Shown here: piece after piece, positions 1 through 64,000 of the stretch
Layout of the letters: each line of letters opens with the position of its first letter
Position numbering within the stretch: the stretch's first letter is position 1
Origin: Gluconobacter sp. Gdi
GTDB lineage: Bacteria; Pseudomonadota; Alphaproteobacteria; Acetobacterales; Acetobacteraceae
Assembly (NCBI RefSeq): GCF_014132155.1
Contig: NZ_BLJQ01000002.1
Location: forward strand, 372,001-436,000
DNA: 64,000 bases
Direction: 5' to 3'
Position numbers and translations under genes: made by a program
The notes under the pieces: model-generated
Told to the model about the DNA's origin: nothing
The model's database searches: none
The model's input: the letters and a program-made list of their open reading frames with translations, nothing else

Positions 1-36
1 ATGGACGTCACGGCCAGTCTCCATCACTGAATGCTT

Positions 37-3000
37 TCAGGACAGAGCCATCGTGGTCAGATCGCCGCAGAATGCAGCCGTATTAACGGTCACGACGTGC
101 TCTTCCAGAAGCCATTCGGGGCGCAGACAATCCAACACATGAATGGGCACAATGCGCCCTTCGCGTGCTGTTAGGGTTGAGGCAGCTTGCAGCGCACGGG
201 GTGAGTGTCTTTCCATAATCATGACGGCGCATTCCGGCAAAGCTCCGGGGTCAACGCGCTGGATACGGTCAGCGAGTCCGGGGGAAAGGCGCTGCATCCA
301 GTCCAGTGCGTGATCTGGGCCAAGAACCAGAGCAGGGTTGCCGGTTCCCAGAGCCATACCGACAGCCCTGAGAATGGCAGGCCAGCTTTCGCCTGCGCAG
401 AGTACCGGACCACAGGGCTTGAGTGTCAGTGTGTTGGTCTCTCCAGCGGGGCCGGGCAGTGTCATTGAGAAGCCCGTCATGGCATGCGCAATATCCTGCC
501 GGATCTGGCGGGCTGAGACGGCATCCCGGCTCTCAAGAAACGTCACCAAACTTTGCGCATGGCGCGGGATACTACCCGGATTTGCATCTTTAGGCGCAAA
601 CCATGGGGATGTGCGGGCACTCATGCGGCGGAGGGCAAAAGGACCACCTGCCTTGGGGCCACAACCGGAAAGTCCGGATCCACCAAAAGGCTGTGAGCCA
701 ATAACTGCTCCTGTTATGGCCCGATTGACGTAGATGTTCCCCGCCTGAATGCGGTTAGTCGTGCGATCCACTGTCATGGCGACACGCGAATGAACGCCAA
801 AAGTCAAGCCGTACCCCATGGAATTTACAGCGTCGATCACGCCCTCCATTTCGTTGCGGTTGAAGCGACGCACATGCAGGACCGGCCCGAACACTTCATG
901 CGGAATATCGGCAACACGGCCGATTTCAATCAACGTCGGCGGAAGGAAATGGCCGTATCGACAGTTTTCACCCAGTTCGGGGGACCAGACCGTTCGGCCA
1001 GCCCGACGCATCATTTCAACATGATCCATCGCTTCCGTTCGAGCTTCCGGAGAGATAATTGGCCCGATATCCGTTGAAAGGCGTGCCGGATTCCCAATAG
1101 CCAGATCCTGAATCGCGCCCTTCAGAAGCTCAAGAACATGGTCTGCACAGTCTTCTTGAATCAATAGGATACGAAGAGACGAACAGCGTTGCCCCGCACT
1201 GTCAAAAGCAGAACTCAGAATATCCTGCACGACCTGTTCTGCATGCGCGGAGCTATCGACCAGCATTGCATTTTGTCCGCCCGTGCGCGCCACAAGAGGA
1301 ACAGGTGTGCCCGTGCGCCCCTGCCGGTCAAAGATCTGGCGTGAAACGGCTTTGCCAACGGGCGTTGAGCCGGTGAACATCACGGCATCGACCCGGTGAT
1401 CGGCTACCAGACGCTCTCCCACCGATCCATCGCCTGGCAAAAGGTGCAGAACTTCACGTGGAATCCCAGCTTCATGCAGAAGCTGAACGGTGCGGCTTGC
1501 AATAAACGGGGTTTGCTCGGCTGGCTTGGCCAAAACAACGTTTCCCGCTGCAAGAGAGACGGAAATCTGTTGCACGAACGCCGCCAGCGGGCTGCTCCAG
1601 GGACTGATACACGCAACAAGGCCGAGCGGTGAGGCTTGCAAATGATAATCCCGCCCTTGCAGGCGTTCCGCATCATGGCGAAGAATACTGACGGCCTCAC
1701 GGACTTCATCCTGAGCAGCCGGAAGAGTCTTTCCAGCTTCCCGTACCAGAAGCGCCATGAGCTCAATCCGGTGGGCTTCAATCAGATCAGCAGCTTTCAC
1801 CAAGCAGGCAATCCGCACTTCAGGGCTGCTGCCTGCCCAACTGGCAAGCGCATGTTCCGCTGTCTCCAGTGCAGACAGCAGTGTCTTTCCATCAGTCTCG
1901 ACAACGTCTCCGATCGGGTCATGTCGGTCTGCGGGGTTGTAGAGGAGACGGGAGCGGTCGTGCTGACGGGTGACACCCGGCGTCAGAGCGCGGGCGTGGA
2001 GGAAGGGCGCATCTCCATCGAGGGTTTCATGGAGGGCCCGAAGCGTCAGCTCATTGAAAAGATCGAGACCTGCCGCGTTGCGTCGCCCAGGCTGGAAAAT
2101 ATCTGAAGGTGCACGAACCGCACGATTAGGGCGCTCGGTTCTCAGAATGGCGCGTGTTGCCTCGACGGGGTCAGCCGTTAACGCTTCGATCGTAATGGCC
2201 GGATCTTCGTCGCGGCTGACAACGAGTGAGGCAGCTCCATTTTCCAGTAGCTGTCTGACGAAACTGGGCATGAGTGCCGCGACTTCCCCAATGGGAGCAT
2301 GTACCCGGCAGGGCAGGTTCATGCCCTGTTGGTTTCGGAGATGCTGCGCGAGGGCCAGCCCCAGCCCATGCAGGCATGCGAACTCGAAATCTCCCGGTCG
2401 AACCTGCCCTGCGAGCGCCAGAATATGACCAATAGTCCGCGGGTTATGGGTGGCAAACTGCGGGTAGGTGGCATCCAGCGATTCAAGAAGCTGTCGGGCG
2501 CAGGCGAGATAACTGACATCCGTGTGGCAACGGCGCGTGAAAACAGGGAAGTCAGCCAGTCCGGTTTTCTGGGCTTGTCGAATTTCCGAATTCCAGCAGG
2601 AGCCTTTGACCAGTCTGACAAGAACGCGGCGACCGGTGCGTCGGCCTAGATCAATAAGAAAATCTACGACAGTTGAAGCACGTCGATCATAGGTCTGGAC
2701 GGTCATGCCAAGCCCGTTCCAGTTCCCCAGTTCAGGCAACACACAGAGAGCCTCAAGCAGATCCAGCGTCAGCTCAAGATGCGTACTGTCTTCGCTGGAG
2801 AGCAGGATGCCGACATCCAGTTGCCGTGCCCGGATGGTAAGCCTTTGCAAGATCGGCAACAGCTCCGTCATGATCCGCTCGCGCCTGAAACGGCTGAATC
2901 GCGCGCTCAATGCGGGCAGACGTACATACAGCATCGGGCGGTCATGAAAGTCGCCGGTGATGCCCGCGTGTTGGCTGATATCTTCCAATGCGTCTTCATA

Positions 3001-3702
3001 GACGGTAAGGGCATCAAGGGCTTGATGAGCCGTCAGAGCGGTGTTGACCTGCGGATCATATGCATATGTCAGCCCATATTTTTCTGCAGGGGCGGACAGT
3101 CTCAGAGCCTGAGCCAGTGTAGAGCCCAGAATGAATCCGCTTCCTACGGCACGGATAGCTTTTTCCAGACTGCGACGAACCATGGGAGTAGATGTCTGAA
3201 GGGTTAGCCGACGAAGGCTGAACCCCTTGCTCTGGTTGAAACGCCCAGCAAGGGACAGGTTCAACGCAATCGAGTTCACAACCGACACACGGCGTTTACT
3301 GATATGCCGCCCCCAGTCGGTAGCTCCCACGAGAGAACGGATCAGCGCATCCTGAGTCGCAGAATCCGGAATGCGCAGGAGTGCCTCTTCCAGAGCCAGA
3401 ACAGATTGCCCTTCAGGTGAAGACAGAGGGAATGCCTGCAAAAGGCTCCCCACAATATCGGGCGAGGAGTCTCGTGCGGCCTCAGCAAGGCCGTGGGCTA
3501 TTCTGGTAGCTTGACGATCCTGCTCAGGTGTCAGGTCAGCACGCGGCAGCAGCGCGTCTACACATTCCGCCTCGGGGCGGTAGTGAGCAGCGGAAACAGC
3601 GTTGCGGAGCGGGGAGCGTGGTGCGCGTGAGAGTAGAAATTCCGCAAATGGCGCGGCGGGGCGTGAAGCCGGGTTCGTCGTCGGATGGGTCATGGAGTCC
3701 AT
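37..3702 (-). CDS. putA: PutA-like proline dehydrogenase / P5C dehydrogenase homologue, probably catalytically impaired
   Basis: Full-length homologue of the bifunctional flavoenzyme PutA (proline to glutamate), 1221 aa from the ATG at 3702; a start at 3780 would add 26 unlikely residues. A PRODH-like barrel spans about residues 180-510 (RLVKG and FATHN blocks) and an aldehyde dehydrogenase domain about 590-1040 (GQRCSS with Cys840, FGPVLHV, GPKAGGP). There is no obvious N-terminal ribbon-helix-helix DNA-binding domain. Compared from memory with E. coli PutA, key PRODH residues differ: K329 is Arg261, D370 is Ser302, Y437 is Cys369, Y540 is His468, Y552 is Ser480 and R556 is Gln484. In the dehydrogenase half the oxyanion Asn of PWNFP is Ser703 and the general-base Glu of ETGG is Arg806. 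The family is certain; proline oxidation is doubtful. Divergent from the gene at 4043. Confidence 0.9.
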   Translation of the reverse strand: MDSMTHPTTNPASRPAAPFAEFLLSRAPRSPLRNAVSAAHYRPEAECVDALLPRADLTPEQDRQATRIAHGLAEAARDSSPDIVGSLLQAFPLSSPEGQSVLALEEALLRIPDSATQDALIRSLVGATDWGRHISKRRVSVVNSIALNLSLAGRFNQSKGFSLRRLTLQTSTPMVRRSLEKAIRAVGSGFILGSTLAQALRLSAPAEKYGLTYAYDPQVNTALTAHQALDALTVYEDALEDISQHAGITGDFHDRPMLYVRLPALSARFSRFRRERIMTELLPILQRLTIRARQLDVGILLSSEDSTHLELTLDLLEALCVLPELGNWNGLGMTVQTYDRRASTVVDFLIDLGRRTGRRVLVRLVKGSCWNSEIRQAQKTGLADFPVFTRRCHTDVSYLACARQLLESLDATYPQFATHNPRTIGHILALAGQVRPGDFEFACLHGLGLALAQHLRNQQGMNLPCRVHAPIGEVAALMPSFVRQLLENGAASLVVSRDEDPAITIEALTADPVEATRAILRTERPNRAVRAPSDIFQPGRRNAAGLDLFNELTLRALHETLDGDAPFLHARALTPGVTRQHDRSRLLYNPADRHDPIGDVVETDGKTLLSALETAEHALASWAGSSPEVRIACLVKAADLIEAHRIELMALLVREAGKTLPAAQDEVREAVSILRHDAERLQGRDYHLQASPLGLVACISPWSSPLAAFVQQISVSLAAGNVVLAKPAEQTPFIASRTVQLLHEAGIPREVLHLLPGDGSVGERLVADHRVDAVMFTGSTPVGKAVSRQIFDRQGRTGTPVPLVARTGGQNAMLVDSSAHAEQVVQDILSSAFDSAGQRCSSLRILLIQEDCADHVLELLKGAIQDLAIGNPARLSTDIGPIISPEARTEAMDHVEMMRRAGRTVWSPELGENCRYGHFLPPTLIEIGRVADIPHEVFGPVLHVRRFNRNEMEGVIDAVNSMGYGLTFGVHSRVAMTVDRTTNRIQAGNIYVNRAITGAVIGSQPFGGSGLSGCGPKAGGPFALRRMSARTSPWFAPKDANPGSIPRHAQSLVTFLESRDAVSARQIRQDIAHAMTGFSMTLPGPAGETNTLTLKPCGPVLCAGESWPAILRAVGMALGTGNPALVLGPDHALDWMQRLSPGLADRIQRVDPGALPECAVMIMERHSPRALQAASTLTAREGRIVPIHVLDCLRPEWLLEEHVVTVNTAAFCGDLTTMALS

Positions 3703-4042
3703 TCCAGGCGGGTTAAAGCCCGGGGAGGCCTTTAAAACAGAATAGAAAGCGCTCTTAGCGCAACATCGTAGCCAAGACACCCAATGATTGATCTGAAATC
3801 GGATTTATTTCTGATCACAGCCTCTTTTTCAAACGCCCATAAGATGCACTGAGAAGCTGATTTTATAAATATTGGAAATATTTTCGGACTTGTAATGTCC
3901 AATTTGAAAAGAGAATTTCTTTTAAATTATTAATTTATTTAAATCGTATCAAAGATATGGTCTCAGAAACGATGTGATAAACGAATGGAGTTTGAGGAAT
4001 TCTTAAGAATTTCCTCTTACAGACAAAGGACGAGGAGTCGGA
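3703..4042. promoter_or_regulatory. AT-rich divergent intergenic region
   Basis: About 340 bp between the divergent PutA-like and TPR-glycosyltransferase genes. It is much more AT-rich than the surroundings, especially 3860-3960, and should hold both promoters. No tRNA or small ORF with a convincing ribosome site was seen. An imperfect inverted repeat (GAGGAA ... TTCCTC around an AAGAA/TTCTT core) lies at 3994-4016, just ahead of the GAGGAG ribosome site of the gene at 4043. It could be an operator or a leader hairpin. Confidence 0.5.
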
Positions 4043-5590
4043 ATGACCACACTTTCCCCCAGCCCCTGTCTGCTTACACGTCGTACCTTCACAGAATATT
4101 TGCGAGTAGCAGTCGGTCTGGAAGAAGTGGGGCAGCGTGAGAGTGCTATCGACGTTCTGCGAGAGGCAGAAACGCTTCTGCCAGAAAGGCCCGAAAGTCT
4201 TTTTCTTCTTGGTGGCGTTTATGAGCGTCTTCAGTGCTGGGAAAAGGCATCCCTGTTCTATAGCAAGGCCCTCGAAGCGAGGCCTCATGCGGCAAGGGTC
4301 TGGCATCGACTGGGCATTGCCCTGCTCCATCAGGATGATCTGGGAGGGTCTATTAAAGCTCTGGAAACTGCCGTGCAGCAGGACCCGGCTATTCCTGAGT
4401 ACGCTACCGACCTGAGTATGGTTCTCTCACGCGACGGACAGTTTGAAGCGGCGCTGGGTTTCGCGCAGTCTGCTTTGAAAATGCAGCCTGATGATGCAAA
4501 TGCTCTCAATAACGCCGGGCATATTCTCCAATGTTTGAACCGCTCTGCAGAAGCCTTGCAGTTCTACGATGCTGCGCTTCAACGGTCTCCTGATCATCCC
4601 GTTATCCGTTTTGGCCGTGCGACGGCTCTGCTGAAATCGGGTGATTTTCTTCTAGGATGGCAGGAATACGAAAGCCGTTGGCTCTCTTCGAGAACAGTCA
4701 GGGCTGATATCGACGCGCCAGTCTGGGAAGGGGAATCCCTGAAGGGGTGCACCATTCTTGTTCATCACGAACAGGGATATGGAGACACACTGCATTTCAT
4801 CCGCCTAATGCCGATACTGGCCCAGCGGGGTGCAGAAGTTGTGGTGCAGGTTCCCGTCCCTCTGGTGCGGCTTGTTCAGCGTGTAGCTGGCGTATCTCGA
4901 GTAGTCTCGGTTCTCGATCCTACCGATCACTTTGACTATCACTGCCCGATGATGAGCCTTCCGGTAAGGCTTGGACTGACGGCAGAGTTTGTTGGACAGT
5001 TTCCCTATCTGTCTGTGTCAGAAGACGACATGGCAGCGCAGGGCAGTAAGCTTCGCCTTCAGGTTCAAAGCTCCCGTCAGACGCCGAATTTCATCGTGGG
5101 GCTCGTTTGGAGCGGAGACCCGAGACCCCATGATCTTCGCGCTACACAGACGGATCGCCGCCGCAGCATAACATTAAGCACGTTGGCGCCTTTGTTTTCG
5201 GTGGAAGGCGTGCGCTTTGTCAGTTTCCAGATGGGAGCAGCCCGTCATCAAGTTGCTGAAACCGGATTGCCGCTGGTTGATGGGACGGAGAATATTCTCG
5301 ATTTTACTGATACCGCTGCCCGACTCTCAGGTGTGGATCTTCTGATTACGGTGGATACGTCCATGGCTCATCTGGCGGGTGGGCTGGGCAAACCTGTCTG
5401 GATGCTGTCACGCTCTGACGCTTGCTGGCGTTGGGGAGATGCAGGCACTCAGACCGCTTGGTATCCGGATATGCGAATTTTCCGTCAGCCTGTGGCAGGA
5501 GATTGGGGGAGTGTGGTTGACGATGTCCGGCTCACTCTTGTCCAGCTCATGGATTTGTATCGCGGCTATCAGCATGAGTCCGGCGAATAG
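4043..5590 (+). CDS. TPR-repeat protein with C-terminal glycosyltransferase-9-like domain
   Basis: 515 aa, with no signal peptide, so probably cytoplasmic. The N-terminal ~210 residues are tetratricopeptide repeats (helical pairs with alternating small and aromatic residues, e.g. the NNAGHILQ and FGRATALLKSGD segments). Residues ~235-500 resemble the heptosyltransferase-like GT9 fold, including HHEQGYGDTLHFIR near the start of the domain and a late TVDTSMAHLAGGLGKPVW block typical of the nucleotide-sugar site. TPR-GT9 fusions of this kind are common in acetic acid bacteria and other alphaproteobacteria and may act on surface glycans or flagellin; the acceptor here is unknown. The ATG follows a good GAGGAG site. 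A strong bidirectional terminator separates it from infC. Confidence 0.8.
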   Translation: MTTLSPSPCLLTRRTFTEYLRVAVGLEEVGQRESAIDVLREAETLLPERPESLFLLGGVYERLQCWEKASLFYSKALEARPHAARVWHRLGIALLHQDDLGGSIKALETAVQQDPAIPEYATDLSMVLSRDGQFEAALGFAQSALKMQPDDANALNNAGHILQCLNRSAEALQFYDAALQRSPDHPVIRFGRATALLKSGDFLLGWQEYESRWLSSRTVRADIDAPVWEGESLKGCTILVHHEQGYGDTLHFIRLMPILAQRGAEVVVQVPVPLVRLVQRVAGVSRVVSVLDPTDHFDYHCPMMSLPVRLGLTAEFVGQFPYLSVSEDDMAAQGSKLRLQVQSSRQTPNFIVGLVWSGDPRPHDLRATQTDRRRSITLSTLAPLFSVEGVRFVSFQMGAARHQVAETGLPLVDGTENILDFTDTAARLSGVDLLITVDTSMAHLAGGLGKPVWMLSRSDACWRWGDAGTQTAWYPDMRIFRQPVAGDWGSVVDDVRLTLVQLMDLYRGYQHESGE

Positions 5591-5613
5591 GCGAGTTCCA
5601 AGACTAAAGGCAT

Positions 5614-5646
5614 AAAAAAAGCAGCCTTCCGAAGAAGGCTGCTTTT
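5614..5646. terminator. bidirectional intrinsic terminator
   Basis: A perfect 10-bp stem (AGCAGCCTTC / GAAGGCTGCT, tetraloop CGAA) is flanked by seven A on the left and four T on the right. It can therefore terminate both the plus-strand TPR-glycosyltransferase gene and the minus-strand infC transcript, which converge here. Confidence 0.9.
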
Positions 5647-5673
5647 CCTGTGGATCTCGTAAGAACCTAGGTT

Positions 5674-6210
5674 TTAGCGCGGAGCTATAACCATGAGCAT
5701 CTGACGGTTTTCCATACGGGGCATCTGCTCAACCTTGGCCTTTTCTTCGACCTCGATGCGGATGCGCTCCATCATCTTTGCACCCAGCTCCTGGTGAGCC
5801 ATTTCACGGCCCTTGAAGCGAAGGGATACCTTTACCTTGTCGCCGTCATCCAGAAACGAGTTGATGGCCTTGAGCTTCGTCTGGAAGTCATGCTCGCCCG
5901 TACCGGGACGAACCTTCACTTCCTTGATCTCAACGACCTTCTGCTTCTTGCGGGCTTCGTTCTTCTTCTTCTGCTGCTCGTACTTGAACTTGCCGTAGTC
6001 CAAAATCTTCACAACAGGGGGAACAGCGGTCGGGCTGATTTCCAGGAGGTCAAGGCCAACCGAGAAAGCACGCATCAGAGCATCCCGGGTCGTCATGACG
6101 CCTTGCATTTCGCCTTCTTCGTCAATCAGACGAACCTGCGGAACACGGATTTCCTCATTGACGCGCGGCCCCTCACGTGTGGGCGCGGCCTGCATCGGCG
6201 GTCTAGCTAT
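5674..6210 (-). CDS. infC: translation initiation factor IF-3
   Basis: IF-3 binds the 30S subunit, polices start-codon selection and prevents premature 50S joining. Both domains are present: the N-domain with [17 protein letters not shown], a Lys-rich linker ([14 protein letters not shown]), and the C-domain with [12 protein letters not shown] and a MLMVIAPR end. The first ATG (6195) lies 21 nt from the only good ribosome site, AGGAG at 6217-6221. An in-frame ATA at 6210 sits six bases from it and gives the N-terminus [15 protein letters not shown]. infC classically starts at a rare codon (AUU in E. coli) that IF-3 itself discriminates against, giving autoregulation, so ATA at 6210 is preferred. 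It lies downstream of thrS, as in many bacteria. Confidence 0.93.
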
Positions 6211-6326
6211 GGTCAGCTCCTGTCGTAATTTTCATACAAGGACCAGCCCCGACCCGAACGCCTGCACCTCATCAAAGAGGGGCGGGTTTCGATCTTTGCC
6301 GATCCCATTCCTTTTGCACATAGTCC

Positions 6327-6344
6327 TGCGCCCTTCCGGGCGCA
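6327..6344 (-). promoter_or_regulatory. hairpin in the thrS-infC spacer
   Basis: A seven-bp GC-rich stem (TGCGCCC / GGGCGCA, four-base loop) lies just after the thrS stop on the minus strand. No T-run follows in the direction of transcription, so it is more likely a processing or stability element than an efficient terminator. thrS and infC could still be cotranscribed. Confidence 0.35.
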
Positions 6345-6356
6345 AGGGTATTACGC

Positions 6357-8294
6357 TCAATCCTTCGAAAACCGGGCGATATCAGGTGGGGTGGCCTCGG
6401 CTGTGAGGGCTTTTACGGCGTCTTCGAGTCCCAGAATTTCCTGATTGGCGCCCCCAAGGCGACGCATCGCCACTTTGCGCTCTTCTGCTTCACGGCGTCC
6501 AACCACCAGAATAACCGGAACGCGCGCAAGGCTGTGTTCGCGGATCTTGGCGTTGATCTTGTCGTTACGAACGTCGGTTACAACCTGAAGCCCGGCTGCT
6601 TTCAGTTCGGCAGCAACCTCATTGGCGTAATCAGCAGCATCAGAAACGATGGACGCCACCACAACCTGCGTCGGTGCCAGCCAGAGCGGGAACTTGCCAG
6701 CATACTGCTCGATCAAAATGCCGATGAAGCGCTCGAAGCTGCCGAGGATGGCGCGGTGCAGCATCACCGGGCGATGACGCTGGCTGTCCTCGCCAATATA
6801 GGACGCATCCAGACGCTCTGGCAGAACATAGTCCACCTGAAGCGTACCGCACTGCCAGTCACGACCAATGGCATCCGTCAGAACAAACTCCAGCTTCGGG
6901 CCATAGAAGGCACCTTCGCCAGGGTTGTACTCGTACTCAACACCAGCGATTTCACAGGCTGTCTTGAGCGAGCCTTCGGCCCGATCCCAGACTTCGTCAG
7001 AGCCGGCGCGCGTCTCCGGACGGTCAGAGAACTTCACGCGGAAGCTTTCAAAGCCCAGATCCGTGTAAACCTCGGCCAGCATCTTCACGAACTTTGCGGT
7101 TTCATCCGCAATCTGATCGTCCGTGCAGAAGATATGAGCATCATCCTGCGTGAAACCACGAACGCGCATAATGCCATGCAGCGAGCCGGACGGCTCATAA
7201 CGATGGCACGCACCGAACTCAGCCATACGCAGCGGCAGTTCACGGTAAGACCGCAGACCATGGCGGAAGATCTGCACATGGCACGGGCAGTTCATCGGCT
7301 TCAGGGCGAGGGTTTTGTCCTCATCCTCAACCTGCGCGATGAACATGTTCTCACGGTACTTGTCCCAGTGACCGGAGGCTTCCCAGAGGGCACGGTCCAC
7401 GAGTTGTGGCGTGCGGACTTCTTCGTAACCATTCCGGGACTGAGCGCGGCGCATGTAGTCCTGAAGGACCGTGTACAGACGCCAGCCCTTGTGGTGCCAG
7501 AAGATCTGTCCGACGGCTTCTTCCTGAATGTGGAAGAGGTCCATCTCGCGGCCAATGCGGCGATGATCGCGCTTCTCGGCTTCTTCCAGACGCATCAGAT
7601 GAGCGTCCAGCTCCTTCTTGTCGCGCCAGGCTGTGCCGTAAATGCGGGTCAGCATGGGGTTGCGATGGTCACCACGCCAGTAAGCACCGGCCACGCGCAT
7701 AAGCTTGAAGGCCGTGCCAACGTCTGCTGTGCCGCGCAGATGCGGGCCGCGGCAGAGATCGAGCCATTCGCCCTGACGGTAGATCGAAATCTGCTCGCTT
7801 TCCGGCAGATCGCGGATCAGTTCGGCCTTGAAGTCCTCACCCTTCTCTTCAAAGAAGCGGATGGCTTCGTCACGGTCCCACACTTCACGGGTAAAAGGGG
7901 CGTTGGCAGCGACGATTTCGCGCATCTTGGCTTCGATGGCTTCGAAGTCATCCGGCGTGAACGGTTTCTCGCGGGAGAAGTCGTAATAGAAGCCGTCCTT
8001 GATGCTCGGACCGATCGTGACCTGCGTTTCCGGCCAGAGCGACTGCACGGCTTCTGCCAGAACATGCGCCGCATCATGGCGGATCATCTCAAGTGAGGCA
8101 TCGTCTTTTTTCGTGACGAACTTGACGGCCGCGTCGTCCGCAATCTCGGTTGAAAGATCGACGAGCTTGCCGTTCACCTCCATGGCCAGGGCAGCTTTTG
8201 CCAGCCCCGGACCGATGGAGGCGGCGATAGTCGTGCCCGTCACGGTCCCGTCGAACGTGCGGACGCTTCCGTCGGGGAGTGTGATGGCGGGCAT
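6357..8294 (-). CDS. thrS: threonyl-tRNA synthetase
   Basis: 645 aa class II synthetase that charges tRNA-Thr. The usual order is visible: an N-terminal TGS domain ([16 protein letters not shown]), the editing domain with [11 protein letters not shown] and, further on, CRGPHL, then the catalytic core with the zinc-binding Cys of MNCPCHVQ, motif 2 around RYEPSG, and a C-terminal anticodon-binding domain. The start at 8294 is chosen because AGAGGAG lies seven to eight bases upstream; the longer reading to 8363 adds residues not typical of ThrS. A strong hairpin sits just upstream in the leader. The gene precedes infC on the same strand and follows the glycosyltransferase at 8406. Confidence 0.97.
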
Positions 8295-8316
8295 GGGATC
8301 GCTCCTCTGCGATTGC

Positions 8317-8338
8317 TCCCGGCAGCCCTCTGCCGGGA
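8317..8338 (-). promoter_or_regulatory. GC-rich hairpin in the thrS leader
   Basis: A perfect nine-bp stem (TCCCGGCAG / CTGCCGGGA) with a four-base loop lies immediately upstream of the thrS ribosome site, between the glycosyltransferase stop and thrS. On the minus strand it is preceded, not followed, by a T-run, so it does not look like a terminator. It may modulate thrS translation or mRNA processing. No T-box features were seen. Confidence 0.4.
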
Positions 8339-8405
8339 AAAAGACACGCGTAAATGGCCCCAATCGGGGATTGGCCGCAAGCCCTGCACCGGCCGGAAAG
8401 CGGAT

Positions 8406-9491
8406 TTATACGGTAGGAACTGCCGCCTGAAGCAGAAATGGCTCCATTCCGCTGGCATTCGGGCGCCGTCCTTCGCGCCATCCGGCGTCCATGTAATGGA
8501 TCAGCGGCCAGATGCCATAAAAGGCGTCTTTCACCACATCTTCATTCTCGTAGGCGTAGGCGAGGGGATCAAACAGGCCGTATTCGTGCTGTGATCCATC
8601 TTCCAGTCGACGATGAGTCAGAAAATTCTGTGGAACATGCACTGGGAACTGCGGCGCGGCCGTATCTCCGAGGATTGGCGCAGGATCTACGCCTAACGCC
8701 CGGAAATGGTCTGCGATGACGGGCGCATAAATATCGGGCGTGTACAGGTAGCTGCGGAGGAAATCTTCCTGGCTGGCCTGAAAATAGTACCGAAGATGAT
8801 ATCCCTCCTTTGGGTTCTCGGGTGTGATCTGGCCCGCTCTTGGCTTTTCCCCTGGAATTGCGCCAGCGATATGAGCGAGCTTCTGACGGGCAAAGCGGCG
8901 TATGTCTTCGTAGTCAGGTCGATTGTGCAGATGAAGATGCACAAAGGGCGTCCGCACGCAGCGCTCTGGGTAGATGGTCTGCGGGGCATGCAGGCCCCGA
9001 TCCAGTCCCACAATCGTATGAGCCTTGAACAGTGCCCTCGGAACCGACTGGGGGCGGTAGTAATTGGGAGCATTTGGCACGTTCAGAAGGAGGCGATCGG
9101 TAATCAGGGTCGCCTGTTCGTTTTTCAGAAGCTCGAACTGCGCGCGGATTTCCGCCGGGTCCACCGAGAGGCGATCGAGGAAGAACGCAAGAAATTCATC
9201 GCAATCCATGGGAAGTGCGAAATCACAGGCATTTTCCGCATCCCAGCCTCGGATAATGTCCGTGAAGATTTCACCTTTCCGCAAAAAATCCTTTTGGGAC
9301 CGATATTTGCGGATGATCTGCACACCCTGCGCTTCATAACGCTTCTGCACATCTTTGACGTGTGGGTCTGTAGAGCCATTGTCGACAACGGTCAGATTGG
9401 AGAGGCCGAAAATGGCCCCGTGCCAGAGGATCCATGGCTCAAGAAGCGCGGCCTCGTTTTTCTGCATCGTGACGCAACGGATAACTGTCAT
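8406..9491 (-). CDS. glycosyltransferase family 2-like protein
   Basis: 361 aa. It begins with MTVIRCVTMQKNEAALLEPWI and VVDNGSTD, the pattern of family-2-type transferases with a nucleotide-binding Rossmann half, and has MDCDEFLAF, a DxD-like metal/nucleotide-sugar motif, near residue 95-100. The C-terminal ~150 residues are not recognised. No membrane segment or signal peptide is visible, so the enzyme is probably cytosolic. The start overlaps the end of the GT9 gene upstream by four bases (ATGA), indicating translational coupling; together they probably build part of a surface or lipopolysaccharide glycan. The sugar donor and acceptor cannot be read from the sequence. Confidence 0.75.
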   Translation of the reverse strand: MTVIRCVTMQKNEAALLEPWILWHGAIFGLSNLTVVDNGSTDPHVKDVQKRYEAQGVQIIRKYRSQKDFLRKGEIFTDIIRGWDAENACDFALPMDCDEFLAFFLDRLSVDPAEIRAQFELLKNEQATLITDRLLLNVPNAPNYYRPQSVPRALFKAHTIVGLDRGLHAPQTIYPERCVRTPFVHLHLHNRPDYEDIRRFARQKLAHIAGAIPGEKPRAGQITPENPKEGYHLRYYFQASQEDFLRSYLYTPDIYAPVIADHFRALGVDPAPILGDTAAPQFPVHVPQNFLTHRRLEDGSQHEYGLFDPLAYAYENEDVVKDAFYGIWPLIHYMDAGWREGRRPNASGMEPFLLQAAVPTV

Positions 9492-10396
9492 CTGGGGAGT
9501 AGAGCCTCTATGCGCGATGCAGGTAACAGAGCCAGATCTGGAACATCCAGAATGGTTGTGCGTCCCGGTGTGAGTGAAAGTGGAGCGGTCAGGCGCGGAT
9601 CACTGTCTTGGGAAAACAGGGCGATGATAGGACGATCCATAGCTGCGGCGAGATGGATCGGACCTGTATCGTTGCCAATGACAAGGTCAGCTCTGTGGAG
9701 AACGCCCGCCAGCTCAATCAGACTGGTCTTGCCGGTGAGGTCCAGGGCGCTCGGGCAGTCCTGCAAAATCTGTTCAGCAAGAGGCTTTTCGGCCGCACAG
9801 CCTACAATGACCGGAGTCAGGCCACGGGAAGCAACAGCTTGAGCAATTTCTGCAAACCGTGTGACGGGCCAGCGTTTCTGAGGGCGATGTGGGGCCGCTC
9901 CGGGAATAAGCACGACGGATCGACCGGAAATTTCTGGCCCATGTCCTTTCAGCCAGTCCGGAACCTCTCTGGGGATGGGCTGGACGCCCGCAGCGCGTAG
10001 CTGATCTTCAAGACGCGTTAGCGTGTGCATCTCATTGCGGGACGGATTGGCATGCGGATGGCAGCAGCCATCAGAGATGCCGGACCAGTTGCGTGGTCTG
10101 CCTGCCAACCGGAAATAGGTGCGAGACCGCCCGGAGGTCTGGAGATCAAAAATGCGGTCAAATCCGCGCAGCGCAAGCGACAGGCGAAGCAGAGCGACTG
10201 GGTGTGCCAAAGACGGGCGACGATCTGTCGTGACGTCATCGAACCAGGGGGCGGCTTTTGCCAGCTCCACGAACGGAGGGGTCGTCAGCAGGGTGATGCT
10301 GTCGTGCGGGAACGCGGCCCGGATCGAAGCGAAGGCCCCAAACGCCTGAACGAAATCGCCCAGAGCACCGAGCTTGATGACAAGAATGCGACTCAT
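9488..10396 (-). CDS. glycosyltransferase family 9 (heptosyltransferase-like)
   Basis: 302 aa from MSRILVIKLGALGDFVQAFGAF, a hallmark start of the ADP-heptose:LPS heptosyltransferase family. The C-terminal half has VVLIPGAAPHRPQKRWP and VIGNDTGPIHLAAAMDRPIIALF, the conserved nucleotide-sugar-binding signature. The family transfers heptose (or another sugar) to lipopolysaccharide core at the inner face of the cytoplasmic membrane. The start at 10396 matches the family N-terminus; a longer reading to 10432 is unlikely. It is coupled to the GT2-like gene by a four-base overlap. The exact donor is unproven. Confidence 0.85.
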   Translation of the reverse strand: MSRILVIKLGALGDFVQAFGAFASIRAAFPHDSITLLTTPPFVELAKAAPWFDDVTTDRRPSLAHPVALLRLSLALRGFDRIFDLQTSGRSRTYFRLAGRPRNWSGISDGCCHPHANPSRNEMHTLTRLEDQLRAAGVQPIPREVPDWLKGHGPEISGRSVVLIPGAAPHRPQKRWPVTRFAEIAQAVASRGLTPVIVGCAAEKPLAEQILQDCPSALDLTGKTSLIELAGVLHRADLVIGNDTGPIHLAAAMDRPIIALFSQDSDPRLTAPLSLTPGRTTILDVPDLALLPASRIEALLPR

Positions 10397-10478
10397 GACC
10401 CTATTTTCTAACAGGGTCTGACGGAACGCCAACCATTAGAGCTGACGTTCCGCAAAAAGAAATCCTGCGTGAGCGGGA

Positions 10479-11108
10479 TCAGGCGGTTGTGTCGAGACCT
10501 GGAGACGCCTTTGCTGCATCAGCTTCCGGCGTTCCCTTAGCGACAACAACCATGGCTGGCTTCAGCAAACGGCCCTTCAGAAGCCACGCTGGCGTCCAGG
10601 ATTGCATGACGTGGCCGGGCGTATGCTGATCAGAGGGCTGTTCCGCCATGGCCTGATGCAGATTGGCATCAAACGGCTTGCCGGTCGGGTCTTCACAGGT
10701 GATGCCGTGACGCTCAAGAATGTTGATGAAGGACCGTTCCGTGCCTTCAATTCCTTCACGCAGCTTTGCGATGAGGCTGTCTTCGCCTTCGGTCTTCGTC
10801 GGAAGGGAGGCAAGGCCGCGCTGAAGATTTTCAGCTGCCTCGACAACGTCACGCGCAAATTTCTGAATGGCGTACTGACGAGCGTCTTCCACATCCCGCT
10901 TGGCGCGGGCGCGGATATTCTGGTTCTCTGCTTCAGAACGGACCCAGCGATCCTTGAGTTCGGCCACTTCGGCTTCAAGAGCCTCAATGCGCGCTTCCGG
11001 CGTGGTTTCTTCCAGCGTTTCGCCGCCGGTTTCGTTCATGCCGGGGGTCTCGACGCCCTGCTCAGGCACGTCGTTTACAGTTTCCGGCGTAGTCTTCTGG
11101 TCTGTCAT
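10479..11108 (-). CDS. grpE: nucleotide exchange factor GrpE
   Basis: 209 aa. GrpE releases ADP from DnaK in the DnaK-DnaJ-GrpE chaperone cycle. An acidic, low-complexity N-terminus (~40 residues) is followed by a long coiled coil (RIEALEAEVAELKDRWVRSEAENQNIRAR), then the beta-domain with TCEDPTGKPFDANLHQAMA and a GYxLKxRLLRPA-like segment (WLLKGRLLKPAMVVVAKG). Neither dnaK nor hrcA is adjacent. A heat-shock-type promoter candidate lies upstream at 11163-11190. It is divergent from chvI. Confidence 0.95.
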   Translation of the reverse strand: MTDQKTTPETVNDVPEQGVETPGMNETGGETLEETTPEARIEALEAEVAELKDRWVRSEAENQNIRARAKRDVEDARQYAIQKFARDVVEAAENLQRGLASLPTKTEGEDSLIAKLREGIEGTERSFINILERHGITCEDPTGKPFDANLHQAMAEQPSDQHTPGHVMQSWTPAWLLKGRLLKPAMVVVAKGTPEADAAKASPGLDTTA

Positions 11109-11162
11109 GTCACGACCTTATCTTGTGGGACGGGCCAACTCATGGCCCCGTTCTTCTTCAGG

Positions 11163-11190
11163 AGATAACGCGGATTGTCTCAAAGACAAG
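11163..11190 (-). promoter_or_regulatory. candidate RpoH (sigma-32) promoter of grpE
   Basis: On the minus strand CTTG (11187-11190) is followed after 17 bases by GTTATCT (11163-11169). This fits the alphaproteobacterial heat-shock pattern CTTG-N17/18-CYTATNT at all but one position and places the transcript start about 45 bases upstream of the grpE ATG. It was read by eye. Confidence 0.5.
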
Positions 11191-11292
11191 GGTTGCAACG
11201 TGGTAGGATGTCATTGAAATGCCTATTTCCCGCCACAGTGCGCCATGCGTTATAGATAATCTACGCATCAGATTTTAGCAGACGGACCCCAT

Positions 11293-12063
11293 ATGGAGAC
11301 GCCACACACTTCCTTTCCGCCTCAATCGGCCAACTGTCAGACGCCTTCTGGCATCGCTGCAGCACCGATTATCGCGCTTGTGGATGACGATCGGAACATT
11401 CTTGCTTCCGTCCAGATGACCCTCGAATCCGAAGGGTTCACCGTTCACACCTATACGGATGGTGAAAGTGCGCTTCAGGGAATCACCAGCCGCCCGGTCA
11501 GCCTGGCGGTGCTGGACGTCAAGATGCCGCGCATGGACGGGATGGAGCTGCTTCAGCGCCTGCGCGCCCGATCCAACCTTCCTGTCATTTTCCTGACGTC
11601 GAAAGACGAGGAGCTGGATCAGCTCATGGGGCTGCGCCTCGGGGCTGACGATTACATCACCAAGCCGTTTTCCCAGCGTCTGCTGATCGAACGCATTCGT
11701 GCATTGCTGCGCCGACAGGATGCCAGCCGCGCCGAAGCGGCAGGCGCTACAACTGTGGGCTCAGCCATCGTCCGTGGTCAGCTCTCTCTGGATGAAACAC
11801 GCCATCAGTGCCTGTGGGGTGGTCAGGATATTGCCCTGACTGTTACGGAGTTTCTTCTGGTGAAGGCGCTGGCCATGCGCCCGGGAATGGTGAAGTCCCG
11901 CGATCAGCTGATTGATGCGGCATACGGCGACAACATTTACGTCGATGACCGGACGATCGACAGCCACATCAAGCGTGTTCGCAAGAAATTCCGGCAGGTG
12001 GATGACAGCTTCAATCAGATCGAAACGCTCTATGGCATTGGATACCGTTACAAGGATGAGTGA
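11293..12063 (+). CDS. chvI: response regulator ChvI-like (OmpR family)
   Basis: 256 aa. The receiver domain (residues ~25-145) carries the acidic pair (ALVDDDRNI), the phospho-acceptor Asp in [13 protein letters not shown] and the switch Thr/Lys (LTSKDEE, ITKPFSQ). The winged-helix OmpR output domain follows (~155-255, with [14 protein letters not shown] and [11 protein letters not shown]). High similarity to ChvI/BatR is recalled from the block [30 protein letters not shown]. In alphaproteobacteria ChvG-ChvI responds to acid and envelope conditions. It is followed 40 bp later by its kinase. Confidence 0.9.
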
Positions 12064-12103
12064 GGCGCTGTGACGGGTTTGCTTGTGAGGCAGAAGATAC
12101 GTC

Positions 12104-13927
12104 ATGGGTCGTAGAGAGCCGGCCCATGCACTCCCCTACGATCTGGACTCGGATCGCCTCGAACAGGGGCGTGACCGCCGCCGCGCGGCTACCGTCAGAG
12201 CAGGAGTCTGGCAGTCTATCCGTCGTGTGCTCAATGCGGGAACGGGGGGAGACGGGGATCGCAGTCAACGGCGCAGGCTTGCCTCACCCCTGCTGGGGCG
12301 TATCCTTCTTCTGAACATACTGCCCTTGGCTCTTTTGGCTGTGACATTGCTGTTTCTGGACCAGTTTCAGAACGGCTTGCTCGAAACGGACGTCAATGCC
12401 CTGCGCGAGCAGGCTCACATTTATGCTGCGGCTATCGGGCAGTCAGCGGTCAGTGCTGCGCCCAAAACAGGCGGGAAGCCTGCGCCAGGCGGGGACTATG
12501 TTCTGGATTCCCGCGCAAGGCCGCTCCTTGCACGCCTGACAGAGCCAAGCCCCAATGCTCATGCCCTGTTGTTTGATCCGGATGGCAAGCTGGTTGCGGA
12601 TAGCCGGACGGAACCCAAACTGCCCCCTAAAGCTGTGGCACCCGACGCAGTTCCTGAGGGAGAAACATGGCATCCACCGCGAAACAACGCGCTGGAAACC
12701 TTTTATGACTGGCTCCTGTCGCTGCTGCCGCTCACATCCAGTGAAGGCATTGTCACACTCGACACGCCAGATGCCGCAACTGACGGTCCCCATGATGCAC
12801 AGCCGCTCAGAGCGCAGTCTGAACTGCCGCCCTTCATTCGTCGGACTAAGGATCATCAGCTGGTCGTGACGGTTGTGGAGCCCGTGGTGCATGACGGGCT
12901 GACGGTCGGGGAAATCCAGCTGACCCGGCATGCCCCGGAAGTAGATCGATCCTTGTTTGCGGTTCGCTCTTCCATCCTGTCGCTTGTGCTGGCGGCGTTG
13001 ATCGTAACGGTCCTGCTGTCCTGGTATCTGTCCCTGACAATTGCTCGCCCGCTGCTGACGCTGGCGCGTGCCTCACATGAAATGAGGGAATCTGACGGGC
13101 GCAAGGACCTCGTCCCGGAGCGCCTCTTGGCCAGACGTGACGAAATCGGTGTTCTGGCGCGCTCACTGCGTGGAAGTGCTTTGGCTTTGTGGGCGCGTAT
13201 GGATGACATCGAACGCTTTGCTGCGGACGTCAGTCACGAAATCAAGAATCCGCTTTCATCTATCCGGTCAGCCATTGAAACACTTCCCAGAATTGCCATT
13301 CCGGAGCGTCGGGATCGTCTGTTGGGGATCATCAACAGTGACGTTAAACGGCTGGATCGTTTGATTACGGATATTTCGGATGCAAGCCGGATCGATGCTG
13401 AGCTTTCACGCGTGCGGCCTGAACCCGTAACGGTCGTGGCGCTGTTGGCTATTCTTGCCGAGATGCACCAGACTACGCGTAAGGAAGATGCGCCAATTTT
13501 GCGTCTTGACGTGAGAGAACAAGAGCCACCTCTCAGGGCTTTTGCTGTTGAGGACCGTCTTGTTCAGGTGTTGCGAAATCTGATTGGAAATGCCGTTTCG
13601 TTTTCGCCTCCCAATGGGATCATCGCGCTTCATGCCAGTGCGCGCGAAGTGGCCGGCAATGGCCCCGGGACTGGTAGCGTGGTGGAAATCACCATCAGCG
13701 ATCAAGGACCTGGAATTCCGCCGGGCAAGCTCGAAAGCGTCTTTGACCGCTTTTATTCAGAGCGGCCGCAGACTGAGAATTTCGGGCAGCATTCCGGCCT
13801 TGGTCTGGCGATCAGCCGGCAGATCATTCATGCTCTGCGTGGCAGTCTGTTTGCCGAGAATATTGTGGATGCTTCTGGCACAATCTCCGGTGCATGTTTC
13901 GTGGTCAGGTTGCCCCGCGCTTCCTGA
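12104..13927 (+). CDS. chvG: sensor histidine kinase ChvG-like
   Basis: 607 aa membrane kinase paired with ChvI. A basic cytoplasmic N-terminus (~60 residues) precedes TM1 (ILLLNILPLALLAVTLLFLD), a periplasmic sensor of ~210 residues, TM2 (SILSLVLAALIVTVLLSWYLS), a HAMP linker, the H-box (ADVSHEIKNPLSSIRSA) and ATPase boxes N (LRNLIGNAVSF), G1 (DQGPGIP) and G2 (GLGLAISRQI). In rhizobia and relatives the ExoR protein restrains this kinase; no exoR is in the window. chvI-chvG and the downstream hprK-PTS genes form a recurrent alphaproteobacterial neighbourhood, here interrupted by two minus-strand genes. Confidence 0.9.
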   Translation: MGRREPAHALPYDLDSDRLEQGRDRRRAATVRAGVWQSIRRVLNAGTGGDGDRSQRRRLASPLLGRILLLNILPLALLAVTLLFLDQFQNGLLETDVNALREQAHIYAAAIGQSAVSAAPKTGGKPAPGGDYVLDSRARPLLARLTEPSPNAHALLFDPDGKLVADSRTEPKLPPKAVAPDAVPEGETWHPPRNNALETFYDWLLSLLPLTSSEGIVTLDTPDAATDGPHDAQPLRAQSELPPFIRRTKDHQLVVTVVEPVVHDGLTVGEIQLTRHAPEVDRSLFAVRSSILSLVLAALIVTVLLSWYLSLTIARPLLTLARASHEMRESDGRKDLVPERLLARRDEIGVLARSLRGSALALWARMDDIERFAADVSHEIKNPLSSIRSAIETLPRIAIPERRDRLLGIINSDVKRLDRLITDISDASRIDAELSRVRPEPVTVVALLAILAEMHQTTRKEDAPILRLDVREQEPPLRAFAVEDRLVQVLRNLIGNAVSFSPPNGIIALHASAREVAGNGPGTGSVVEITISDQGPGIPPGKLESVFDRFYSERPQTENFGQHSGLGLAISRQIIHALRGSLFAENIVDASGTISGACFVVRLPRAS

Positions 13928-14081
13928 TCTGCGCAGCGAAACATGCTGATACGCTGTGTGTCCAAATTGATTTCCGCTGACGATAATGCCCGTCTGCTGT
14001 TCCGTGCCGCCTTCCTGCAAGAGAAGTGTAGCGGCAAACGGAATCGCCAGCGTAAGGATGCACAGGGGCGGAATAATATCC

Positions 14082-14465
14082 TTAGCCATGCGGGTAGGCG
14101 TCGGGCTTGGCAGCAAGCAGAACGTGACCAATCCGATGGTTGTTTCTTTGTTCGGATCTGATGTCCCGAAGAGTCTCTAAAGCGCCTTTACGGGCTTCTG
14201 CCGCGCAGGACGCAACATCGTCCGGCGTCGCCATATCCATCGGATTCGAGATGTTACATACGGCTCGGGATGCATCGTCAATTCGATTTTCTGCGGTTCG
14301 CCACCCCTGTTTGGATGTCAGATCCAGACCGGAGACGCTGATTGTCTGGCTGGACGTCGTAGGCACGACAGCGGGCAGAAGGGGAGCTGCCATGCTCTGG
14401 GAGAAAGGAACAAGCGAAAGTGCAGCTACAAGGACAGTGCAGGCGGAGAAGGGAATACGAGACAT
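14082..14465 (-). CDS. exported UrcA-family protein
   Basis: 127 aa from the ATG at 14465, preceded by AAAGG. The N-terminus is a signal peptide (hydrophobic core around CTVLVAALSLVPFSQSMAA). The mature part carries the UrcA pattern: a short beta-strand (ISVSGLDLTSKQGW), then a helix with regularly spaced Arg/Ala (ENRIDDASRAVCNIS) and a second Cys (DVASCAAEARKGAL). The two cysteines probably form a disulphide in the periplasm. UrcA proteins are common in sphingomonads and acetic acid bacteria and have no established function. It lies on the strand opposite to the flanking chvG and hprK genes. The region upstream (14466-14636) is AT-rich and should hold its promoter. Confidence 0.75.
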   Translation of the reverse strand: MSRIPFSACTVLVAALSLVPFSQSMAAPLLPAVVPTTSSQTISVSGLDLTSKQGWRTAENRIDDASRAVCNISNPMDMATPDDVASCAAEARKGALETLRDIRSEQRNNHRIGHVLLAAKPDAYPHG

Positions 14466-14636
14466 GACGAGGGCCTTTCTGCGTGAAAGAGGAAGCAATT
14501 ATTTCGCTCAATTTTCACTATGCAGAAGGCGTGCCAAACGTGATTTTTGGCGATAAAAATTATCTAAAAAGCATGCGGAATGAGAGTGTGTCCGAAAAAA
14601 TGGTTTCTAGGGCTATTTTGTGGTGCGTTACGCCAT

Positions 14637-14987
14637 TTAAGGTGATGGACTGGCAATCAGGCTAAGAGCAATCCGCTGATTGGTGTCTGGAAAACCCTGA
14701 ACAATCCGCAGCGTCAAAGCCGGTCTGGCTGCGGCCAACGCTTCCCCAAGGGCGCTTTGACACTGACTGAAGCCATCTCCTTCACGTAGCATCGCAGCGA
14801 CATGGCGGGTCTGATCAAGGGTCAGTCCATGTTCCGCCAGAGCATCGGAGATCGCATTGAGCGCAGCCTGACACTCTTCGGCCAGTCGCTGCGGGCGTTC
14901 TCCCTGCGGGCCAAGACCGTCAAAGTCCGTGCACGTCACTTCGTCACCGTGAACGGTAACAATATCATTCCTGGAAAAATCGCCCAT
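14637..14987 (-). CDS. RidA/YjgF-like protein
   Basis: 116 aa. The spacing of AEECQAALNAISDALAEHGLTLDQTRHVAAMLREGDGF and the closing hydrophobic strand (RIALSLIA) resemble the chorismate-mutase-like fold of RidA/YjgF proteins, which hydrolyse reactive enamine/imine intermediates released by PLP enzymes. The match is by overall pattern only; the conserved catalytic Arg of true RidA is not clearly placed, so this may be a paralogue of different function. The ribosome site is weak. It is divergent from hprK and shares the minus strand with the UrcA-like gene. Confidence 0.5.
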   Translation of the reverse strand: MGDFSRNDIVTVHGDEVTCTDFDGLGPQGERPQRLAEECQAALNAISDALAEHGLTLDQTRHVAAMLREGDGFSQCQSALGEALAAARPALTLRIVQGFPDTNQRIALSLIASPSP

Positions 14988-15113
14988 AAGATCCGTATTT
15001 CCGATTCATCATCGGAGGCTGCGGTAGCCTCCCCAGACTCTTGATGAGCTGATGGCGATACAGCTCAATCTATCGCAACTGCTTCTAGCTCTGTCTTGAA
15101 AAGGTCGCAATCA

Positions 15114-15578
15114 GTGTCATCTCAGAAACGGTTTCCTGAAAGCGAAACATTTTATGCGTCCTGCGTGGCACGTGACGGGGATGCGATCCTTCTGTGTGGC
15201 CCTCCCGGCTCTGGAAAGTCGACGCTTGCCCTGCAGTTGATGGAGCGTGGCTTCTCTCTTGTGTCTGATGATCGCGTCCAGCTGAAGGGACGATTGGTGA
15301 GGGCCCCGTCTGCGCTGGAAGGGCTACTTGAGGTTCGGGGAGTAGGAATAATCAGGACACCCTTTGTCACAAATGCGAGAGTGATTCTCAAAGTGCTGCT
15401 GGGGGGGCAGGGTGCCCGTTTGCCGAGCGCGGAAAAAGACCCTCAGACCGGGGCTGTTGTTCTGCATATAAATGGCTGTCTTCCGGGGGATTCGTCCCGT
15501 GTGGCCGCGGCCTTTCTGGCCTGCCGCGGAACCTATGACTGGGTGGTGGGAGCAGGGGGCGATACTGCGGGAATCTGA
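15114..15578 (+). CDS. hprK: truncated HPr kinase/phosphorylase (alphaproteobacterial type)
   Basis: 154 aa from the GTG at 15114, which follows AAAAGG by nine bases; a TTG at 15096 is the alternative. Only the catalytic C-terminal domain is present, with Walker A GPPGSGKST and the downstream VSDD and LLEVRGVGI segments; the N-terminal domain of Gram-positive HprK (~130 aa) is missing, as is normal in alphaproteobacteria. It phosphorylates a regulatory Ser of HPr, here probably Ser51. It is 49 bp upstream of rapZ and heads an apparent operon with EIIA, HPr and EI, so it should link energy state to a regulatory, not transport, phosphorelay. Confidence 0.9.
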   Translation: MSSQKRFPESETFYASCVARDGDAILLCGPPGSGKSTLALQLMERGFSLVSDDRVQLKGRLVRAPSALEGLLEVRGVGIIRTPFVTNARVILKVLLGGQGARLPSAEKDPQTGAVVLHINGCLPGDSSRVAAAFLACRGTYDWVVGAGGDTAGI

Positions 15579-15627
15579 AACTGCGAAATAGTTCCTTCTG
15601 TTCTGAAAAAGGGCTAGAGTAGGGCAC

Positions 15628-16596
15628 ATGACACCGGCGAATATTCCCGAGTCCGAACCTTCGGCAGGATATGGTCCTGGTTCCAGACAGATCCTGATTG
15701 TCACAGGGCTTTCCGGTGCCGGAAAATCATCCATTCTACGTGTGCTTGAAGATCTGGGCCACGAAGTTGTGGACAATCCGCCATTGCATCTGCTTGACGC
15801 TTTGGCTTCGCGAAGTGGCAAACGTCTAGCTATCGGCATTGACGTTCGAAGTCGCGGATTTGAAGCGTCCGGTGTTCTGGATGAAATCGACAAGCTGAAA
15901 GCCTTGCCGGGAAGTCAGGTCCAGCTCCTTTACGCAACAGCAGAGCCGGAAATTTTGCTGCGCCGTTTCACGGCGACCCGTCGTCGTCATCCGCTGGTCA
16001 CCAGTGGCACTGTTCTTCCTGGCATCGAACAGGAAACGCGTCTGTTGGCACCTTTGCGTGCTCATGCGGACTTTGTGATCGACACGTCTGATCTGCCTGC
16101 TCCGGAGTTGCGTCAGCTCATCGAAACGCGCTTTGGCAGCCACACAAAAGATGGCCTGACCGTGGCTCTCATGTCCTTCGCCTATCCATCTGGTTTGCCG
16201 CGTGAAGCCGATATGGTGTTTGACGCCCGCTTTCTACGAAACCCTCATTATGACGCCACCCTCCAGCCTATGACGGGTCTGGATCCGGCCGTGGTGCAGC
16301 ACGTCAAGGCTGACCCAGCCTACCATGCCTTCTTCAGTCATGTTCATGGCTTGCTCGATCTGGTGCTTCCGCGTTTTGTTGAGGAAGGCAAGAAATACGC
16401 CACGATCGCTGTTGGATGCAGCGGCGGCCGCCATCGTTCCGTAACCATCATTGAAGAGCTCGCTCGCCTTTTGCCAAAAACAGCCCCTGTTGGCCCGATG
16501 ATGGTTCTACATAGGGAACTCGCCCGAAAGGGACTGTCCTCATGGCGATGGGCTGTTCCCCCGTATGATGCGTCGGTGCAGGACAAGCCTGCATGA
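15628..16596 (+). CDS. rapZ: RNase adapter protein / P-loop nucleotide-binding protein RapZ
   Basis: 322 aa. Walker A GLSGAGKSS is at residues 27-35 and the Walker-B-like GIDVRSRGF near 70; the C-terminal domain carries VGCSGGRHRSVTIIEELA, the phosphate/small-molecule-binding site of RapZ/YvcJ. In enterobacteria RapZ hands the sRNA GlmZ to RNase E and senses glucosamine-6-phosphate; that sRNA pathway is not known in this lineage, so the target here is open. The stop overlaps the EIIA start by four bases (ATGA), so the two are translationally coupled inside the hprK-ptsI operon. Confidence 0.93.
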   Translation: MTPANIPESEPSAGYGPGSRQILIVTGLSGAGKSSILRVLEDLGHEVVDNPPLHLLDALASRSGKRLAIGIDVRSRGFEASGVLDEIDKLKALPGSQVQLLYATAEPEILLRRFTATRRRHPLVTSGTVLPGIEQETRLLAPLRAHADFVIDTSDLPAPELRQLIETRFGSHTKDGLTVALMSFAYPSGLPREADMVFDARFLRNPHYDATLQPMTGLDPAVVQHVKADPAYHAFFSHVHGLLDLVLPRFVEEGKKYATIAVGCSGGRHRSVTIIEELARLLPKTAPVGPMMVLHRELARKGLSSWRWAVPPYDASVQDKPA

Positions 16597-17033
16597 TTGG
16601 TCTGATGCTGGTGACGCACGGCAGGCTGGGCGAAGTTTTGCTTGAAACGATGGTGCACGTGGTCGGGCCTCAGGCCCAAATCGGAATTGTCGGCGTTGGC
16701 GATGACGATGACCCGGCACTTCTGCGGCCAGAGGCGGACAAGCTCCTGCATCAGCTTGATACAGGCGAGGGTGTTCTTGTCCTGACGGATATTTTTGGAA
16801 GTTCGCCGTCCAATCTGGCCCTGTCACTTCGGGAACCGGGGCATGTTGAAGTTGTGTCCGGTGTGAATGTTCCCATGCTGGTCAAGCTGGCCAAGACCCG
16901 TGTGGGTTTGGATCTTGAAGGCTGTATTGAAAAAGCAACCATGGCTGGGCGTAAGTATATCGCGGTGGCTTCCCAGCTTCCTGACCCCTGTTTGCACGGG
17001 GGGCCGCGCCCCTGTGTGATGCCGGTTCCGTAA
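16593..17033 (+). CDS. PTS EIIA component, mannose family
   Basis: 146 aa, mannose-family EIIA (ManX-N type). The phospho-acceptor His is His9 in LMLVTHGRLGEVL, and VLVLTDIFGSSPSNLAL is the second family block. No EIIB or EIIC gene is seen in the window, so it probably receives phosphate from HPr for signalling only. In related bacteria such orphan EIIA proteins modulate kinases or transporters. It sits between rapZ (four-base overlap) and ptsH (two-base gap). Confidence 0.92.
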   Translation: MIGLMLVTHGRLGEVLLETMVHVVGPQAQIGIVGVGDDDDPALLRPEADKLLHQLDTGEGVLVLTDIFGSSPSNLALSLREPGHVEVVSGVNVPMLVKLAKTRVGLDLEGCIEKATMAGRKYIAVASQLPDPCLHGGPRPCVMPVP

Positions 17034-17034
17034 A

Positions 17035-17319
17035 ATGAGCGAAACAACTCTCTCACCCCGCACTTTGACCATCGTCAATCGCCTGGGGCTTCATGCACGC
17101 GCCGCCGCCAAGCTCGTAACCACGGCTGAGCGATTTGATGCGGAAACCACAGTGGAACGCGGCGGCAACGTTGTCTCGGCTCTGTCCATCATGGGGCTCA
17201 TGATGCTGGGTGCTGGAGAAGGCGAGACTGTGACCCTCAGGTCGCACGGGCGGCAGGCCGCTGAAGCGCTGGATGCGGTGGAAGCGCTGATTTCTGACGG
17301 ATTTGGTGAGCGTGACTGA
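17035..17319 (+). CDS. ptsH: phosphocarrier protein HPr
   Basis: 94 aa. The EI-dependent phosphorylation site is His20 (NRLGLHARAAAK). Ser51 in SALSIMGLMMLGAG matches regulatory Ser46 of Gram-positive HPr, the expected target of HprK encoded 1.9 kb upstream. HPr carries phosphate from EI to EIIA. It follows the EIIA stop by one base, and its 3' end overlaps the start of ptsI. Confidence 0.95.
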   Translation: MSETTLSPRTLTIVNRLGLHARAAAKLVTTAERFDAETTVERGGNVVSALSIMGLMMLGAGEGETVTLRSHGRQAAEALDAVEALISDGFGERD

Positions 17320-19183
17320 AACGCCACTCCGGGTGCCACGCCCAAGAGTAAGCCGTTCCCGCAAGGTGTCCAACATCTCCCTGACCCTTCAGGGTAAAGC
17401 CATTACTCAGGCAATTGGCCTTGGCCCGGCAGGGCGTGTGGAAGAGCTCCCCCTTCCAGAAATCGTCGAGCGATACAGTCAGATTGGCCCTGAGGCAGAA
17501 CTAACAAGGCTTCAGAGCGCCATCACCCGTGCCCTGCGCCAGATCGAGAAAATGCGGGACAGGCTTGTCGGGCTTCCTGAAGAAGGGCGCGAAGAGATCG
17601 CGACCCTTCTGACGGTTTATGAGCGCATGCTTGGCCCCTCCCGTCTGACGCGGCAGGTCAGAAAGCGGATCGAGGAAGAGGGGCTCTGCGCTGAGGCTGC
17701 GGTCGCGGATGTCAGCGAGGCTTTGGCGCTTCAGGTTCTGAGAACGGCCGAAGCCATGGCTGGAGAGAACGGCGGGCAGGAACAGGACGCCAATCTGAGG
17801 CTGGCAGGCGAGTTTGAGGAAATTGGCCGCAGGTTGATCCGTAACCTCACGGGCGTCTCTTACCGTGCGTTTTCCAGCCTCCCTCCTGGGTCAGTGCTGG
17901 TGGCGGAACAGCTTCGTCCGGCTGATGTCGCGATGATTGATCCCGCCCGGATTGCCGCCGTCGTAACAGAAGGCGGCGGTGGCGCTGATCATACGGCCAT
18001 CTTGCTGCGTGCGCTCGATATTCCAGCCATTCTGGCCGTGCCAAATCTTATGGCGCAGGTCACGGAAGGCGATATGCTTGTCGTCGATGGGCATCTTGGC
18101 ACTATCACGCTGTCTCCCAATGAAACAGAGCTGCGTCTGGCACGAGAAGCTGCCCAGAAAGAAGCCAAGGAAAAGCGGACTTTTGGTCGCCTGAAAAAGC
18201 TTCCTGCCCAGCTTCAGGGTGGCGAACCCATTGAGCTTCTGGCCAATCTGGAGCTCCCGGCCGAATTGCCCATGCTGTTGCGCAATGGTGCCAAAGGAAT
18301 TGGCCTTCTGCGTAGTGAATTTCTGTTCGGCGAGCGGGACGATCTGCCTGATGAAGACGGGCAGACAGCAACGTATCGCTCCATCATTGAAGGCATGGAC
18401 GGCCGACCGGTCACAATCCGCGTTCTGGACTGGGGCGGTGAAAAAGGGCGGGCCTGCATGCGTCGCCTGGGTCTCGCGGAACAGGTGGCGGATGGAGACA
18501 ACCCCGCGCTCGGTTTGCGGGGTATCCGCCTTCTTCTGCGCGTTCCAGATGTGCTGGAGACGCAGTTTGCCGCCATTCTGCGGGCGGCTTCGCCTGCTGA
18601 CGGCAATACGGCCATTGGCCCGGTCCGCATTCTCCTTCCGATGGTAACATCGGCGGATGAGGTGATTGAGGCGCGGGAAATTTATGACAAGGTCGCTCGC
18701 CGCCTCAAGCGCCGTCAGATCATTCTGCCGGACCCGCTGCCGCCCCTAGGCATCATGGTTGAAACGCCCGCAGCAGCTTTGACAGCCAATACCATGGCCC
18801 AGCATGCGGACTTTATGGCCCTCGGGACCAACGATCTGACGATGTACACGCTGGCTGTAGATCGGGCCGATTCCATGGTGGCAGACCGCTACAGTCCGCT
18901 GCACCCTGCCGTACTTCAGCTGATTGCCCTGACAGCAGAGTCTGCTTTGCGGGCTCATCGTCCTATCTCGGTATGTGGAGAAATGGCGTCGGACCCGCGG
19001 GTGGTCGCGTTGCTGATCGGGCTTGGCCTGCGGTCATTTTCGATGAATTCTGCCTCTCTTCCACGCGTGAAACGCCTGATCAGAACGCTGAAGATGGAAG
19101 ACTGTGATCACCTCAGACGCCATGTGATGATGGAGACTGATCTGGCTTCCATTCAGTCGCTGATCCGTGATTTCGCACTCTGA
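17306..19183 (+). CDS. ptsI: PTS enzyme I (phosphoenolpyruvate-protein phosphotransferase)
   Basis: About 625 aa if the GTG at 17306 is used (TTG 17303 and GTG 17312 are alternatives), overlapping ptsH by 14 bases. The phospho-His is in GGGGADHTAILLRALDIPAI (His229 by this start), replacing the more usual GGRTSHTAI. The C-terminal PEP-binding barrel has GIGLLRSEFLF, IRVLDWGGEK (usually TLDxGGDK), and a late SVCGEMASD with the catalytic Cys. No N-terminal GAF domain (as in nitrogen-PTS EI) is present. It starts the PEP to EI to HPr to EIIA relay; no permease component follows. Confidence 0.95.
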   Translation: MSVTETPLRVPRPRVSRSRKVSNISLTLQGKAITQAIGLGPAGRVEELPLPEIVERYSQIGPEAELTRLQSAITRALRQIEKMRDRLVGLPEEGREEIATLLTVYERMLGPSRLTRQVRKRIEEEGLCAEAAVADVSEALALQVLRTAEAMAGENGGQEQDANLRLAGEFEEIGRRLIRNLTGVSYRAFSSLPPGSVLVAEQLRPADVAMIDPARIAAVVTEGGGGADHTAILLRALDIPAILAVPNLMAQVTEGDMLVVDGHLGTITLSPNETELRLAREAAQKEAKEKRTFGRLKKLPAQLQGGEPIELLANLELPAELPMLLRNGAKGIGLLRSEFLFGERDDLPDEDGQTATYRSIIEGMDGRPVTIRVLDWGGEKGRACMRRLGLAEQVADGDNPALGLRGIRLLLRVPDVLETQFAAILRAASPADGNTAIGPVRILLPMVTSADEVIEAREIYDKVARRLKRRQIILPDPLPPLGIMVETPAAALTANTMAQHADFMALGTNDLTMYTLAVDRADSMVADRYSPLHPAVLQLIALTAESALRAHRPISVCGEMASDPRVVALLIGLGLRSFSMNSASLPRVKRLIRTLKMEDCDHLRRHVMMETDLASIQSLIRDFAL

Positions 19184-19246
19184 TTCCGGTCCGCTTCAAG
19201 GCTCTCTATCGAAAAACAGTCGGCATGATGCCATATAGGAGAGACC

Positions 19247-19786
19247 ATGCCGGATTCGTCTTTTGAGACCTCCTCTGCGGAGGACCTGTCCTTTTCCCCA
19301 TCCATCACCTCCCGTCTTGAGCGGGCTGGGGACTGGTGCCGTCACCGTGGGCAACGCCTGACGGAGACGCGACGTCAGGTTCTTGGGCTGATCCTGTCTT
19401 CCGATAAGCCGTCTGGTGCTTACGATTTGCTGGCGCGATTGCGGCCAGCGCACCCCAATGCCGCCCCTCCGACCGTTTACCGTGCACTGGATTTCCTTCT
19501 GGAACAGGGGCTGATCCATCGGCTTGAAAGACTGAGTGCTTTCGTTGCCTGCTCCCATGCGACAGACTGCCACCATGGGTGCGATCATGGAGAATGGGGC
19601 GTTCATCGTGCTCAGTTCCTGATCTGCAAATCCTGTGGCCGGGCGTGGGAGCTTGAGCAGGAAACGATTGTCCCGGCTCTTATGCTGGCGGCCAAAGACG
19701 TTGGCTTCCGGGCTGAGGCCGCGACTGTAGAGATTGAAGGCGTTTGCGCCGCCTGTCAGAAAACCGGCGCTCGAAGCGGGAACTGA
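19247..19786 (+). CDS. zur: Fur-family zinc uptake regulator, Zur-like
   Basis: 179 aa. An N-terminal winged helix (LTETRRQVLGLIL; TVYRALDFLLEQGLIHRLE) is followed by the dimerisation domain with the metal ligands CSHATDCHHGCDHG, CKSCGRAW and CAACQK. The two CxxC pairs are structural zinc ligands; together with His/Cys clusters they favour Zur over Fur/Mur. Zur represses zinc importers when zinc is plentiful. GGAGAG lies six bases before the ATG. It begins 63 bp after ptsI and is followed within seven bases by the unknown gene at 19793. Confidence 0.8.
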   Translation: MPDSSFETSSAEDLSFSPSITSRLERAGDWCRHRGQRLTETRRQVLGLILSSDKPSGAYDLLARLRPAHPNAAPPTVYRALDFLLEQGLIHRLERLSAFVACSHATDCHHGCDHGEWGVHRAQFLICKSCGRAWELEQETIVPALMLAAKDVGFRAEAATVEIEGVCAACQKTGARSGN

Positions 19787-19792
19787 CCCATC

Positions 19793-20254
19793 ATGGGCGT
19801 GAGACGTTCTCGACCGCCCGCCCTGCCGTTTGACACTCTTCCAGAGCGCTCATCACCTTCGCCCCAGGTCCGCCGGGTTAAGAAGACCCCGGATATCCCT
19901 CAGCCTGACCTTCTGGACTGGCAGCCTCCGGTAACGCATCTCACTGCTGAGGACGTGGGCGCTATCATGCTTGATGCTGTGGCGTTCCGCCCTCCGGCAG
20001 GCGAGACTTTTCTGTACGCCTTGATGGATTTCGCTCAGGGACAAGCCATTTTCAAAGACGGATTGTCCCTCGCAGATCGGCTGGTTTTTCTCGAAGGCCC
20101 TCAGGCAGTATTGGCTCTGGCTGACATTCCGCCAGAGCAGGAAATTGGTATTCTGCGTGTGCGACGTCGACTAATCCACTCCTGGCTGGAGGTGGCTCAT
20201 GAGGGCAACGGGCCCTGCTATGTGCTGGTCGTAAAAGATCCATCACGCAGCTGA
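19793..20254 (+). CDS. hypothetical protein following zur
   Basis: 153 aa; not recognised. The first 45 residues are Pro/Arg-rich and probably disordered; the remainder has alternating hydrophobic segments (FLYALMDFAQGQAIFKDG; LADRLVFLEGPQAVLALAD) and ends with a CYVLVVKD strand. No signal peptide, membrane helix or metal motif is seen. The start is seven bases after the zur stop, so it probably shares its transcript. Coding use looks like that of its neighbours. No function is proposed. Confidence 0.6.
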   Translation: MGVRRSRPPALPFDTLPERSSPSPQVRRVKKTPDIPQPDLLDWQPPVTHLTAEDVGAIMLDAVAFRPPAGETFLYALMDFAQGQAIFKDGLSLADRLVFLEGPQAVLALADIPPEQEIGILRVRRRLIHSWLEVAHEGNGPCYVLVVKDPSRS

Positions 20255-20272
20255 CAACAGAGGTTCAGGGAC

Positions 20273-20974
20273 ATGGCAGAACAAGCGGGCTCAGGATTGC
20301 TCGCGAAAGTCATGCGCGGGAAACAGGTTGAGTCACGGTCTCTCGGTCGGGCGGTGGTGGTGGATGCAGATGGTTCTGTCGTCTGGTCCTGTGGGGATGC
20401 GGAGAAAGCGGTCTTTCCACGCTCGACCGTCAAGTCCCTGCTGGCAATTGAACTCGTCGAAAGTGAAGCGGCTGATCGGCTTGGTCTTTCCGACGAAGCT
20501 CTTGCCTTCGCCTGTGCCTCTCACAATGGCGAAGAAGCTCCTGCCAACCGGGGTAACGGATGGCCGTTCAATGCCAACATATGCAGTGCCTCTGAAGGCT
20601 CTTGTCCATGGTTTTGCCCGGTTTGGGAGTGGTGTCGGCCTTTCTTCTGAAAGAGCCAAAGCGACACAGCGGCTTAGGGAGGCTGTGGCAGCCCATCTGT
20701 TCATGATGGCCGGAATCGGACGATACGACACAACGGTCATGAACAATTTCGAAACTCGTGCGTTCATCAAACGGGCGCTGAAGATGTCATGATCGCAGCA
20801 TTGCCGGAACAGGGACTGGGTTTCGCCATCAAGACGGATGACGGTTCCAACAGGGCGGCAGAAGTGGCCATGTTGGCTCTGCTGCATCATTTCGGGGGTG
20901 AATCGCTCTGCCGGATGCCGGAAGATCATGCGGTTTTCGTTCGTACCAAGACGCACACACTGCGAAACTGGTAG
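20273..20974 (+). pseudogene. decayed asparaginase II-type gene
   Basis: Three pieces of one asparaginase-II-family protein are spread over two frames. The frame from 20273 gives the N-terminus (VVVDADGSVVWSCGDAE, FPRSTVKSLLAIELVES, ACASHNGE). Near 20540-20560 the reading must pass to the frame ending at 20792, which resumes much later in the family alignment at MPTYAVPLKALVHGFARF, so about 130-150 internal residues, including the HNNCSGKH catalytic block, are missing. Near 20770 an AAAACGGGC run appears to have lost one A; shifting frame there restores TGAEDVMIAALPEQGLGFAIK through to the C-terminus. Deletion plus a -1 frameshift make a functional enzyme very unlikely. Confidence 0.88.
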
Positions 20975-21006
20975 GGCGTCACAGTCGGTAAGATCAGGGC
21001 TGCCCT

Positions 21007-21027
21007 CACGATCTGAGTCAGATCGTG
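21007..21027. promoter_or_regulatory. perfect palindrome upstream of the sugar symporter
   Basis: A 10-bp perfect inverted repeat (CACGATCTGA / TCAGATCGTG, one central G). It is immediately followed by TATATAAAG (21028-21036), a possible -10 element, so the palindrome would overlap the -35 region. This suits a transcription-factor site. No U-run follows, so it is not a good terminator. Confidence 0.6.
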
Positions 21028-21048
21028 TATATAAAGTGACTATTCAGG

Positions 21049-21080
21049 CATCCACCCCAACAGGTGGATGTCATTTTTTT
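21049..21080 (+). terminator. intrinsic terminator or attenuator just before the sugar symporter
   Basis: An eight-bp stem (CATCCACC / GGTGGATG, six-base loop) then TCA and seven T. It ends only 20 bases before the symporter ATG, with the ribosome site (GAAGGA) right behind the T-run. There is no space for a promoter after it, so any transcript starting near the palindrome must read through, suggesting attenuation. Confidence 0.65.
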
Positions 21081-21100
21081 GCGAAGGATACCCGCCAAGC

Positions 21101-22525
21101 ATGACGGATCAGGTCAGGACCGAAGAGACCATCCAGCCAGATAACAGTGGAACATCTGTTTTTGATCCAACACGGTTCAAGATCATCGCCATTGGAGTGA
21201 TTGCTGCCCTCGCAGGGTTAATGTCCGGTCTGGATATCGGTGTTGTTGCGGGTGCTCTGGATCTGATCGGTCAGGAATTCCATACGTCTACGCTGGCGCT
21301 GGAATGGGTCGTCAGCTCCATGATGGCAGGTGCCGCCGCTGGTGCTTTGGGTGCAGGCTGGCTCTCCCATCATCTGGGCCGTAAGCGATCCCTTATTCTT
21401 GGCGCAGCAGTGTTCGTGGTTGGAACGCTGGGCTGTGCCATGGGGTGGTCCATTCCTTCCATCATTGTCTTCCGCGTTATCATGGGGATTGCGGTCGGTA
21501 TTTCAGCCTTTACGGCGCCGCTGTACCTGTCGGAAATCGCCAGCGAAGAGTCTCGTGGCGCCATGGTCTCGACCTACCAGCTGATGGTGACGGTCGGTAT
21601 TTTCGTTGCCTTCCTGTCAGACACCTATTTTTCCTACAGTGAAAACTGGCGCTGGATGTTCGGTGTCGCAGGTATTCCTGCGGTCCTGTTTCTGATTGGT
21701 GTTCTGTTTCTGCCATACAGCCCGCGCTGGCTGATTATGCAGGGACGTCACAAGGAAGCCCGTGAAATCCTCGTGGATCTGCGGAATGACCCGCTGGAGG
21801 CTGCCAAGGAAATTCGCGCCATTCGTGAACAGCTTGAAACCAAACAGGAAGGCTTCAAGCTGTTCCGCACCAACAGCAATTTCCGTCGTTCTGTCGCTCT
21901 TGGCATCATGTTGCAGGCGATGCAGCAGCTCGCAGGCATCAATATCGTCATGTATTACGCCCCTAATATTTTGGCGGCGGCTCATTTCGATGCGCATTCC
22001 CAAATGTGGTGCACGGCCATTATCGGCCTGGTCAACATGCTGGCAACGTTCGTGGCGGTTGGTCTTGTGGATCGCTGGGGCCGTAAGCCAATCCTGTATG
22101 CGGGCTTCACGGTCATGGCGATTGGAATGGGCGTGCTTGCCATGCTGCTTCAGGGCGGCATGACAACGCAGTCTTCCCAGATTGCAGCCGTGTTCCTGCT
22201 GATGATCTTCTGTGCCGGATTTGCGATGTCTGCTGGCCCGCTGATGTGGGTTCTTTGTGCGGAAATTCAGCCTCTTGGCGGGCGCGATTTCGGTATTGCG
22301 ATGTCAACATTCACAAACTGGATGACCAATCTTCTGGTGGGTGTGAGCTTTTTGTCGCTTATGAAAGCTATTGGAACAGGCGGAACATTCTGGCTCTTCG
22401 CAGGCCTGAATGCACTGTTTTTGCTGCTGACAATTCTGTTTGTGCCAGAAACAAAGGGCATGTCTCTGGCTGTTATTGAGAAGCGACTGATGCAGGGCAC
22501 AAAGCTGCGCAAGCTCGGCCGCTAA
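21101..22525 (+). CDS. sugar/H+ symporter, MFS sugar-porter family (GalP/XylE-like)
   Basis: 474 aa with 12 membrane segments. Sugar-porter signatures include GLDIGVVAGAL in TM1, the LGRKRSLILG loop, PYSPRWLIMQGR after TM6, QQLAGINIVMYYAPNI in TM7, GRKPILYAGF and the closing PETKGMSL. The family imports hexoses or pentoses with protons across the inner membrane; the substrate cannot be set from sequence. The start at 21101 (MTDQ) is chosen over 21068 because it follows the leader terminator and GAAGGA. With no sugar-transporting PTS seen here, it is a candidate main sugar importer. Control through the palindrome and leader terminator is inferred. Confidence 0.92.
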   Translation: MTDQVRTEETIQPDNSGTSVFDPTRFKIIAIGVIAALAGLMSGLDIGVVAGALDLIGQEFHTSTLALEWVVSSMMAGAAAGALGAGWLSHHLGRKRSLILGAAVFVVGTLGCAMGWSIPSIIVFRVIMGIAVGISAFTAPLYLSEIASEESRGAMVSTYQLMVTVGIFVAFLSDTYFSYSENWRWMFGVAGIPAVLFLIGVLFLPYSPRWLIMQGRHKEAREILVDLRNDPLEAAKEIRAIREQLETKQEGFKLFRTNSNFRRSVALGIMLQAMQQLAGINIVMYYAPNILAAAHFDAHSQMWCTAIIGLVNMLATFVAVGLVDRWGRKPILYAGFTVMAIGMGVLAMLLQGGMTTQSSQIAAVFLLMIFCAGFAMSAGPLMWVLCAEIQPLGGRDFGIAMSTFTNWMTNLLVGVSFLSLMKAIGTGGTFWLFAGLNALFLLLTILFVPETKGMSLAVIEKRLMQGTKLRKLGR

Positions 22526-22613
22526 TCTCCCAAAACATATTCTGCCCGATAGAAGCGTTCGGCCTTTGGTCGGACGTTTCTGCTATAAAGGGGACCAGCT
22601 GAAGGAGGCTGTC

Positions 22614-23024
22614 ATGACCAATTTTTCTCTCTCGCCCGAAGGTCCGGGTCGTGGAGGCGTTCTCCTTGTTTATGGGCTCTATATCGCCCGGTTTTTCACG
22701 GGCATTTCCCTATTGGCGGGAGTGATCCTCGCTTACGTCCTGAAAGGCTCCAGCCACGGTGTGGTCCGAACGCATCTGAGCTGGCTCATTCGCCTGTTCT
22801 GGTATGACGTTGCCTTCATTATTGGATGTGCTGCTCTTTTCGGCGCCTGCTTCATTACCGAACCTCCCGGAAGTTCCGGGCCAGGACAGCTCCTCTTCCT
22901 GATTCCGATTGGTATTTTTGCTCTGTGGAACATCGCTCTGCTCGTGTCGCTGTTTTATGGCGTACGATCCCTGACGCAGAACCAGGGGCCACTGCCTGAT
23001 CGCTTCCGGGTGCTTGGCGAATAA
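22614..23024 (+). CDS. DUF4870-like small membrane protein, copy 1
   Basis: 136 aa starting at 22614 after a strong AAGGAGG site. It has three predicted membrane helices (LLVYGLYIARFFTGISLLAGVILAYV; WYDVAFIIGCAALFGACF; LLFLIPIGIFALWNIALLVSLF). The YGLYIARFFTG and HLSWLIRLFWYD blocks fit the DUF4870/TMEM family of unknown function. It is the first of two tandem paralogues of equal length; the second lies 130 bp downstream, followed by an exported beta-repeat protein. Confidence 0.7.
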   Translation: MTNFSLSPEGPGRGGVLLVYGLYIARFFTGISLLAGVILAYVLKGSSHGVVRTHLSWLIRLFWYDVAFIIGCAALFGACFITEPPGSSGPGQLLFLIPIGIFALWNIALLVSLFYGVRSLTQNQGPLPDRFRVLGE

Positions 23025-23154
23025 ACTGGCGAATTACGCCATTCTCAGTCTGTCTTGCATTGAGTGGTAAGGCAGGCTGATAGGAAAATCAGGAACTGGC
23101 ACAGTTTCTGCATGAGCTCTTCTGTTGAGGATCATCCTCCAGAGGAGTTCATTC

Positions 23155-23565
23155 ATGTACACCACGACGATGTCCGGTTATGGAGCCGCCCGACAGGATA
23201 CGGGCCGTGACTACGTCCTGCTGATTTATGCGCTGTATCTCGCCGGCTTCTTTACAGGAATTACGGCATTCGTGGGCGTAACACTCGCCCATGTAGCGCG
23301 CCGCTCCGCAACTGGCCTGAAACGTGCCCAGCTGGACTGGCAGATCAGACTGTTCTGGTACGGTGCATTTGCGCTGACAGTTATTGGCCTGATTCACCTG
23401 ATGGTCGCAGGGCTTGGTGCCATCACGGGTGGTCTTGGTCTGGTCTTCATGGTCGTGCCGTGGGGACTGACCCTGACATGGGGTATTCTCACCGCCTGGG
23501 CCGTCGTGCGTGGAATGTATGCAGCATTGATGAACCGCCCGGTTGCATCATCCAACTCCTTCTGA
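23155..23565 (+). CDS. DUF4870-like small membrane protein, copy 2
   Basis: 136 aa from the ATG at 23155 (AGAGGAG seven bases upstream). It is a diverged tandem copy of the gene at 22614: the YALYLAGFFTGITAFVGVTLAHV and LDWQIRLFWYGAF segments align, with three membrane helices and the same length. The family has no assigned function. Its TGA overlaps the ATG of the next gene (TGATG at 23563-23567), implying coupling with the exported repeat protein. Confidence 0.7.
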   Translation: MYTTTMSGYGAARQDTGRDYVLLIYALYLAGFFTGITAFVGVTLAHVARRSATGLKRAQLDWQIRLFWYGAFALTVIGLIHLMVAGLGAITGGLGLVFMVVPWGLTLTWGILTAWAVVRGMYAALMNRPVASSNSF

Positions 23566-24323
23566 TGCCAAAGAAAGCGAATACAATGCCTGTTGTCCGT
23601 GCCGTTTTCCCTGTGCTGCTTGCTGCAACCTGCCTGACTTCCAGCGCGCTCGCTGCTCCGCTCAGTCAGAGCACATCCAGCGAAGATCTATCTTACGCAA
23701 CCCTGCCGGAAGGGGGGATCATTTCCACCATTAGTGGGGATGTGGAGGTCAAAACCTCTTCTGGGCCACTGTCCATCCGAAGTGTCAGTGGTGATACGGA
23801 CGTTTCATCATCCAATGGCCCCGTATCCGTCTTAACGGTCAGTGGTGATACCCAGATTGGTCAGATTCAGGGTGCGCTTCAGATCAAGTCCGTTAGCGGC
23901 GATATCACTGTTGCCGGGGCAGCTGGAGCCGCGATGCTGATGACCGTGAGCGGTGACGCGCATCTTGAGAAAGCAGCCGGGGACGTCACGGCCAAAAGCT
24001 CCAGCGGCGATCAGGACATCACCCTGACCTCAGCACCCAATGCACGCACTGTGCTTTTGGAATCTGCGTCCGGCGATATCACGCTTCACTTGCCGAAGGG
24101 TTTTGGTGGCACCTTCGACATCCAGCTTCGTCAGGGACGTTCGCAGAAAGACTTTCCCCTTGAGCAGTCACTGGGTCTGGCTGTGAATGTTGGTCCGTGG
24201 GAGAAACCGAGCCTTGTCTCAAGTGAATCCCGGAAGATTACAGCAAGTGGAAAGGTCGGTGACGGCAAAGACCATGTGACGCTCCGGGATGTCTCCGGAA
24301 CCATCCGTATCGTTCAGGACTGA
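23565..24323 (+). CDS. exported DUF4097-like beta-repeat protein
   Basis: 252 aa if translation begins at the ATG overlapping the upstream stop (23565), or 245 aa from 23586; neither has a strong ribosome site. A signal peptide precedes ALAAP (core AVFPVLLAATCLTSS). The mature protein carries a recurrent VSGD/SSG motif about every 20 residues (ISTISGDVEV, SVSGDTDVSS, TVSGDTQIG, SVSGDITVAG, TVSGDAHLE), as in DUF4097 'putative adhesin' proteins that fold as a single-sheet beta-helix. It is probably periplasmic or surface exposed. The last ten bases overlap the convergent rluA-type gene. Confidence 0.75.
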   Translation: MPKKANTMPVVRAVFPVLLAATCLTSSALAAPLSQSTSSEDLSYATLPEGGIISTISGDVEVKTSSGPLSIRSVSGDTDVSSSNGPVSVLTVSGDTQIGQIQGALQIKSVSGDITVAGAAGAAMLMTVSGDAHLEKAAGDVTAKSSSGDQDITLTSAPNARTVLLESASGDITLHLPKGFGGTFDIQLRQGRSQKDFPLEQSLGLAVNVGPWEKPSLVSSESRKITASGKVGDGKDHVTLRDVSGTIRIVQD

Positions 24324-25036
24324 CCGTCCCATCCTAAGTGGCGTAGCGCCTCAGCCATAGCTGGGGCGGGCGGCGCAACAGCGTCGAGGGTTTCTTCAGC
24401 CAACGGTACGTGAAGGTTACGGGCCAGAAGATGCAGGCCACCCGCATTCTCTGAGCCGTAAACCCGGTCACCCACAATCGGTGTTCCGAGATGCGCACAA
24501 TGGATGCGGGCCTGATGGGTACGCCCTGTCAGAAGTTCCAGCTCCAGCCAGCTCCTGCTGCCTGCCTGGCCCAGAACGCGCCACCGTGTGATGGCAGCAT
24601 CACCTTTCGGGTCCACAATCATACGCCAGCCTGAGGGCATCGAATGTCGGAGCAGGGGAGCGGAAATTTCGCCTTCCTGCTGAGTTGGGACGCCTTCAAC
24701 AACGGTCCAGTACAGTTTGCGGACCTGGCGCGCCTGAAAAGCATTCTGGGCTTCGATCAGAGCCGTCTTGCGGCGTGCAATCAGCAGGCAGCCAGATGTA
24801 TCCGCATCAAGGCGGTGGGCCAGCCAAGGCCCTCCGCGTGGATGGGTCACAAGGCGCGTCTCTACGGAATCCTGAGTGGATGGACCGGGGTGAACAGCCA
24901 GCCCGGCAGGTTTGTTCAGGATCAGGAAGCGCGATGTTTCCAGCAGAACAGGAAGATCCTGCCCCAGATAGAAAAGACCACGCGGGGCAGGGGAGGGGGA
25001 AGTTTCGCCGCGGCCTCTGCGTCTGTCAGTCCTCAT
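24314..25036 (-). CDS. RluA-family RNA pseudouridine synthase
   Basis: 240 aa. The catalytic motif is [14 protein letters not shown] (catalytic Asp in HRLD); [12 protein letters not shown] opens the fold and [20 protein letters not shown] is the second family signature. It isomerises uridines in rRNA or tRNA; the short length and lack of an S4 domain suggest a RluA/RluC-like or tRNA-directed member, but the target is not readable. It starts inside the 3' end of ftsK (11-bp overlap), so it is cotranscribed with it. Confidence 0.88.
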
Positions 25037-27764
25037 GGGATGCCGGACGACGGGCTAGAATTTCACGTTTGCCCACATGGTTGGCTGGCCCGATGATGCC
25101 TTCTTTTTCCATCTGGTCGATCAGCTTCGCTGCGCGGTTATACCCGATCGAGAGATGGCGCTGGATAAAGCTGGTCGAGGCGCGACCTTCCGTCATGACA
25201 ATGTCTACGGCCTGTTCGAACAGGCTGCCTTCACCATCTCCACCGCTTCCGCCGCTGCTCATGCCGCCACCGGAGGAGCCACCTTCTTCATCTTCCCCGG
25301 AGACAACGTCATCGTTGTAGATCGGATCGCCCTTTGAGCGCAGATCTGCCACGACTTCTTCAACCTCATCATCCGCCACAAACGGGCCGTGGACACGCGT
25401 AATACGGCCACCACCTTGCATGAACAGCATGTCACCCTGACCAAGAAGCTGCTCGGCACCCTGTTCCTGCAGAATGGTACGACTGTCGAACTTGCTGATG
25501 ACCTGGAAGGAAATACGGGTTGGGAAGTTGGCCTTGATGGTGCCGGTAATCACGTCCACGGACGGGCGCTGCGTTGCCATGATGACGTGAATACCAGCCG
25601 CACGCGCCTTCTGCGCAAGACGCTGCACCGCCGTCTCGATTTCCTTACCAGCGACCATCATCAGGTCAGCCATTTCGTCGATCACCACCACGATATACGG
25701 CAGGTTTTCCAGCGGAACCTGCTGTTCGTCAAAGACGGGTTTGCCTGTCTCAGGGTCAAAGCCGGTCTGAACGCGGCGGGTCACCATCTCCCCGGATGCC
25801 CGAAGCTGGCTGACGCGTTCGTTGTAGCCGTTGATATTACGGACCTGAAGCTGCGCCATCAGACGATAGCGACGGTCCATCTCCTGCACGGTCCACTTGA
25901 GAGCACTGACAGCCTTTGCCGGTTCCGTCACCACTGGGGTCAAAAGATGCGGAATTCCGTCGTAAATCGACAGTTCCAAGATCTTTGGATCAATCATGAT
26001 CAGACGGCACTCTTCCGGACTAAGCCGATAGAGCAGTGACAGGATCATGGAGTTGATACCGACGGACTTACCCGATCCAGTCGTACCAGCGACCAGAAGG
26101 TGCGGCATTTTTGCCAGGTCCGTATAGACCGGAACGCCAGCAATATCCTTGCCCAGCGCAATCTGGAGGCGGCCCACGCCATTGGTCCATTCCGGCGTCA
26201 TAAGCAGTTCGGAGAAGAACACCATCTCGCGCTTGGCGTTCGGAACCTCGATACCAATGACATTTCGGCCCGGCACCGTCGCGATGCGCACACTGAGAAC
26301 GGAGAGGGAGCGCGCCACGTCATCCGCCAGACCGATCACACGTGACGATCGGATACCCGGAGCCGGTTCAAGCTCATAAAGCGTGACAACCGGGCCTGCG
26401 TGAATGTCGCCAATCGTGCCCTGAACGCCGTAATCCGCCAGAACGCTTTCCAGCAGTCGTGCATTGGACTGAAGCGTTTCCTGCGAGGGACCTGTGGAGG
26501 CGTGTGCAGGCGGTGGGTTCAGCAGAGACAGCGGGGGAAGTTCCCAGCCTGTTGCTGCGGGGGTGCGCGGTGGCATCGGGCGGGCGGCAGGTTGTGGCTG
26601 AGCCGGGCGCTCAGGACGACGCATTCCGAAGAGGCTGCGGCGCTGTTCCGGCTCTGGTGCAGGCGGCTCGATGCTGCTCTGCGGCCCATCTTCATCCGTA
26701 TCGTCTTCAACATGCGAACGCTGGATCGTTTGAACGTTCCGCTGGCGCGCAATCTGTGCCAGTCGTTCCGCATAAGGGTTGGACGGCGCTTCTTCCTCTT
26801 CCGGCACCTGCGGATCTGGGGCCGCGGCGCTGGCAGCCTCTTTCCGCATGACTGCCGGATGCTCGTAAGGGTCTTCCGCCGTTTCCATGGGAGGCTGCAT
26901 CCAGCCCGTATTCTGCGGCACGAAGGGAGACGGGCGCGTGCTCGGGTCGCTCTTGCCGAAGCTGCGACGCAGAAAAGACAGGGGCGCTGCATCTGGTGCA
27001 GGGCTGCTTCCCGTATTGCCACGCTGGAATTCGTACTGACGCGGGTCCGGAGCAGGACGATCGGACGTCTGCGGGCCGTTCATGCGTCGGGCAAGGGCCA
27101 CGGGCTGGCGGGCCAGCAATGCGGCGCCCTGTCCCATGGCACGCCATTCGCGCCACTGAAGCCCCATGGCAAGTGGCATCAGAATGCCCATCAGGAGCAG
27201 AACAAGAAACACTGCTAGTGCGCTGCCTGCTGAACCGGCTTCAGCATGTGCGGCGTCAAGCAGACGATGAGCACAGGACACGCCCATTTCGCCGCCCAGA
27301 CCAGCCGCGGTCGGCCAGGCCACTTCAAGCCCCGGAATAAGCAGCTGGAGCGTGCCAATGAACGTGGCGCCGGCCGGAAGCAGCAGCAGTGCAGCAATAA
27401 TCCGGACGATGGGGGCGCTCATGCCGTGATGACGGACCATACGCCAGGCCCAGGCGAGCAATACGACAATCGGCAGACCGCTTCCTAGGCCCAGCCACTG
27501 CACCAGACCATCGGAAATGGTGGCGCCGGTCCGGCCCAGAAGGTTCGTCGGCTCTGTTCCTGTGGACGTATTGAACGACGGATCGTGCGGGTTGAAGCTC
27601 CAAAGCGCGATGCCGATGGCAACAGCCGCAATCAGAAAGCCCAGTCCCAGAAGCTCCATGAGGCGGGCGTTCAGCGCACTCCGGAGCTTTGGTGTCATGT
27701 GACGGTCGTGTGCTTCACGAACGATGTTGCGCACTGTGCTGGTCGAACGGCTGAACACGGCCAA
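25026..27764 (-). CDS. ftsK: DNA translocase FtsK
   Basis: 912 aa. An N-terminal membrane domain (~4 helices within residues 30-210) anchors it at the division septum; a Pro/Glu-rich linker (~220-430) follows; then the motor with Walker A GTTGSGKS (Lys near residue 566), Walker [13 protein letters not shown] and the [19 protein letters not shown] block; and a C-terminal gamma winged-helix domain ([21 protein letters not shown]) that reads KOPS/FRS-like polarity sequences. It pumps chromosome termini and activates XerCD at dif. The linker is shorter than in E. coli. A Gly/Ser-rich tract joins motor and gamma. Confidence 0.96.
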
Positions 27765-27851
27765 GTCTCGTCACCCCGTCGGTTTTCTGGATTACGGCTT
27801 TCAGATCAAGACTGAATTATACCTGACAGGCCACTGAATACAGTAGGAAAA

Positions 27852-28451
27852 TTAAGGAACAGTGGATGAATGTCGCCAGATGGTCACCTTTGCCGCGCCG
27901 AATTTCCGGATCACGAGTGGCTCGGCAGGAAGTGTGGGAGAAAAGTGTTCGGAAGGTGGCACAAACGGGGCAAAATCTTCAGTTGCTCCCGTCTCTGCAA
28001 CGATCAGTGCACCTTCAGCAATCCAGCCCCCTCGTGCCAGAGCGCGCAGACCCGATTCGACCAGTGTTTTCCCGTAAGGTGGATCCAGGAAAATCAGCGT
28101 ATGCGGCTCTGTCGCACGGGGCGGATGCGTCACGCTGCAACTCAGCACGCGGGAGATGTTCCGGGCGCGACAGATATCGAGATTGGCGCGCAGGGCGTTC
28201 AGGGCATTACGGTCCCGCTCGATGAAAGACGCACGCTGAGCCCCGCGGGACAGGGCTTCCAGGCCCATCGCCCCTGTCCCGGCATAACCGTCCAGGACAA
28301 TGGCCTCTTCAAGCTCATCATGCCCGTACCATGGGGCATGAGCGAGCATGTCAAAGATGGCCTGCCGCGTCCGATCAGATGTGGGGCGCGTTCCTTCTCC
28401 CCGTGGGGCCATAAGTGCACGGCCCTTGTTCTCTCCGCCAACAATCCGCAT
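27852..28451 (-). CDS. rsmD: 16S rRNA (guanine966-N2)-methyltransferase RsmD
   Basis: 199 aa SAM-dependent methyltransferase. The N-terminus MRIVGGENKGRAL is typical of RsmD; VLDGYAGTGAMGLEALSRGA is the SAM-binding motif I and FLDPPYGKTL the catalytic (D/N)PPY motif. It methylates G966 of 16S rRNA during 30S assembly. It lies three bases after the RsuA-type pseudouridine synthase gene, forming an rRNA-modification pair. Confidence 0.93.
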   Translation of the reverse strand: MRIVGGENKGRALMAPRGEGTRPTSDRTRQAIFDMLAHAPWYGHDELEEAIVLDGYAGTGAMGLEALSRGAQRASFIERDRNALNALRANLDICRARNISRVLSCSVTHPPRATEPHTLIFLDPPYGKTLVESGLRALARGGWIAEGALIVAETGATEDFAPFVPPSEHFSPTLPAEPLVIRKFGAAKVTIWRHSSTVP

Positions 28452-28454
28452 GAA

Positions 28455-29240
28455 TCAGCGGGTCCGCTTGCGGGTCGGAGCAGGTAGATCGGGGATCTGC
28501 TCGCGCAGCGTCTTACCGTTGACTTCCTCAAGCTCGCGCGCCTTCAGGGAGCCCAGCTGAAACGGACCATACGACAGACGGATCAGTCGGCTCACATGCA
28601 GGTTCAGGCCGCGCATGACCTGACGGATTTCACGGTTCTTGCCTTCACGCAAAGAGACGGTCAGCCAGGAGTTGTCACCCTTGACGGAATCCAGTTCGGC
28701 TTCGATCGAGCCATAACGGATGCCTTCAAATTCAAAACCATCGACCAGAGAGGCCAGACGTCTCTCGTCCACCATGCCAAAGACGCGCACACGGTAACGG
28801 CGGACCCAGGCATTGCCGGGTAGTTCCAGACGACGTGCCAGTTCGCCATCGTTTGTCAGCAGCAGCAGACCTTCGGAATTGATATCCAGCCGGCCGACGC
28901 TGATAACACGCGGCATTCCCTCAGGCAGGGAGTCAAAAACTGTCCGGCGTTCCTGCGGGTCACGATGCGTGGTCAGAAGGCCGTCAGGCTTGTGATAACG
29001 CCACAGACGGGTACGCTCGGGATTATCCACGGGCTTACCGTCAACCAGCACGATGTCACCCGGCTGAACGAATGTTGCGGGATGCGTGACGGGCTGGCCG
29101 TCCATCTTGATCCGGCCGTCTTCGATCATGCGTTCCACGTCACGACGGCTGGCAACGCCAGCGCGCGCAAGGAACTTCGCGATGCGTTCGCCTCTTGGGC
29201 CGTCGGATGTTTCAGGGGTCGGGTTAAGTTCTTCGGTCAT
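28455..29240 (-). CDS. RsuA/RluB-family rRNA pseudouridine synthase
   Basis: 261 aa. An S4 RNA-binding domain (RIAKFLARAGVASRRDVERM) precedes the catalytic core with GRLDINSEGLLLLTNDG, where the Asp is nucleophilic, and RQVMRGLNLHVSRLIR. It is expected to make a pseudouridine in 23S or 16S rRNA (RluB, or RluF/RsuA-like). Its start overlaps the stop of the glutamine amidotransferase gene by four bases and it abuts rsmD, so the three are one operon. Confidence 0.9.
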   Translation of the reverse strand: MTEELNPTPETSDGPRGERIAKFLARAGVASRRDVERMIEDGRIKMDGQPVTHPATFVQPGDIVLVDGKPVDNPERTRLWRYHKPDGLLTTHRDPQERRTVFDSLPEGMPRVISVGRLDINSEGLLLLTNDGELARRLELPGNAWVRRYRVRVFGMVDERRLASLVDGFEFEGIRYGSIEAELDSVKGDNSWLTVSLREGKNREIRQVMRGLNLHVSRLIRLSYGPFQLGSLKARELEEVNGKTLREQIPDLPAPTRKRTR

Positions 29241-29965
29241 CGTGCTGCTGCCTCCACCAGCGCCGCATACAGGCGACGGTCGCCGGGGTCGAGGGTGAAT
29301 TCAGGATGCCACTGTACACCAATGGCGAATTTTGCGTCGTCCAGTTCGATTGCCTCGATCACACCGTCTGCTGCAACAGCCGAGATTTTTGCCCTTCCTG
29401 CCGTTCGCACAGCCTGATGGTGAGACGAATTGACGTGCATAATCTCGGTGTCAGCAATGCGGGCCAGGCGGGTGCTAGCCACAAGGGAAACCGTATGTCC
29501 GGGTTCATGGCGAGGGTTGGGCTGCTCGTGTTCCAGTTCGGGTGGAAGATGCTGGATCAGCGTCCCGCCCGCATTCACGGCCATAAGTTGCATGCCGCCG
29601 CAGATTCCGAGAACGGGAATGTCCCGCTTGAGCGCAGCACGCAGAAGGGCAAGCTCGGCAGATGTTCTGGCGGGACGGGGAGCGGTCAGAGAATGAGGCT
29701 CTTCCCCATACAGCGCAGGATCAACATCAAACGCGCCGCCAGTGATAACGAGGGCGTCCAGGCGTTCCACTATCGCTTCCGCGTTCCCCATATACCCCAG
29801 GCAGACTGGTAAGCCGCCAGCATCACTGAGGGCCGTGAGATAATTTTCCCGCAAGGCATAATAAGGATAGCGAGAAAATTGTCCCGGACCGCCAGGTTCA
29901 TGATCGAGCGTAAGACCAATGAGCGGAGCTGTGTTCCGGGAAGGGGATGGACGGGCAGTGGTCAT
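29237..29965 (-). CDS. class I glutamine amidotransferase, PuuD-like
   Basis: 242 aa from the ATG at 29965; alternative ATGs at 29974 and 29977. The nucleophile Cys is in VLGICGGMQLMAVNAGG and the His/Glu pair in GVQWHPEF, the catalytic triad of class I glutamine amidotransferases. The overall order fits gamma-glutamyl-GABA hydrolase (PuuD) or related gamma-glutamyl amine hydrolases. No other puu gene is nearby. It is divergent from tadA with less than 20 bp between starts and is the first gene of the run into rsuA-type and rsmD. Confidence 0.8.
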   Translation of the reverse strand: MTTARPSPSRNTAPLIGLTLDHEPGGPGQFSRYPYYALRENYLTALSDAGGLPVCLGYMGNAEAIVERLDALVITGGAFDVDPALYGEEPHSLTAPRPARTSAELALLRAALKRDIPVLGICGGMQLMAVNAGGTLIQHLPPELEHEQPNPRHEPGHTVSLVASTRLARIADTEIMHVNSSHHQAVRTAGRAKISAVAADGVIEAIELDDAKFAIGVQWHPEFTLDPGDRRLYAALVEAAAR

Positions 29966-29983
29966 ACGCCCCATCATCGCATC

Positions 29984-30448
29984 ATGATTCAGGCCGATAC
30001 AAGCCGCGCCATGCAGATGGCTCTTGATGCCGCAGACGAAGCGGCCCGACAGGGTGAAGTTCCCGTGGGGGCAGTTGTGCTGGATGCGGCGGGAGATGTC
30101 GTGTCCGTGGCGCGCAACCGCGTAGAGGAACTGTATGACGCCTCTGCCCATGCTGAATTGTTGGCCATGCGTGCCGCAGCGGTGAAGCTTGGCTCTTCGC
30201 GCCTGACAGGATGTACGCTTGTGGTCACGCTGGAACCCTGCCCGATGTGCGCGGGTGCCATTGTGCATTTCCGGTGCGAGCGTGTCGTGTTCGGTGCTTA
30301 TGATCCCAAAGGTGGCGGCGTAGAGCATGGCCCGCGTGTGTTTGAACGGCCGACCTGCCTGCACAAACCTGAAGTGATCGGCGGACTACGCGAACGGGAA
30401 GCTGCTCATCAGCTCAGGACATTTTTCCAGCGGCTGCGGAACGGGTGA
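29984..30448 (+). CDS. tadA: tRNA-specific adenosine deaminase
   Basis: 154 aa from MIQADTS. Zinc-deaminase motifs are HAELLAMR (zinc His and catalytic Glu) and PCPMCAGAI (zinc Cys pair), with the closing FFQRLRNG helix typical of TadA. It converts A34 to inosine in tRNA-Arg(ACG). The longer open frame from 29879 overlaps the divergent amidotransferase gene and is not favoured. Confidence 0.92.
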   Translation: MIQADTSRAMQMALDAADEAARQGEVPVGAVVLDAAGDVVSVARNRVEELYDASAHAELLAMRAAAVKLGSSRLTGCTLVVTLEPCPMCAGAIVHFRCERVVFGAYDPKGGGVEHGPRVFERPTCLHKPEVIGGLREREAAHQLRTFFQRLRNG

Positions 30449-30561
30449 CAAACAAAGACTTACGGATGTTTCACCTCCCGGTCAGCTTGGTGAATGGGAA
30501 CGCAGTGCATAGTGCGGACTTATAACGACCGAACCGTTCTTCTGTAACAATCGGGACTGAC

Positions 30562-32088
30562 ATGACCACACGCTTCCGCGCTTCCCTTGCTGCCCTCGCT
30601 GCCACGACCTTTCTGGTCGCCGCTTCCGCTGCCATGGCGGATAACGGAGCCATCAAGCCGCAGACCAATGTTCAGGCGCTGCCCAACTTCGTCACTCTTG
30701 TGAAGCAGGTGAAGCCTGCCGTCGTCTCCATCACGGCACACATCAAGGCCGATGTTGCCGAACAGGAAGAGAACGGTCCAGGCGGTGATGGCGGCGGCGG
30801 AATGCAGGGTTCGCCTTTCCCGTTTCCTTTCCCGTTCCAGATGATGCCGCAGCAACAGCAGCAGAACCGCACGGTGGAAGCTCGCGGATCAGGCTTCATC
30901 ATCTCGGCTGATGGTTATGTTGTGACCAACAACCACGTTGTGAATGGCGCCACGAAGGTGACGGTCACGCTGGATGACGGGACTACATTGCAGGCCAAGA
31001 TCATTGGCCGCGATCCGAAGACGGACGTGGCTCTTCTGCGTGTGAAGCCAACCGGAAAACTGCCGTTCATTGACCTCGGTGATTCTGATGATGTCCAGCC
31101 GGGCGAATGGGTCGTTGCCGTCGGCAATCCCTACGGTCTTGGCGGAACCGTGACGGCAGGTATCGTCTCGGCTCTGGGTCGTGATCTGCATTCCGGCGCG
31201 TATAACGATTTCATTCAGGTTGATGCGCCGATCAATCACGGCAACTCCGGTGGCCCGCTGTTCACGCAGGATGGCAAGGTCGTGGGCATCAACTCCATGA
31301 TCATTTCGCCGAACGGTGGCGGCTCAATCGGTATCGGCTTTGCCATTCCGTCCAACACGGTGCGATCTGTCGTCGATCAGCTTGAAAAGACGGGTCATGT
31401 GACGCGTGGCTATTTCGGCATCGAGGGGCAGGATATTTCTCCGACGATGGCTCAGGCGCTCAACCTGAAGTCCCCGGAGCCCGGTGCTCCGCCGCATGGT
31501 ACGCTGGTGGCGTCCGTCTCCAAGGGTAGCCCGGCTGAAAAGGCCGGGATCAAGAGCGGCGACGTCATCCTGACGCTGAATGGCCATCCGGTGAAGAACG
31601 GCCATGATCTGGCTGTGAAGGTTGTCTCCATTGCGCCCGGAACAGACGCTACGGTAAACCTGCTGCGTGACGGCAAGCCGATGGATGTAAAGTTCACGGT
31701 GGGCAACCTTGCTAACCAGGATCATGGCAGCGGTGGTGCAGATAGTAGCCAGTCCGCCGGTGCTGGCAAGCTTGGTGTGTCTCTGGCATCCCTGACGCCG
31801 CGCGCCCGACAGGAACTAGGCCTGGATGACAGCGTGCAGGGCGCCGTCGTTGCTGACGTTGTTCAGGGTTCCCCAGCTGATCAGTCTGGCATTCGTCCAG
31901 GCGACATTATTGTGGCCGTGGGAAATCACGTCACGCCGTCTCCGAAGGCTGTGGTGGCACAGGTGCGTGACGCTCTGTCCCGCAAGCAGCCCCCTCTGCT
32001 ACGCATCCTGCGTGACGGGCAGCAGCTCTTTGTTGCTGTCTCGCCTGATGGTTCGGATGATGGCAGCTCAGGCGACGATCTTCAGTAA
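30562..32088 (+). CDS. periplasmic serine endoprotease, DegP/HtrA family
   Basis: 508 aa. A signal peptide (ASLAALAATTFLVAASAAMA) precedes a trypsin-like domain with the triad His (VVTNNHVVNG), Asp (KTDVALLRV) and Ser (NHGNSGGPLF), and two PDZ domains (GTLVASVSKGSPAEKAGIKSG; GAVVADVVQGSPADQSGIRPG). A Gly/Pro/Gln-rich insert (about residues 72-94) lies between the signal peptide and the catalytic core. These proteases degrade misfolded envelope proteins and can act as chaperones. The gene is monocistronic: it follows tadA by 113 bp and ends in a strong terminator. Which of DegP/DegQ/MucD it corresponds to is not decided. Confidence 0.93.
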   Translation: MTTRFRASLAALAATTFLVAASAAMADNGAIKPQTNVQALPNFVTLVKQVKPAVVSITAHIKADVAEQEENGPGGDGGGGMQGSPFPFPFPFQMMPQQQQQNRTVEARGSGFIISADGYVVTNNHVVNGATKVTVTLDDGTTLQAKIIGRDPKTDVALLRVKPTGKLPFIDLGDSDDVQPGEWVVAVGNPYGLGGTVTAGIVSALGRDLHSGAYNDFIQVDAPINHGNSGGPLFTQDGKVVGINSMIISPNGGGSIGIGFAIPSNTVRSVVDQLEKTGHVTRGYFGIEGQDISPTMAQALNLKSPEPGAPPHGTLVASVSKGSPAEKAGIKSGDVILTLNGHPVKNGHDLAVKVVSIAPGTDATVNLLRDGKPMDVKFTVGNLANQDHGSGGADSSQSAGAGKLGVSLASLTPRARQELGLDDSVQGAVVADVVQGSPADQSGIRPGDIIVAVGNHVTPSPKAVVAQVRDALSRKQPPLLRILRDGQQLFVAVSPDGSDDGSSGDDLQ

Positions 32089-32114
32089 TTCTCGTATCCG
32101 GTTTTGCGAAACAA

Positions 32115-32146
32115 AGCGGGGGGACAGATGTCTCCCCGCTTTTTTT
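32115..32146 (+). terminator. intrinsic terminator of the DegP-type gene
   Basis: A ten-position stem (AGCGGGGGGA / TCTCCCCGCT, one G-T pair) with a six-base loop is followed by six further T. It lies 27 bp after the protease stop codon. Confidence 0.9.
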
Positions 32147-32278
32147 ATGGTCGTCACAAGGGAAGGCGTCAGAGTTCTGTAACTGGACAGAAGCCCCGAG
32201 ATAAGTTTTTCTCAGCCGCAATTGGCGTTCGTGCGTTACGGTCGCTTAAAACGCGGATCTGTTAAGGATTTTGGATTA

Positions 32279-33925
32279 ATGGCCAATATCAGCCCCCTCG
32301 CCGGAAAAACGCTCGATCAGTCGCAGTTGACGGATATATCGGCCCTGGTTGCCGCTTATTATGATCGTAAGCCGGACGTCTCCATCCCGACCCAGCGTGT
32401 TTCGTTCGGGACTTCCGGACACCGCGGTTCGTCTTTCCATACCAGCTTCAACGAAGGCCATATCCTCGCCATCTGTGAAGCAATTTGTCGGTATCGTAAG
32501 GCGGAGGGGATTGATGGCCCGCTTTTCATTGGCATTGACTCGCACGCCCTGTCGGCCCCGGCACAGCGTTCGGCCATTGAGGTTTTCGCGGCCCACGGCA
32601 TTGATGTCCGCATCGACCAGAACGATGGCTACACGCCAACCCCCGTCATTTCCCACGCCATCCTGACCTACAACAAAGGCCGCACAACGGGGCTGGCCGA
32701 TGGTGTTGTCGTCACGCCGTCCCATAACCCGCCGACGGATGGTGGCTTCAAGTACAATCCGACGAACGGTGGTCCGGCAGATACGGCCGTGACGAAAGCC
32801 ATTCAGGACATGGCGAATGAGCTGCTGGCGAACGGCCTGAAGGACGTAAAGCGCCTGCCTTACGACGAAGCCAAGAACGCACCGTCCATCAAGCGCTATG
32901 ATTACGTCACGCCGTATGTGGCCGATCTGGAAAACGTCATCGACATGGCGGCCATCCGTGATGCGGGCGTGAAGATTGGTATTGATCCGCTGGGTGGCGC
33001 TGCGGTTGGTTACTGGAAGCCGATTGTTGAGAAGTACGGCCTGAACGCTACGATCGTCAGCGATGTTGTGGACCCGCAGTTCGCGTTCATGACGGCAGAC
33101 TGGGACGGGCAGATCCGTATGGACTGCTCCTCGCCCTACGCCATGGCGCGTCTCATCAAGATGGGCCAGGATTTCGACGTCGCATTCGCCAATGACACAG
33201 ACGCAGACCGTCATGGCATCGTTGCCATGCCGGATGGCCTGATGAACCCGAACCACTATCTGGCTGTGGCGGTCTCGTACCTGTTCCAGAACCGTCCGGA
33301 CTGGAAGCTTGATCTTGGCGTCGGCAAGACACTAGTGAGCAGTGGTCTGATTGATCGCGTTGTCGCAGATATGGGCCGCAAACTGGTCGAAGTGCCGGTC
33401 GGCCTGAAATGGTTCGTGCCGGGCCTGATGGATGGCTCGCTGGGCTTTGGCGGCGAGGAGAGTGCAGGCGCAACCTTCCTGCGTCGTGATGGCTCAGTCT
33501 GGACGACCGACAAAGATGGCCTCATTCTCGGTCTTCTTGCTGCGGAAATCACGGCCAAGACGGGCAAGAACCCGAGCCAGCACTACCATGAGATCATCGC
33601 TCGCCTCGGCACGCCGTACTATGCGCGGATCGACGCAGCGGCGAACCCGGAACAGAAGGCCAAGCTCAGCAAGCTGGCGCCGGAACAGTTCCCGCTGGAA
33701 GAACTCGCTGGTGACAAGATTATTGCCAAGCTCACGAAGGCACCGGGCAATGGCGCGGCGATCGGTGGCCTGAAGGTTGTGACGGAAAACGGTTGGTTCG
33801 CAGCCCGTCCGTCCGGCACGGAAGATGTTTACAAAATCTATGCCGAGAGCTTCAAAAGCCCAGAGCACCTGAAGGCCATTCAGGACGAGGCTCAGGCTGC
33901 AATTTCCAAAGTCTTTGCGTCTTGA
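32279..33925 (+). CDS. pgm: phosphoglucomutase (alpha-D-glucose phosphate-specific)
   Basis: 548 aa from the ATG at 32279 (AAGGA ten bases upstream); a reading from 32222 adds 19 unlikely residues. The active-site phosphoserine is in [17 protein letters not shown], the Mg2+ site is DTDADRHG, the sugar loop is GGEESAG and the phosphate loop [12 protein letters not shown]. It interconverts glucose-1-phosphate and glucose-6-phosphate, feeding UDP-glucose for cell-envelope and exopolysaccharide synthesis. It has its own terminator. Confidence 0.96.
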
Positions 33926-33959
33926 AGGTGCTGCCCTCACAAGCGCAGTAACAACATTG

Positions 33960-33993
33960 GGCCACCATTTTTAACGAGATGGTGGCCTTTTTT
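33960..33993 (+). terminator. intrinsic terminator of pgm
   Basis: A nine-bp stem (GGCCACCAT / ATGGTGGCC) with six T immediately after. It lies 34 bp beyond the pgm stop and before the convergent hflX gene. Confidence 0.88.
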
Positions 33994-34036
33994 GTGGAAC
34001 GTCTTTCTCGCCCGGTCAGAAAGGCAGCAAGGGCCT

Positions 34037-35389
34037 TTATTTTCCCGAGAGACTTCGGTGCAACCGTGCAATGGCACCTGGCAGGCCCCGGATTTTCAGA
34101 ATACGACCTGTCTCGTCGTGATCTTCGGACAGGACACGGGCACTTTCGTAAATCTCGCCGATCAGCCCCTGTTTCGAGTAGGGCAGTACCAGAACATCAT
34201 CGACCATCTTTGTCTCGAAAAAGGTGATCAGGCTTTCCCGTAAAGCGCTGACATCGTCCGGCCGATGGGCAGACAATGGAATGGCATCGGGATGCTTTTC
34301 CAGCAATTCAGCGCGCCGGGCGTCATCCACCTTATCCATCTTGTTCAGAACAAGCCGGGACGGCACAACATCGGCCCCGATTTCATGCAGAACGCTGCGG
34401 CTAACCTCAAGCTGCGCTTCGTAAGTCGGGTCCGAGGCATCTACGACAAACAGCAGTAGGGACGCTTCCAGCGCTTCAGACAGCGTGGAACGGAAAGAGG
34501 CGACCAGATCATGGGGAAGCTGTTTGATGAAGCCCACCGTGTCGGACACAAGAATACGCGGACGTGTCTCGGGCTGAAGCGTCCGGACTGTCGTATCAAG
34601 CGTAGCGAAGAGCTTGTCCTGAACCAGAACTTCGCTACCGGTGAGCGCGCGCATCAGGGAGGACTTGCCAGCATTGGTGTACCCCACCAGAGCGACGCGG
34701 AGCTGATCCCGCCGTGCAGAACGCCGGTTATCGCTATCGCGTTGCACGGCTTCAAGCTGGGTTTTCAGCTCGGCAAGGCGGTCCCGGATCTTGCGGCGAT
34801 CAAGCGACAGATTGGTTTCACCAGCCCCAGGCCCCTGCTGTCTGCCGCCACCATTCGAAGATTCCCGCAAGCGTGGTGCAACGTATTTCAGCCGCGCCAT
34901 CTCCACCTGAAGCTTTGCTTCGCGGGTGTTGGCGTGACGATGGAAAATTTCGACAATGACACCCGTACGATCCAGCACCTGCGCGCCGGTAGCGCGTTCA
35001 AGATTGCGGATCTGACTGGGTGTCAGCTCGTGGTCAACAATGACAAATTCTGGCTTGCGAGGGCCATCTGAGTCGTCTTCATCGGGCTCTGATGCTTCAA
35101 CGGTGCCCTCAAAGCGTTTGCGGGCCTTTGTCATCGGGGTCTTGACCATCGGTGTGATGATCCCGCGGCCGCCGGTAATGTCTGCGAGCTCTTCCAGCTT
35201 GCCAGCACCAAGGAGCGACGCAGCACCCGTACCTTCGCGCTTTTGGGAGACGGACCCGATGACGTCATAGCCAAGGGTTTTAACCAGTCTCCCCAGTTCT
35301 TCCAGGCTGGCTTCGTGTGCGACGTCATCGACGTCAGGGGTCTGGATGCCGACAAGAACGGCGAGCGGAATGGGGAGCTTTGTTTCCAT
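34037..35389 (-). CDS. hflX: ribosome-associated GTPase HflX
   Basis: 450 aa. The N-terminal HflX domain (VKTLGYDVIGSVSQKR; GAGKLEEL) and a helical linker with ERATGAQVLDRTGVIVEIFHRHANTREAK precede the G domain: G1 VGYTNAGKSS, G3 DTVGFIKQLPHDLVASF, G4 NKMD. HflX binds 50S subunits and rescues stalled or heat-damaged ribosomes. hfq, its frequent upstream neighbour, is absent. Residues ~85-105 hold an acidic insert (ASEPDEDDSDGP). The C-terminal ~85 residues beyond the G domain are typical of proteobacterial HflX. Confidence 0.94.
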   Translation of the reverse strand: METKLPIPLAVLVGIQTPDVDDVAHEASLEELGRLVKTLGYDVIGSVSQKREGTGAASLLGAGKLEELADITGGRGIITPMVKTPMTKARKRFEGTVEASEPDEDDSDGPRKPEFVIVDHELTPSQIRNLERATGAQVLDRTGVIVEIFHRHANTREAKLQVEMARLKYVAPRLRESSNGGGRQQGPGAGETNLSLDRRKIRDRLAELKTQLEAVQRDSDNRRSARRDQLRVALVGYTNAGKSSLMRALTGSEVLVQDKLFATLDTTVRTLQPETRPRILVSDTVGFIKQLPHDLVASFRSTLSEALEASLLLFVVDASDPTYEAQLEVSRSVLHEIGADVVPSRLVLNKMDKVDDARRAELLEKHPDAIPLSAHRPDDVSALRESLITFFETKMVDDVLVLPYSKQGLIGEIYESARVLSEDHDETGRILKIRGLPGAIARLHRSLSGK

Positions 35390-35580
35390 TCGGCCTTACA
35401 TAGCACGGATTATGGCAACGCCATCGAAATGCATGGACGGCGTGATTCACTGTTTCGATGGAGTGGAAAACAACGCATTTTCTGCACGTTTCTGACGAAG
35501 TTTGTTGTCTGGGGCTGGGGGGTGCGGCATGAGAAGGCACAATCAGAAACCACCCCTTTGCCGTCAGCAGGTCCGTACAG

Positions 35581-36609
35581 ATGTCAGAACACACCCCAAT
35601 TGGTCTCGGAAAAGAAGCCAGAACCGTCAAGGCATTGACCCATTCGGGCAATTTCCATGCCGACGAGACGCTGGGTTACGCCATTCTTCACTACGCTCTT
35701 TCGCCGGAAGGCAGCCTGCGTGGCCGTGTGCTTGGTGAGGACGCAGACGACCGCCTGCAGTTTGTTCGCACCCGGTCGCCGGAGCGTATTGCAGAAGCCG
35801 ATATCGTTTTTGATGTCGGCGGTATCTTTGATCCGTCCATCGGGCGGTATGACCATCACATGAAGGACAAGCCCCTGCGTGATGACGGGACGCCGTATAG
35901 CGCTGCGGGTCTGTTGTGGAAGGACTACGGTCACGCTGCCATCCGCAATATCGTCACCACACCGGTGACCGAGGACATGGTTGCCGCCATCTGGCAGTCG
36001 CTCGACAAGTCCCTGATCATTCCTGTTGATCAGGATGACAATGGCGTGGCCAAGATGGGCAAGCTGTCTCTTGCGGACATTGTTTCTGCGTGCAGTCCGG
36101 CTTGGGATACTGCGGAGCTTTACGGAACGCAGGAAGCCAAAAAGCGTGAAGCTTTAGGGTTTGCGAATGCGGCAACGGCCGTCGCATCCCATCTGGTCAA
36201 TATGGTTGACCGTGTACGGGCCAGCCTCAAGGCCGCTAACCGCGTTGTGGAAGCTTACGAGGCTGCGGAAGACAAGCGCATCCTTGTCATGGAAACAGGA
36301 ATGCCCACGGAAAAGGTCATTTTCGAGCGGGATCTTCCGGTTGTTTATGTTGTCTCTCCAGCAGGCCCGGAGCAATGGAACGTGAAGGCCATTCCCCCTG
36401 TGCGCGGCGATTTCGGGCAGCGTGTGTCACTGCCGGAAGCCTGGGGTGGGCTGGAAAAAACTGCGCTAGCGGCCGTTTCGGGCGTTCCGGATGCAGTTTT
36501 TGCACATCCGGCCCGTTTCATCTGTGGCGCGGGAAGCCGGAACGGGGCCATCACCATGGCGCGCCTGGCGTTAGAAATTGATGCGTCCCTGAAATCTAAA
36601 GCTGGTTGA
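35581..36609 (+). CDS. MYG1-family metal-dependent hydrolase / exonuclease
   Basis: 342 aa. THSGNFHADETLGYAIL near the N-terminus and RYDHHMKD with DVGGIFDPS are the DHH-phosphoesterase-like metal-binding motifs of the MYG1 (UPF0160) family; VPVDQDDNG-like IIPVDQDDNG is another family block. Eukaryotic MYG1 is a 3'-5' RNA exonuclease in mitochondria and nucleus; the bacterial members are little studied. No operon partner is evident; the gene is divergent from hflX and convergent with the aldolase gene, with a strong hairpin in between. Confidence 0.85.
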   Translation: MSEHTPIGLGKEARTVKALTHSGNFHADETLGYAILHYALSPEGSLRGRVLGEDADDRLQFVRTRSPERIAEADIVFDVGGIFDPSIGRYDHHMKDKPLRDDGTPYSAAGLLWKDYGHAAIRNIVTTPVTEDMVAAIWQSLDKSLIIPVDQDDNGVAKMGKLSLADIVSACSPAWDTAELYGTQEAKKREALGFANAATAVASHLVNMVDRVRASLKAANRVVEAYEAAEDKRILVMETGMPTEKVIFERDLPVVYVVSPAGPEQWNVKAIPPVRGDFGQRVSLPEAWGGLEKTALAAVSGVPDAVFAHPARFICGAGSRNGAITMARLALEIDASLKSKAG

Positions 36610-36627
36610 TCATCGTCGGTAGAAAAC

Positions 36628-36659
36628 CGTTGATCCGGACAACAATGCCCGGATCAACG
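36628..36659. terminator. strong hairpin between two convergent genes
   Basis: A perfect 11-bp stem (CGTTGATCCGG / CCGGATCAACG, ten-base loop). It is followed on the plus strand by TCTTATTTG, and on the minus strand by GGTTTTC, so it probably serves both the MYG1-type gene and the threonine aldolase gene. Confidence 0.75.
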
Positions 36660-36679
36660 TCTTATTTGTAAATGCCGGT

Positions 36680-37744
36680 TTAGGCTGCAATTTCTGCAAG
36701 CAGCGCGTCTACATCTTCTGGCCGGGTGTAGTAACTCGTGACCAGACGGATCAGTGTGCCAGAGACGTCTTCCGGTGTAGGCCAGCGGTAGAATGTGTAG
36801 CCCACGGCTTCCAGATCTTTCAGAACCAGATCTGGCAGAATGACGAAAACCTCGTTGCTCTGCCGTTCATAAGGCATCTGGGCCGCCGGATGGCGACGAA
36901 GCCCATCGACGAGGCGCTGGGCCATCTGGTTGGCATACGCAGCGTTCCGGAGCCACACATCGTTTTCCAGCAATGCGTGAAGCTGCGCACTCAGGAAGCG
37001 ATGCTTGGACCACAGATTGCCACTGCGTTTGATGCGCCGCAGGAACTCTTTAACCCGTGGACGCGTCCGGTCATTGAGGAAAAAGACCACGGCTTCCGCC
37101 GCCATTGCGCCAGCCTTGGTGCCTCCGAAACTCAGAACATCCACACCTGCTTTCCACGTCACGTCCGCTGGAGAGCAGCCAAGATGGGCCACGGCATTCC
37201 CTAGGCGCGCGCCATCAAGATGTACGCTCAGGCCATGGTCGTGTGCGATGCTCGTCAGTGCGGCCAGCTCCTCCAGACTATAGACAAGTCCCCATTCGTT
37301 AGCCTGCGTGAGTGACAAGGCCTGAATGACAGGGCTGAGAATGCCGCTTTCCTCATTATTCCTGAGAACGGCAGGCATTGTCGCCGGGTCCAGCTTTCCT
37401 TCTGCGGATGGAATGCAGACGAGCTTGGCGCCGTGCATGTAGAATTCCGGAGCGCCACCTTCATCCGTGTTGATATGGGCGCTCTGGTCGCACAACACGG
37501 CTCCGTAAGGTGAGACCAGCGCGGAAAGCGCGATACTGTTGGCGGCAGTTCCAGTCGCGATCGGGAAAACAGCCACTTCCGTCTCGAAGATGTCCCCAAA
37601 CCGTTTGTTCAGGGATTGGGTAAGATCATCCGCTCCATAAGATCCAACGCTGCCCTCATTGGCGGCCAGCAAGGCTGCCATGACTTCAGGGCAGATGGGG
37701 GTAACATTGTCACTGGCGAAGTTCTTGCGTATTTCCTCGGACAT
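36680..37744 (-). CDS. threonine aldolase family PLP enzyme
   Basis: 354 aa from the ATG at 37744, chosen because AAAGGA lies nearby and MSEEIRKNFASDNVTPICPEV is the family N-terminus. The PLP-binding Lys is in SFGGTKAGAMAAEAVVFF, with HLDGARLGNAVAHLG carrying the PLP-pairing Asp. The family cleaves L-threonine or L-allo-threonine (low-specificity) to glycine and acetaldehyde. The downstream divergent folD-metF pair suggests, but does not prove, a role in glycine/one-carbon supply. Confidence 0.85.
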   Translation of the reverse strand: MSEEIRKNFASDNVTPICPEVMAALLAANEGSVGSYGADDLTQSLNKRFGDIFETEVAVFPIATGTAANSIALSALVSPYGAVLCDQSAHINTDEGGAPEFYMHGAKLVCIPSAEGKLDPATMPAVLRNNEESGILSPVIQALSLTQANEWGLVYSLEELAALTSIAHDHGLSVHLDGARLGNAVAHLGCSPADVTWKAGVDVLSFGGTKAGAMAAEAVVFFLNDRTRPRVKEFLRRIKRSGNLWSKHRFLSAQLHALLENDVWLRNAAYANQMAQRLVDGLRRHPAAQMPYERQSNEVFVILPDLVLKDLEAVGYTFYRWPTPEDVSGTLIRLVTSYYTRPEDVDALLAEIAA

Positions 37745-37827
37745 AAGACCATCCTTTTCCTGCGCACGACGCGGGCTGTAGCCTGAATCGTAACTGAAAC
37801 TGCAGCCTGTTGCCATCCGGAGAGCCC

Positions 37828-38736
37828 ATGAGCACGTTTCCCCCTGAACTGGCCGGCAAACTCATAGATGGCAAAGGTATTGCCCGGTCTCTGACAGACC
37901 GTATCGGCCGTGAAGTTTCCAGCTTTATCGAGCAGGGCAATGCCGTGCCGGGTCTGGCAGTCGTTCTGGTCGGCAATGATCCCGCATCTGAAGTCTATGT
38001 GAAGAACAAAGCCATTCAGACGCACCGTGCTGGCATGCGCTCATTCATGCACATGCTGCCGCAAAGCACGAAGCAGGAAGAGCTTCTGGAGCTCCTTGCA
38101 CAGCTGAACGCGAACCCGCAGATTCACGGTATTCTCGTCCAGCTTCCGTTGCCGCCCCAGATTGATCCGGTCGTCGTGACGAATGCGATCGCGCCGCATA
38201 AGGATGTTGACGGGCTGGGTGAAGTGAATGCCGGGCGCCTGTCTCTGGGCATTGACGGGCTCGTCCCCTGCACGCCGCTGGGATGTCTTATGCTCTTACA
38301 GTCTGTTCATAAGGACATGACGGGCAAGCATGCTGTGGTGATCGGGGCGTCCAGTCTGGTTGGAAAGCCCATGGCGCAGCTTCTGTTGAAGCAGAACTGC
38401 ACGATCTCGGTCGCGCATATCCATACGCGGGACACACGAGCACTGGCACGTGAGGCAGACATTCTGGTTGTGGCAACTGGCAAGCACGGTCTCGTTCGCG
38501 GAGACTGGATCAAACCGGGCGCCACCGTCATTGACGTTGGTATTACGCGCGTCCCGACGCCTGAAGGCCGGACACGACTTGTGGGAGATGTTGCTTTTGA
38601 GGAAGCGCTCCCGATTGCAGGCCATATTACGCCTGTTCCGGGTGGCGTTGGCCCAATGACAATTGCCTGCCTCCTGCACAATACGCTTCAGGCTGCGCGC
38701 GTTACACAGGGGCAAAGCAAGGGTGAAGCCCTCTGA
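37828..38736 (+). CDS. folD: methylenetetrahydrofolate dehydrogenase / cyclohydrolase
   Basis: 302 aa. VGNDPASEVYVKNKA holds the catalytic Lys/Tyr region, QLPLPPQID and KDVDGLGEVNAGRLSLG are the folate signatures, and VVIGASSLVGKPMAQLLL plus PGGVGPMT form the NADP-binding part. It converts methylene-THF to formyl-THF. The start at 37828 follows GGAG; a reading from 37810 is less likely. The stop overlaps the metF-like gene (TGATG), so the pair is a one-carbon operon. Confidence 0.96.
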   Translation: MSTFPPELAGKLIDGKGIARSLTDRIGREVSSFIEQGNAVPGLAVVLVGNDPASEVYVKNKAIQTHRAGMRSFMHMLPQSTKQEELLELLAQLNANPQIHGILVQLPLPPQIDPVVVTNAIAPHKDVDGLGEVNAGRLSLGIDGLVPCTPLGCLMLLQSVHKDMTGKHAVVIGASSLVGKPMAQLLLKQNCTISVAHIHTRDTRALAREADILVVATGKHGLVRGDWIKPGATVIDVGITRVPTPEGRTRLVGDVAFEEALPIAGHITPVPGGVGPMTIACLLHNTLQAARVTQGQSKGEAL

Positions 38737-39485
38737 TGCGTGTTTCTGTTGAACTGGTTCCCCGCTCGGAAGACGCTCTGTTTGATGATGTGGCGGTGGT
38801 ACAGAAAGTGCTTCCGCAGGTTGGCCTTCTGAATATTCCAGATCTGATCCGTTTCGACCTGCGCAGTGACGATGCTGCTGCACAGGTTAACCGTCGGTCA
38901 GGCATGGATGTGATTCCACATATTCGCGCAATCGATATTGCTCCTGGAGCGCCTCTTCCGGGTGCAGATCGTCCAGAATTGAAATCCGTGCTTGTGGTGG
39001 CAGGCGATCCACTGCCTGCGGGAAGTGATCGAGTTTCCTATCCAAATACTTCTGCGGAAATTATTGCGCGGTATCGCAAGGAAGTGCCGCATCTGGATGT
39101 TTACGCGGTATTTGACCCTTACCGCCGGGCTCCCTGGCTGGAGCTGGAAGATATTGCCCGGAAAAAAGACGCCGGGGCCTGCGGTTTCTTTACTCAACCG
39201 CTGTTTGATCTGCACATGCTCCAGCTCTCTATGGACTGGTTGCAGGACGATACGGTGTTCTGGGGCGTCTCACCCGTCTTGGGCGAACGGTCCCGGCGAT
39301 ACTGGGAGCGCGTTAACCATGTGGTGTTCCCCAAAGACTATGACGATACCCTTGAAGGGAACGTCCATCTTGCGCGCCAGATGCTGACACTAGTGCGCGA
39401 AAAGAACGACAATGCCTATCTTATGCCTCTGAAAGTTGATCTGGCATCTTATCTGGGTGGCCTAGGTGATATTATAACGGGGTAG
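38736..39485 (+). CDS. metF: short methylenetetrahydrofolate reductase-like protein
   Basis: 249 aa, shorter than MetF of E. coli (296). The MTHFR barrel is indicated by VLVVAGDPLPAG, DVYAVFDPYRRAP, KKDAGACGFFTQPLFD and the GVSPVLG segment. The usual N-terminal SFEFFPPK strand is replaced by RVSVELVPRSE. MTHFR reduces methylene-THF to methyl-THF for methionine synthesis. The overlap with folD supports a folate role. Whether the shortened N-terminus still binds NAD(P)H is unknown. Confidence 0.7.
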   Translation: MRVSVELVPRSEDALFDDVAVVQKVLPQVGLLNIPDLIRFDLRSDDAAAQVNRRSGMDVIPHIRAIDIAPGAPLPGADRPELKSVLVVAGDPLPAGSDRVSYPNTSAEIIARYRKEVPHLDVYAVFDPYRRAPWLELEDIARKKDAGACGFFTQPLFDLHMLQLSMDWLQDDTVFWGVSPVLGERSRRYWERVNHVVFPKDYDDTLEGNVHLARQMLTLVREKNDNAYLMPLKVDLASYLGGLGDIITG

Positions 39486-39513
39486 GAACTAACGAGCGGA
39501 GATCATAGCCCGG

Positions 39514-41475
39514 ATGCGCGTATGCCTTTTTCTCTTACCCTTTCTGGGAGGTGCGCTGGTTCCGGCCGCTCTTTCGGCCAAAACCCTCTTTGACCCGGCT
39601 CCGGTTTTTGCTCCGCTGACACTGCCTGATGCCCCGAACGTTTATCGTTCGGGCTCTGGTCTGCCAGGACCACAATACTGGCAGAACCGAACGGATTATG
39701 TCATTCGATCCCGTATCGACACGCAGGCGCATGTCCTGCATGGGGCCGAAACCGTCACATACAGCAACAACAGCCCGGAAACGCTGGACGTTCTATGGGT
39801 TCAGCTTGAACAGAACCTCTATCGTCCAGACTCACGGGCCTCGTTCTGGGGTAAATTCCCGTCGGGTGGTCATACTTCCGGCATGGAAATCGAGCGTGTT
39901 TCCATTGTGCAGGGCGGTCATGAAGTCGATGTCACGCCGCTGATTACCGACACCCGGATGCAGCTTCGACTGCCCCGAGCCCTTGATGCTCATGGCGTCG
40001 CAGTCATTAAAATCGAGTGGCACTATACAATCCCTGGAGAGTGGGGAGGCCGTACGGCTGTCACCCCATCTCGCGAAGGCGAAATTTACGAGATTGCTCA
40101 ATGGTACCCGCGCCTGAGCGTGTATGATGATCGCGCGGGTTGGAACACTCTGCCCTATCTCGGGCAGGAGTTTTATCTGGAATATGGCAATTTCGATTAC
40201 ACCGTCACTGTTCCGTGGAACTTCACGGTCGTTGGGTCCGGCGCACTCCTGAATCCGGAGCAGACCCTGACGACGACCGAGCGTGCGCGACTGGCTCAGG
40301 CGGCCCAGAGCGACAATCGCGTCATGATCCGGACCATTGATGACGTGACAGACCCGAAAAGCCATCTCAGGCAGTCTGGGGAAGTGTCCTGGCATTACGT
40401 TATGCGCAATAGCCGCGACGTGGCCTTTACAGCATCGCCAGCTTTCCTGTGGGATGCTGCCCGTATCAACCTGCCGCCTGTTGCGCCCTGGGCCAATTAT
40501 CGTCCGGTTCCGCGGCTGGCGATGTCCGTCTATCCCCGTGAAGGCATTGGCCCGCATGGATGGGACCGATCAACGGAATACGTCAAACACGCCATCGAGT
40601 ATTTTTCGTCTCAGTGGTACGAATATCCATGGCCAAATGCCGTCAATCTGGGCGGGCACGGAGCCGGAATGGAATATCCGGGTATCGTGTTTGACGGCAT
40701 GAGTGACCGGGACCCGGAGCTCTTCTGGATCACGACGCATGAGCTGGGCCATGACTGGTTCCCGATGATTGTGGGTTCTGATGAGCGGCGTAATCCGTTC
40801 ATGGATGAAGGGTTCAACACCTTTATTGATGCTTATGCGTCAGATCATTTCCACAACGGGGAATTCGCGCCAAAGCGGGACCCGGAATTTGCTCCGAAAA
40901 CTGGTAATCCTGCGCAGGATATCGTTCCTGTCCTGACGGATTCAAAAGCACCTAACCTGATGGCGGGGGCCGACGAGGTCTCCGAAACTTACCGCCATAG
41001 CGTTGTCTATTTCAAAGGGGCTTACGGGCTGAAGCTTTTGCGAGAGCAGATTCTCGGGCCTGTGCGTTTTGACGCTGCCTTCCGTCGCTACATTGCCGTC
41101 TGGGCTTTTCATCACCCATCGCCATCGGATTTCTTTCGCTTGATGAGCAGCGAAGCCGGTGAGGATCTCTCATGGTTCTGGCGCGGATGGTATTTCTCTA
41201 ACGCCGCGCCTGATTATGCTGTTGGAACTGTTGAACAGAAAGGAACGGACCCTGTGTCTGTACAGGTTCTGAACTACGGCACCCTGCCTCTTCCTGTTGT
41301 TCTACGCGTCGAATATCAGGACGGAACAACGCTGGACCGCCGTATCCCGACGGAAGCCTGGCGGCAGACCAGCGATTTGAAGGTCACGTTTGAAGCACAT
41401 GGTCCGGTGAAGGCCGTAACGCTTGATCCGGACCATGTCATTCCGGACATTGACCGCAGCGATAACCGTAAATGA
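39514..41475 (+). CDS. exported M1-family metallopeptidase
   Basis: 653 aa. A signal peptide (MRVCLFLLPFLGGALVPAALSA) directs export. The zinc site is HELGH from residue 409 with the third ligand Glu in FMDEGFNTF; GHGAGMEYPG is a variant of the GAMEN substrate-binding motif. The N-terminal half is the beta-sandwich of M1 enzymes (HGAETVTYSNNSPETLDVLWVQLEQN). Probably a periplasmic aminopeptidase; its exact substrates are unknown. It follows metF by 28 bp but is probably functionally separate. Confidence 0.92.
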   Translation: MRVCLFLLPFLGGALVPAALSAKTLFDPAPVFAPLTLPDAPNVYRSGSGLPGPQYWQNRTDYVIRSRIDTQAHVLHGAETVTYSNNSPETLDVLWVQLEQNLYRPDSRASFWGKFPSGGHTSGMEIERVSIVQGGHEVDVTPLITDTRMQLRLPRALDAHGVAVIKIEWHYTIPGEWGGRTAVTPSREGEIYEIAQWYPRLSVYDDRAGWNTLPYLGQEFYLEYGNFDYTVTVPWNFTVVGSGALLNPEQTLTTTERARLAQAAQSDNRVMIRTIDDVTDPKSHLRQSGEVSWHYVMRNSRDVAFTASPAFLWDAARINLPPVAPWANYRPVPRLAMSVYPREGIGPHGWDRSTEYVKHAIEYFSSQWYEYPWPNAVNLGGHGAGMEYPGIVFDGMSDRDPELFWITTHELGHDWFPMIVGSDERRNPFMDEGFNTFIDAYASDHFHNGEFAPKRDPEFAPKTGNPAQDIVPVLTDSKAPNLMAGADEVSETYRHSVVYFKGAYGLKLLREQILGPVRFDAAFRRYIAVWAFHHPSPSDFFRLMSSEAGEDLSWFWRGWYFSNAAPDYAVGTVEQKGTDPVSVQVLNYGTLPLPVVLRVEYQDGTTLDRRIPTEAWRQTSDLKVTFEAHGPVKAVTLDPDHVIPDIDRSDNRK

Positions 41476-41482
41476 CGCTCTG

Positions 41483-41515
41483 CCATTCCTGACATGCAAT
41501 GTATGTCAGGAATGG
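41483..41515. repeat. long perfect hairpin between convergent genes
   Basis: A perfect 13-bp stem (CCATTCCTGACAT / ATGTCAGGAATGG, seven-base loop) seven bases after the peptidase stop. Six A follow on the plus strand, so neither strand has a downstream T-run. It may act as an mRNA 3' stabiliser or Rho-linked end, or be a protein site. Confidence 0.6.
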
Positions 41516-41558
41516 AAAAAACTTCCATGTCCTGCCAAGGGCGTGGGAGAAATAGTTT

Positions 41559-41975
41559 TCACCCGACCATTTGAATAGCTGCGCGAGTTTCGTTGGATGC
41601 TGCGGGTCCCGCATATGGGGAAGGGGCAGCAGACGCTGACAGACCTTCAATCATGTCCATGTTGATATCAATGAGAGCCTGAAGGGATGTATCCGAGTTC
41701 AGTGCAACATTGGCGTATCGCATGGACCAGGTTCCAACGGTCGACAGGTCTTTGCGCAGAATTGCATCCAAAGGGCAGTCCGTCCGCTGGACTCCTTGCA
41801 TCAGAATGCCCCAGAGTTTGAGATTGGCAGACAATGCAGCCTGCCGATCTGAGCGTGTTTTTGCTGCTGAAAGCAGCCCGTTAACGTGTCTGAACGCCAT
41901 GGCTTCCACTTCTCGTGGCGGAAGATAGGTGCCGGACTGGTTCTGGTATTGTGACATGCCATAGGTCACGGACAT
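41559..41975 (-). CDS. flaF: flagellar biosynthesis regulator FlaF
   Basis: 138 aa. The N-terminus with MSQYQNQSGTYLPPREVEAMAFRHVNGLL and the middle SANLKLWGILMQGVQ match FlaF of alphaproteobacteria. FlaF binds flagellin as a secretion-assembly factor and, with FlbT, couples flagellin translation to export. AAAGGA lies four bases upstream. flbT is not adjacent. It is 104 bp downstream of flagellin on the same strand. Confidence 0.9.
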   Translation of the reverse strand: MSVTYGMSQYQNQSGTYLPPREVEAMAFRHVNGLLSAAKTRSDRQAALSANLKLWGILMQGVQRTDCPLDAILRKDLSTVGTWSMRYANVALNSDTSLQALIDINMDMIEGLSASAAPSPYAGPAASNETRAAIQMVG

Positions 41976-42046
41976 GATGTTCCTTTACAAAAGGACTGTT
42001 TCAAAAGACTCCCGGGAAACGGGAAACTTCTGGAACAGTCCAGGAA

Positions 42047-42072
42047 GGGGCGCTGGCTTTCATCAGCGCCCC
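42047..42072 (-). terminator. hairpin after the flagellin gene
   Basis: A nine-bp GC-rich stem (GGGGCGCTG / CAGCGCCCC) just beyond the flagellin stop, before flaF. No T-run follows on the minus strand. It may limit readthrough into flaF or protect the abundant flagellin mRNA from 3' decay. Confidence 0.55.
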
Positions 42073-42079
42073 GCCGACA

Positions 42080-43558
42080 TCAACCGCGGAAGAGCGACAT
42101 GATGTTGGAAGACTGCGAATTCGCAATCGAGAGCGACTGAATGGCCAGCTGCTGCTTCGTTTGCAGGGACGTAAGCTTGGCGCTTTCCGCTGCAAGATCA
42201 GCATCCGTCAGGGCGCCCACGCCCGTCGTCAGGGCATCAGACAGCGTGCTGTTGGACGTCTGAAGCTGTGTAACGGTATTGGAAGCCACACCGATGCTGG
42301 AAGAAATGCGGCTCATCTTGTTGATGGCGCCAGAAACAGCAAGTTGGACAACGTCCGTGCCGGAAGTGGTCGCTACTGTGGCAGCGCCTGTCGTCCCTGT
42401 GAGGCTGACCGACGCGCCTGTCGTAGCTGTTGCGTCGGTGGCGTCGAGATTGCCGCCGGCAATCGTCAGCTTGCCGTCGTTTGCCATCTGGGCGCCGAAA
42501 CCGGCATTTCCCAGGGCCGTCACCAGCGTTGAAAGCTGGTCACTTGTGGTCTTGGTTGTGGAGGCGTTCGAGACGTTGACGTCCACAACCTGCGTCAGAA
42601 CTTTCGCATTGCCGTTGGTATCCAGATCACCAACCTTGGCAGCGCTATAGGTCATGTTGCCACTGGCATCAGCCTTGGCAGTGATGGTGTCGCCATTGGT
42701 CAGGGAGTACGTCGTCGTACCATCAGATGCCTTCTTGGATGTGGCATCGGCGATTGTCAGCGTGCCATCCTTGTTGACTGCCACGGAGGTGGCAGTGTCT
42801 GTCAGGCCAGAAGCAATGGCTGTTCCGACAGATGTTGCAGCACCATCAGTGGTATCGCCCGGCTTTGAGTCCAGAACGAAGGACGTGGTGATGGCCGGGT
42901 TTGATGCTGTCGCATTGCTGCTGTCAGCAGAAGACAGGTTCTTCAGGGTCAATGTCGTGGCGGTCGCGCCAGAACCTGCCAGAGCCGTGACTGCGCTTGT
43001 GTCGATCGTGACACCCTTCATATCCGTGCTCAGCCCTTGCAGGCCCAGACCGGTCGAGGTGGCGTCGGCACCATTCAGTGTGAACAGGTTGCCATTGATG
43101 TCCTGAGCAGCAGAAATCTGCGTGTATTTCACGCTGCTGCTCGTAGAGCCGGACAGCAGGTTTACCCCTTGGAAGGTCGAGTTCGACGTGGCCACGTCGA
43201 TCTGAGACAGGTAGCTGCTCAGCTGGGTGTTCAGGGTGTCCTGATCTTCACCGTTATTGGCAGCATTCGTGACCGTCTCGGACATGCTGCTCAGAACGCT
43301 TGAAATGGACCCAGCCTGCGAAGAGGCCGTGCTGAGAACCTGTCCCGCAAACTGAAGACCGGTCGAGACGCCGGACAGGGCCGAAATCTGGGAATTCATT
43401 GTCTGGGAAATGGCGTAAATGGCCGGGCTGTCAGAGGCGGAGCTGACGCTCTTGCCTGTGGACACGGCGTTCTGCGTCTTGCTCAGCTGGTCCGTCGTCT
43501 GGTTCAGGACCTGAAGAGCCGACATGGCGGCTGTATTTGTATTGATTGACATGGACAT
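42080..43558 (-). CDS. flagellin
   Basis: 492 aa. The conserved D0/D1 helices are at both ends: the N-terminus SINTNTAAMSALQVLNQTT with SSASDSPAIYAISQTM, and the C-terminus with SLSIANSQSSNIMSLFRG. The central ~250 residues are Thr/Ser/Ala/Gly-rich, hypervariable, and almost Cys-free, as expected for surface-exposed D2/D3. It is exported by the flagellar type III system and polymerises into the filament. GGAG lies nine bases before the ATG. It is divergent from the radical SAM gene at 43736; 177 bp between them holds both promoters. No clear sigma-28 or sigma-54 site was identified. Confidence 0.95.
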   Translation of the reverse strand: MSMSINTNTAAMSALQVLNQTTDQLSKTQNAVSTGKSVSSASDSPAIYAISQTMNSQISALSGVSTGLQFAGQVLSTASSQAGSISSVLSSMSETVTNAANNGEDQDTLNTQLSSYLSQIDVATSNSTFQGVNLLSGSTSSSVKYTQISAAQDINGNLFTLNGADATSTGLGLQGLSTDMKGVTIDTSAVTALAGSGATATTLTLKNLSSADSSNATASNPAITTSFVLDSKPGDTTDGAATSVGTAIASGLTDTATSVAVNKDGTLTIADATSKKASDGTTTYSLTNGDTITAKADASGNMTYSAAKVGDLDTNGNAKVLTQVVDVNVSNASTTKTTSDQLSTLVTALGNAGFGAQMANDGKLTIAGGNLDATDATATTGASVSLTGTTGAATVATTSGTDVVQLAVSGAINKMSRISSSIGVASNTVTQLQTSNSTLSDALTTGVGALTDADLAAESAKLTSLQTKQQLAIQSLSIANSQSSNIMSLFRG

Positions 43559-43735
43559 CGAGACATTCTCCGTCGGTGCAGTTTTGCTCCTTCACGATAG
43601 GCCTTGAATGGTTAAGGGAACCTGAATCTTCGCCTTTAAAAAACGGCGACAGGGTTTGACAGAAAACAAGCAAACAACCGGTAAATTTTAAGCAGTTCTT
43701 GCATTTTATAGACGGGAACGAAATAAGAACAATGC

Positions 43736-44968
43736 ATGAAGAAATCTCTGTCTGAACGTCTTGCGATTCTGTCCGATGCGGCAAAGTATGATGCGTCCTG
43801 CGCGTCCAGTGGATCGACGCGCCGGGACTCTGCCAAAACGGGCGGTCTGGGCTCCACGACCGGGAACGGGATCTGTCATGCCTATACGCCGGATGGGCGT
43901 TGTATTTCGCTGCTCAAGATCCTGCTGACCAATTTCTGCATTTATGACTGCGCCTATTGCATCAACCGCTCATCCTCAAATGTTGAGCGGGCGAAGTTCA
44001 CGCCTGATGAAGTGATCTGGCTGACGCTGGAGTTCTACCGTCGGAACTGCATTGAGGGGCTTTTCCTGTCGTCGGGGATTATCCGGTCGTCCGATCATAC
44101 GATGGAGCAGCTTGTACAGGTCGCGCGGGACCTGCGGCTCAAGCATGGTTTCCGCGGATATATCCATCTCAAGACGATTCCGGATGCATCTCCCAAATTG
44201 CTGGAGGAAGCTGGGCTGTATGCGGATCGCTTATCGATCAACGTCGAGATGCCAACAGAAACGGGTCTGAAGGATTACGCGCCGGAGAAGGATGCCGGAA
44301 ATATCCGCCGCGCGATGGGGGACATGCGTCTCAAGATTGATGCGGCCAAAGAGAAGACACATACGGGTAGACGGGCAGGGCGCTTTTCACCGGGCGGCCA
44401 GAGTACACAGATGATCATCGGGGCAGATGCCGCGACGGATCAGGATGTTCTGGCCAGTAGCTCGGGTCTCTATGGGTCTTACGGCCTGCGCCGCGTTTAC
44501 TATTCAGCCTTCAGCCCCATTCCAGATGCTTCAGCGATCCTGCCTGTGCGTAGCCCACCGTTACAGCGGGAGCACCGGCTGTATCAGGCGGACTGGCTCT
44601 TCCGGTTCTATGGCTTTGATTTTGGCGAACTGACAGCATCACGGCCCAATGGAATGCTGGATCTGGAGATTGATCCCAAGCTGGCCTGGGCTCTGGATAA
44701 CCGCGCGCAATTTCCAGTGGACCTGAATCTTGCCTCCAAAGAAATGCTGCTGCGGGTCCCTGGGCTTGGGGTTCGGACCGTTGCCGCGCTGCTGTCTGCG
44801 CGAAAGCACACGACAATCCGTCTGGAAGATCTGGCGCGGCTGAACGTCTCCATTAAAAAGGTGCGTCCGTTCGTCAAGGCATCCGGATGGAGCCCCGCGC
44901 GTCTGACGGATCGTCAGGATTTGCGGACTCTTTTTCTGCCGGCTCCACAGCAGATGCGGCTTCTGTAA
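43736..44968 (+). CDS. radical SAM protein, putative DNA modification/repair
   Basis: 410 aa. The [4Fe-4S] ligands are Cys68, Cys72 and Cys75 (CIYDCAYC, the CX3CX2C motif). GLFLSSGI and YIHLKTIPDASPKLLEEAG follow in a radical SAM barrel; STQMIIGADAATDQD matches the later strand. The C-terminus (~residues 325-380) is a helix-hairpin-helix unit (LRVPGLGVRTVAALLSARKH), a DNA-binding fold. This matches the 'putative DNA modification/repair radical SAM protein' family, which typically neighbours a DUF4130/UdgX gene, as here with no gap. Its reaction is not established. Confidence 0.88.
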   Translation: MKKSLSERLAILSDAAKYDASCASSGSTRRDSAKTGGLGSTTGNGICHAYTPDGRCISLLKILLTNFCIYDCAYCINRSSSNVERAKFTPDEVIWLTLEFYRRNCIEGLFLSSGIIRSSDHTMEQLVQVARDLRLKHGFRGYIHLKTIPDASPKLLEEAGLYADRLSINVEMPTETGLKDYAPEKDAGNIRRAMGDMRLKIDAAKEKTHTGRRAGRFSPGGQSTQMIIGADAATDQDVLASSSGLYGSYGLRRVYYSAFSPIPDASAILPVRSPPLQREHRLYQADWLFRFYGFDFGELTASRPNGMLDLEIDPKLAWALDNRAQFPVDLNLASKEMLLRVPGLGVRTVAALLSARKHTTIRLEDLARLNVSIKKVRPFVKASGWSPARLTDRQDLRTLFLPAPQQMRLL

Positions 44969-46411
44969 ATGCCGGTTACCGTCAGGCTCGCGGATACCAG
45001 CGCGTTTGAAGGCTGGCGCGAAAAGGCCAGAATGGCGCTTCAGCGTGACATTCCTCCGGACCAGATCCTCTGGCGCTATCCTGAGGTCGATCTGGATCTG
45101 TTTCACGCGGCTGAAAATCAGACGTTTGAAGGCGAAGTCGTGCGGGATGTTCGCCTCAAAGCATCGAGCCTGCCCCTTTTGAAAGATGTTCTCTGCCACT
45201 CCAGTGCTGAGCGGTTCGCATTAGCTTACCGGCTGCTCTGGCGTCTTCAGAGTGATCCGAACCTGTTGTCGGTGGTGACAGATCAGGATGTGGCGCAGGC
45301 GCGTCGCATGGTGCATCAGGTTCGCCGGGCGGCCCATAAAATGACGGCTTTCGTGCGCTTCCGGGAGCAGGGAACGTCGGAGACGGGTCGGCGGCGTTTT
45401 CTTTCCTGGTTTGAGCCGGACCATCATGTGCTGGAAAAAGTCTCTTCTTTTTTCGCGGGCCGTTTCGCAGATATGGACTGGATGATCCTGACGCCGCGCG
45501 GCTCTTTGCGATGGGATGGCGAGACGGTACATTGCTCTTTCGAGCCCTGTGAAAAGCAGGTGCTTGATGATGACGTGGATCAGCTCTGGCAGACCTATTA
45601 CGCCTCGACTTTCAATCCTGCCCGTGTCCGGACGAAAGCGATGCGCAATGAAATGCCGCGGCGTTACTGGCATAACCTGCCAGAGGCTAACCTGATTCCT
45701 CATCTGGTGGCGCAGGCGGAAAAACGCGTGGCCGAAATGGCGGCACAGGAGGCTCTTCCTGCGCCCAAATTCCATCAGGCTCTCCAGAATCGTCAGAAAA
45801 CCGTTTTGGCTGACGTGCCCTCATTAGGTGGTCTGGAAGAACTGACGCAGCAAATTCGGGCCTGTCAGGCTTGCTCTCTTCACTGTCATGCTACGCAGGC
45901 CGTCGTCGGGGAAGGGCCTGAGGTGGCGAAAGTCATGATTGTCGGAGAGCAGCCGGGCGATCAGGAAGATCTGGCTGGGCGTCCTTTTGTTGGGCCTGCG
46001 GGCTCCCTTTTAAGGGCGTGTATGGCGGAAGCAGGCGTTGAACCTCACTCCCTCTATATGACGAATGCAGTAAAGCATTTCCGTTTCAGTACTCGTGGCA
46101 GGCGGCGCATTCACCAAGCACCTGGCGCAGAGCATGTTCAGGCGTGTCAGCCTTGGCTACGGCAGGAAATAGCCCTGATCCGGCCACAGCTGGTCGTGAC
46201 GCTTGGGGCAACAGCTTTGCGCGCCGTGGAGGGGCCTTCCGCTCAACTGAAAGATTTCCGTGGGATCATGCGTGAGGATGCACAGACGGGGCGGCACCAT
46301 CTGAGTCTGGCTCATCCCTCCTGGATTCTGCGTCTCGGACCAACGCAGCAGGCCGAACAGGAACGTCAGCGCCTGATTGACGGTTTGAAAAAGATAAAGA
46401 CCACATTCTGA
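44969..46411 (+). CDS. DUF4130 - UdgX uracil-DNA-binding fusion protein
   Basis: 480 aa, beginning directly after the radical SAM stop. Residues ~1-250 are the DUF4130-type domain linked to that radical SAM family (RYPEVDLDLFHAAENQTFEG; DWMILTPRGSLRWDG). Residues ~275-478 are a family-4-like uracil-DNA glycosylase fold with four Cys (CQACSLHC), GEQPGDQEDLAGRPFVGPAG and a late LAHPSWILR. The loop RRRIHQ (Arg378-His382) corresponds to KRRIH of UdgX, whose His forms a covalent bond to the abasic sugar after uracil removal; His382 is present, with Lys replaced by Arg. It probably traps uracil sites. A hairpin ends the operon. Confidence 0.9.
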   Translation: MPVTVRLADTSAFEGWREKARMALQRDIPPDQILWRYPEVDLDLFHAAENQTFEGEVVRDVRLKASSLPLLKDVLCHSSAERFALAYRLLWRLQSDPNLLSVVTDQDVAQARRMVHQVRRAAHKMTAFVRFREQGTSETGRRRFLSWFEPDHHVLEKVSSFFAGRFADMDWMILTPRGSLRWDGETVHCSFEPCEKQVLDDDVDQLWQTYYASTFNPARVRTKAMRNEMPRRYWHNLPEANLIPHLVAQAEKRVAEMAAQEALPAPKFHQALQNRQKTVLADVPSLGGLEELTQQIRACQACSLHCHATQAVVGEGPEVAKVMIVGEQPGDQEDLAGRPFVGPAGSLLRACMAEAGVEPHSLYMTNAVKHFRFSTRGRRRIHQAPGAEHVQACQPWLRQEIALIRPQLVVTLGATALRAVEGPSAQLKDFRGIMREDAQTGRHHLSLAHPSWILRLGPTQQAEQERQRLIDGLKKIKTTF

Positions 46412-46412
46412 T

Positions 46413-46437
46413 AGCAGTCCTCTGTCAGAGGACTGCT
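46413..46437 (+). terminator. hairpin ending the radical SAM-UdgX operon
   Basis: A perfect ten-bp stem (AGCAGTCCTC / GAGGACTGCT, five-base loop) two bases after the UdgX stop codon. A T-run is lacking, so it may be a weak or Rho-assisted terminator. Confidence 0.55.
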
Positions 46438-46565
46438 GAGGTGCTCTCTCAGGATAAGAAAATTTCGTCTTACGGATGAGGGCGCGCAAGGAAAAACCTT
46501 CTTCACCTGAAAGGAAACGCATCAGTTTTTTCCGGCTTGAAGGCGGCCATACAATATGTCATGGA

Positions 46566-46584
46566 TGACCGAACCGATCGGTCA
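46566..46584. promoter_or_regulatory. TetR-type operator upstream of emrA
   Basis: Perfect inverted repeat TGACCGA-N5-TCGGTCA. It lies 11 bp after a candidate -10 element (TACAAT, 46550-46555), over the likely transcript start of the emrA-emrB genes. The same arms and spacing occur at 50034-50052, upstream of the TetR gene, so it is the probable binding site of that regulator. Confidence 0.82.
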
Positions 46585-46656
46585 ATCGGCCTTTTCAGAG
46601 GCCATTTCATTCAGCCGGTCACTTCGGACAGACCCGTTTAAAGCGAGAGAGACGAT

Positions 46657-47754
46657 ATGGCGCAGGGCGACCAAGCGCAGGCCGAACAGCAGTCCGGAGC
46701 GTCCGGAAAACCGCAGAAAAAGCGTAATCCCCTTGTACGGGTGCTTCTGATCTGTCTGGTTGTTCTGGTGCTGGTGGGGATTGGTTCATACCTCTTCCTG
46801 ACCCGCAATAACATCGAGACGGACGACGCCTATACGGCCGGTCGCAAGATCGCCATTGCGCCGCACGTGAACGGGTATGTGACGCAGCTGCTGGTGAACG
46901 ATAACCAGTATGTGCATCGCGGTGATCTTCTGCTGACCATTGATGACCGCGACTACGCGGCATCCCTGCACAAGGCACAGGCGTCAATCCAGCAGGCACA
47001 GGCCAACATGCAGGCCTATCAGCTGATGGTTGAAGTGGCGCACAAGAACTTCCCAGGTCAGCTCGTAACGGCTCAGGGCAGTCTTTCTGCCGCTCAGGCC
47101 CAGCTGACGAAGGCTGAAGCAGATTACAAGCGCCAGCGCAGTGTTTCACGTGCCGCAACGTCCCAGCAGGACATTGACTACGCTCGTGCAGCTCTTGAAG
47201 AAGCCAGAGCCCGTGTCATGCAGGCGCAGGGTCAGTTGACGCAGGCTGAGCCGGTGAAGGCCAATGTCGCGAATGCGGATGCCCGCGTCTCGCAGGAAGA
47301 AGCCAATCTGAAGTCTGCCCAGGCATCCCTGGAACAGGCTGAGCTCAACATGGAATGGACGCAGGTTCGCGCCCCTCATGATGGTTGGGTGTCCCAGCGT
47401 AGTGTCGAGCGTGGCAACTTCGTCCAGACCGGCCAGCAGATGTTCACGATCGTCCAGCCAGAAGTCTGGGTTGTGGCCAACTACAAGGAAACACAGCTGA
47501 CCCACATGCGTCCGGGTCAGAAAGTGGACATCGAAGTTGACGCGTACCCACAGCTTAAACTGCAGGGCCACGTGGATTCCATTCAGCTTGGCTCCGGTGA
47601 ATCCTTCAGCACCTTCCCGCCAGAAAATGCGACAGGCAACTTCGTGAAAACGGTGCAGCGTATTCCGGTGAAGATCCTGATCGACAGCGGTCTGGATCCG
47701 CAGCTGCCACTCGCTCTTGGTCTTTCCGTCGTTCCTACGGTCTATGTGAAATGA
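46657..47754 (+). CDS. EmrA/HlyD-type efflux pump membrane-fusion protein
   Basis: 365 aa. A short cytoplasmic N-terminus is followed by one membrane anchor (VRVLLICLVVLVLVGIGSYLF), a split lipoyl domain (IAPHVNGYVTQLLVNDNQYVHRGDLLLTIDDRDY), a long coiled-coil hairpin (about 90-205, Gln/Ala-rich heptads) and the beta-barrel (VRAPHDGWVSQRSVERGNFVQTG). It bridges the inner-membrane MFS pump to an outer-membrane channel. The stop overlaps emrB by four bases. Confidence 0.93.
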   Translation: MAQGDQAQAEQQSGASGKPQKKRNPLVRVLLICLVVLVLVGIGSYLFLTRNNIETDDAYTAGRKIAIAPHVNGYVTQLLVNDNQYVHRGDLLLTIDDRDYAASLHKAQASIQQAQANMQAYQLMVEVAHKNFPGQLVTAQGSLSAAQAQLTKAEADYKRQRSVSRAATSQQDIDYARAALEEARARVMQAQGQLTQAEPVKANVANADARVSQEEANLKSAQASLEQAELNMEWTQVRAPHDGWVSQRSVERGNFVQTGQQMFTIVQPEVWVVANYKETQLTHMRPGQKVDIEVDAYPQLKLQGHVDSIQLGSGESFSTFPPENATGNFVKTVQRIPVKILIDSGLDPQLPLALGLSVVPTVYVK

Positions 47755-49325
47755 GCGATACTGCCGGGCATCAGGACTGGAAACCCAGTCATAATCCGTG
47801 GGTTGTGGCCATTACGGTCACGCTGGCGGCCTTCATGGAGGTGCTGGACACCACCATCGTCAACGTGGCGCTACCGCATATCGCGGGATCGCTCGGCAGT
47901 TCCTATGACGATGCCACCTGGGCGCTGACGTCCTATCTGGTGGCAAACGGTATCGTTCTGACGATTTCCGGCTGGCTCTCACGCCTGTTCGGGCGCAAGC
48001 GCTACTTCCTCATCTGTATTGCGATGTTCACCGTCTCGTCCTTCCTGTGCGGTCTGGCGACATCGCTGCCCATGCTGGTGGTCTTCCGACTGATGCAGGG
48101 CTTCTTCGGTGGTGGCCTGCAACCAAGTCAGCAGTCCATCATCCTTGATACCTTCCCACCCGAAAAACGTGGTGCAGCCTTTGGCATGACCGCGATTGCA
48201 ACCATCGTTGGCCCGGTTCTCGGTCCGATGCTGGGCGGCTATCTGACGGACAATTTCTCCTGGCGCTGGATTTTCTTCGTCAACGTTCCCTTCGGTATTT
48301 TGACGGTCATGGCGGTTACGGCCTTTGTGGAAGATCCGCCATGGGAGAAGAAAAAACGCGAAAAGATTGACGTAATCGGCATCAGTCTCATTACGCTGGG
48401 GCTGGGCTGCCTTGAGGTCATGGTCGACCGTGGTGAAGACGATGACTGGTTTGGCTCGAACTTCATCATCACCATGGCTGTTCTGGGTGTGATCGGTGTG
48501 CTCGGTGCGATCGTGTGGCTCTGCTATGCCAAGGACCCGCTGGTGAAGCTGACGGTTCTGAAGGACCGTAACTTCGCAACCGGCATGTTCCTGATTTCCA
48601 TGGTGGGGGCGACGCTCTACGCGTCTGCCATTATCGTTCCGCAATTTGCGCAGCAGGTGCTTGGTTATACGGCAACCACGTCTGGTCTGCTGCTTGCACC
48701 AGGTGGGGTCGCGGTGATTTGCCTGATACCGATTGTTGGTCGCCTCATGAAGGTCATTCAACTGAGGTATCTGATTGCTTTCGGGTTTTTCTGTATGGGC
48801 ATGGCGATGTTCCAGGCTGCCCATCTGTACGCGGCAATCGATTTCAAACACCTGATGTTTTATCGAATCAGTCAGACCGCGTCTCTGGCTTTCCTCTTCG
48901 TGCCGATTTCAACGATCGCGTATTCGACGCTGCCACGTGAGCTGAACTCCGACGCATCAGCCCTGTTCAGTATGGCGCGAAACTATGTGGGGTCGATGGC
49001 CATCTCGCTGGCAACTGCGGCAATTATTGAGACCCGTCAGCGGCACCAGGGTTATGTGGCCGATAATATGACGCCGGGGCGGCAGGAGTTCACGAACTAT
49101 ATCAACCATGCGCAGACCGTTGGGGAAGCGCATGGTTTGACCCCCGCAGCTGCGCATACGTTTGCGATCCATCGTCTGTTCATGGACTTCACGTCCCAGA
49201 TCTCAATGTTGGCTTACAACGAAGTGTTCCGCTGGATTGGCATCATCGCGATGTTCGTTGTTCCGCTCTGCTTCCTTCTGTCACCGAACAACACGAAGAA
49301 AGCGAAGCCGGCGGGGGGTCACTGA
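47751..49325 (+). CDS. EmrB-type MFS drug efflux pump (DHA2, 14 TM)
   Basis: 524 aa with about 14 membrane helices. Motif A-type loop SRLFGRKRYF, MEVLDTTIVNVALPHIAG in TM1 and GPVLGPMLGGYLTDNFSWRWIFFVNVPFG (motif C and following loop) are DHA2 signatures. It exports hydrophobic drugs or weak acids using the proton gradient and should work with the fusion protein upstream and the outer-membrane channel at 50086. Convergent with the TetR gene, overlapping its 3' end by seven bases. Confidence 0.94.
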   Translation: MSDTAGHQDWKPSHNPWVVAITVTLAAFMEVLDTTIVNVALPHIAGSLGSSYDDATWALTSYLVANGIVLTISGWLSRLFGRKRYFLICIAMFTVSSFLCGLATSLPMLVVFRLMQGFFGGGLQPSQQSIILDTFPPEKRGAAFGMTAIATIVGPVLGPMLGGYLTDNFSWRWIFFVNVPFGILTVMAVTAFVEDPPWEKKKREKIDVIGISLITLGLGCLEVMVDRGEDDDWFGSNFIITMAVLGVIGVLGAIVWLCYAKDPLVKLTVLKDRNFATGMFLISMVGATLYASAIIVPQFAQQVLGYTATTSGLLLAPGGVAVICLIPIVGRLMKVIQLRYLIAFGFFCMGMAMFQAAHLYAAIDFKHLMFYRISQTASLAFLFVPISTIAYSTLPRELNSDASALFSMARNYVGSMAISLATAAIIETRQRHQGYVADNMTPGRQEFTNYINHAQTVGEAHGLTPAAAHTFAIHRLFMDFTSQISMLAYNEVFRWIGIIAMFVVPLCFLLSPNNTKKAKPAGGH

Positions 49326-49987
49326 TGATGCGGGCCGTAAATCTTCATGAAGGAGTCTGCTGTGATGCTGGCCAGTCGGCTAATGGCTTCCGGGCTGTCA
49401 TCGACAGGCAGCATGAGCCGGCGGCGATGCACGATGCGGGCCTGACACAGGATCATCAACTGCTCGGCAGCGAAATCCGGGTCGTCGATCTGGAGCTCGC
49501 CCGCATCGCTGCGGCGACGCAGCCAGTCGGAGAGGTTGTACAGGGTTCGTCCAAAGCCATAGCGCCAGAAGGCGTCGGCAAGGTTCGGGAATTTTCCGGC
49601 TTCGCCGACGATGATGCGATACAGGTCCATAGACGTCGAGTGGAGCATCATTTTGATGGCAGTTTCCGTCAGGCGGCGCAGACTCGTATGAATGTCCTGC
49701 CCGTCCTCCCGGGAAATAGCTTCAATGGCGGCCAGCTTGGTTTTGCTGCGTTCTTCGAAAAATGCGGAGAAGAGCGATGCCTTACCATCGAAGTGATTGT
49801 AGAGCGTGCCCTTCGAAACACCGGCCTCCCGTGCAATCTGCGACATGGACGCGCCTTCATAACCGCTTGCGAGAAAGACCTTTTCCGCTCCCTGCAGAAT
49901 CTGCTCGCGCTTGGCGCGCATCTGGCACAGAGATGCGCTGGCCTCGTCAGGCATACTCTCGGGGCGGTCAGTCGGCGTGCTGGTCAT
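49319..49987 (-). CDS. TetR/AcrR-family regulator of the pump
   Basis: 222 aa from the ATG at 49987; a longer reading to 50053 would run into its own operator. The N-terminal helix-turn-helix is GYEGASMSQIAREAGVSKGTLYNHF; the C-terminal ligand domain has the DLYRIIVGEAGKFPNLADAFW segment typical of the AcrR-like subfamily. It lies between emrB and the outer-membrane gene and is divergent from the latter. The matching inverted repeats at 46566 and 50034 point to repression of both pump transcripts and itself, relieved by a pump substrate. Confidence 0.92.
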   Translation of the reverse strand: MTSTPTDRPESMPDEASASLCQMRAKREQILQGAEKVFLASGYEGASMSQIAREAGVSKGTLYNHFDGKASLFSAFFEERSKTKLAAIEAISREDGQDIHTSLRRLTETAIKMMLHSTSMDLYRIIVGEAGKFPNLADAFWRYGFGRTLYNLSDWLRRRSDAGELQIDDPDFAAEQLMILCQARIVHRRRLMLPVDDSPEAISRLASITADSFMKIYGPHHQ

Positions 49988-50033
49988 GAGGGGGCAAGGT
50001 CCTTTTGCGGAAAAAATACCGTCTCCAATATGC

Positions 50034-50052
50034 TGACCGAACTGGTCGGTCA
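50034..50052. promoter_or_regulatory. TetR-type operator between tetR and the outer-membrane channel gene
   Basis: TGACCGA-N5-TCGGTCA, identical in arms and spacing to the site at 46566-46584. It sits 47 bp from the TetR start and 33 bp from the channel gene start, so one site can control both divergent transcripts. Confidence 0.82.
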
Positions 50053-50085
50053 CCGCAAGATCATTTCCGTTTCAGGAGTTTCTTT

Positions 50086-51663
50086 GTGAGCGCAGCCTTT
50101 CTATCCCGCGCGCTGCTGTCTGGCTGCGCCCTTGTTGCTCTTTCCGGCTGCCTGCGGGTTGGCCCGGAATATCATGAGCCTCATCCCTGGCCTCCGGCAC
50201 ATTATGCCGACCACACGGCAGGGGCCCCTGACAGTGTGACGAGCGAAGCTGAAGCTGCCAGCAAATGGTGGACAGTCTTCAAGGATCCAGAGCTGGTTTC
50301 CCTGGAAGACCGCCTGGTTCAGCAGAACCTGTCCTTCCGTCTTGCGACGGCCAATCTGGCACAGAGCCGCGCGCAGCTCATGATGGCGGGGGCCGAGCGC
50401 TTTCCCGGATTGAGTGCTTCTGGCTCCTACACGCGGAGTCAGTTCAGCACGAAACAGATGCAGGAAATCATCCAGCGTGTGGGCGGTAATATTGCCAAGT
50501 CCGACAACGGGCTTCTGGGAGATCAGGGCAGTAGCATTCTCAGTGGTGCAGCCAGCGGGGCCACGATCCCTCTGCTGAACCAGTGGAAGACATCGATTGA
50601 TGCCAGCTACGAAATCGATCTCTGGGGCCGCGTGGCCCACCAGTACGACGCTGCCAAAGCGGATCTTCAGGCCACGGACGAAGAGCGCCGCTCGGTCCTG
50701 ATTGCCCAGCAGGCCGATATGGCGCGTGGATACATGACGCTCCGCGGGGACCAGAAGCGCCTGAAGGTTCTTCAAGACAATCTCGGTACGCTGAAGCAGA
50801 TCGTGGATATTTCCCAGAGCCGCTATCGCAGCGGTCTGGTCACGGAAGTGGATGTCGATTCCGCGCAGGCCCGCCAACATGACACTGAAGCGCAGGCTGC
50901 TCAGCTTCAGCAGGGTGTGGCGCAGGAAGAAAATGCACTCGCGCTGTTGCTGGGTGCGCCTCCGGGAAGTCTGAATGCCGAACTGAACAAAGATGCAGGC
51001 ATCCCTGTGGTGCCGCCGGTCGTTCCCGTCGGGTTGCCATCTGAACTGGCGCATCGCCGTCCGGATATCCGGGAAGCTGAAGCCAAGCTCCGTGCTTCTG
51101 TGGCAGAAGTGGGTGAAGCAACGGCCGATTTTTATCCGAAGATTACCATCAATGCAGACTTCGGATTCCAGACCCTGTCATTTCGCGATCTCGGATTCTG
51201 GAATGCGCGGGCCTGGAACGTTGGCCCATCCATTTCCTTACCGATTTTTCAGGGAGGACGTCTGCGCGGCCAGCTTGAGCTGAAGAAATATGCCCAGAAA
51301 GCTGCGGCAATTTCCTATCAGCAGACGGTCATTCAGGCGTGGCATGATGTTGATAACGCGCTGATTGCTTACCGAGATGAGCAGCTCCGTCATCAGGGGC
51401 TTGAGCGGGCTGTGAACGACAACCGCAAGGCGCTCCAGTTGGCCCAGAGCCAGTATCGCAGTGGCCTGACGAACTACCTGAACGTGCTGAACGCGCAGGG
51501 TCAGCTGCAATCCGCTGAAATGAGTCTTGCTGACAGCGATGCGACTGTCGCGACCAATCTGGCGCGTCTCTACAATGCGCTTGGCGGAGGCTGGGAAGAG
51601 GTTGTCCCCGCAGCGCAGGACGTGACCAAGACGAAGCTTGCCTCGGCAACGCCGGGTCCCTGA
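50086..51663 (+). CDS. outer-membrane efflux lipoprotein (NodT/OprM family)
   Basis: 525 aa from the GTG at 50086, seven bases after CAGGAG; earlier ATG readings would include the operator. A lipoprotein signal peptide ends in LVALSGC, so Cys is expected to be acylated. Then come two OEP repeats of the TolC fold (YEIDLWGRVAHQYDAAKADLQAT; LPIFQGGRLRGQLELKKYAQKA), long helices with SQSRYRSGLVTEVDVDSAQA and SQYRSGLTNYLNVLNAQGQL. It provides the exit duct for the EmrAB pump. Confidence 0.94.
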   Translation: MSAAFLSRALLSGCALVALSGCLRVGPEYHEPHPWPPAHYADHTAGAPDSVTSEAEAASKWWTVFKDPELVSLEDRLVQQNLSFRLATANLAQSRAQLMMAGAERFPGLSASGSYTRSQFSTKQMQEIIQRVGGNIAKSDNGLLGDQGSSILSGAASGATIPLLNQWKTSIDASYEIDLWGRVAHQYDAAKADLQATDEERRSVLIAQQADMARGYMTLRGDQKRLKVLQDNLGTLKQIVDISQSRYRSGLVTEVDVDSAQARQHDTEAQAAQLQQGVAQEENALALLLGAPPGSLNAELNKDAGIPVVPPVVPVGLPSELAHRRPDIREAEAKLRASVAEVGEATADFYPKITINADFGFQTLSFRDLGFWNARAWNVGPSISLPIFQGGRLRGQLELKKYAQKAAAISYQQTVIQAWHDVDNALIAYRDEQLRHQGLERAVNDNRKALQLAQSQYRSGLTNYLNVLNAQGQLQSAEMSLADSDATVATNLARLYNALGGGWEEVVPAAQDVTKTKLASATPGP

Positions 51664-51674
51664 GACCCGGCGCT

Positions 51675-51705
51675 ATCGCTGGGAGCTGTTTCAGCTCCGA
51701 GCGAT
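51675..51705. terminator. long hairpin between convergent genes
   Basis: A 13-bp stem with one G/G mismatch (ATCGCT-G-GGAGCTG / CAGCTCC-G-AGCGAT, three-base loop) spans the space between the convergent channel gene and fba, and overlaps the fba stop. Neither strand shows a clear T-run. It is probably a shared terminator or end-protection hairpin. Confidence 0.6.
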
Positions 51706-52764
51706 GGACTGACCTTTGGAGCCGAGGATTTCAAAAGCCTCGCTCATCCGCTCCACGATAGACTTCTCACCCGCACGCAGCCATTTGCGAGGGTCGTAGA
51801 AGGACTTCATGGGTTTGTCTGTGGCGGGATCAATCTGGTGCTGGAAAGCGACCGGATGCGTGCTCACATAAGAGCCCACGCCATGAGCAAATGCGAACTG
51901 GATGTCCGTATCCAGGTTCATCTTGAACGTCCCGTAGGACACGGCATCCCGGATTTCTTCCAGGCTTGACCCTGATCCACCATGGAAGACCAGCGGGAGG
52001 GGCTTGGGCCCGCTTCCTGTGGCTTTCTGCACGACGTCCTGAGAATTTTTCAGGATTTCTGGTCGAAGTTTGACGTTGCCTGGCTTGTAGACGCCATGAA
52101 CGTTGCCGAAAGACGCGGCGATGGAGACCATGCCAATAGGCGAGAGCAGTTCCCAGGCTCTCAGCACGTCTTCCGGCTGGGTATAGAGATGCGCATTGTC
52201 CGCACCTTCTTCCAGATCATGGCCGACGCCATCTTCTTCACCGCCTGTGACGCCAAGCTCGATTTCCAGGCCCATGCCCAGAGGGGCGAGGCGCGTCAGA
52301 AGCTTTTCCGAAAGGGCGAGATTATCATCCAGTGTCTCGGCCGAAAGATCGAGCATGTGGGATGAGAAGAGCGGGCGTCCGGTAGTCTTGAACTCTGCTT
52401 CACTTAGGGAAATCAGGTCCTCAAGCCACGGAATCAGCTTGCGGTCAGCATGATCGGTGTGGAGGATGACGGCAATTCCGTACTCCTTGGCCAGCAGATG
52501 GACGTGATGGGCCATCGATGCTGCGCCAAGAACGCGGGCGCGATGGGCATCCGGCAGGCCTTCGCCAGCAAAGAAGCGTGCCCCACCGTTTGAAACCTGG
52601 ATAATGACGTCCGAGCCATTGGCTGCGGCCGCTTCCAGAACGGCGTTCACGCTGTTGGTGCCAACGACATTGATGGCCGGAAGGGCATACCCGCCGTCCC
52701 TGCACGCCTGAAGAAGAGTTTGGTAGTCGGCGCCCGTTACGACGCCGGGAGAAACGCTTGTCAT
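51691..52764 (-). CDS. fba: class II fructose-bisphosphate aldolase
   Basis: 357 aa zinc enzyme. Metal and substrate blocks are LHTDHADRK, LEIELGVTGGEEDGVG, FGNVHGVYKPGNVKLRP and VFHGGSGSSLEEI, typical of class IIA. It interconverts fructose-1,6-bisphosphate with DHAP and glyceraldehyde-3-phosphate. Gluconobacter-type bacteria are known to lack phosphofructokinase, where fba would serve gluconeogenesis and triose recycling; this is context, not read here. Divergent from the response regulator at 52926. Confidence 0.94.
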   Translation of the reverse strand: MTSVSPGVVTGADYQTLLQACRDGGYALPAINVVGTNSVNAVLEAAAANGSDVIIQVSNGGARFFAGEGLPDAHRARVLGAASMAHHVHLLAKEYGIAVILHTDHADRKLIPWLEDLISLSEAEFKTTGRPLFSSHMLDLSAETLDDNLALSEKLLTRLAPLGMGLEIELGVTGGEEDGVGHDLEEGADNAHLYTQPEDVLRAWELLSPIGMVSIAASFGNVHGVYKPGNVKLRPEILKNSQDVVQKATGSGPKPLPLVFHGGSGSSLEEIRDAVSYGTFKMNLDTDIQFAFAHGVGSYVSTHPVAFQHQIDPATDKPMKSFYDPRKWLRAGEKSIVERMSEAFEILGSKGQSIARS

Positions 52765-52925
52765 GGGAGACTCCGGTCGAGTGCAGGAACCGAGATAGGC
52801 TGTTCCTGCGTTTCGTGTATTGTAAGCTAGAAAATGTTTTCCGTCATGAGCGCTAAAGATAAGGGAACAGTTTCAGCCCAGATTTGTTGCTTGTGGTATC
52901 TGCCCTGCTGCGATTATGGAAAAGT

Positions 52926-53690
52926 ATGGTGCCAAATCTTTCCGATCCCGATCTTCCCGCCCGTATCCTTGTTGTCGAAGATGACGCAGGAATGCGGACC
53001 CTCATTCTGCGCGCATTACAGGGCGGCGGTTTCCGCGCCCGTGGTGTGGCAAGTGGAGATGAGATGTGGGCCGCTCTTGAAGTGGCTCCGGTTGATCTCA
53101 TCATCCTTGACATCATGTTGCCAGGCACGAACGGCATTGAGCTGTGCCGTGCTCTGCGCAATGGCCAGGGGGCCAGTCATGTTGACGAAACGCCCCCCTC
53201 GCAGGTTCCCATCATCATGGTTTCTGCCCGTGGTGAAGAACGCGACCGTGTGACCGGCCTCGAATCCGGCGCGGATGACTATGTGCCGAAGCCTTTCGGG
53301 CAGCGCGAGCTTCTGGCCCGCGTTCGGGCAGTGCTTCGTCGTGGCAGCCCAAGCGCGGCACCGGAGAAGGTGCGGCGTGAAAGACTGCAATTCGCAGGCT
53401 GGATGCTGGACCTGCGTCGTCGTGAACTGACAGACCCGAGTGGGGCGACTGTCGATATTTCAGGTGCAGAACACGACCTTCTGACCAGCTTCCTCGATAA
53501 CCCGCAGCGCGTTATTGCACGTGATCGTCTGCTGGAACTGTCACGGACCCGCTTGGGCGATGTGTCTGACCGCAGCATCGATGTTCTGGTCAGCCGCCTT
53601 CGTCGCAAGCTCGGTTCAGATGCGGACCAGCTGATTCGTACGGTTCGCGGGCTGGGATATATCTTCGTGGCCGAGGTTGAGCGGGTCTGA
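52926..53690 (+). CDS. OmpR-family response regulator
   Basis: 254 aa from the ATG at 52926 (GGA seven bases upstream). The receiver has ILVVEDDAGMRTLIL, phospho-Asp in LIILDIMLPGTNGIEL and PKPFGQREL; the OmpR winged helix follows with SFLDNPQRVIARDRLLELSR and IDVLVSRLRRKLG. It pairs with the kinase gene immediately downstream, which overlaps or abuts its stop codon. EnvZ-OmpR-type pairs often sense osmotic or envelope stress; the specific cue is not readable. It is divergent from fba. Confidence 0.9.
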   Translation: MVPNLSDPDLPARILVVEDDAGMRTLILRALQGGGFRARGVASGDEMWAALEVAPVDLIILDIMLPGTNGIELCRALRNGQGASHVDETPPSQVPIIMVSARGEERDRVTGLESGADDYVPKPFGQRELLARVRAVLRRGSPSAAPEKVRRERLQFAGWMLDLRRRELTDPSGATVDISGAEHDLLTSFLDNPQRVIARDRLLELSRTRLGDVSDRSIDVLVSRLRRKLGSDADQLIRTVRGLGYIFVAEVERV

Positions 53691-53692
53691 AC

Positions 53693-55063
53693 ATTCAGAA
53701 TCGGATCCTGCTGTGGCCGCTGGGGCTGGTCGGTCGCGTTTGCGTCGTCCTGACCGTAGCGGTCACGCTGGTCTTCCTCGCCAACGCCGTTTTTTACGGC
53801 GAGGCTGAAACCTACATTGTTGATGACGTGCGCATTGCGCAGCTTGGCGAAGCCCTCAGTACAGATCTGAGGGTTCTCGCTGCTGCGCCTGTGACGCAGC
53901 GTTCCTTCCTGGCAGTCATGCTGTCCGGCAGTGAACTGAGTGTTGCTTGGCAGCCCTCAACGGCCCTGCCGCATCTGCCGGGATATCGTCCTACGGTTCT
54001 GAGGGATCTCACGGCCCGCTTGATCAAGGATGATCCCATCCTCGCGCAGGCCCAGCTTGATCTTTACACACTGGGAACCGGCACACCGGATGTGCTTGGC
54101 TCCGAGCGCCTTCCTGACGGAACATACATTCATTTCCGTGTGCCTGGTCTTTTGGGGCACCACCATTTTACGCGCGGACTAGCTTCAGCAGCGATTGCGG
54201 CGGGTGCTGTTGCAATCGCGGCAACCATGCTGATCCGGGGGCTGAGTATGCCCTTGCGGGCGCTGGCTTCTGTAGCGGACAAAATCGGCTCAAACGAAAC
54301 CTGGGTGCCGCTGGCGGAACGGGGCCCGCGTGAGGTTCGCGGGGTTGCTCGGGCCATCAATGCCATGCAGCGCCGTATTCAGAGCCTCATCAATGACCGG
54401 ACGCAGGCTCTGGCTGCCGTTTCACACGATCTCCGCACGCCTCTGACGCGTCTGAGACTCCGGTGCGGATTCCTCAATGATGGAGAAGCGCAGGCGGCCA
54501 TCGAGTCGGATCTCGATGAGATGGAGGGGATGGTCAACGGTATTCTTGCCTATCTCGCAGGCGCAGATGATCCGGAAAAACCTCGTACCATCAACATCGT
54601 CGCGACTCTTGCGACTCTGGTCGACGACCACGCAGATCACGGCAAGGATGCGCGTTATGAAGGGCCGGACCGTGCCCTGGTTCATGTCCGCCCTCTGGCC
54701 ATCAAACGCGTTCTGTCCAACCTGATTGAAAACGCCCTGAACTACGGGGGAAATGCCCTCGCAACGCTGAGGGTTCAGGAAGACGGTGCCATAGAAATTT
54801 CCATTCAGGACAACGGCCCTGGCATTCCTGAGAGCGAATACGAGCGGGTTCTGGCGCCTTTCTATCGGCTTGAAGGATCGCGCTCTCGCCAGACGGGCGG
54901 GATTGGGCTCGGCCTGGCCATCGTAACCCGCGAGATTGCCCGGGAAGGCGGATATCTCAAGCTTGGCCGGGGAGACCCTGAAAAGGGCTATGGAGGTCTG
55001 TGTGCGACGATTGTCTTGCCTCCGGCACGCAAGCCTTCGATCGGTGCCCGTCCTCAGAGCTGA
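53693..55063 (+). CDS. EnvZ-like sensor histidine kinase with non-canonical start
   Basis: About 456 aa if started at ATT 53693 (or 458 from CTG 53687). Upstream of the first GTG (53828) the same frame is open back to a TGA at 53678-53680 and encodes a clear TM1 (ILLWPLGLVGRVCVVLTVAV and onward), which belongs to the kinase; no ATG, GTG or TTG exists in that stretch. The rest contains TM2 (ASAAIAAGAVAIAATMLIRG), a HAMP, the H-box AAVSHDLRTPLTRLRLR, N box LSNLIENALNYG, and G1/G2 boxes (DNGPGIP, GIGLGLAIV). Partner of the regulator at 52926. Confidence 0.85.
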   Translation: MQNRILLWPLGLVGRVCVVLTVAVTLVFLANAVFYGEAETYIVDDVRIAQLGEALSTDLRVLAAAPVTQRSFLAVMLSGSELSVAWQPSTALPHLPGYRPTVLRDLTARLIKDDPILAQAQLDLYTLGTGTPDVLGSERLPDGTYIHFRVPGLLGHHHFTRGLASAAIAAGAVAIAATMLIRGLSMPLRALASVADKIGSNETWVPLAERGPREVRGVARAINAMQRRIQSLINDRTQALAAVSHDLRTPLTRLRLRCGFLNDGEAQAAIESDLDEMEGMVNGILAYLAGADDPEKPRTINIVATLATLVDDHADHGKDARYEGPDRALVHVRPLAIKRVLSNLIENALNYGGNALATLRVQEDGAIEISIQDNGPGIPESEYERVLAPFYRLEGSRSRQTGGIGLGLAIVTREIAREGGYLKLGRGDPEKGYGGLCATIVLPPARKPSIGARPQS

Positions 55064-55153
55064 CGGGCAAGAAGTGGGACTACGTTGGTCCAGACCCTTG
55101 CGCCAGCGGCTGAAGTGGCACATGTCAGGTGCGGACTGGCCACTGAGGACATG

Positions 55154-55723
55154 ATGACGATGTTCATTGAAACCGAAGATACTCCGAATCCCGCCACGCT
55201 GAAGTTCCTTCCGGGTCGACCGGTCACGAATGACACGCGCACGGTTGATTTTGGCGAAGCTTCTGCTGCCGAAGGCCGCTCCGAGCTTGCTGAAGCCCTC
55301 TTTGCCCTGCCAGACGTCAAGCGCGTCTTTCTGGGAAGTGACTTCGTGTCCATCACCAAGGCGCAGGACGTCAGCTGGGGCGATCTCAAGCCTGTTGTTC
55401 TCAGCGCTCTGACCACGTTTTTCGAAAGCGGAAAGCCTGTTTTGGCCGGTGATGACGAAGCGCTGAAATACGACGTCGCGCCGGAAGATGCGGATGTCGT
55501 GACGCGTATCCGTGATCTGCTGGACACACGTGTTCGTCCCGCTGTTGCCGGAGATGGTGGTGACATCGCGTTCCGTGGTTACCGGGACGGGATTGTTTAC
55601 CTCACGATGCAGGGCGCCTGTTCCGGCTGTCCGTCTTCCCGCGCGACGCTGAAGCATGGTGTTGAAAACATGCTCCGTCATTATGTGCCGGAAGTGCAGT
55701 CCGTTGAGCAGGTTGAGGACTGA
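55154..55723 (+). CDS. nfuA: NifU/Nfu-type Fe-S scaffold protein
   Basis: 189 aa from the ATG at 55154 (GAGG five bases upstream); ATG 55151 and 55160 are alternatives. The N-terminal Nfu domain starts with MFIETEDTPNPATLKFLPG; the C-terminal NifU-like domain has the cluster-binding CxxC in QGACSGCPSS within VRPAVAGDGGDI. It carries [4Fe-4S] or [2Fe-2S] clusters to target enzymes in the cytosol. It is followed three bases later by the nitroreductase gene. Confidence 0.93.
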   Translation: MTMFIETEDTPNPATLKFLPGRPVTNDTRTVDFGEASAAEGRSELAEALFALPDVKRVFLGSDFVSITKAQDVSWGDLKPVVLSALTTFFESGKPVLAGDDEALKYDVAPEDADVVTRIRDLLDTRVRPAVAGDGGDIAFRGYRDGIVYLTMQGACSGCPSSRATLKHGVENMLRHYVPEVQSVEQVED

Positions 55724-55726
55724 TCC

Positions 55727-56365
55727 ATGGATGGCCAGACGTCTCTTCCCGTGACTGACGATTTGGCTTCCGGTCCCGTGCCGGGAGCCGAAGTCCTTTT
55801 CACGCAGGCCCGAACACCGCGTGCGTTTTCCCCGCGTCCGGTCCGGGAAGATGTTTTGCGTCACCTCTACGATCTGGTGAAGCTTGGCCCCACGTCGGGC
55901 AACTGCTCTCCGGGACGCTTTGTGTTCCTGACAACGCAGGATGCCAAAGAGCGCCTGCGCCCGGCCCTTTCACCGGGCAATGTCGCTCGCGCCATGGCGG
56001 CACCGGTTCTGACCGTTGTCTGCCATGATCCTCTGTTCTTCGAGGCTTTGCCACGTCTGGGTGCAGATGAAGGCCTGCGGGACTGGTTTGCGGCAGATGT
56101 CGGGCTTTCGGAAGAGACGGCTTTCCGGAACGGTACGCTGGAAGGCGGTTATCTTATTCTGGCAGCACGGATGCTTGGACTGGCAGCCATGCCGATGTCC
56201 GGGTTCGATGCGTTCATGGTGGAAGATGCGCTGCTGACCGCCTCAGGCTGGCGGGCGAATTTTCTAGTGGGACTTGGTTACCCTGCTGAAAACGAGCCTC
56301 ATCCGGACCATGCAGAGCCCCGTGCGCCACGTCTGGACTTCGGCGAGGCGTGTCTGTGTCTGTGA
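55727..56365 (+). CDS. nitroreductase-family protein, RutE-like (malonic semialdehyde reductase)
   Basis: 212 aa FMN-dependent NADH/NADPH oxidoreductase. ARTPRAFSPRPVREDVLRHLYDL and LGPTSGNCSPGRFVFL carry the FMN-binding Arg/Ser pattern; GYLILAARMLGLAAMPMSGFD is the C-terminal signature of the RutE/HadB subgroup. RutE reduces malonic semialdehyde in pyrimidine degradation, but no other rut gene is near, so the substrate is open. The 3' end overlaps tsaB by about ten bases. Confidence 0.85.
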   Translation: MDGQTSLPVTDDLASGPVPGAEVLFTQARTPRAFSPRPVREDVLRHLYDLVKLGPTSGNCSPGRFVFLTTQDAKERLRPALSPGNVARAMAAPVLTVVCHDPLFFEALPRLGADEGLRDWFAADVGLSEETAFRNGTLEGGYLILAARMLGLAAMPMSGFDAFMVEDALLTASGWRANFLVGLGYPAENEPHPDHAEPRAPRLDFGEACLCL

Positions 56366-56982
56366 GGACCGTTGTTTTTAACGGCGCAGGTGCCGGAACG
56401 GGATCGACCAATCTTGTAGCGCTCGTCGAAGACGGTCGTATCGTTGCTGAACAGCATTTGGCGGGGAGGGGTGCTTCCGAGCATTTTGCTCCGGCACTAC
56501 GGACTGTTCTCGAAGCTGGTGGTTGGTCTGGTGCACCTGACAGGGTTGTTGCTGTGATCGGTCCCGGCTCTTTCACCGGCTTGAGAGCGTCACTCTCTCT
56601 TGCCGCAGGTCTGGCCGCAGGATGGGAATGCCCGACAATTGGCGTCACTCTGGGGGCTGCCATTCGGGCTACGCTCGGTCAGCTTGATGTAACCTGTATC
56701 AGTGTTGCCAGACGCGGTAGGTATTTTGTGGACCCGCCGACGGGCGAGGTTTTCGCAATTTCTGCTGATGATCTCGATGCGTCTGCATTTGAGGTTATTG
56801 CCGGCGACGCAGTGTCTGAGCGTGAGACGTGGCCTTGTCGTGTTGTGGCCTGTGTCGCTCCGGATGCTCTCGGTATTGTCCGTGCCGCTGAGACCCTGCC
56901 TTCGGGGCCACTGATGCCTCTGTATGTTGACCCCCCCGAAGCCAAACCGCCCGCTGCTGGACTTCGCCCTCTCCCTCAATGA
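56356..56982 (+). CDS. tsaB: tRNA threonylcarbamoyladenosine biosynthesis protein TsaB
   Basis: 208 aa from the GTG at 56356 (GAGG seven bases upstream; GTGs at 56350 and 56362 are alternatives). It has the ASKHA-fold N-terminus (VVFNGAGAGTGSTNLVALVED) and VVAVIGPGSFTGLRASLSLAAGLA, the conserved TsaB block. It is the non-catalytic partner of TsaD in making t6A37 of ANN-decoding tRNAs. It overlaps the nitroreductase gene before it and rimI after it (four bases). Confidence 0.9.
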   Translation: MSVRTVVFNGAGAGTGSTNLVALVEDGRIVAEQHLAGRGASEHFAPALRTVLEAGGWSGAPDRVVAVIGPGSFTGLRASLSLAAGLAAGWECPTIGVTLGAAIRATLGQLDVTCISVARRGRYFVDPPTGEVFAISADDLDASAFEVIAGDAVSERETWPCRVVACVAPDALGIVRAAETLPSGPLMPLYVDPPEAKPPAAGLRPLPQ

Positions 56983-57425
56983 CGCCGTCTCCTCCGGATT
57001 TAATATTTCAAGTCACGGGCGTGGAAAGCGCTCCGTTACTGGCGGCGCTTCATGAAGAAGCGTTTGCGGGAGGAGAAGTGTGGGACGCGGACTCCTTTAC
57101 ATCCCTTCTGGGTCTTCCGGGCACAGAAGCTCTTGTTGTTCTTAAAGGAAATGAGCCAGCGGGTTTTATCCTGACCAGAACCGTCATGGATGAAACAGAA
57201 GTCCTGACATTGGCTGTTCGACCGTCGTTCCGGCGTCTTGGTCTGGGAAAATCTCTGGTTGAGCAAATACTTCCAAAAGGAAAAATATTTCTGGAAGTAT
57301 CAATAAGTAACAATTCAGCAAAAAAACTTTATGATCGGTGCGGTTTCATAAAGGCCGGCCATCGACGTCGCTATTATCGTGATGGAAGCGATGCTCTGGT
57401 TCTGGTCTCTACGCCTTCAGAATGA
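56979..57425 (+). CDS. rimI: ribosomal-protein-alanine N-acetyltransferase RimI-like
   Basis: 148 aa GNAT fold. LTLAVRPSFRRLGLGKSLVEQIL is motif A (acetyl-CoA pyrophosphate loop) and LEVSISNNSAKKLYDRCGFIKAGHRRRYY is the RimI-type C-terminus. RimI acetylates the N-terminus of ribosomal protein bS18. The tsaB-rimI order is widely conserved. The last 17 bases overlap the convergent TusA-like gene, and the GC content drops toward this end. Confidence 0.88.
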   Translation: MTPSPPDLIFQVTGVESAPLLAALHEEAFAGGEVWDADSFTSLLGLPGTEALVVLKGNEPAGFILTRTVMDETEVLTLAVRPSFRRLGLGKSLVEQILPKGKIFLEVSISNNSAKKLYDRCGFIKAGHRRRYYRDGSDALVLVSTPSE

Positions 57426-57651
57426 GTAGGCAGTAAAGATCATGGTCTTCCTGATGTGGAAAATTTTCTATTATTTTGTGCCCAAGTGATAGTACCGATG
57501 CAGTTACATTGTTTCTAGGCTCTTCGCCTTTAACGATCACTTTTATTTTTTGACCGGAAGTCATGGTGTCGAGACGGGCGCGGACATGTACAGTCGTCAT
57601 CGGACAGATCTTGTTGCTTACATCAAGAAGAAATGTTTCATATTTTGTCAT
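57409..57651 (-). CDS. TusA-like sulfur-relay protein
   Basis: 80 aa. The fold begins with the strand FLLDVSNKICPMTTVHVRARL, where Cys16 in ICPM matches the sulfur-carrying Cys of TusA/YeeD/SirA-family CPxP motifs; GQKIKVIVKGEEPRNNVTASVLSLGHKI follows. TusA hands persulfide sulfur on for tRNA thiolation or sulfur assimilation. The gene is notably AT-rich compared with neighbours and converges on rimI with a 17-base overlap. It is divergent from mucR. Confidence 0.7.
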   Translation of the reverse strand: MTKYETFLLDVSNKICPMTTVHVRARLDTMTSGQKIKVIVKGEEPRNNVTASVLSLGHKIIENFPHQEDHDLYCLLILKA

Positions 57652-57738
57652 ATTCTAGTTTTTCCTTGTTTTTGCTTGCTGGTAGGAGGCTTCTACTGAT
57701 AGGGAACTCGTCGTTTCCGGATGAAGGACTATTACACT

Positions 57739-58146
57739 ATGCCGCATGAGACTGCAGACCTCGATCTGCGCCATCTGACCGCCCAGATTGTTACCGCTTA
57801 CGTATCCAGCCATGATATCGGAGCCGACGCGCTGCCGGGTCTTATCCGCTCGGTACATGATTCGCTTGCAACGGTGGATGTGCAGGAAGAGGTTCCCGCT
57901 GAGAAGCCGGTGCCAGCAGTTCCGCCCCGCAAATCAGTATTCCCTGACTACATCATCTGCCTTGAAGACGGGAAGAAGCTGAAGCTGCTTCGTCGTCACC
58001 TCAAGACAGCCTACAACATGACGCCGCAGGAATACCGCGAGCGTTGGGGTCTGCCGCCGGAATACCCGATGGTTGCTCCGAACTACGCAAGCCATCGTTC
58101 CTCCCTGGCACGCAAGATCGGCCTCGGCCGTCGTCGCGAAGACTGA
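57739..58146 (+). CDS. mucR: MucR/Ros-family transcriptional regulator
   Basis: 135 aa from the ATG at 57739, ten bases after GAAGGA; a start at 57721 is possible. The N-terminal half is the oligomerisation region (DLRHLTAQIVTAYVSSH). The C-terminal region has the Ros zinc-finger form YIICLEDGKKLKLLRRHLKTAYNMTPQEYRERWGL, ending in RKIGLGRRRED. MucR is a nucleoid-associated silencer of AT-rich promoters in alphaproteobacteria, governing exopolysaccharide, flagella and acquired genes. A strong terminator follows. Confidence 0.92.
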   Translation: MPHETADLDLRHLTAQIVTAYVSSHDIGADALPGLIRSVHDSLATVDVQEEVPAEKPVPAVPPRKSVFPDYIICLEDGKKLKLLRRHLKTAYNMTPQEYRERWGLPPEYPMVAPNYASHRSSLARKIGLGRRRED

Positions 58147-58155
58147 GGATGTTTC

Positions 58156-58196
58156 CCGGCTTCCTGATCTTCATCCGCAGGAAGCCGGTTCTTTTA
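58156..58196 (+). terminator. intrinsic terminator of mucR
   Basis: A ten-bp stem (CCGGCTTCCT / AGGAAGCCGG) with a 13-base loop, followed by TTCTTTTATTT. It lies ten bases after the mucR stop. Confidence 0.85.
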
Positions 58197-58246
58197 TTTG
58201 CATCTCTGATTGGACAAATGGTCCGGTTTTCGGCTAGGCCGCTGAT

Positions 58247-58780
58247 ATGGTCGTAGATATGAAAATCGCGGACAGACGCGCTCGCACGCAAGGTCGGAAG
58301 CCAGAAGGTTCCGTCGTTGTCGATGATTCTCCCATTGCACGCCTCTGCGTGGAAAATGGTTTGAAGATGACAGGACAGCGTCGGGTTATTGCCCATGTTC
58401 TGTCTGAAGCCAGCGACCATCCGGACGTAGAAGAGCTTTATCGGCGCGCATCCGCCATAGACAGCCGCATTTCCGTTGCCACGGTTTATCGGACCGTGCG
58501 TCTTCTGGAAGAAAAAGGGATTCTCGAACGCCGTGATTTCGGCGGTGGGCGTGCCCGGTATGAGGCCAGCGACAGTGGCCATCACTATCATCTGATTGAT
58601 GTAGACAGCGGCCGTGTCATCGAATTTGAAGATGACGAACCTGTCCGTCTGCTTACGCAGATTGCAAAACGTCTCGGATTCGATCTCGTCTCACACCGCA
58701 TAGAACTCTTCGGTCATCGTCTTGAAAAAGAAACTCCGAAGCAGACTGTTGCCAAGAACAGGAACAAGAGCGGATCATGA
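58247..58780 (+). CDS. fur: Fur-family regulator (Fur/Mur type)
   Basis: 177 aa. The winged helix has LKMTGQRRVIAHVLSEASDHPDVEELY and RISVATVYRTVRLLEEKGIL; the metal/dimer domain has DSGHHYHLIDVDSGRVIEFEDDE. No CxxC pair is present, unlike the Zur-type gene at 19247, which fits alphaproteobacterial Fur/Mur responding to iron or manganese. The stop overlaps the olsB start by four bases (ATGA). The start at 58247 is chosen because MKIADRR at 58259 lacks a ribosome site. Confidence 0.85.
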   Translation: MVVDMKIADRRARTQGRKPEGSVVVDDSPIARLCVENGLKMTGQRRVIAHVLSEASDHPDVEELYRRASAIDSRISVATVYRTVRLLEEKGILERRDFGGGRARYEASDSGHHYHLIDVDSGRVIEFEDDEPVRLLTQIAKRLGFDLVSHRIELFGHRLEKETPKQTVAKNRNKSGS

Positions 58781-59685
58781 GCACCAATCCGGCCGAGGAA
58801 AAAACCTCACCGACAGCCCATTCGCTCATCAGTAGTGAAGAAACACTCAAGCAGATGGAGACCCTCTCCACGCTGGCTCTGAACCGCGACGGCGGTTTCC
58901 AGGAGCTTCGGGGCGGTTCTCTGGGTGTTCGCATCGCTGTTACCGAGGCTGAGCGGGATGCTGCTCAGGCCCTGAGGTATCGTGTGTTTTTTGAAGAACT
59001 TGGCGCGCACCCGGACGAACGCGCATTCCGCACAAAGCGGGACGTGGACGAGTTTGACGAGGTTGCCGACCATCTTCTCGTCATCGACCACAGCATTTCT
59101 TCTGGTGCAGAAGGCGTTGTCGGGACCTATCGCCTTCTACGTTCCGATGCTGCCGAGAAGATTGGCCGTTTTTACACGGCTTCCGAATACGATATTTCGA
59201 CCCTGACGGAATTTCCGGGGCGTTTGCTTGAGGTTGGCCGGTCCTGTGTGGCTCGCGAACATCGTGGACGTTCTGCAATGCAGTTGCTTTGGCGTGGCAT
59301 TGCATCCTATATCTTTCTTCACCGGATCGATGTGCTGTTCGGTTGCGGAAGCCTCCCGGGCACAGATCCTGATGCGCTCTCCGATCAACTGACCTATCTG
59401 CATCATAATCATCTGGCTCCTCCCGCTCTCAGAATTCGGGCGCTCCCAGATCGTTATGTGGAAATGCTGCGTACGGACCCGCATACGCTTGATTACCGGG
59501 CCTGCCTGAACAAGCTGCCGCCTCTCATCAAAGGATATCTCCGCCTTGGGGGATATGTTGGAGATGGTGCTGTTGTGGACGAGCAGTTCAACACGACGGA
59601 CGTAGCCGTTCTGGTAAAGAGTGAACTTCTGGCGGATAAATATTACCGCCATTACGAGCGCCGCCTTCGGGACGCTCTGGACTGA
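58777..59685 (+). CDS. ornithine N-acyltransferase OlsB-like (GNAT)
   Basis: 302 aa. LRYRVFFEELGA, DEFDEVADHLLVID, GVVGTYRLLR and LEVGRSCVAREHRGRSAMQLLWRGI are the OlsB/'hemolysin-like' acyl-acceptor blocks. OlsB transfers a 3-hydroxyacyl group from ACP to ornithine, the first step of ornithine-lipid synthesis; acetic acid bacteria are known for such lipids. olsA is not adjacent. It is coupled to fur and ends in a clear terminator. Confidence 0.85.
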   Translation: MSTNPAEEKTSPTAHSLISSEETLKQMETLSTLALNRDGGFQELRGGSLGVRIAVTEAERDAAQALRYRVFFEELGAHPDERAFRTKRDVDEFDEVADHLLVIDHSISSGAEGVVGTYRLLRSDAAEKIGRFYTASEYDISTLTEFPGRLLEVGRSCVAREHRGRSAMQLLWRGIASYIFLHRIDVLFGCGSLPGTDPDALSDQLTYLHHNHLAPPALRIRALPDRYVEMLRTDPHTLDYRACLNKLPPLIKGYLRLGGYVGDGAVVDEQFNTTDVAVLVKSELLADKYYRHYERRLRDALD

Positions 59686-59693
59686 TTTCCGGC

Positions 59694-59721
59694 TCGGGCC
59701 TCTGTGGCCCGACCGTTTTTT
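59694..59721 (+). terminator. intrinsic terminator of the fur-olsB operon
   Basis: A seven-bp stem (TCGGGCC / GGCCCGA, five-base loop) followed by CCG and six T. It ends 19 bases before the lnt start. Confidence 0.85.
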
Positions 59722-59740
59722 CTAACGGATAATCATCTTC

Positions 59741-61267
59741 ATGATTTCGACGCTCCCTGTGCGTGGCTGGCGACTTGCCGGCCTGATGGTGCTGGCAGGG
59801 GCGTTTTCTGCCCTGTCTCTTCCGCCTGTCTGTGCGCTTTTTGTGCTCCCTCTCGGGCTGCTGGTCCTCTATCGCGCCTCTGAGGATGCGGCATCCTGGA
59901 AGCAGGCTGCTCTTTGCGGCTTCCTGTTTGGAATGGGATTTCACACGGCAGGCCTGTATTGGCTGACCAATGCCATTCTGACGCGTATCCATCAGTTCTG
60001 GTGGGTCATTCCGTTCGCGGCTCCGGGTGTTGCGCTCATTATTGCCCCGTTGATGGCTGTTCCCGCGGTTCTCTGTCGTCTTGTGCCAGCTGGGTGGCGG
60101 CGTATTCTGATGTTCGCCGGAAGCTGGACGGTCGTCGATATGGCGCGCGTCCTGATTTTTTCAGGCTTCCCCTGGAATCCACTGGGCAGCGATCTGGAAT
60201 TGCCCGGTTCGATCGGCAATGCGCTGATCCAGCCCGCGTCCATTCTGGGTGTCGACGGCCTGACTCTTGCGCTGGTCCTGGCATCTCTGGCGCTTTTTCG
60301 TGGGCGTGTTGCTGTTTTAAGCGTGCTCGTGTGCAGCGTGCTGTGGCTCGGTGGCGGCTACTGGCGGCTTGCCACAGTAACTCCGTTGCCGATCAGTAAT
60401 CCGCGTGCGGTTCTGGTTCAGGGGAATGTCTCGGAAAATGAAATCATCAACCGGCAGCAAAGCGTCGAAAATTTTCGGCGCTACCTCCGCCTGACGGCTC
60501 AGGGAACGCAGAAGGCCCGATTGATGGGCGATGACCGGCCTGTGGTTGTCATCTGGCCAGAATCCGGCTTTCCGGGGCTTCTCGACGAGGATGAACTGGC
60601 CCGGCAGGTAATTGCCCATGCAGCCGGCGGTGCTTCGGCAATGATCGGGTCAGATCGTGAAGAAAATGGCCACTGGTACAACAGCCTCGAACTGGTGGAT
60701 CAGGATGGCAAGATTACGTCCATCTACGACAAGAGCCGTCTGGTGCCATTTGGGGAGTACCAGCCTTGGATCATTCCCTTCAACGTGCTTCCAGGAGTTC
60801 TGACGCCCGGGCCCGGTCTCAAGACATGGGATCTTCCCGATATTGGCCGCGTCGGTCCAATGGTTTGCTACGAGATCATTTTTTCCGGGTCTGTCGTTGC
60901 ACGGCATGATCGGCCTGACTGGCTGGTCACCATTTCTAATGACGCCTGGTTCGGCAATAGTGCTGGCCCGCGCCAGCATCTTGCCACGGGCCGTCTGCGG
61001 GCAGTGGAAGAAGGTCTTCCGGTTGTCTTCGCGAACAACACTGGCATTTCTGCGATTTATGATGCGGCCGGACGCGAAACGGCTCGTCTGGGTTGGGGCA
61101 GGGCAGACGTGATGGTCAGTGATATTCCGTCACCACTCTCACCGACGATCTTCTCCCGATACGGGCGTGCCATTCCGTTGGCTCTATCGCTGCTGTGCGT
61201 AGTGCTCTCGTTCTGGCCAACGGTTCGCCGAAAGAGAGAGCGGGTTGTAATGCGTCAAAAAGGTTAA
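59741..61267 (+). CDS. lnt: apolipoprotein N-acyltransferase
   Basis: 508 aa inner-membrane enzyme with about six N-terminal helices (residues ~10-210) and a periplasmic carbon-nitrogen hydrolase domain. The catalytic triad is Glu in VVIWPESGFPG, Lys in YDKSRLVPFGEY and Cys in PMVCYEIIFSG. It adds the third fatty acyl chain to lipoproteins such as those predicted at 50086 and 62618, before Lol sorting. The terminator of olsB lies directly upstream; a TTGACA (61269-61274) downstream may start the next gene. Confidence 0.94.
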   Translation: MISTLPVRGWRLAGLMVLAGAFSALSLPPVCALFVLPLGLLVLYRASEDAASWKQAALCGFLFGMGFHTAGLYWLTNAILTRIHQFWWVIPFAAPGVALIIAPLMAVPAVLCRLVPAGWRRILMFAGSWTVVDMARVLIFSGFPWNPLGSDLELPGSIGNALIQPASILGVDGLTLALVLASLALFRGRVAVLSVLVCSVLWLGGGYWRLATVTPLPISNPRAVLVQGNVSENEIINRQQSVENFRRYLRLTAQGTQKARLMGDDRPVVVIWPESGFPGLLDEDELARQVIAHAAGGASAMIGSDREENGHWYNSLELVDQDGKITSIYDKSRLVPFGEYQPWIIPFNVLPGVLTPGPGLKTWDLPDIGRVGPMVCYEIIFSGSVVARHDRPDWLVTISNDAWFGNSAGPRQHLATGRLRAVEEGLPVVFANNTGISAIYDAAGRETARLGWGRADVMVSDIPSPLSPTIFSRYGRAIPLALSLLCVVLSFWPTVRRKRERVVMRQKG

Positions 61268-61324
61268 TATTGACAATCTAGGGTTGTTTTATTTACCTTC
61301 TCTTTGTCTCAGGGGAGGATTATC

Positions 61325-61843
61325 ATGTCTACGGGTCACGTTAAGGCCGAGCCAAAGAGTGCTTCGGCTGCTGGCCCGGTCGATGTGCATGTCGGAAACC
61401 GCATTCGGCTGCGGCGCACGCTGATGGGGCTTTCGCAGGAAAAGCTTGGAGAGGCGCTGGGACTCACGTTCCAGCAGATCCAGAAATATGAACGTGGTGC
61501 CAACCGCGTAGGGGCAAGCCGCCTCTATGATCTGGCGCGTGTCTTGGATGTGCCGATCGGTTTTTTCTTCGATGATATGCAGGATGCGGCCCCCAAGGCA
61601 GCACCTGTACCCCTTCAGCCCTCAGTCACGACCGGCTTTGCAGAAACGCAGGCCACTTTCGGCGGTCCGCCCCGCAAAGCGGTTCAACCGCCACGGCTGT
61701 TTGATCTGCCAGCTGATGAAGCGGCGCTTTTCAGCCGGCGTGAAACGGTTGATCTGGTGCGATCCTATTATCGCATTCCAGATCCTTCCGTGCGAAAGCG
61801 AATGCTGGACCTTATCCGCAGCCTCGGCCCTGCAGAAGAATAA
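61325..61843 (+). CDS. XRE-family transcriptional regulator
   Basis: 172 aa from the ATG at 61325, which follows GGGAGG. The helix-turn-helix is GNRIRLRRTLMGLSQEKLGEALGLTFQQIQKYERGANRVGASRLYDLARVLDVPIGFFFDDM. A Pro/Ala-rich linker leads to a C-terminal helical segment (SRRETVDLVRSYYRIPDPSVRKRMLDLI) seen in alphaproteobacterial homologues, which commonly lie between lnt and metK. Its targets are unknown. A TTGACA lies 51 bases upstream of the ATG but without a clear -10. Convergent with the phosphatase, eight bases apart. Confidence 0.85.
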   Translation: MSTGHVKAEPKSASAAGPVDVHVGNRIRLRRTLMGLSQEKLGEALGLTFQQIQKYERGANRVGASRLYDLARVLDVPIGFFFDDMQDAAPKAAPVPLQPSVTTGFAETQATFGGPPRKAVQPPRLFDLPADEAALFSRRETVDLVRSYYRIPDPSVRKRMLDLIRSLGPAEE

Positions 61844-61851
61844 GCCAGGGT

Positions 61852-62514
61852 CTATTCGCGGCGCAGGATGCTATCGTTCAGGAAGGACGAAATCTTGCCC
61901 GCTTTGAAATCGGCCCGCAGCCGGTCTTCATCGTACTCGGTCTGAAGCCAATCCATGAAGGAAAGACGCCCTTCGGCTTCAGCGCGGTAGCGCAGGAAAA
62001 ATGCATCCAGGATTCCCGTGCGGGACCGGTTGAAATGTCCGAAGCGCCAGTGCAGCTGCCTGAGAGCGTCTGTTGCCGTTCCCCCCTCAAACATCACAAC
62101 CAGCCCCGAAGCTAATCCTGCGCGGTCAGCTCCTGACTTGCAGTGCATCAGCATTGGAAACTGAAGGGTCTGATACATGGCATGAAAGCGCAGGATGCGA
62201 TCCTTGTGTGGCGCGCCCCGGCTCTCAAACGCCATATCCAGATGCGTCAGACCCAGCTTCTCGCTTGTGCTGCGAGAAAGAGCGTCTGACCCACATTTGC
62301 GATGTCCGCGCAGGTTTACGAGCGTCTTGAGGTGAAGCTGCTTTGTTAGTCTGCGCAGACGTGACGGTGTTGGGTGGTTGCAGCGCCACACCTTGCCAGG
62401 AACGACTTCCGCAAGATTTGTCCAGCCGAGGCGAAAGATGGAATGGTCCACAAAGAGACTGTCCCACCAGGCCCGTCGCAGCGTAGCGGCAGAAGTAATC
62501 CGGCCTTCAAACAT
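61852..62514 (-). CDS. dual-specificity/tyrosine phosphatase-like protein
   Basis: 220 aa from the ATG at 62514 (GAGGAC eight bases before). The P-loop is MHCKSGADRAGLASG, the CX5R signature of cysteine phosphatases; LKTLVNLRGHR and the nearby Arg/Asp-rich turn correspond to the earlier strand, with no obvious general-acid Asp visible. Such proteins may act on protein phosphotyrosine, phosphoinositides or polyphosphate. There is no signal peptide, so it is cytosolic. No functional partner is evident. Confidence 0.8.
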   Translation of the reverse strand: MFEGRITSAATLRRAWWDSLFVDHSIFRLGWTNLAEVVPGKVWRCNHPTPSRLRRLTKQLHLKTLVNLRGHRKCGSDALSRSTSEKLGLTHLDMAFESRGAPHKDRILRFHAMYQTLQFPMLMHCKSGADRAGLASGLVVMFEGGTATDALRQLHWRFGHFNRSRTGILDAFFLRYRAEAEGRLSFMDWLQTEYDEDRLRADFKAGKISSFLNDSILRRE

Positions 62515-62617
62515 CAAAAACGTCCTCGACTGTGAGAGCATGAAGCAGCTTCAGGCAGCGCTGTGTCCCACTTGAGATGGGGATGCGTCAACCGCAAGGA
62601 AATGGTAATGTCAGCTT

Positions 62618-62980
62618 ATGCGGTGGCTTTCTCTTTCTCTGATGGTGTCCTGCCTGTCCCTGACGGGATGTGGTGTTGGTTCAATGTTTGACGGACCGGC
62701 TGCGGATATGACCGCACTTCCCCCGCCGGGAGCTGCTCCGGATAGAACCTCTCATCGTCGCTCGCATCCAAGCGGCGTATCCTATGTGGATGATGCCCCC
62801 GTTATGCCGATGCCGCCGGGTGGAATGAGCGAGGAAAACCGTCCACGTGAAAGCAGCGATCCGTCTTCTGAAGGGATGACCTTCGGGACCGGTGGTATGG
62901 GTGGCAACACAGCCGATATTACACCGCGTCCCGCAGTTCCGGATACAGAAGTGTCGTACGGCAAAAACAGTGGAAATTAA
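62618..62980 (+). CDS. small Pro/Ser-rich lipoprotein
   Basis: 120 aa. The lipoprotein signal peptide ends in LSLTGC (MRWLSLSLMVSCLSLTGC), giving a lipidated Cys at about residue 18. The mature part is low-complexity, with PPPGAAP and a Met/Pro/Gly-rich stretch (APVMPMPPGGM), and lacks a recognised domain. It is probably anchored in the outer membrane. Divergent from the phosphatase; lnt, needed to finish such proteins, lies nearby. Function unknown. Confidence 0.65.
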   Translation: MRWLSLSLMVSCLSLTGCGVGSMFDGPAADMTALPPPGAAPDRTSHRRSHPSGVSYVDDAPVMPMPPGGMSEENRPRESSDPSSEGMTFGTGGMGGNTADITPRPAVPDTEVSYGKNSGN

Positions 62981-63099
62981 GAACGACAGGGCTGCGAGCG
63001 GCGGCTGACGGTCTGGTCTTCATGATTGCGTAACTATTGGCGTGGTAGGGCGGAAGCAGTCCTCACCAGTGGGCCGAGTTGACGTCTTGGAGACCAGAA

Positions 63100-64000
63100 A
63101 TGACCGAGCAGGTCGCGGCAGATATTAAAGAGCGCCTTGCCTTTTTGGGAATTGGAGCCAGTGAAAAAGCCCTGATATCCCGAATTGGCCAACAGATCCG
63201 CCGGATCTTGCCCCCTGCGCTTGACCGGTTTTATCGACGTGTGGACGAGACACCGGAACTGGCACGTTTTTTCTCGAGCTCCTCCCAGCAGAATACAGCC
63301 CGCACACAGCAGGAAAAACATTGGAGCCGTATTCTCGAGGGTGATTTCGGCCCCGACTATGTCCAGAGTACGCGTGCGATTGGGAATACTCACGCTCGTA
63401 TTGGCCTGGATCCACAATGGTATATCGGCAGTTACGGGCTGCTGGTCGAAGGTATTGTCGCAGGTGTTATTCAGGAGGCTTGGCCAGAACAGAAACAGGG
63501 CTTTTTCGCGAGATTGTTCGGTAAACGCCGATCTGTTCTGACCAGCCAAGACGTTGCTGCGCGGGTCGGGCTTTTGGTCAAAGCCGCGTTTCTGGATATG
63601 GAACTTGGCCTTGAGACATACACTCTGAATCTGGACGGGCAGGAGCGTTCCCGCGCCGAGAAAGAGCGCAACGAAAGTCTGTCCGCTCTTTCCGAAGCAC
63701 TTGCAGATTCGCTGGACCGCATGGCCGAAGGAGATCTTGTACAGGACATTGATCCTGAGCTTGCCAGCCAGGCAGCGCGGATGAGCGGGGCATTCCAGCG
63801 CGCTTGCAGTGGACTGGGGCGGATTGTGCAGGGGGTACGCTCCACGTCTGGTGTCGTGGAGCACCGGGCCCGAATGATCAGCAGTTCATCCGAGGACATT
63901 GCCTGTCGTATTGCGGAGCAGGTTGACGCCCTGGGAACCGTATCGCGCAACATTACCCAGTTGACGACGTCCGTAAAGGAAGTGGCTGAGGAAGCGCGCC
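63100..64000 (+). CDS. globin-coupled methyl-accepting chemotaxis protein (5' part)
   Basis: The reading from the ATG at 63100 stays open to the window edge (300 codons, no stop). GGAGA is about eight bases before it. Residues ~5-175 are a globin-coupled sensor domain: PALDRFYRRVDETPELARFF and HWSRILEGDFGPDYV precede IGNTHARIGLDPQWYIGSYG, where His98 is the probable haem-ligand His. From ~190 a HAMP-like linker (LDRMAEGDLVQDIDPEL) leads into the coiled-coil signalling domain. No membrane helix is present, so it is a soluble oxygen or redox chemoreceptor, in keeping with the flagellin at 42080. Confidence 0.85.
   Translation, partial: MTEQVAADIKERLAFLGIGASEKALISRIGQQIRRILPPALDRFYRRVDETPELARFFSSSSQQNTARTQQEKHWSRILEGDFGPDYVQSTRAIGNTHARIGLDPQWYIGSYGLLVEGIVAGVIQEAWPEQKQGFFARLFGKRRSVLTSQDVAARVGLLVKAAFLDMELGLETYTLNLDGQERSRAEKERNESLSALSEALADSLDRMAEGDLVQDIDPELASQAARMSGAFQRACSGLGRIVQGVRSTSGVVEHRARMISSSSEDIACRIAEQVDALGTVSRNITQLTTSVKEVAEEAR

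Follow-up and report, generated by a model that had tools for sequence, protein, structure and literature searches.

A second PutA of Gluconobacter with replaced active sites and a conserved C-terminal domain: a candidate double pseudoenzyme

PutA, a well-studied enzyme, is bifunctional and channels its substrate; the trifunctional PutA that is also a DNA-binding repressor is marked by an N-terminal ribbon-helix-helix domain. Its C-terminal domain of the aldehyde dehydrogenase (ALDH) superfamily, hereafter CTD, is reportedly called a domain of unknown function in the title of Luo et al. 2016. Among the open-licence matches listed for our literature search (where 'puta' also matched 'putative'), no paper dealt with a PutA pseudoenzyme or with PutA2, the Gluconobacter protein analysed here. 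Human ALDH16A1, an ALDH pseudoenzyme that to our knowledge is not a PutA, differs from PutA2 in having no proline-dehydrogenase half, whereas Gluconobacter PutA2 keeps the Cys. The two are alike as maintained ALDH-superfamily proteins without the catalytic triad, and ALDH16A1 is reported to bind other proteins (PMC10650815). The trypanosome AdoMetDC prozyme is likewise described as a catalytically dead paralogue kept with an active relative (PMC6221367); its reported heterodimer offers a model for a possible mechanism of PutA2. The PutA of Ralstonia solanacearum, which is reported to act also as a regulator under the influence of FAD and NAD, is another PutA with a second role, but it is catalytic and DNA-binding (PMC9132996); for PutA2, Pfam gives no separate DNA-binding domain besides Pro_dh-DNA_bdg, a match proper to the family. 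Compared with S. meliloti PutA (SmPutA; PDB 5KF6), PutA2 shares the whole architecture, CTD included, and scores 958 bits over residues 6-1220; its active sites, ion-pair gate, tunnel residues and lid are replaced, and its domain constraint is inverted, relative both to SmPutA and to L002, the genome's own canonical PutA (the PutA2 of the window is L001).

The window is the whole stretch of 64,000 nucleotides that was analysed; the host belongs to Gluconobacter, near G. cerinus. An uninterrupted reading frame of 1221 aa lies on the minus strand at 37-3702 and has Pfam matches to PRODH, Pro_dh-DNA_bdg, Pro_dh and Aldedh along its length, which bears out the whole PutA architecture without a frameshift claimed in the earlier note:

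37..3702, minus: putA2, full-length PutA-like ORF of 1221 aa (ORF, Pfam, homology)
2218..3093, minus: Pro_dh barrel (proline dehydrogenase), residues 204-495, under relaxed constraint (Pfam, rates)
619..1947, minus: Aldedh module, residues 586-1028, scaffold and NAD motifs retained (Pfam, alignment)
94..618, minus: CTD, residues about 1029-1203, bounds approximate; highest conservation within PutA2
40..93, minus: C-terminal tail, bounds approximate, degenerate in PutA2; the tunnel lid in catalytic PutA

The order PRODH, Pro_dh, Aldedh, the full-length homology and its position in the PutA tree identify PutA2 as a PutA by descent. It passes the NCBIfam model of bifunctional PutA (NF008869; 1019.2 bits, cut-off 747) and falls under the cut-off of NF008772 (1154.6 bits, cut-off 1750). 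No N-terminal ribbon-helix-helix domain was matched by Pfam at E 0.001, and a role as DNA-binding repressor of the PutA type is ruled out by the lack of such a domain in the Pfam and NCBIfam scans. The second ATG (window 3693) may be an alternative start, because two genomes (G007 and G022) have an in-frame TAA just 5' of the matching ATG in an alignment judged by eye.

In an alignment with E. coli K-12 PutA (NC_000913) and 60 further PutA rows, the six proline-site substitutions named in the earlier note all fall on the residues it gave, and its loss of the oxyanion Asn and the general-base Glu, with Cys840 kept, is confirmed:

2920..2922, minus: Arg261 for Lys329 of E. coli (Lys265 of SmPutA)
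2797..2799, minus: Ser302 for Asp370 (Asp306 of SmPutA)
2596..2598, minus: Cys369 for Tyr437 (Tyr373 of SmPutA)
2299..2301, minus: His468 for Tyr540 (Tyr473 of SmPutA)
2263..2265, minus: Ser480 for Tyr552 (Tyr485 of SmPutA)
2251..2253, minus: Gln484 for Arg556 (Arg489 of SmPutA)
1591..1596, minus: Ser703-Ser704 for oxyanion Asn779 (Asn707 of SmPutA) and aromatic-box Phe780 (Phe708)
1285..1287, minus: Arg806 for general-base Glu883 (Glu810 of SmPutA)
1183..1185, minus: Cys840, retained (Cys917 of E. coli, Cys844 of SmPutA)

L001 lacks the residue sets of an enzymatic PutA at both sites. Six of the seven proline-site residues of SmPutA (Lys265, Asp306, Tyr373, Tyr473, Tyr485, Arg488 and Arg489) are replaced, Arg488 being the one kept, and of the GSALDH residues Asn707, Glu810 and Cys844 the first two have become Ser and Arg. 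The channelling tunnel is altered as well, with the ion-pair-gate Glu (E289 in E. coli, E225 in SmPutA) changed to N, E373 (Glu309) to D and R376 (Arg312) to H, and the C-terminal lid is degraded (invariant columns 4/18 in ten PutA2 versus 14/18 in ten catalytic copies). All 53 canonical rows possess the full set of seven proline-site residues and carry K, D, Y, Y, Y, R, R, N, E and C at the compared sites, so the changes in PutA2 are not ordinary variation. Misalignment and a shift in position of the canonical residues were both dropped as explanations after the homology match and the alignment to E. coli PutA.

Counts of residues, enrichment and invariance refer to ten PutA2, a set that omits L013 (one site intact), the frameshifted G071 pieces and the Asaia fragments; the shorter G089 forms (L181, L184) are excluded from the residue, enrichment and 18-row column counts. 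The ten catalytic rows of the invariance comparison share nine species with this set, G025 replacing G011. Changes common to all ten fully altered copies are concentrated at the substrate and catalytic columns, both in PRODH (6/8 versus 16/88 other canon-invariant columns, Fisher p 0.0016) and in ALDH (3/7 versus 4/115, p 0.0037). None of the putative NAD or FAD contact columns is changed in all ten, and 6/7 NAD and 3/7 FAD columns are invariant. Judged from the alignment, the cofactor motifs are mostly retained in PutA2 and the catalytic, tunnel and lid residues are lost.

PutA2 is present as an intact reading frame in 11 of 26 Gluconobacter genomes and absent from 15, the ThrS tree pointing to two or more losses. 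The order of these losses is uncertain because the trees disagree on G025, which stands beside the type-A clade in the ThrS tree and branches first among PutA2 (the PutA tree being a quick tree with SH-aLRT support only). No internal stop was found in any of the 11, at identities to the query down to about 52%; ten have both sites replaced, and L013 has lost only the aldehyde-dehydrogenase site and retains the whole proline site. The catalytic putA that the earlier note suggested looking for elsewhere in the genome exists: L002 is fully canonical, shares 43-45% identity with L001, and together with it accounts for both Pro_dh matches of the genome, which excludes further proline dehydrogenases there. 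A PutA canonical at the checked positions accompanies PutA2 in 11/11 Gluconobacter genomes, and one Gluconobacter genome (G008) has the same catalytic type without PutA2. A possible partnership of the two proteins rests on this co-occurrence, which is confounded by phylogeny. The canonical copy of G319 is represented by a 690-aa piece. The putA2 locus is syntenic with an intact PutA in sister genera. The family survey sampled 299 genomes evenly out of a larger group and rests on the matches listed; one scan of contigs gave a single relative.

In the Asaia lineage and a relative (g9), the aldehyde-dehydrogenase residues have been lost through substitutions other than those of Gluconobacter, and Cys is Ser wherever a gene piece covers the site (L166 ends before it). 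To judge from these residues, the loss in Asaia is independent; a single common loss was rejected, since the residues differ and L013 still has a whole proline site. Asaia-type copies keep Asp370 and Arg556, with a proline site that is partly changed, and changes show no enrichment at their proline-site columns (1/8 versus 12/88, p 1); therefore Asaia supports the argument for the ALDH half only.

The dN/dS comparison proposed in the earlier note indicates strong purifying selection, PutA2 lying in the range of the catalytic copies. Four Gluconobacter PutA2 pairs with dS < 0.8 give 0.024, 0.065, 0.043 and 0.064, where the catalytic copies from these species pairs give 0.083, 0.065, 0.039 and 0.059. 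The PutA2 range is 0.024-0.072 across seven pairs, of which three have saturated dS, and two Asaia pairs give 0.072 and 0.111; the estimates are unreliable for four of the nine PutA2 pairs because dS exceeds 1.4 there. For the CTD, dN/dS is lower in PutA2 than in the catalytic copy in all seven species pairs, out of nine, for which it is defined.

The main new result is that domain constraint is inverted in PutA2. PRODH is the most conserved domain and CTD the least in the catalytic groups, whereas CTD is the most conserved in both altered lineages, Gluconobacter and Asaia. Invariant columns amount to 80/173 in CTD, 174/465 in ALDH and 86/345 in PRODH for PutA2, versus 36/165, 226/453 and 207/340 for the catalytic copies. 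On a fixed topology that we wrote ourselves, the tree length of PutA2 relative to the catalytic copy of the same species is 0.44 for CTD in ten Gluconobacter, 0.42 and 0.34 in two four-species subsets and 0.21 in five of the nine Asaia genomes; the PRODH ratios, in the same order, are 2.49, 1.88, 1.02 and 4.20, relaxation being absent in the subset G003/G019/G021/G023 (1.02). The set of ten comprises species with PutA2 and a type B copy, L013 included and G011, whose other copy is type A, left out. Columns invariant in 18 PutA2 rows yet below 90% in 52 canonical rows number 47/173 in CTD, 32/465 in ALDH, 10/345 in PRODH and 1/161 in the N-terminal part. The CTD constraint is already raised in the three intact PutA2 rows, which have a CTD/ALDH distance ratio of 1.35 versus 2.09-2.49 in three catalytic groups; the shallow type-A group gives 1.18. 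These ratios, like the one subset without PRODH relaxation, count against the pseudoenzyme reading preferred below.

A pseudoenzyme is defined as lacking conserved catalytic motifs by sequence (PMC10211241). Such motifs are missing from PutA2, and dN/dS and the domain rates indicate that selection has maintained the protein after their loss. The maintained pseudoenzyme of the earlier note is backed by these rates, by the absence of stops in 11/11 copies and by the catalytic putA elsewhere, whereas its substrate-channel option is unlikely because the lost residues include those of the gate, the tunnel and the lid. We lean, by a small measure, towards PutA2 being a maintained double pseudoenzyme whose ALDH and C-terminal modules let it serve as a scaffold or a regulatory partner; with similarly guarded preference, we regard it as a vertically inherited second PutA that lost both of the canonical reactions, from proline to P5C and from glutamate semialdehyde to glutamate, and that selection retained for a role outside catalysis. 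PutA2 would then fold and probably still bind its cofactors, working as scaffold or regulatory subunit by means of the ALDH module and especially of CTD. It may form heteromers with catalytic PutA or tether a different partner, and its PRODH pocket and channelling tunnel would have been released from the old constraint. The preserved protein, and CTD in particular, points to a job other than proline breakdown. With its active sites and tunnel lost and CTD most conserved, PutA2 would represent a natural separation-of-function experiment on this domain. We tentatively suggest, at somewhat less than even confidence, that CTD has a further function, one that depends neither on catalysis nor on tunnel sealing, and that once proline oxidation had passed to another PutA, the PutA2 locus dropped ALDH chemistry twice (in Gluconobacter, and in Asaia with g9) and the oxidation of proline one or more times, its CTD function being kept and sharpened by selection.

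The main rival to the scaffold reading is a repurposed enzyme whose sites were rebuilt for another substrate, such as an ALDH-type reaction via Cys840 and NAD or a new FAD reaction; we consider it rather unlikely. The Cys917 equivalent is kept in 11/11 Gluconobacter PutA2 rows, K329R, Y540H, F780S and E883R (R261, H468, S704 and R806) are fixed in 10/10, and 4/7 ALDH catalytic and substrate columns are invariant (ALDH average 0.37), all of which goes beyond the requirements of a pure scaffold and counts against our best reading. The NAD motifs are kept as well, and human ALDH18A1 is reported to have an active site that keeps only the catalytic Cys (PMC10650815). However, the substrate anchors vary among the ten PutA2 (Arg916 as R/N/H/S, Ser918 as S/G, Tyr437 as A/C/S and Tyr552 as A/C/G/R/S), the invariance of PRODH substrate and gate columns (2/8) equals the barrel average of 0.25, and PRODH is relaxed rather than constrained in three of four species sets. 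An activity dependent on Cys and shared by both lineages is excluded, because every covered Asaia gene has Ser.

That PutA2, its site altered, still performs some chemistry on proline or P5C seems improbable. The barrel FAD columns R431, G435 and W438 are kept in 11/11 Gluconobacter rows, and the Arg488 of L001, the whole proline site of L013 and the Asp370 and Arg556 of the Asaia-type copies would fit such a residue of activity; yet L001 has replaced Asp306, Tyr373, Tyr473, Tyr485 and Arg489 and exchanged Lys265 for Arg, and ten Gluconobacter copies lack both the oxyanion Asn and the general-base Glu. In SmPutA the Cys to Ser change alone disables GSALDH (PMC12398946), and Asaia copies carry this Ser naturally.

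A duplicate on its way to a pseudogene is a still poorer account. Absence from 15/26 Gluconobacter, the putA2 pieces in 3/9 Asaia genomes and the frameshifted G071, and the Asaia dN/dS values are in its favour, but neutral decay, which predicts dN/dS around 1 and equal domain rates, is contradicted in Gluconobacter by intact reading frames, low dN/dS and a CTD whose rate, across the sets, is 0.21-0.44 of that in the catalytic copy. An alignment or sequencing artefact can practically be dismissed, since the motif spacing is as exact as the earlier note had it, G. cerinus and eight further genomes likewise have both sites replaced, and nothing was found in its support.

Two features adjoin putA2:

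3703..3733, minus: 31-bp leader, identical in four genomes and present once in its own genome with up to 3 mismatches allowed
4043..5590, plus: divergent TPR-repeat gene, adjoining putA2 in 6/11 Gluconobacter loci

No significant RNA fold was detected in the leader (z -0.85). The TPR-repeat gene also adjoins the intact putA2 of three sister genera, and the scanned neighbours (response regulator, histidine kinase, SIMPL, TPR and genes without a Pfam match) gave no functional hint. Automatic naming is misleading for these genes: PutA2 passes the bifunctional-PutA cut-off, and the Asaia bogorensis genome paper names two genes proline dehydrogenases (PMC4596401), one of which, by genome position, is probably the altered PutA copy.

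We consider two features of the window here:
37-3702, minus strand: putA2, a single 1221-aa ORF in which Pfam finds every PutA domain
3703-3733, minus strand: 31-bp block directly upstream of the putA2 start

The whole PutA architecture without a frameshift, as proposed in the earlier note, is borne out by this single frame, whose closest match among solved structures is S. meliloti PutA (SmPutA, 5KF6; 958 bits, residues 6-1220). The eight active-site substitutions and the retained Cys840 listed there are exact to the residue in an alignment with E. coli K-12 PutA, and the catalytic putA to be looked for elsewhere in the genome is present (L002, canonical at every checked position). Only putA2 and L002 have Pro_dh matches in this genome.

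Four further SmPutA positions taken from the literature, gate Glu225, tunnel Glu309 and Arg312, and aromatic-box Phe708 (PMC11596857, PMC12398946), are all replaced in the window's PutA2. Catalytic columns are invariant across 53 canonical PutA rows. Among the canonical-invariant columns, those changed in all ten fully altered Gluconobacter copies comprise 6/8 substrate or catalytic columns against 16/88 others in the proline-dehydrogenase (PRODH) domain, and 3/7 against 4/115 in the aldehyde-dehydrogenase (ALDH) domain. Cys844 (SmPutA) and the checked columns regarded as FAD and NAD contacts are retained in the window's copy; none of these columns is changed in all ten (FAD 0/7, NAD 0/6), zeros that are not significant against background (p 0.6 and 1), and individual rows alter some FAD columns (L012 at Asn404, His434 and Glu487). 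PutA2 has lost the residues on which PutA depends to oxidise proline and GSAL and to channel between the sites, and has retained the ALDH scaffold and the C-terminal ALDH-superfamily domain (CTD).

The main new result of the analysis is an inversion of constraint between domains, seen both in tree lengths and in the share of invariant columns.

Table. Protein tree-length ratios PutA2/catalytic on the same species, and invariant-column shares in ten PutA2 and ten catalytic copies (nine species in common)
Part; 10 Gluconobacter; first 4-species subset; second 4-species subset; 5 Asaia; invariant, PutA2; invariant, catalytic
N-terminal part; 1.24; 1.99; 0.76; 1.86; 0.22; 0.46
PRODH; 2.49; 1.88; 1.02; 4.20; 0.25; 0.61
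ALDH; 1.15; 0.69; 0.79; 0.89; 0.37; 0.50
CTD; 0.44; 0.42; 0.34; 0.21; 0.46; 0.22
Whole protein; 1.26; 0.99; 0.74; 1.20; -; -

Mean identities in the altered lineage of Asaia and the Asaia-related genus g9 follow the order CTD 84, ALDH 77, N-terminal part 69 and PRODH 60, against PRODH 86, N-terminal part 81, ALDH 75 and CTD 56 in the type-B (catalytic) copies of G050, Asaia and g9. In the two altered lineages, the distance in the CTD is 0.62-0.98 and 0.56-0.80 times that in the ALDH domain. The corresponding CTD/ALDH ratio is 1.26-1.46 for intact PutA2 and 1.03-1.31 for catalytic type A, from three pairs in each case, and 1.19-3.27 among the remaining catalytic groups; altered and catalytic groups show no overlap, type A being near. 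Moreover, 47 of the 173 CTD columns show no variation across the 18 altered-lineage rows (11 Gluconobacter, L013 included, and seven Asaia/g9), yet stay below 90% among the 52 canonical ones. The three intact PutA2 rows also have 36 of these 47 columns, indicating that much of the signature predates the catalytic loss. An exception is formed by the last 18 residues (4/18 columns invariant in PutA2 vs 14/18 in catalytic copies), which belong to the C-terminal tunnel lid in SmPutA (PMC12398946).

The dN/dS estimate suggested by the earlier note (Nei-Gojobori; four Gluconobacter PutA2 pairs with dS < 0.8) gave 0.024, 0.065, 0.043 and 0.064 for PutA2 against 0.083, 0.065, 0.039 and 0.059 when the catalytic PutA was compared between the same species. 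These pairs all lie among the ten fully altered copies and, by parsimony, postdate the catalytic loss. Two Asaia pairs gave 0.072 and 0.111 vs 0.104 and 0.078. In the CTD, dN/dS is lower in PutA2 in all seven comparisons with both values defined (nine in total). In the pair L014-L017, dS is 0.23 in the CTD and 0.69 over the whole gene, and recombination is possible there.

The PutA C-terminal domain was reportedly described in 2016 as an adapter sealing the tunnel. Sealing cannot account for the tighter CTD constraint in PutA2, which no longer has its tunnel residues. Most economically, PutA2 can be read as a putative scaffold or regulatory partner working via the CTD, for which catalytic PutA would be the first candidate partner. 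A new enzymatic activity is a possible alternative for Gluconobacter PutA2, where Cys840 is retained and the new residues R261, H468, S704 and R806 are fixed, but a Cys-dependent activity cannot be common to Asaia, whose copies carry Ser for Cys. Pseudoenzymes are a well-known class that includes members of the ALDH superfamily, e.g. ALDH16A1 (PMC10650815). Among the matches listed from the open-licence literature, none deals with a PutA pseudoenzyme or with Gluconobacter putA2; an Asaia genome paper names Asbog_00494 and Asbog_02561 proline dehydrogenases (PMC4596401).

Five Asaia copies (L059-L063) carry Ser in place of Cys, Asp in place of Glu and Leu or Met in place of Tyr540, and G320 and the g9 genome G033 agree. 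Among these seven copies, Lys329 is replaced in six and Tyr540 in all, while Asp370 and Arg556 are always kept. The ALDH set is enriched for change (3/7 vs 5/115, p 0.0058) and the proline-site set is not (1/8 vs 12/88); the loss claimed for this lineage concerns the ALDH half, the proline site being only partly changed. Since the residues differ and L013 retains its proline site, the Gluconobacter and Asaia lineages were altered independently. The gene is whole in six of nine Asaia genomes and in two or three pieces in the others (L173/L177 in G318, L166/L176 in G319, L174/L188/L187 in G305), where sequencing error is possible, two of the three assemblies being only 85-88% complete; the site-covering piece likewise has Ser for Cys. 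The canonical partner passes the motif check in eight of the nine and in G033; for G319 only a piece was found.

In a PutA tree of 49 rows (SH-aLRT support only), the 11 Gluconobacter PutA2 form a single clade (100) with L013 branching first, followed outward by the Asaia-type clade with a frameshifted G071 copy (97), and then by the intact copies of G050 and G047 (90) and G073. The G071 gene (L090, L178, L185; G071:C1:1856665-1860263) lies in two frames split near residue 340, its longer part having canonical residues. The window's TPR gene adjoins putA2 at six of the 11 loci in Gluconobacter, and it also neighbours the intact putA2 of G050, G047 and G073; the other five Gluconobacter loci have left-hand genes in common without an adjacent TPR gene, and the other flank in G047 is shared with Asaia-type copies. 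We read the Gluconobacter, Asaia-type and G047/G050/G073 loci as one ancestral locus. G050 has two intact copies; in G047 and G073 this PutA is the sole match at the cut-off and is intact. Altered copies were thus found only in genomes with another PutA, a pattern from a small and phylogenetically confounded sample.

The 31-bp block is identical in four Gluconobacter genomes (the window's, L008/L037, L009 and L010), whereas much of the remaining intergenic sequence differs between the two pairs that these genomes form. Within the window's genome, a search allowing up to 3 mismatches locates a single copy, which sits in a near-palindrome (TTAAAGGCC...GGGCTTTAA). Since an in-frame stop lies inside it in G007 and G022, the block probably serves as a leader or operator and does not code for protein.

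PutA is present in all 26 Gluconobacter genomes compared and PutA2 in 11; these 11 copies are 52-100% identical to the query and contain no internal stop. Both active sites are replaced in ten. The eleventh, L013 (G025), keeps all checked proline-site residues, but its general-base Glu is replaced by Gln and its Gly-Gly by Ser-Ala, which suggests a half-dead intermediate in which the ALDH half was lost first. The 15 genomes lacking PutA2 have canonical type A (14) or type B (G008); at six of these sites (G008 and five type-A genomes), tblastn found no putA2 remnants, and the TPR and left-hand genes are still present. On the ThrS tree, the presence pattern requires two changes. A second ThrS-like gene, 53-55% identical to the window's ThrS, occurs in eight of the 26 genomes (G002, G004, G006, G010, G012, G016, G017 and G020), and a TAG, which may be a sequencing error or a real interruption, lies inside the search match in L152 (G011 thrS) and L108 (G012 TPR gene).
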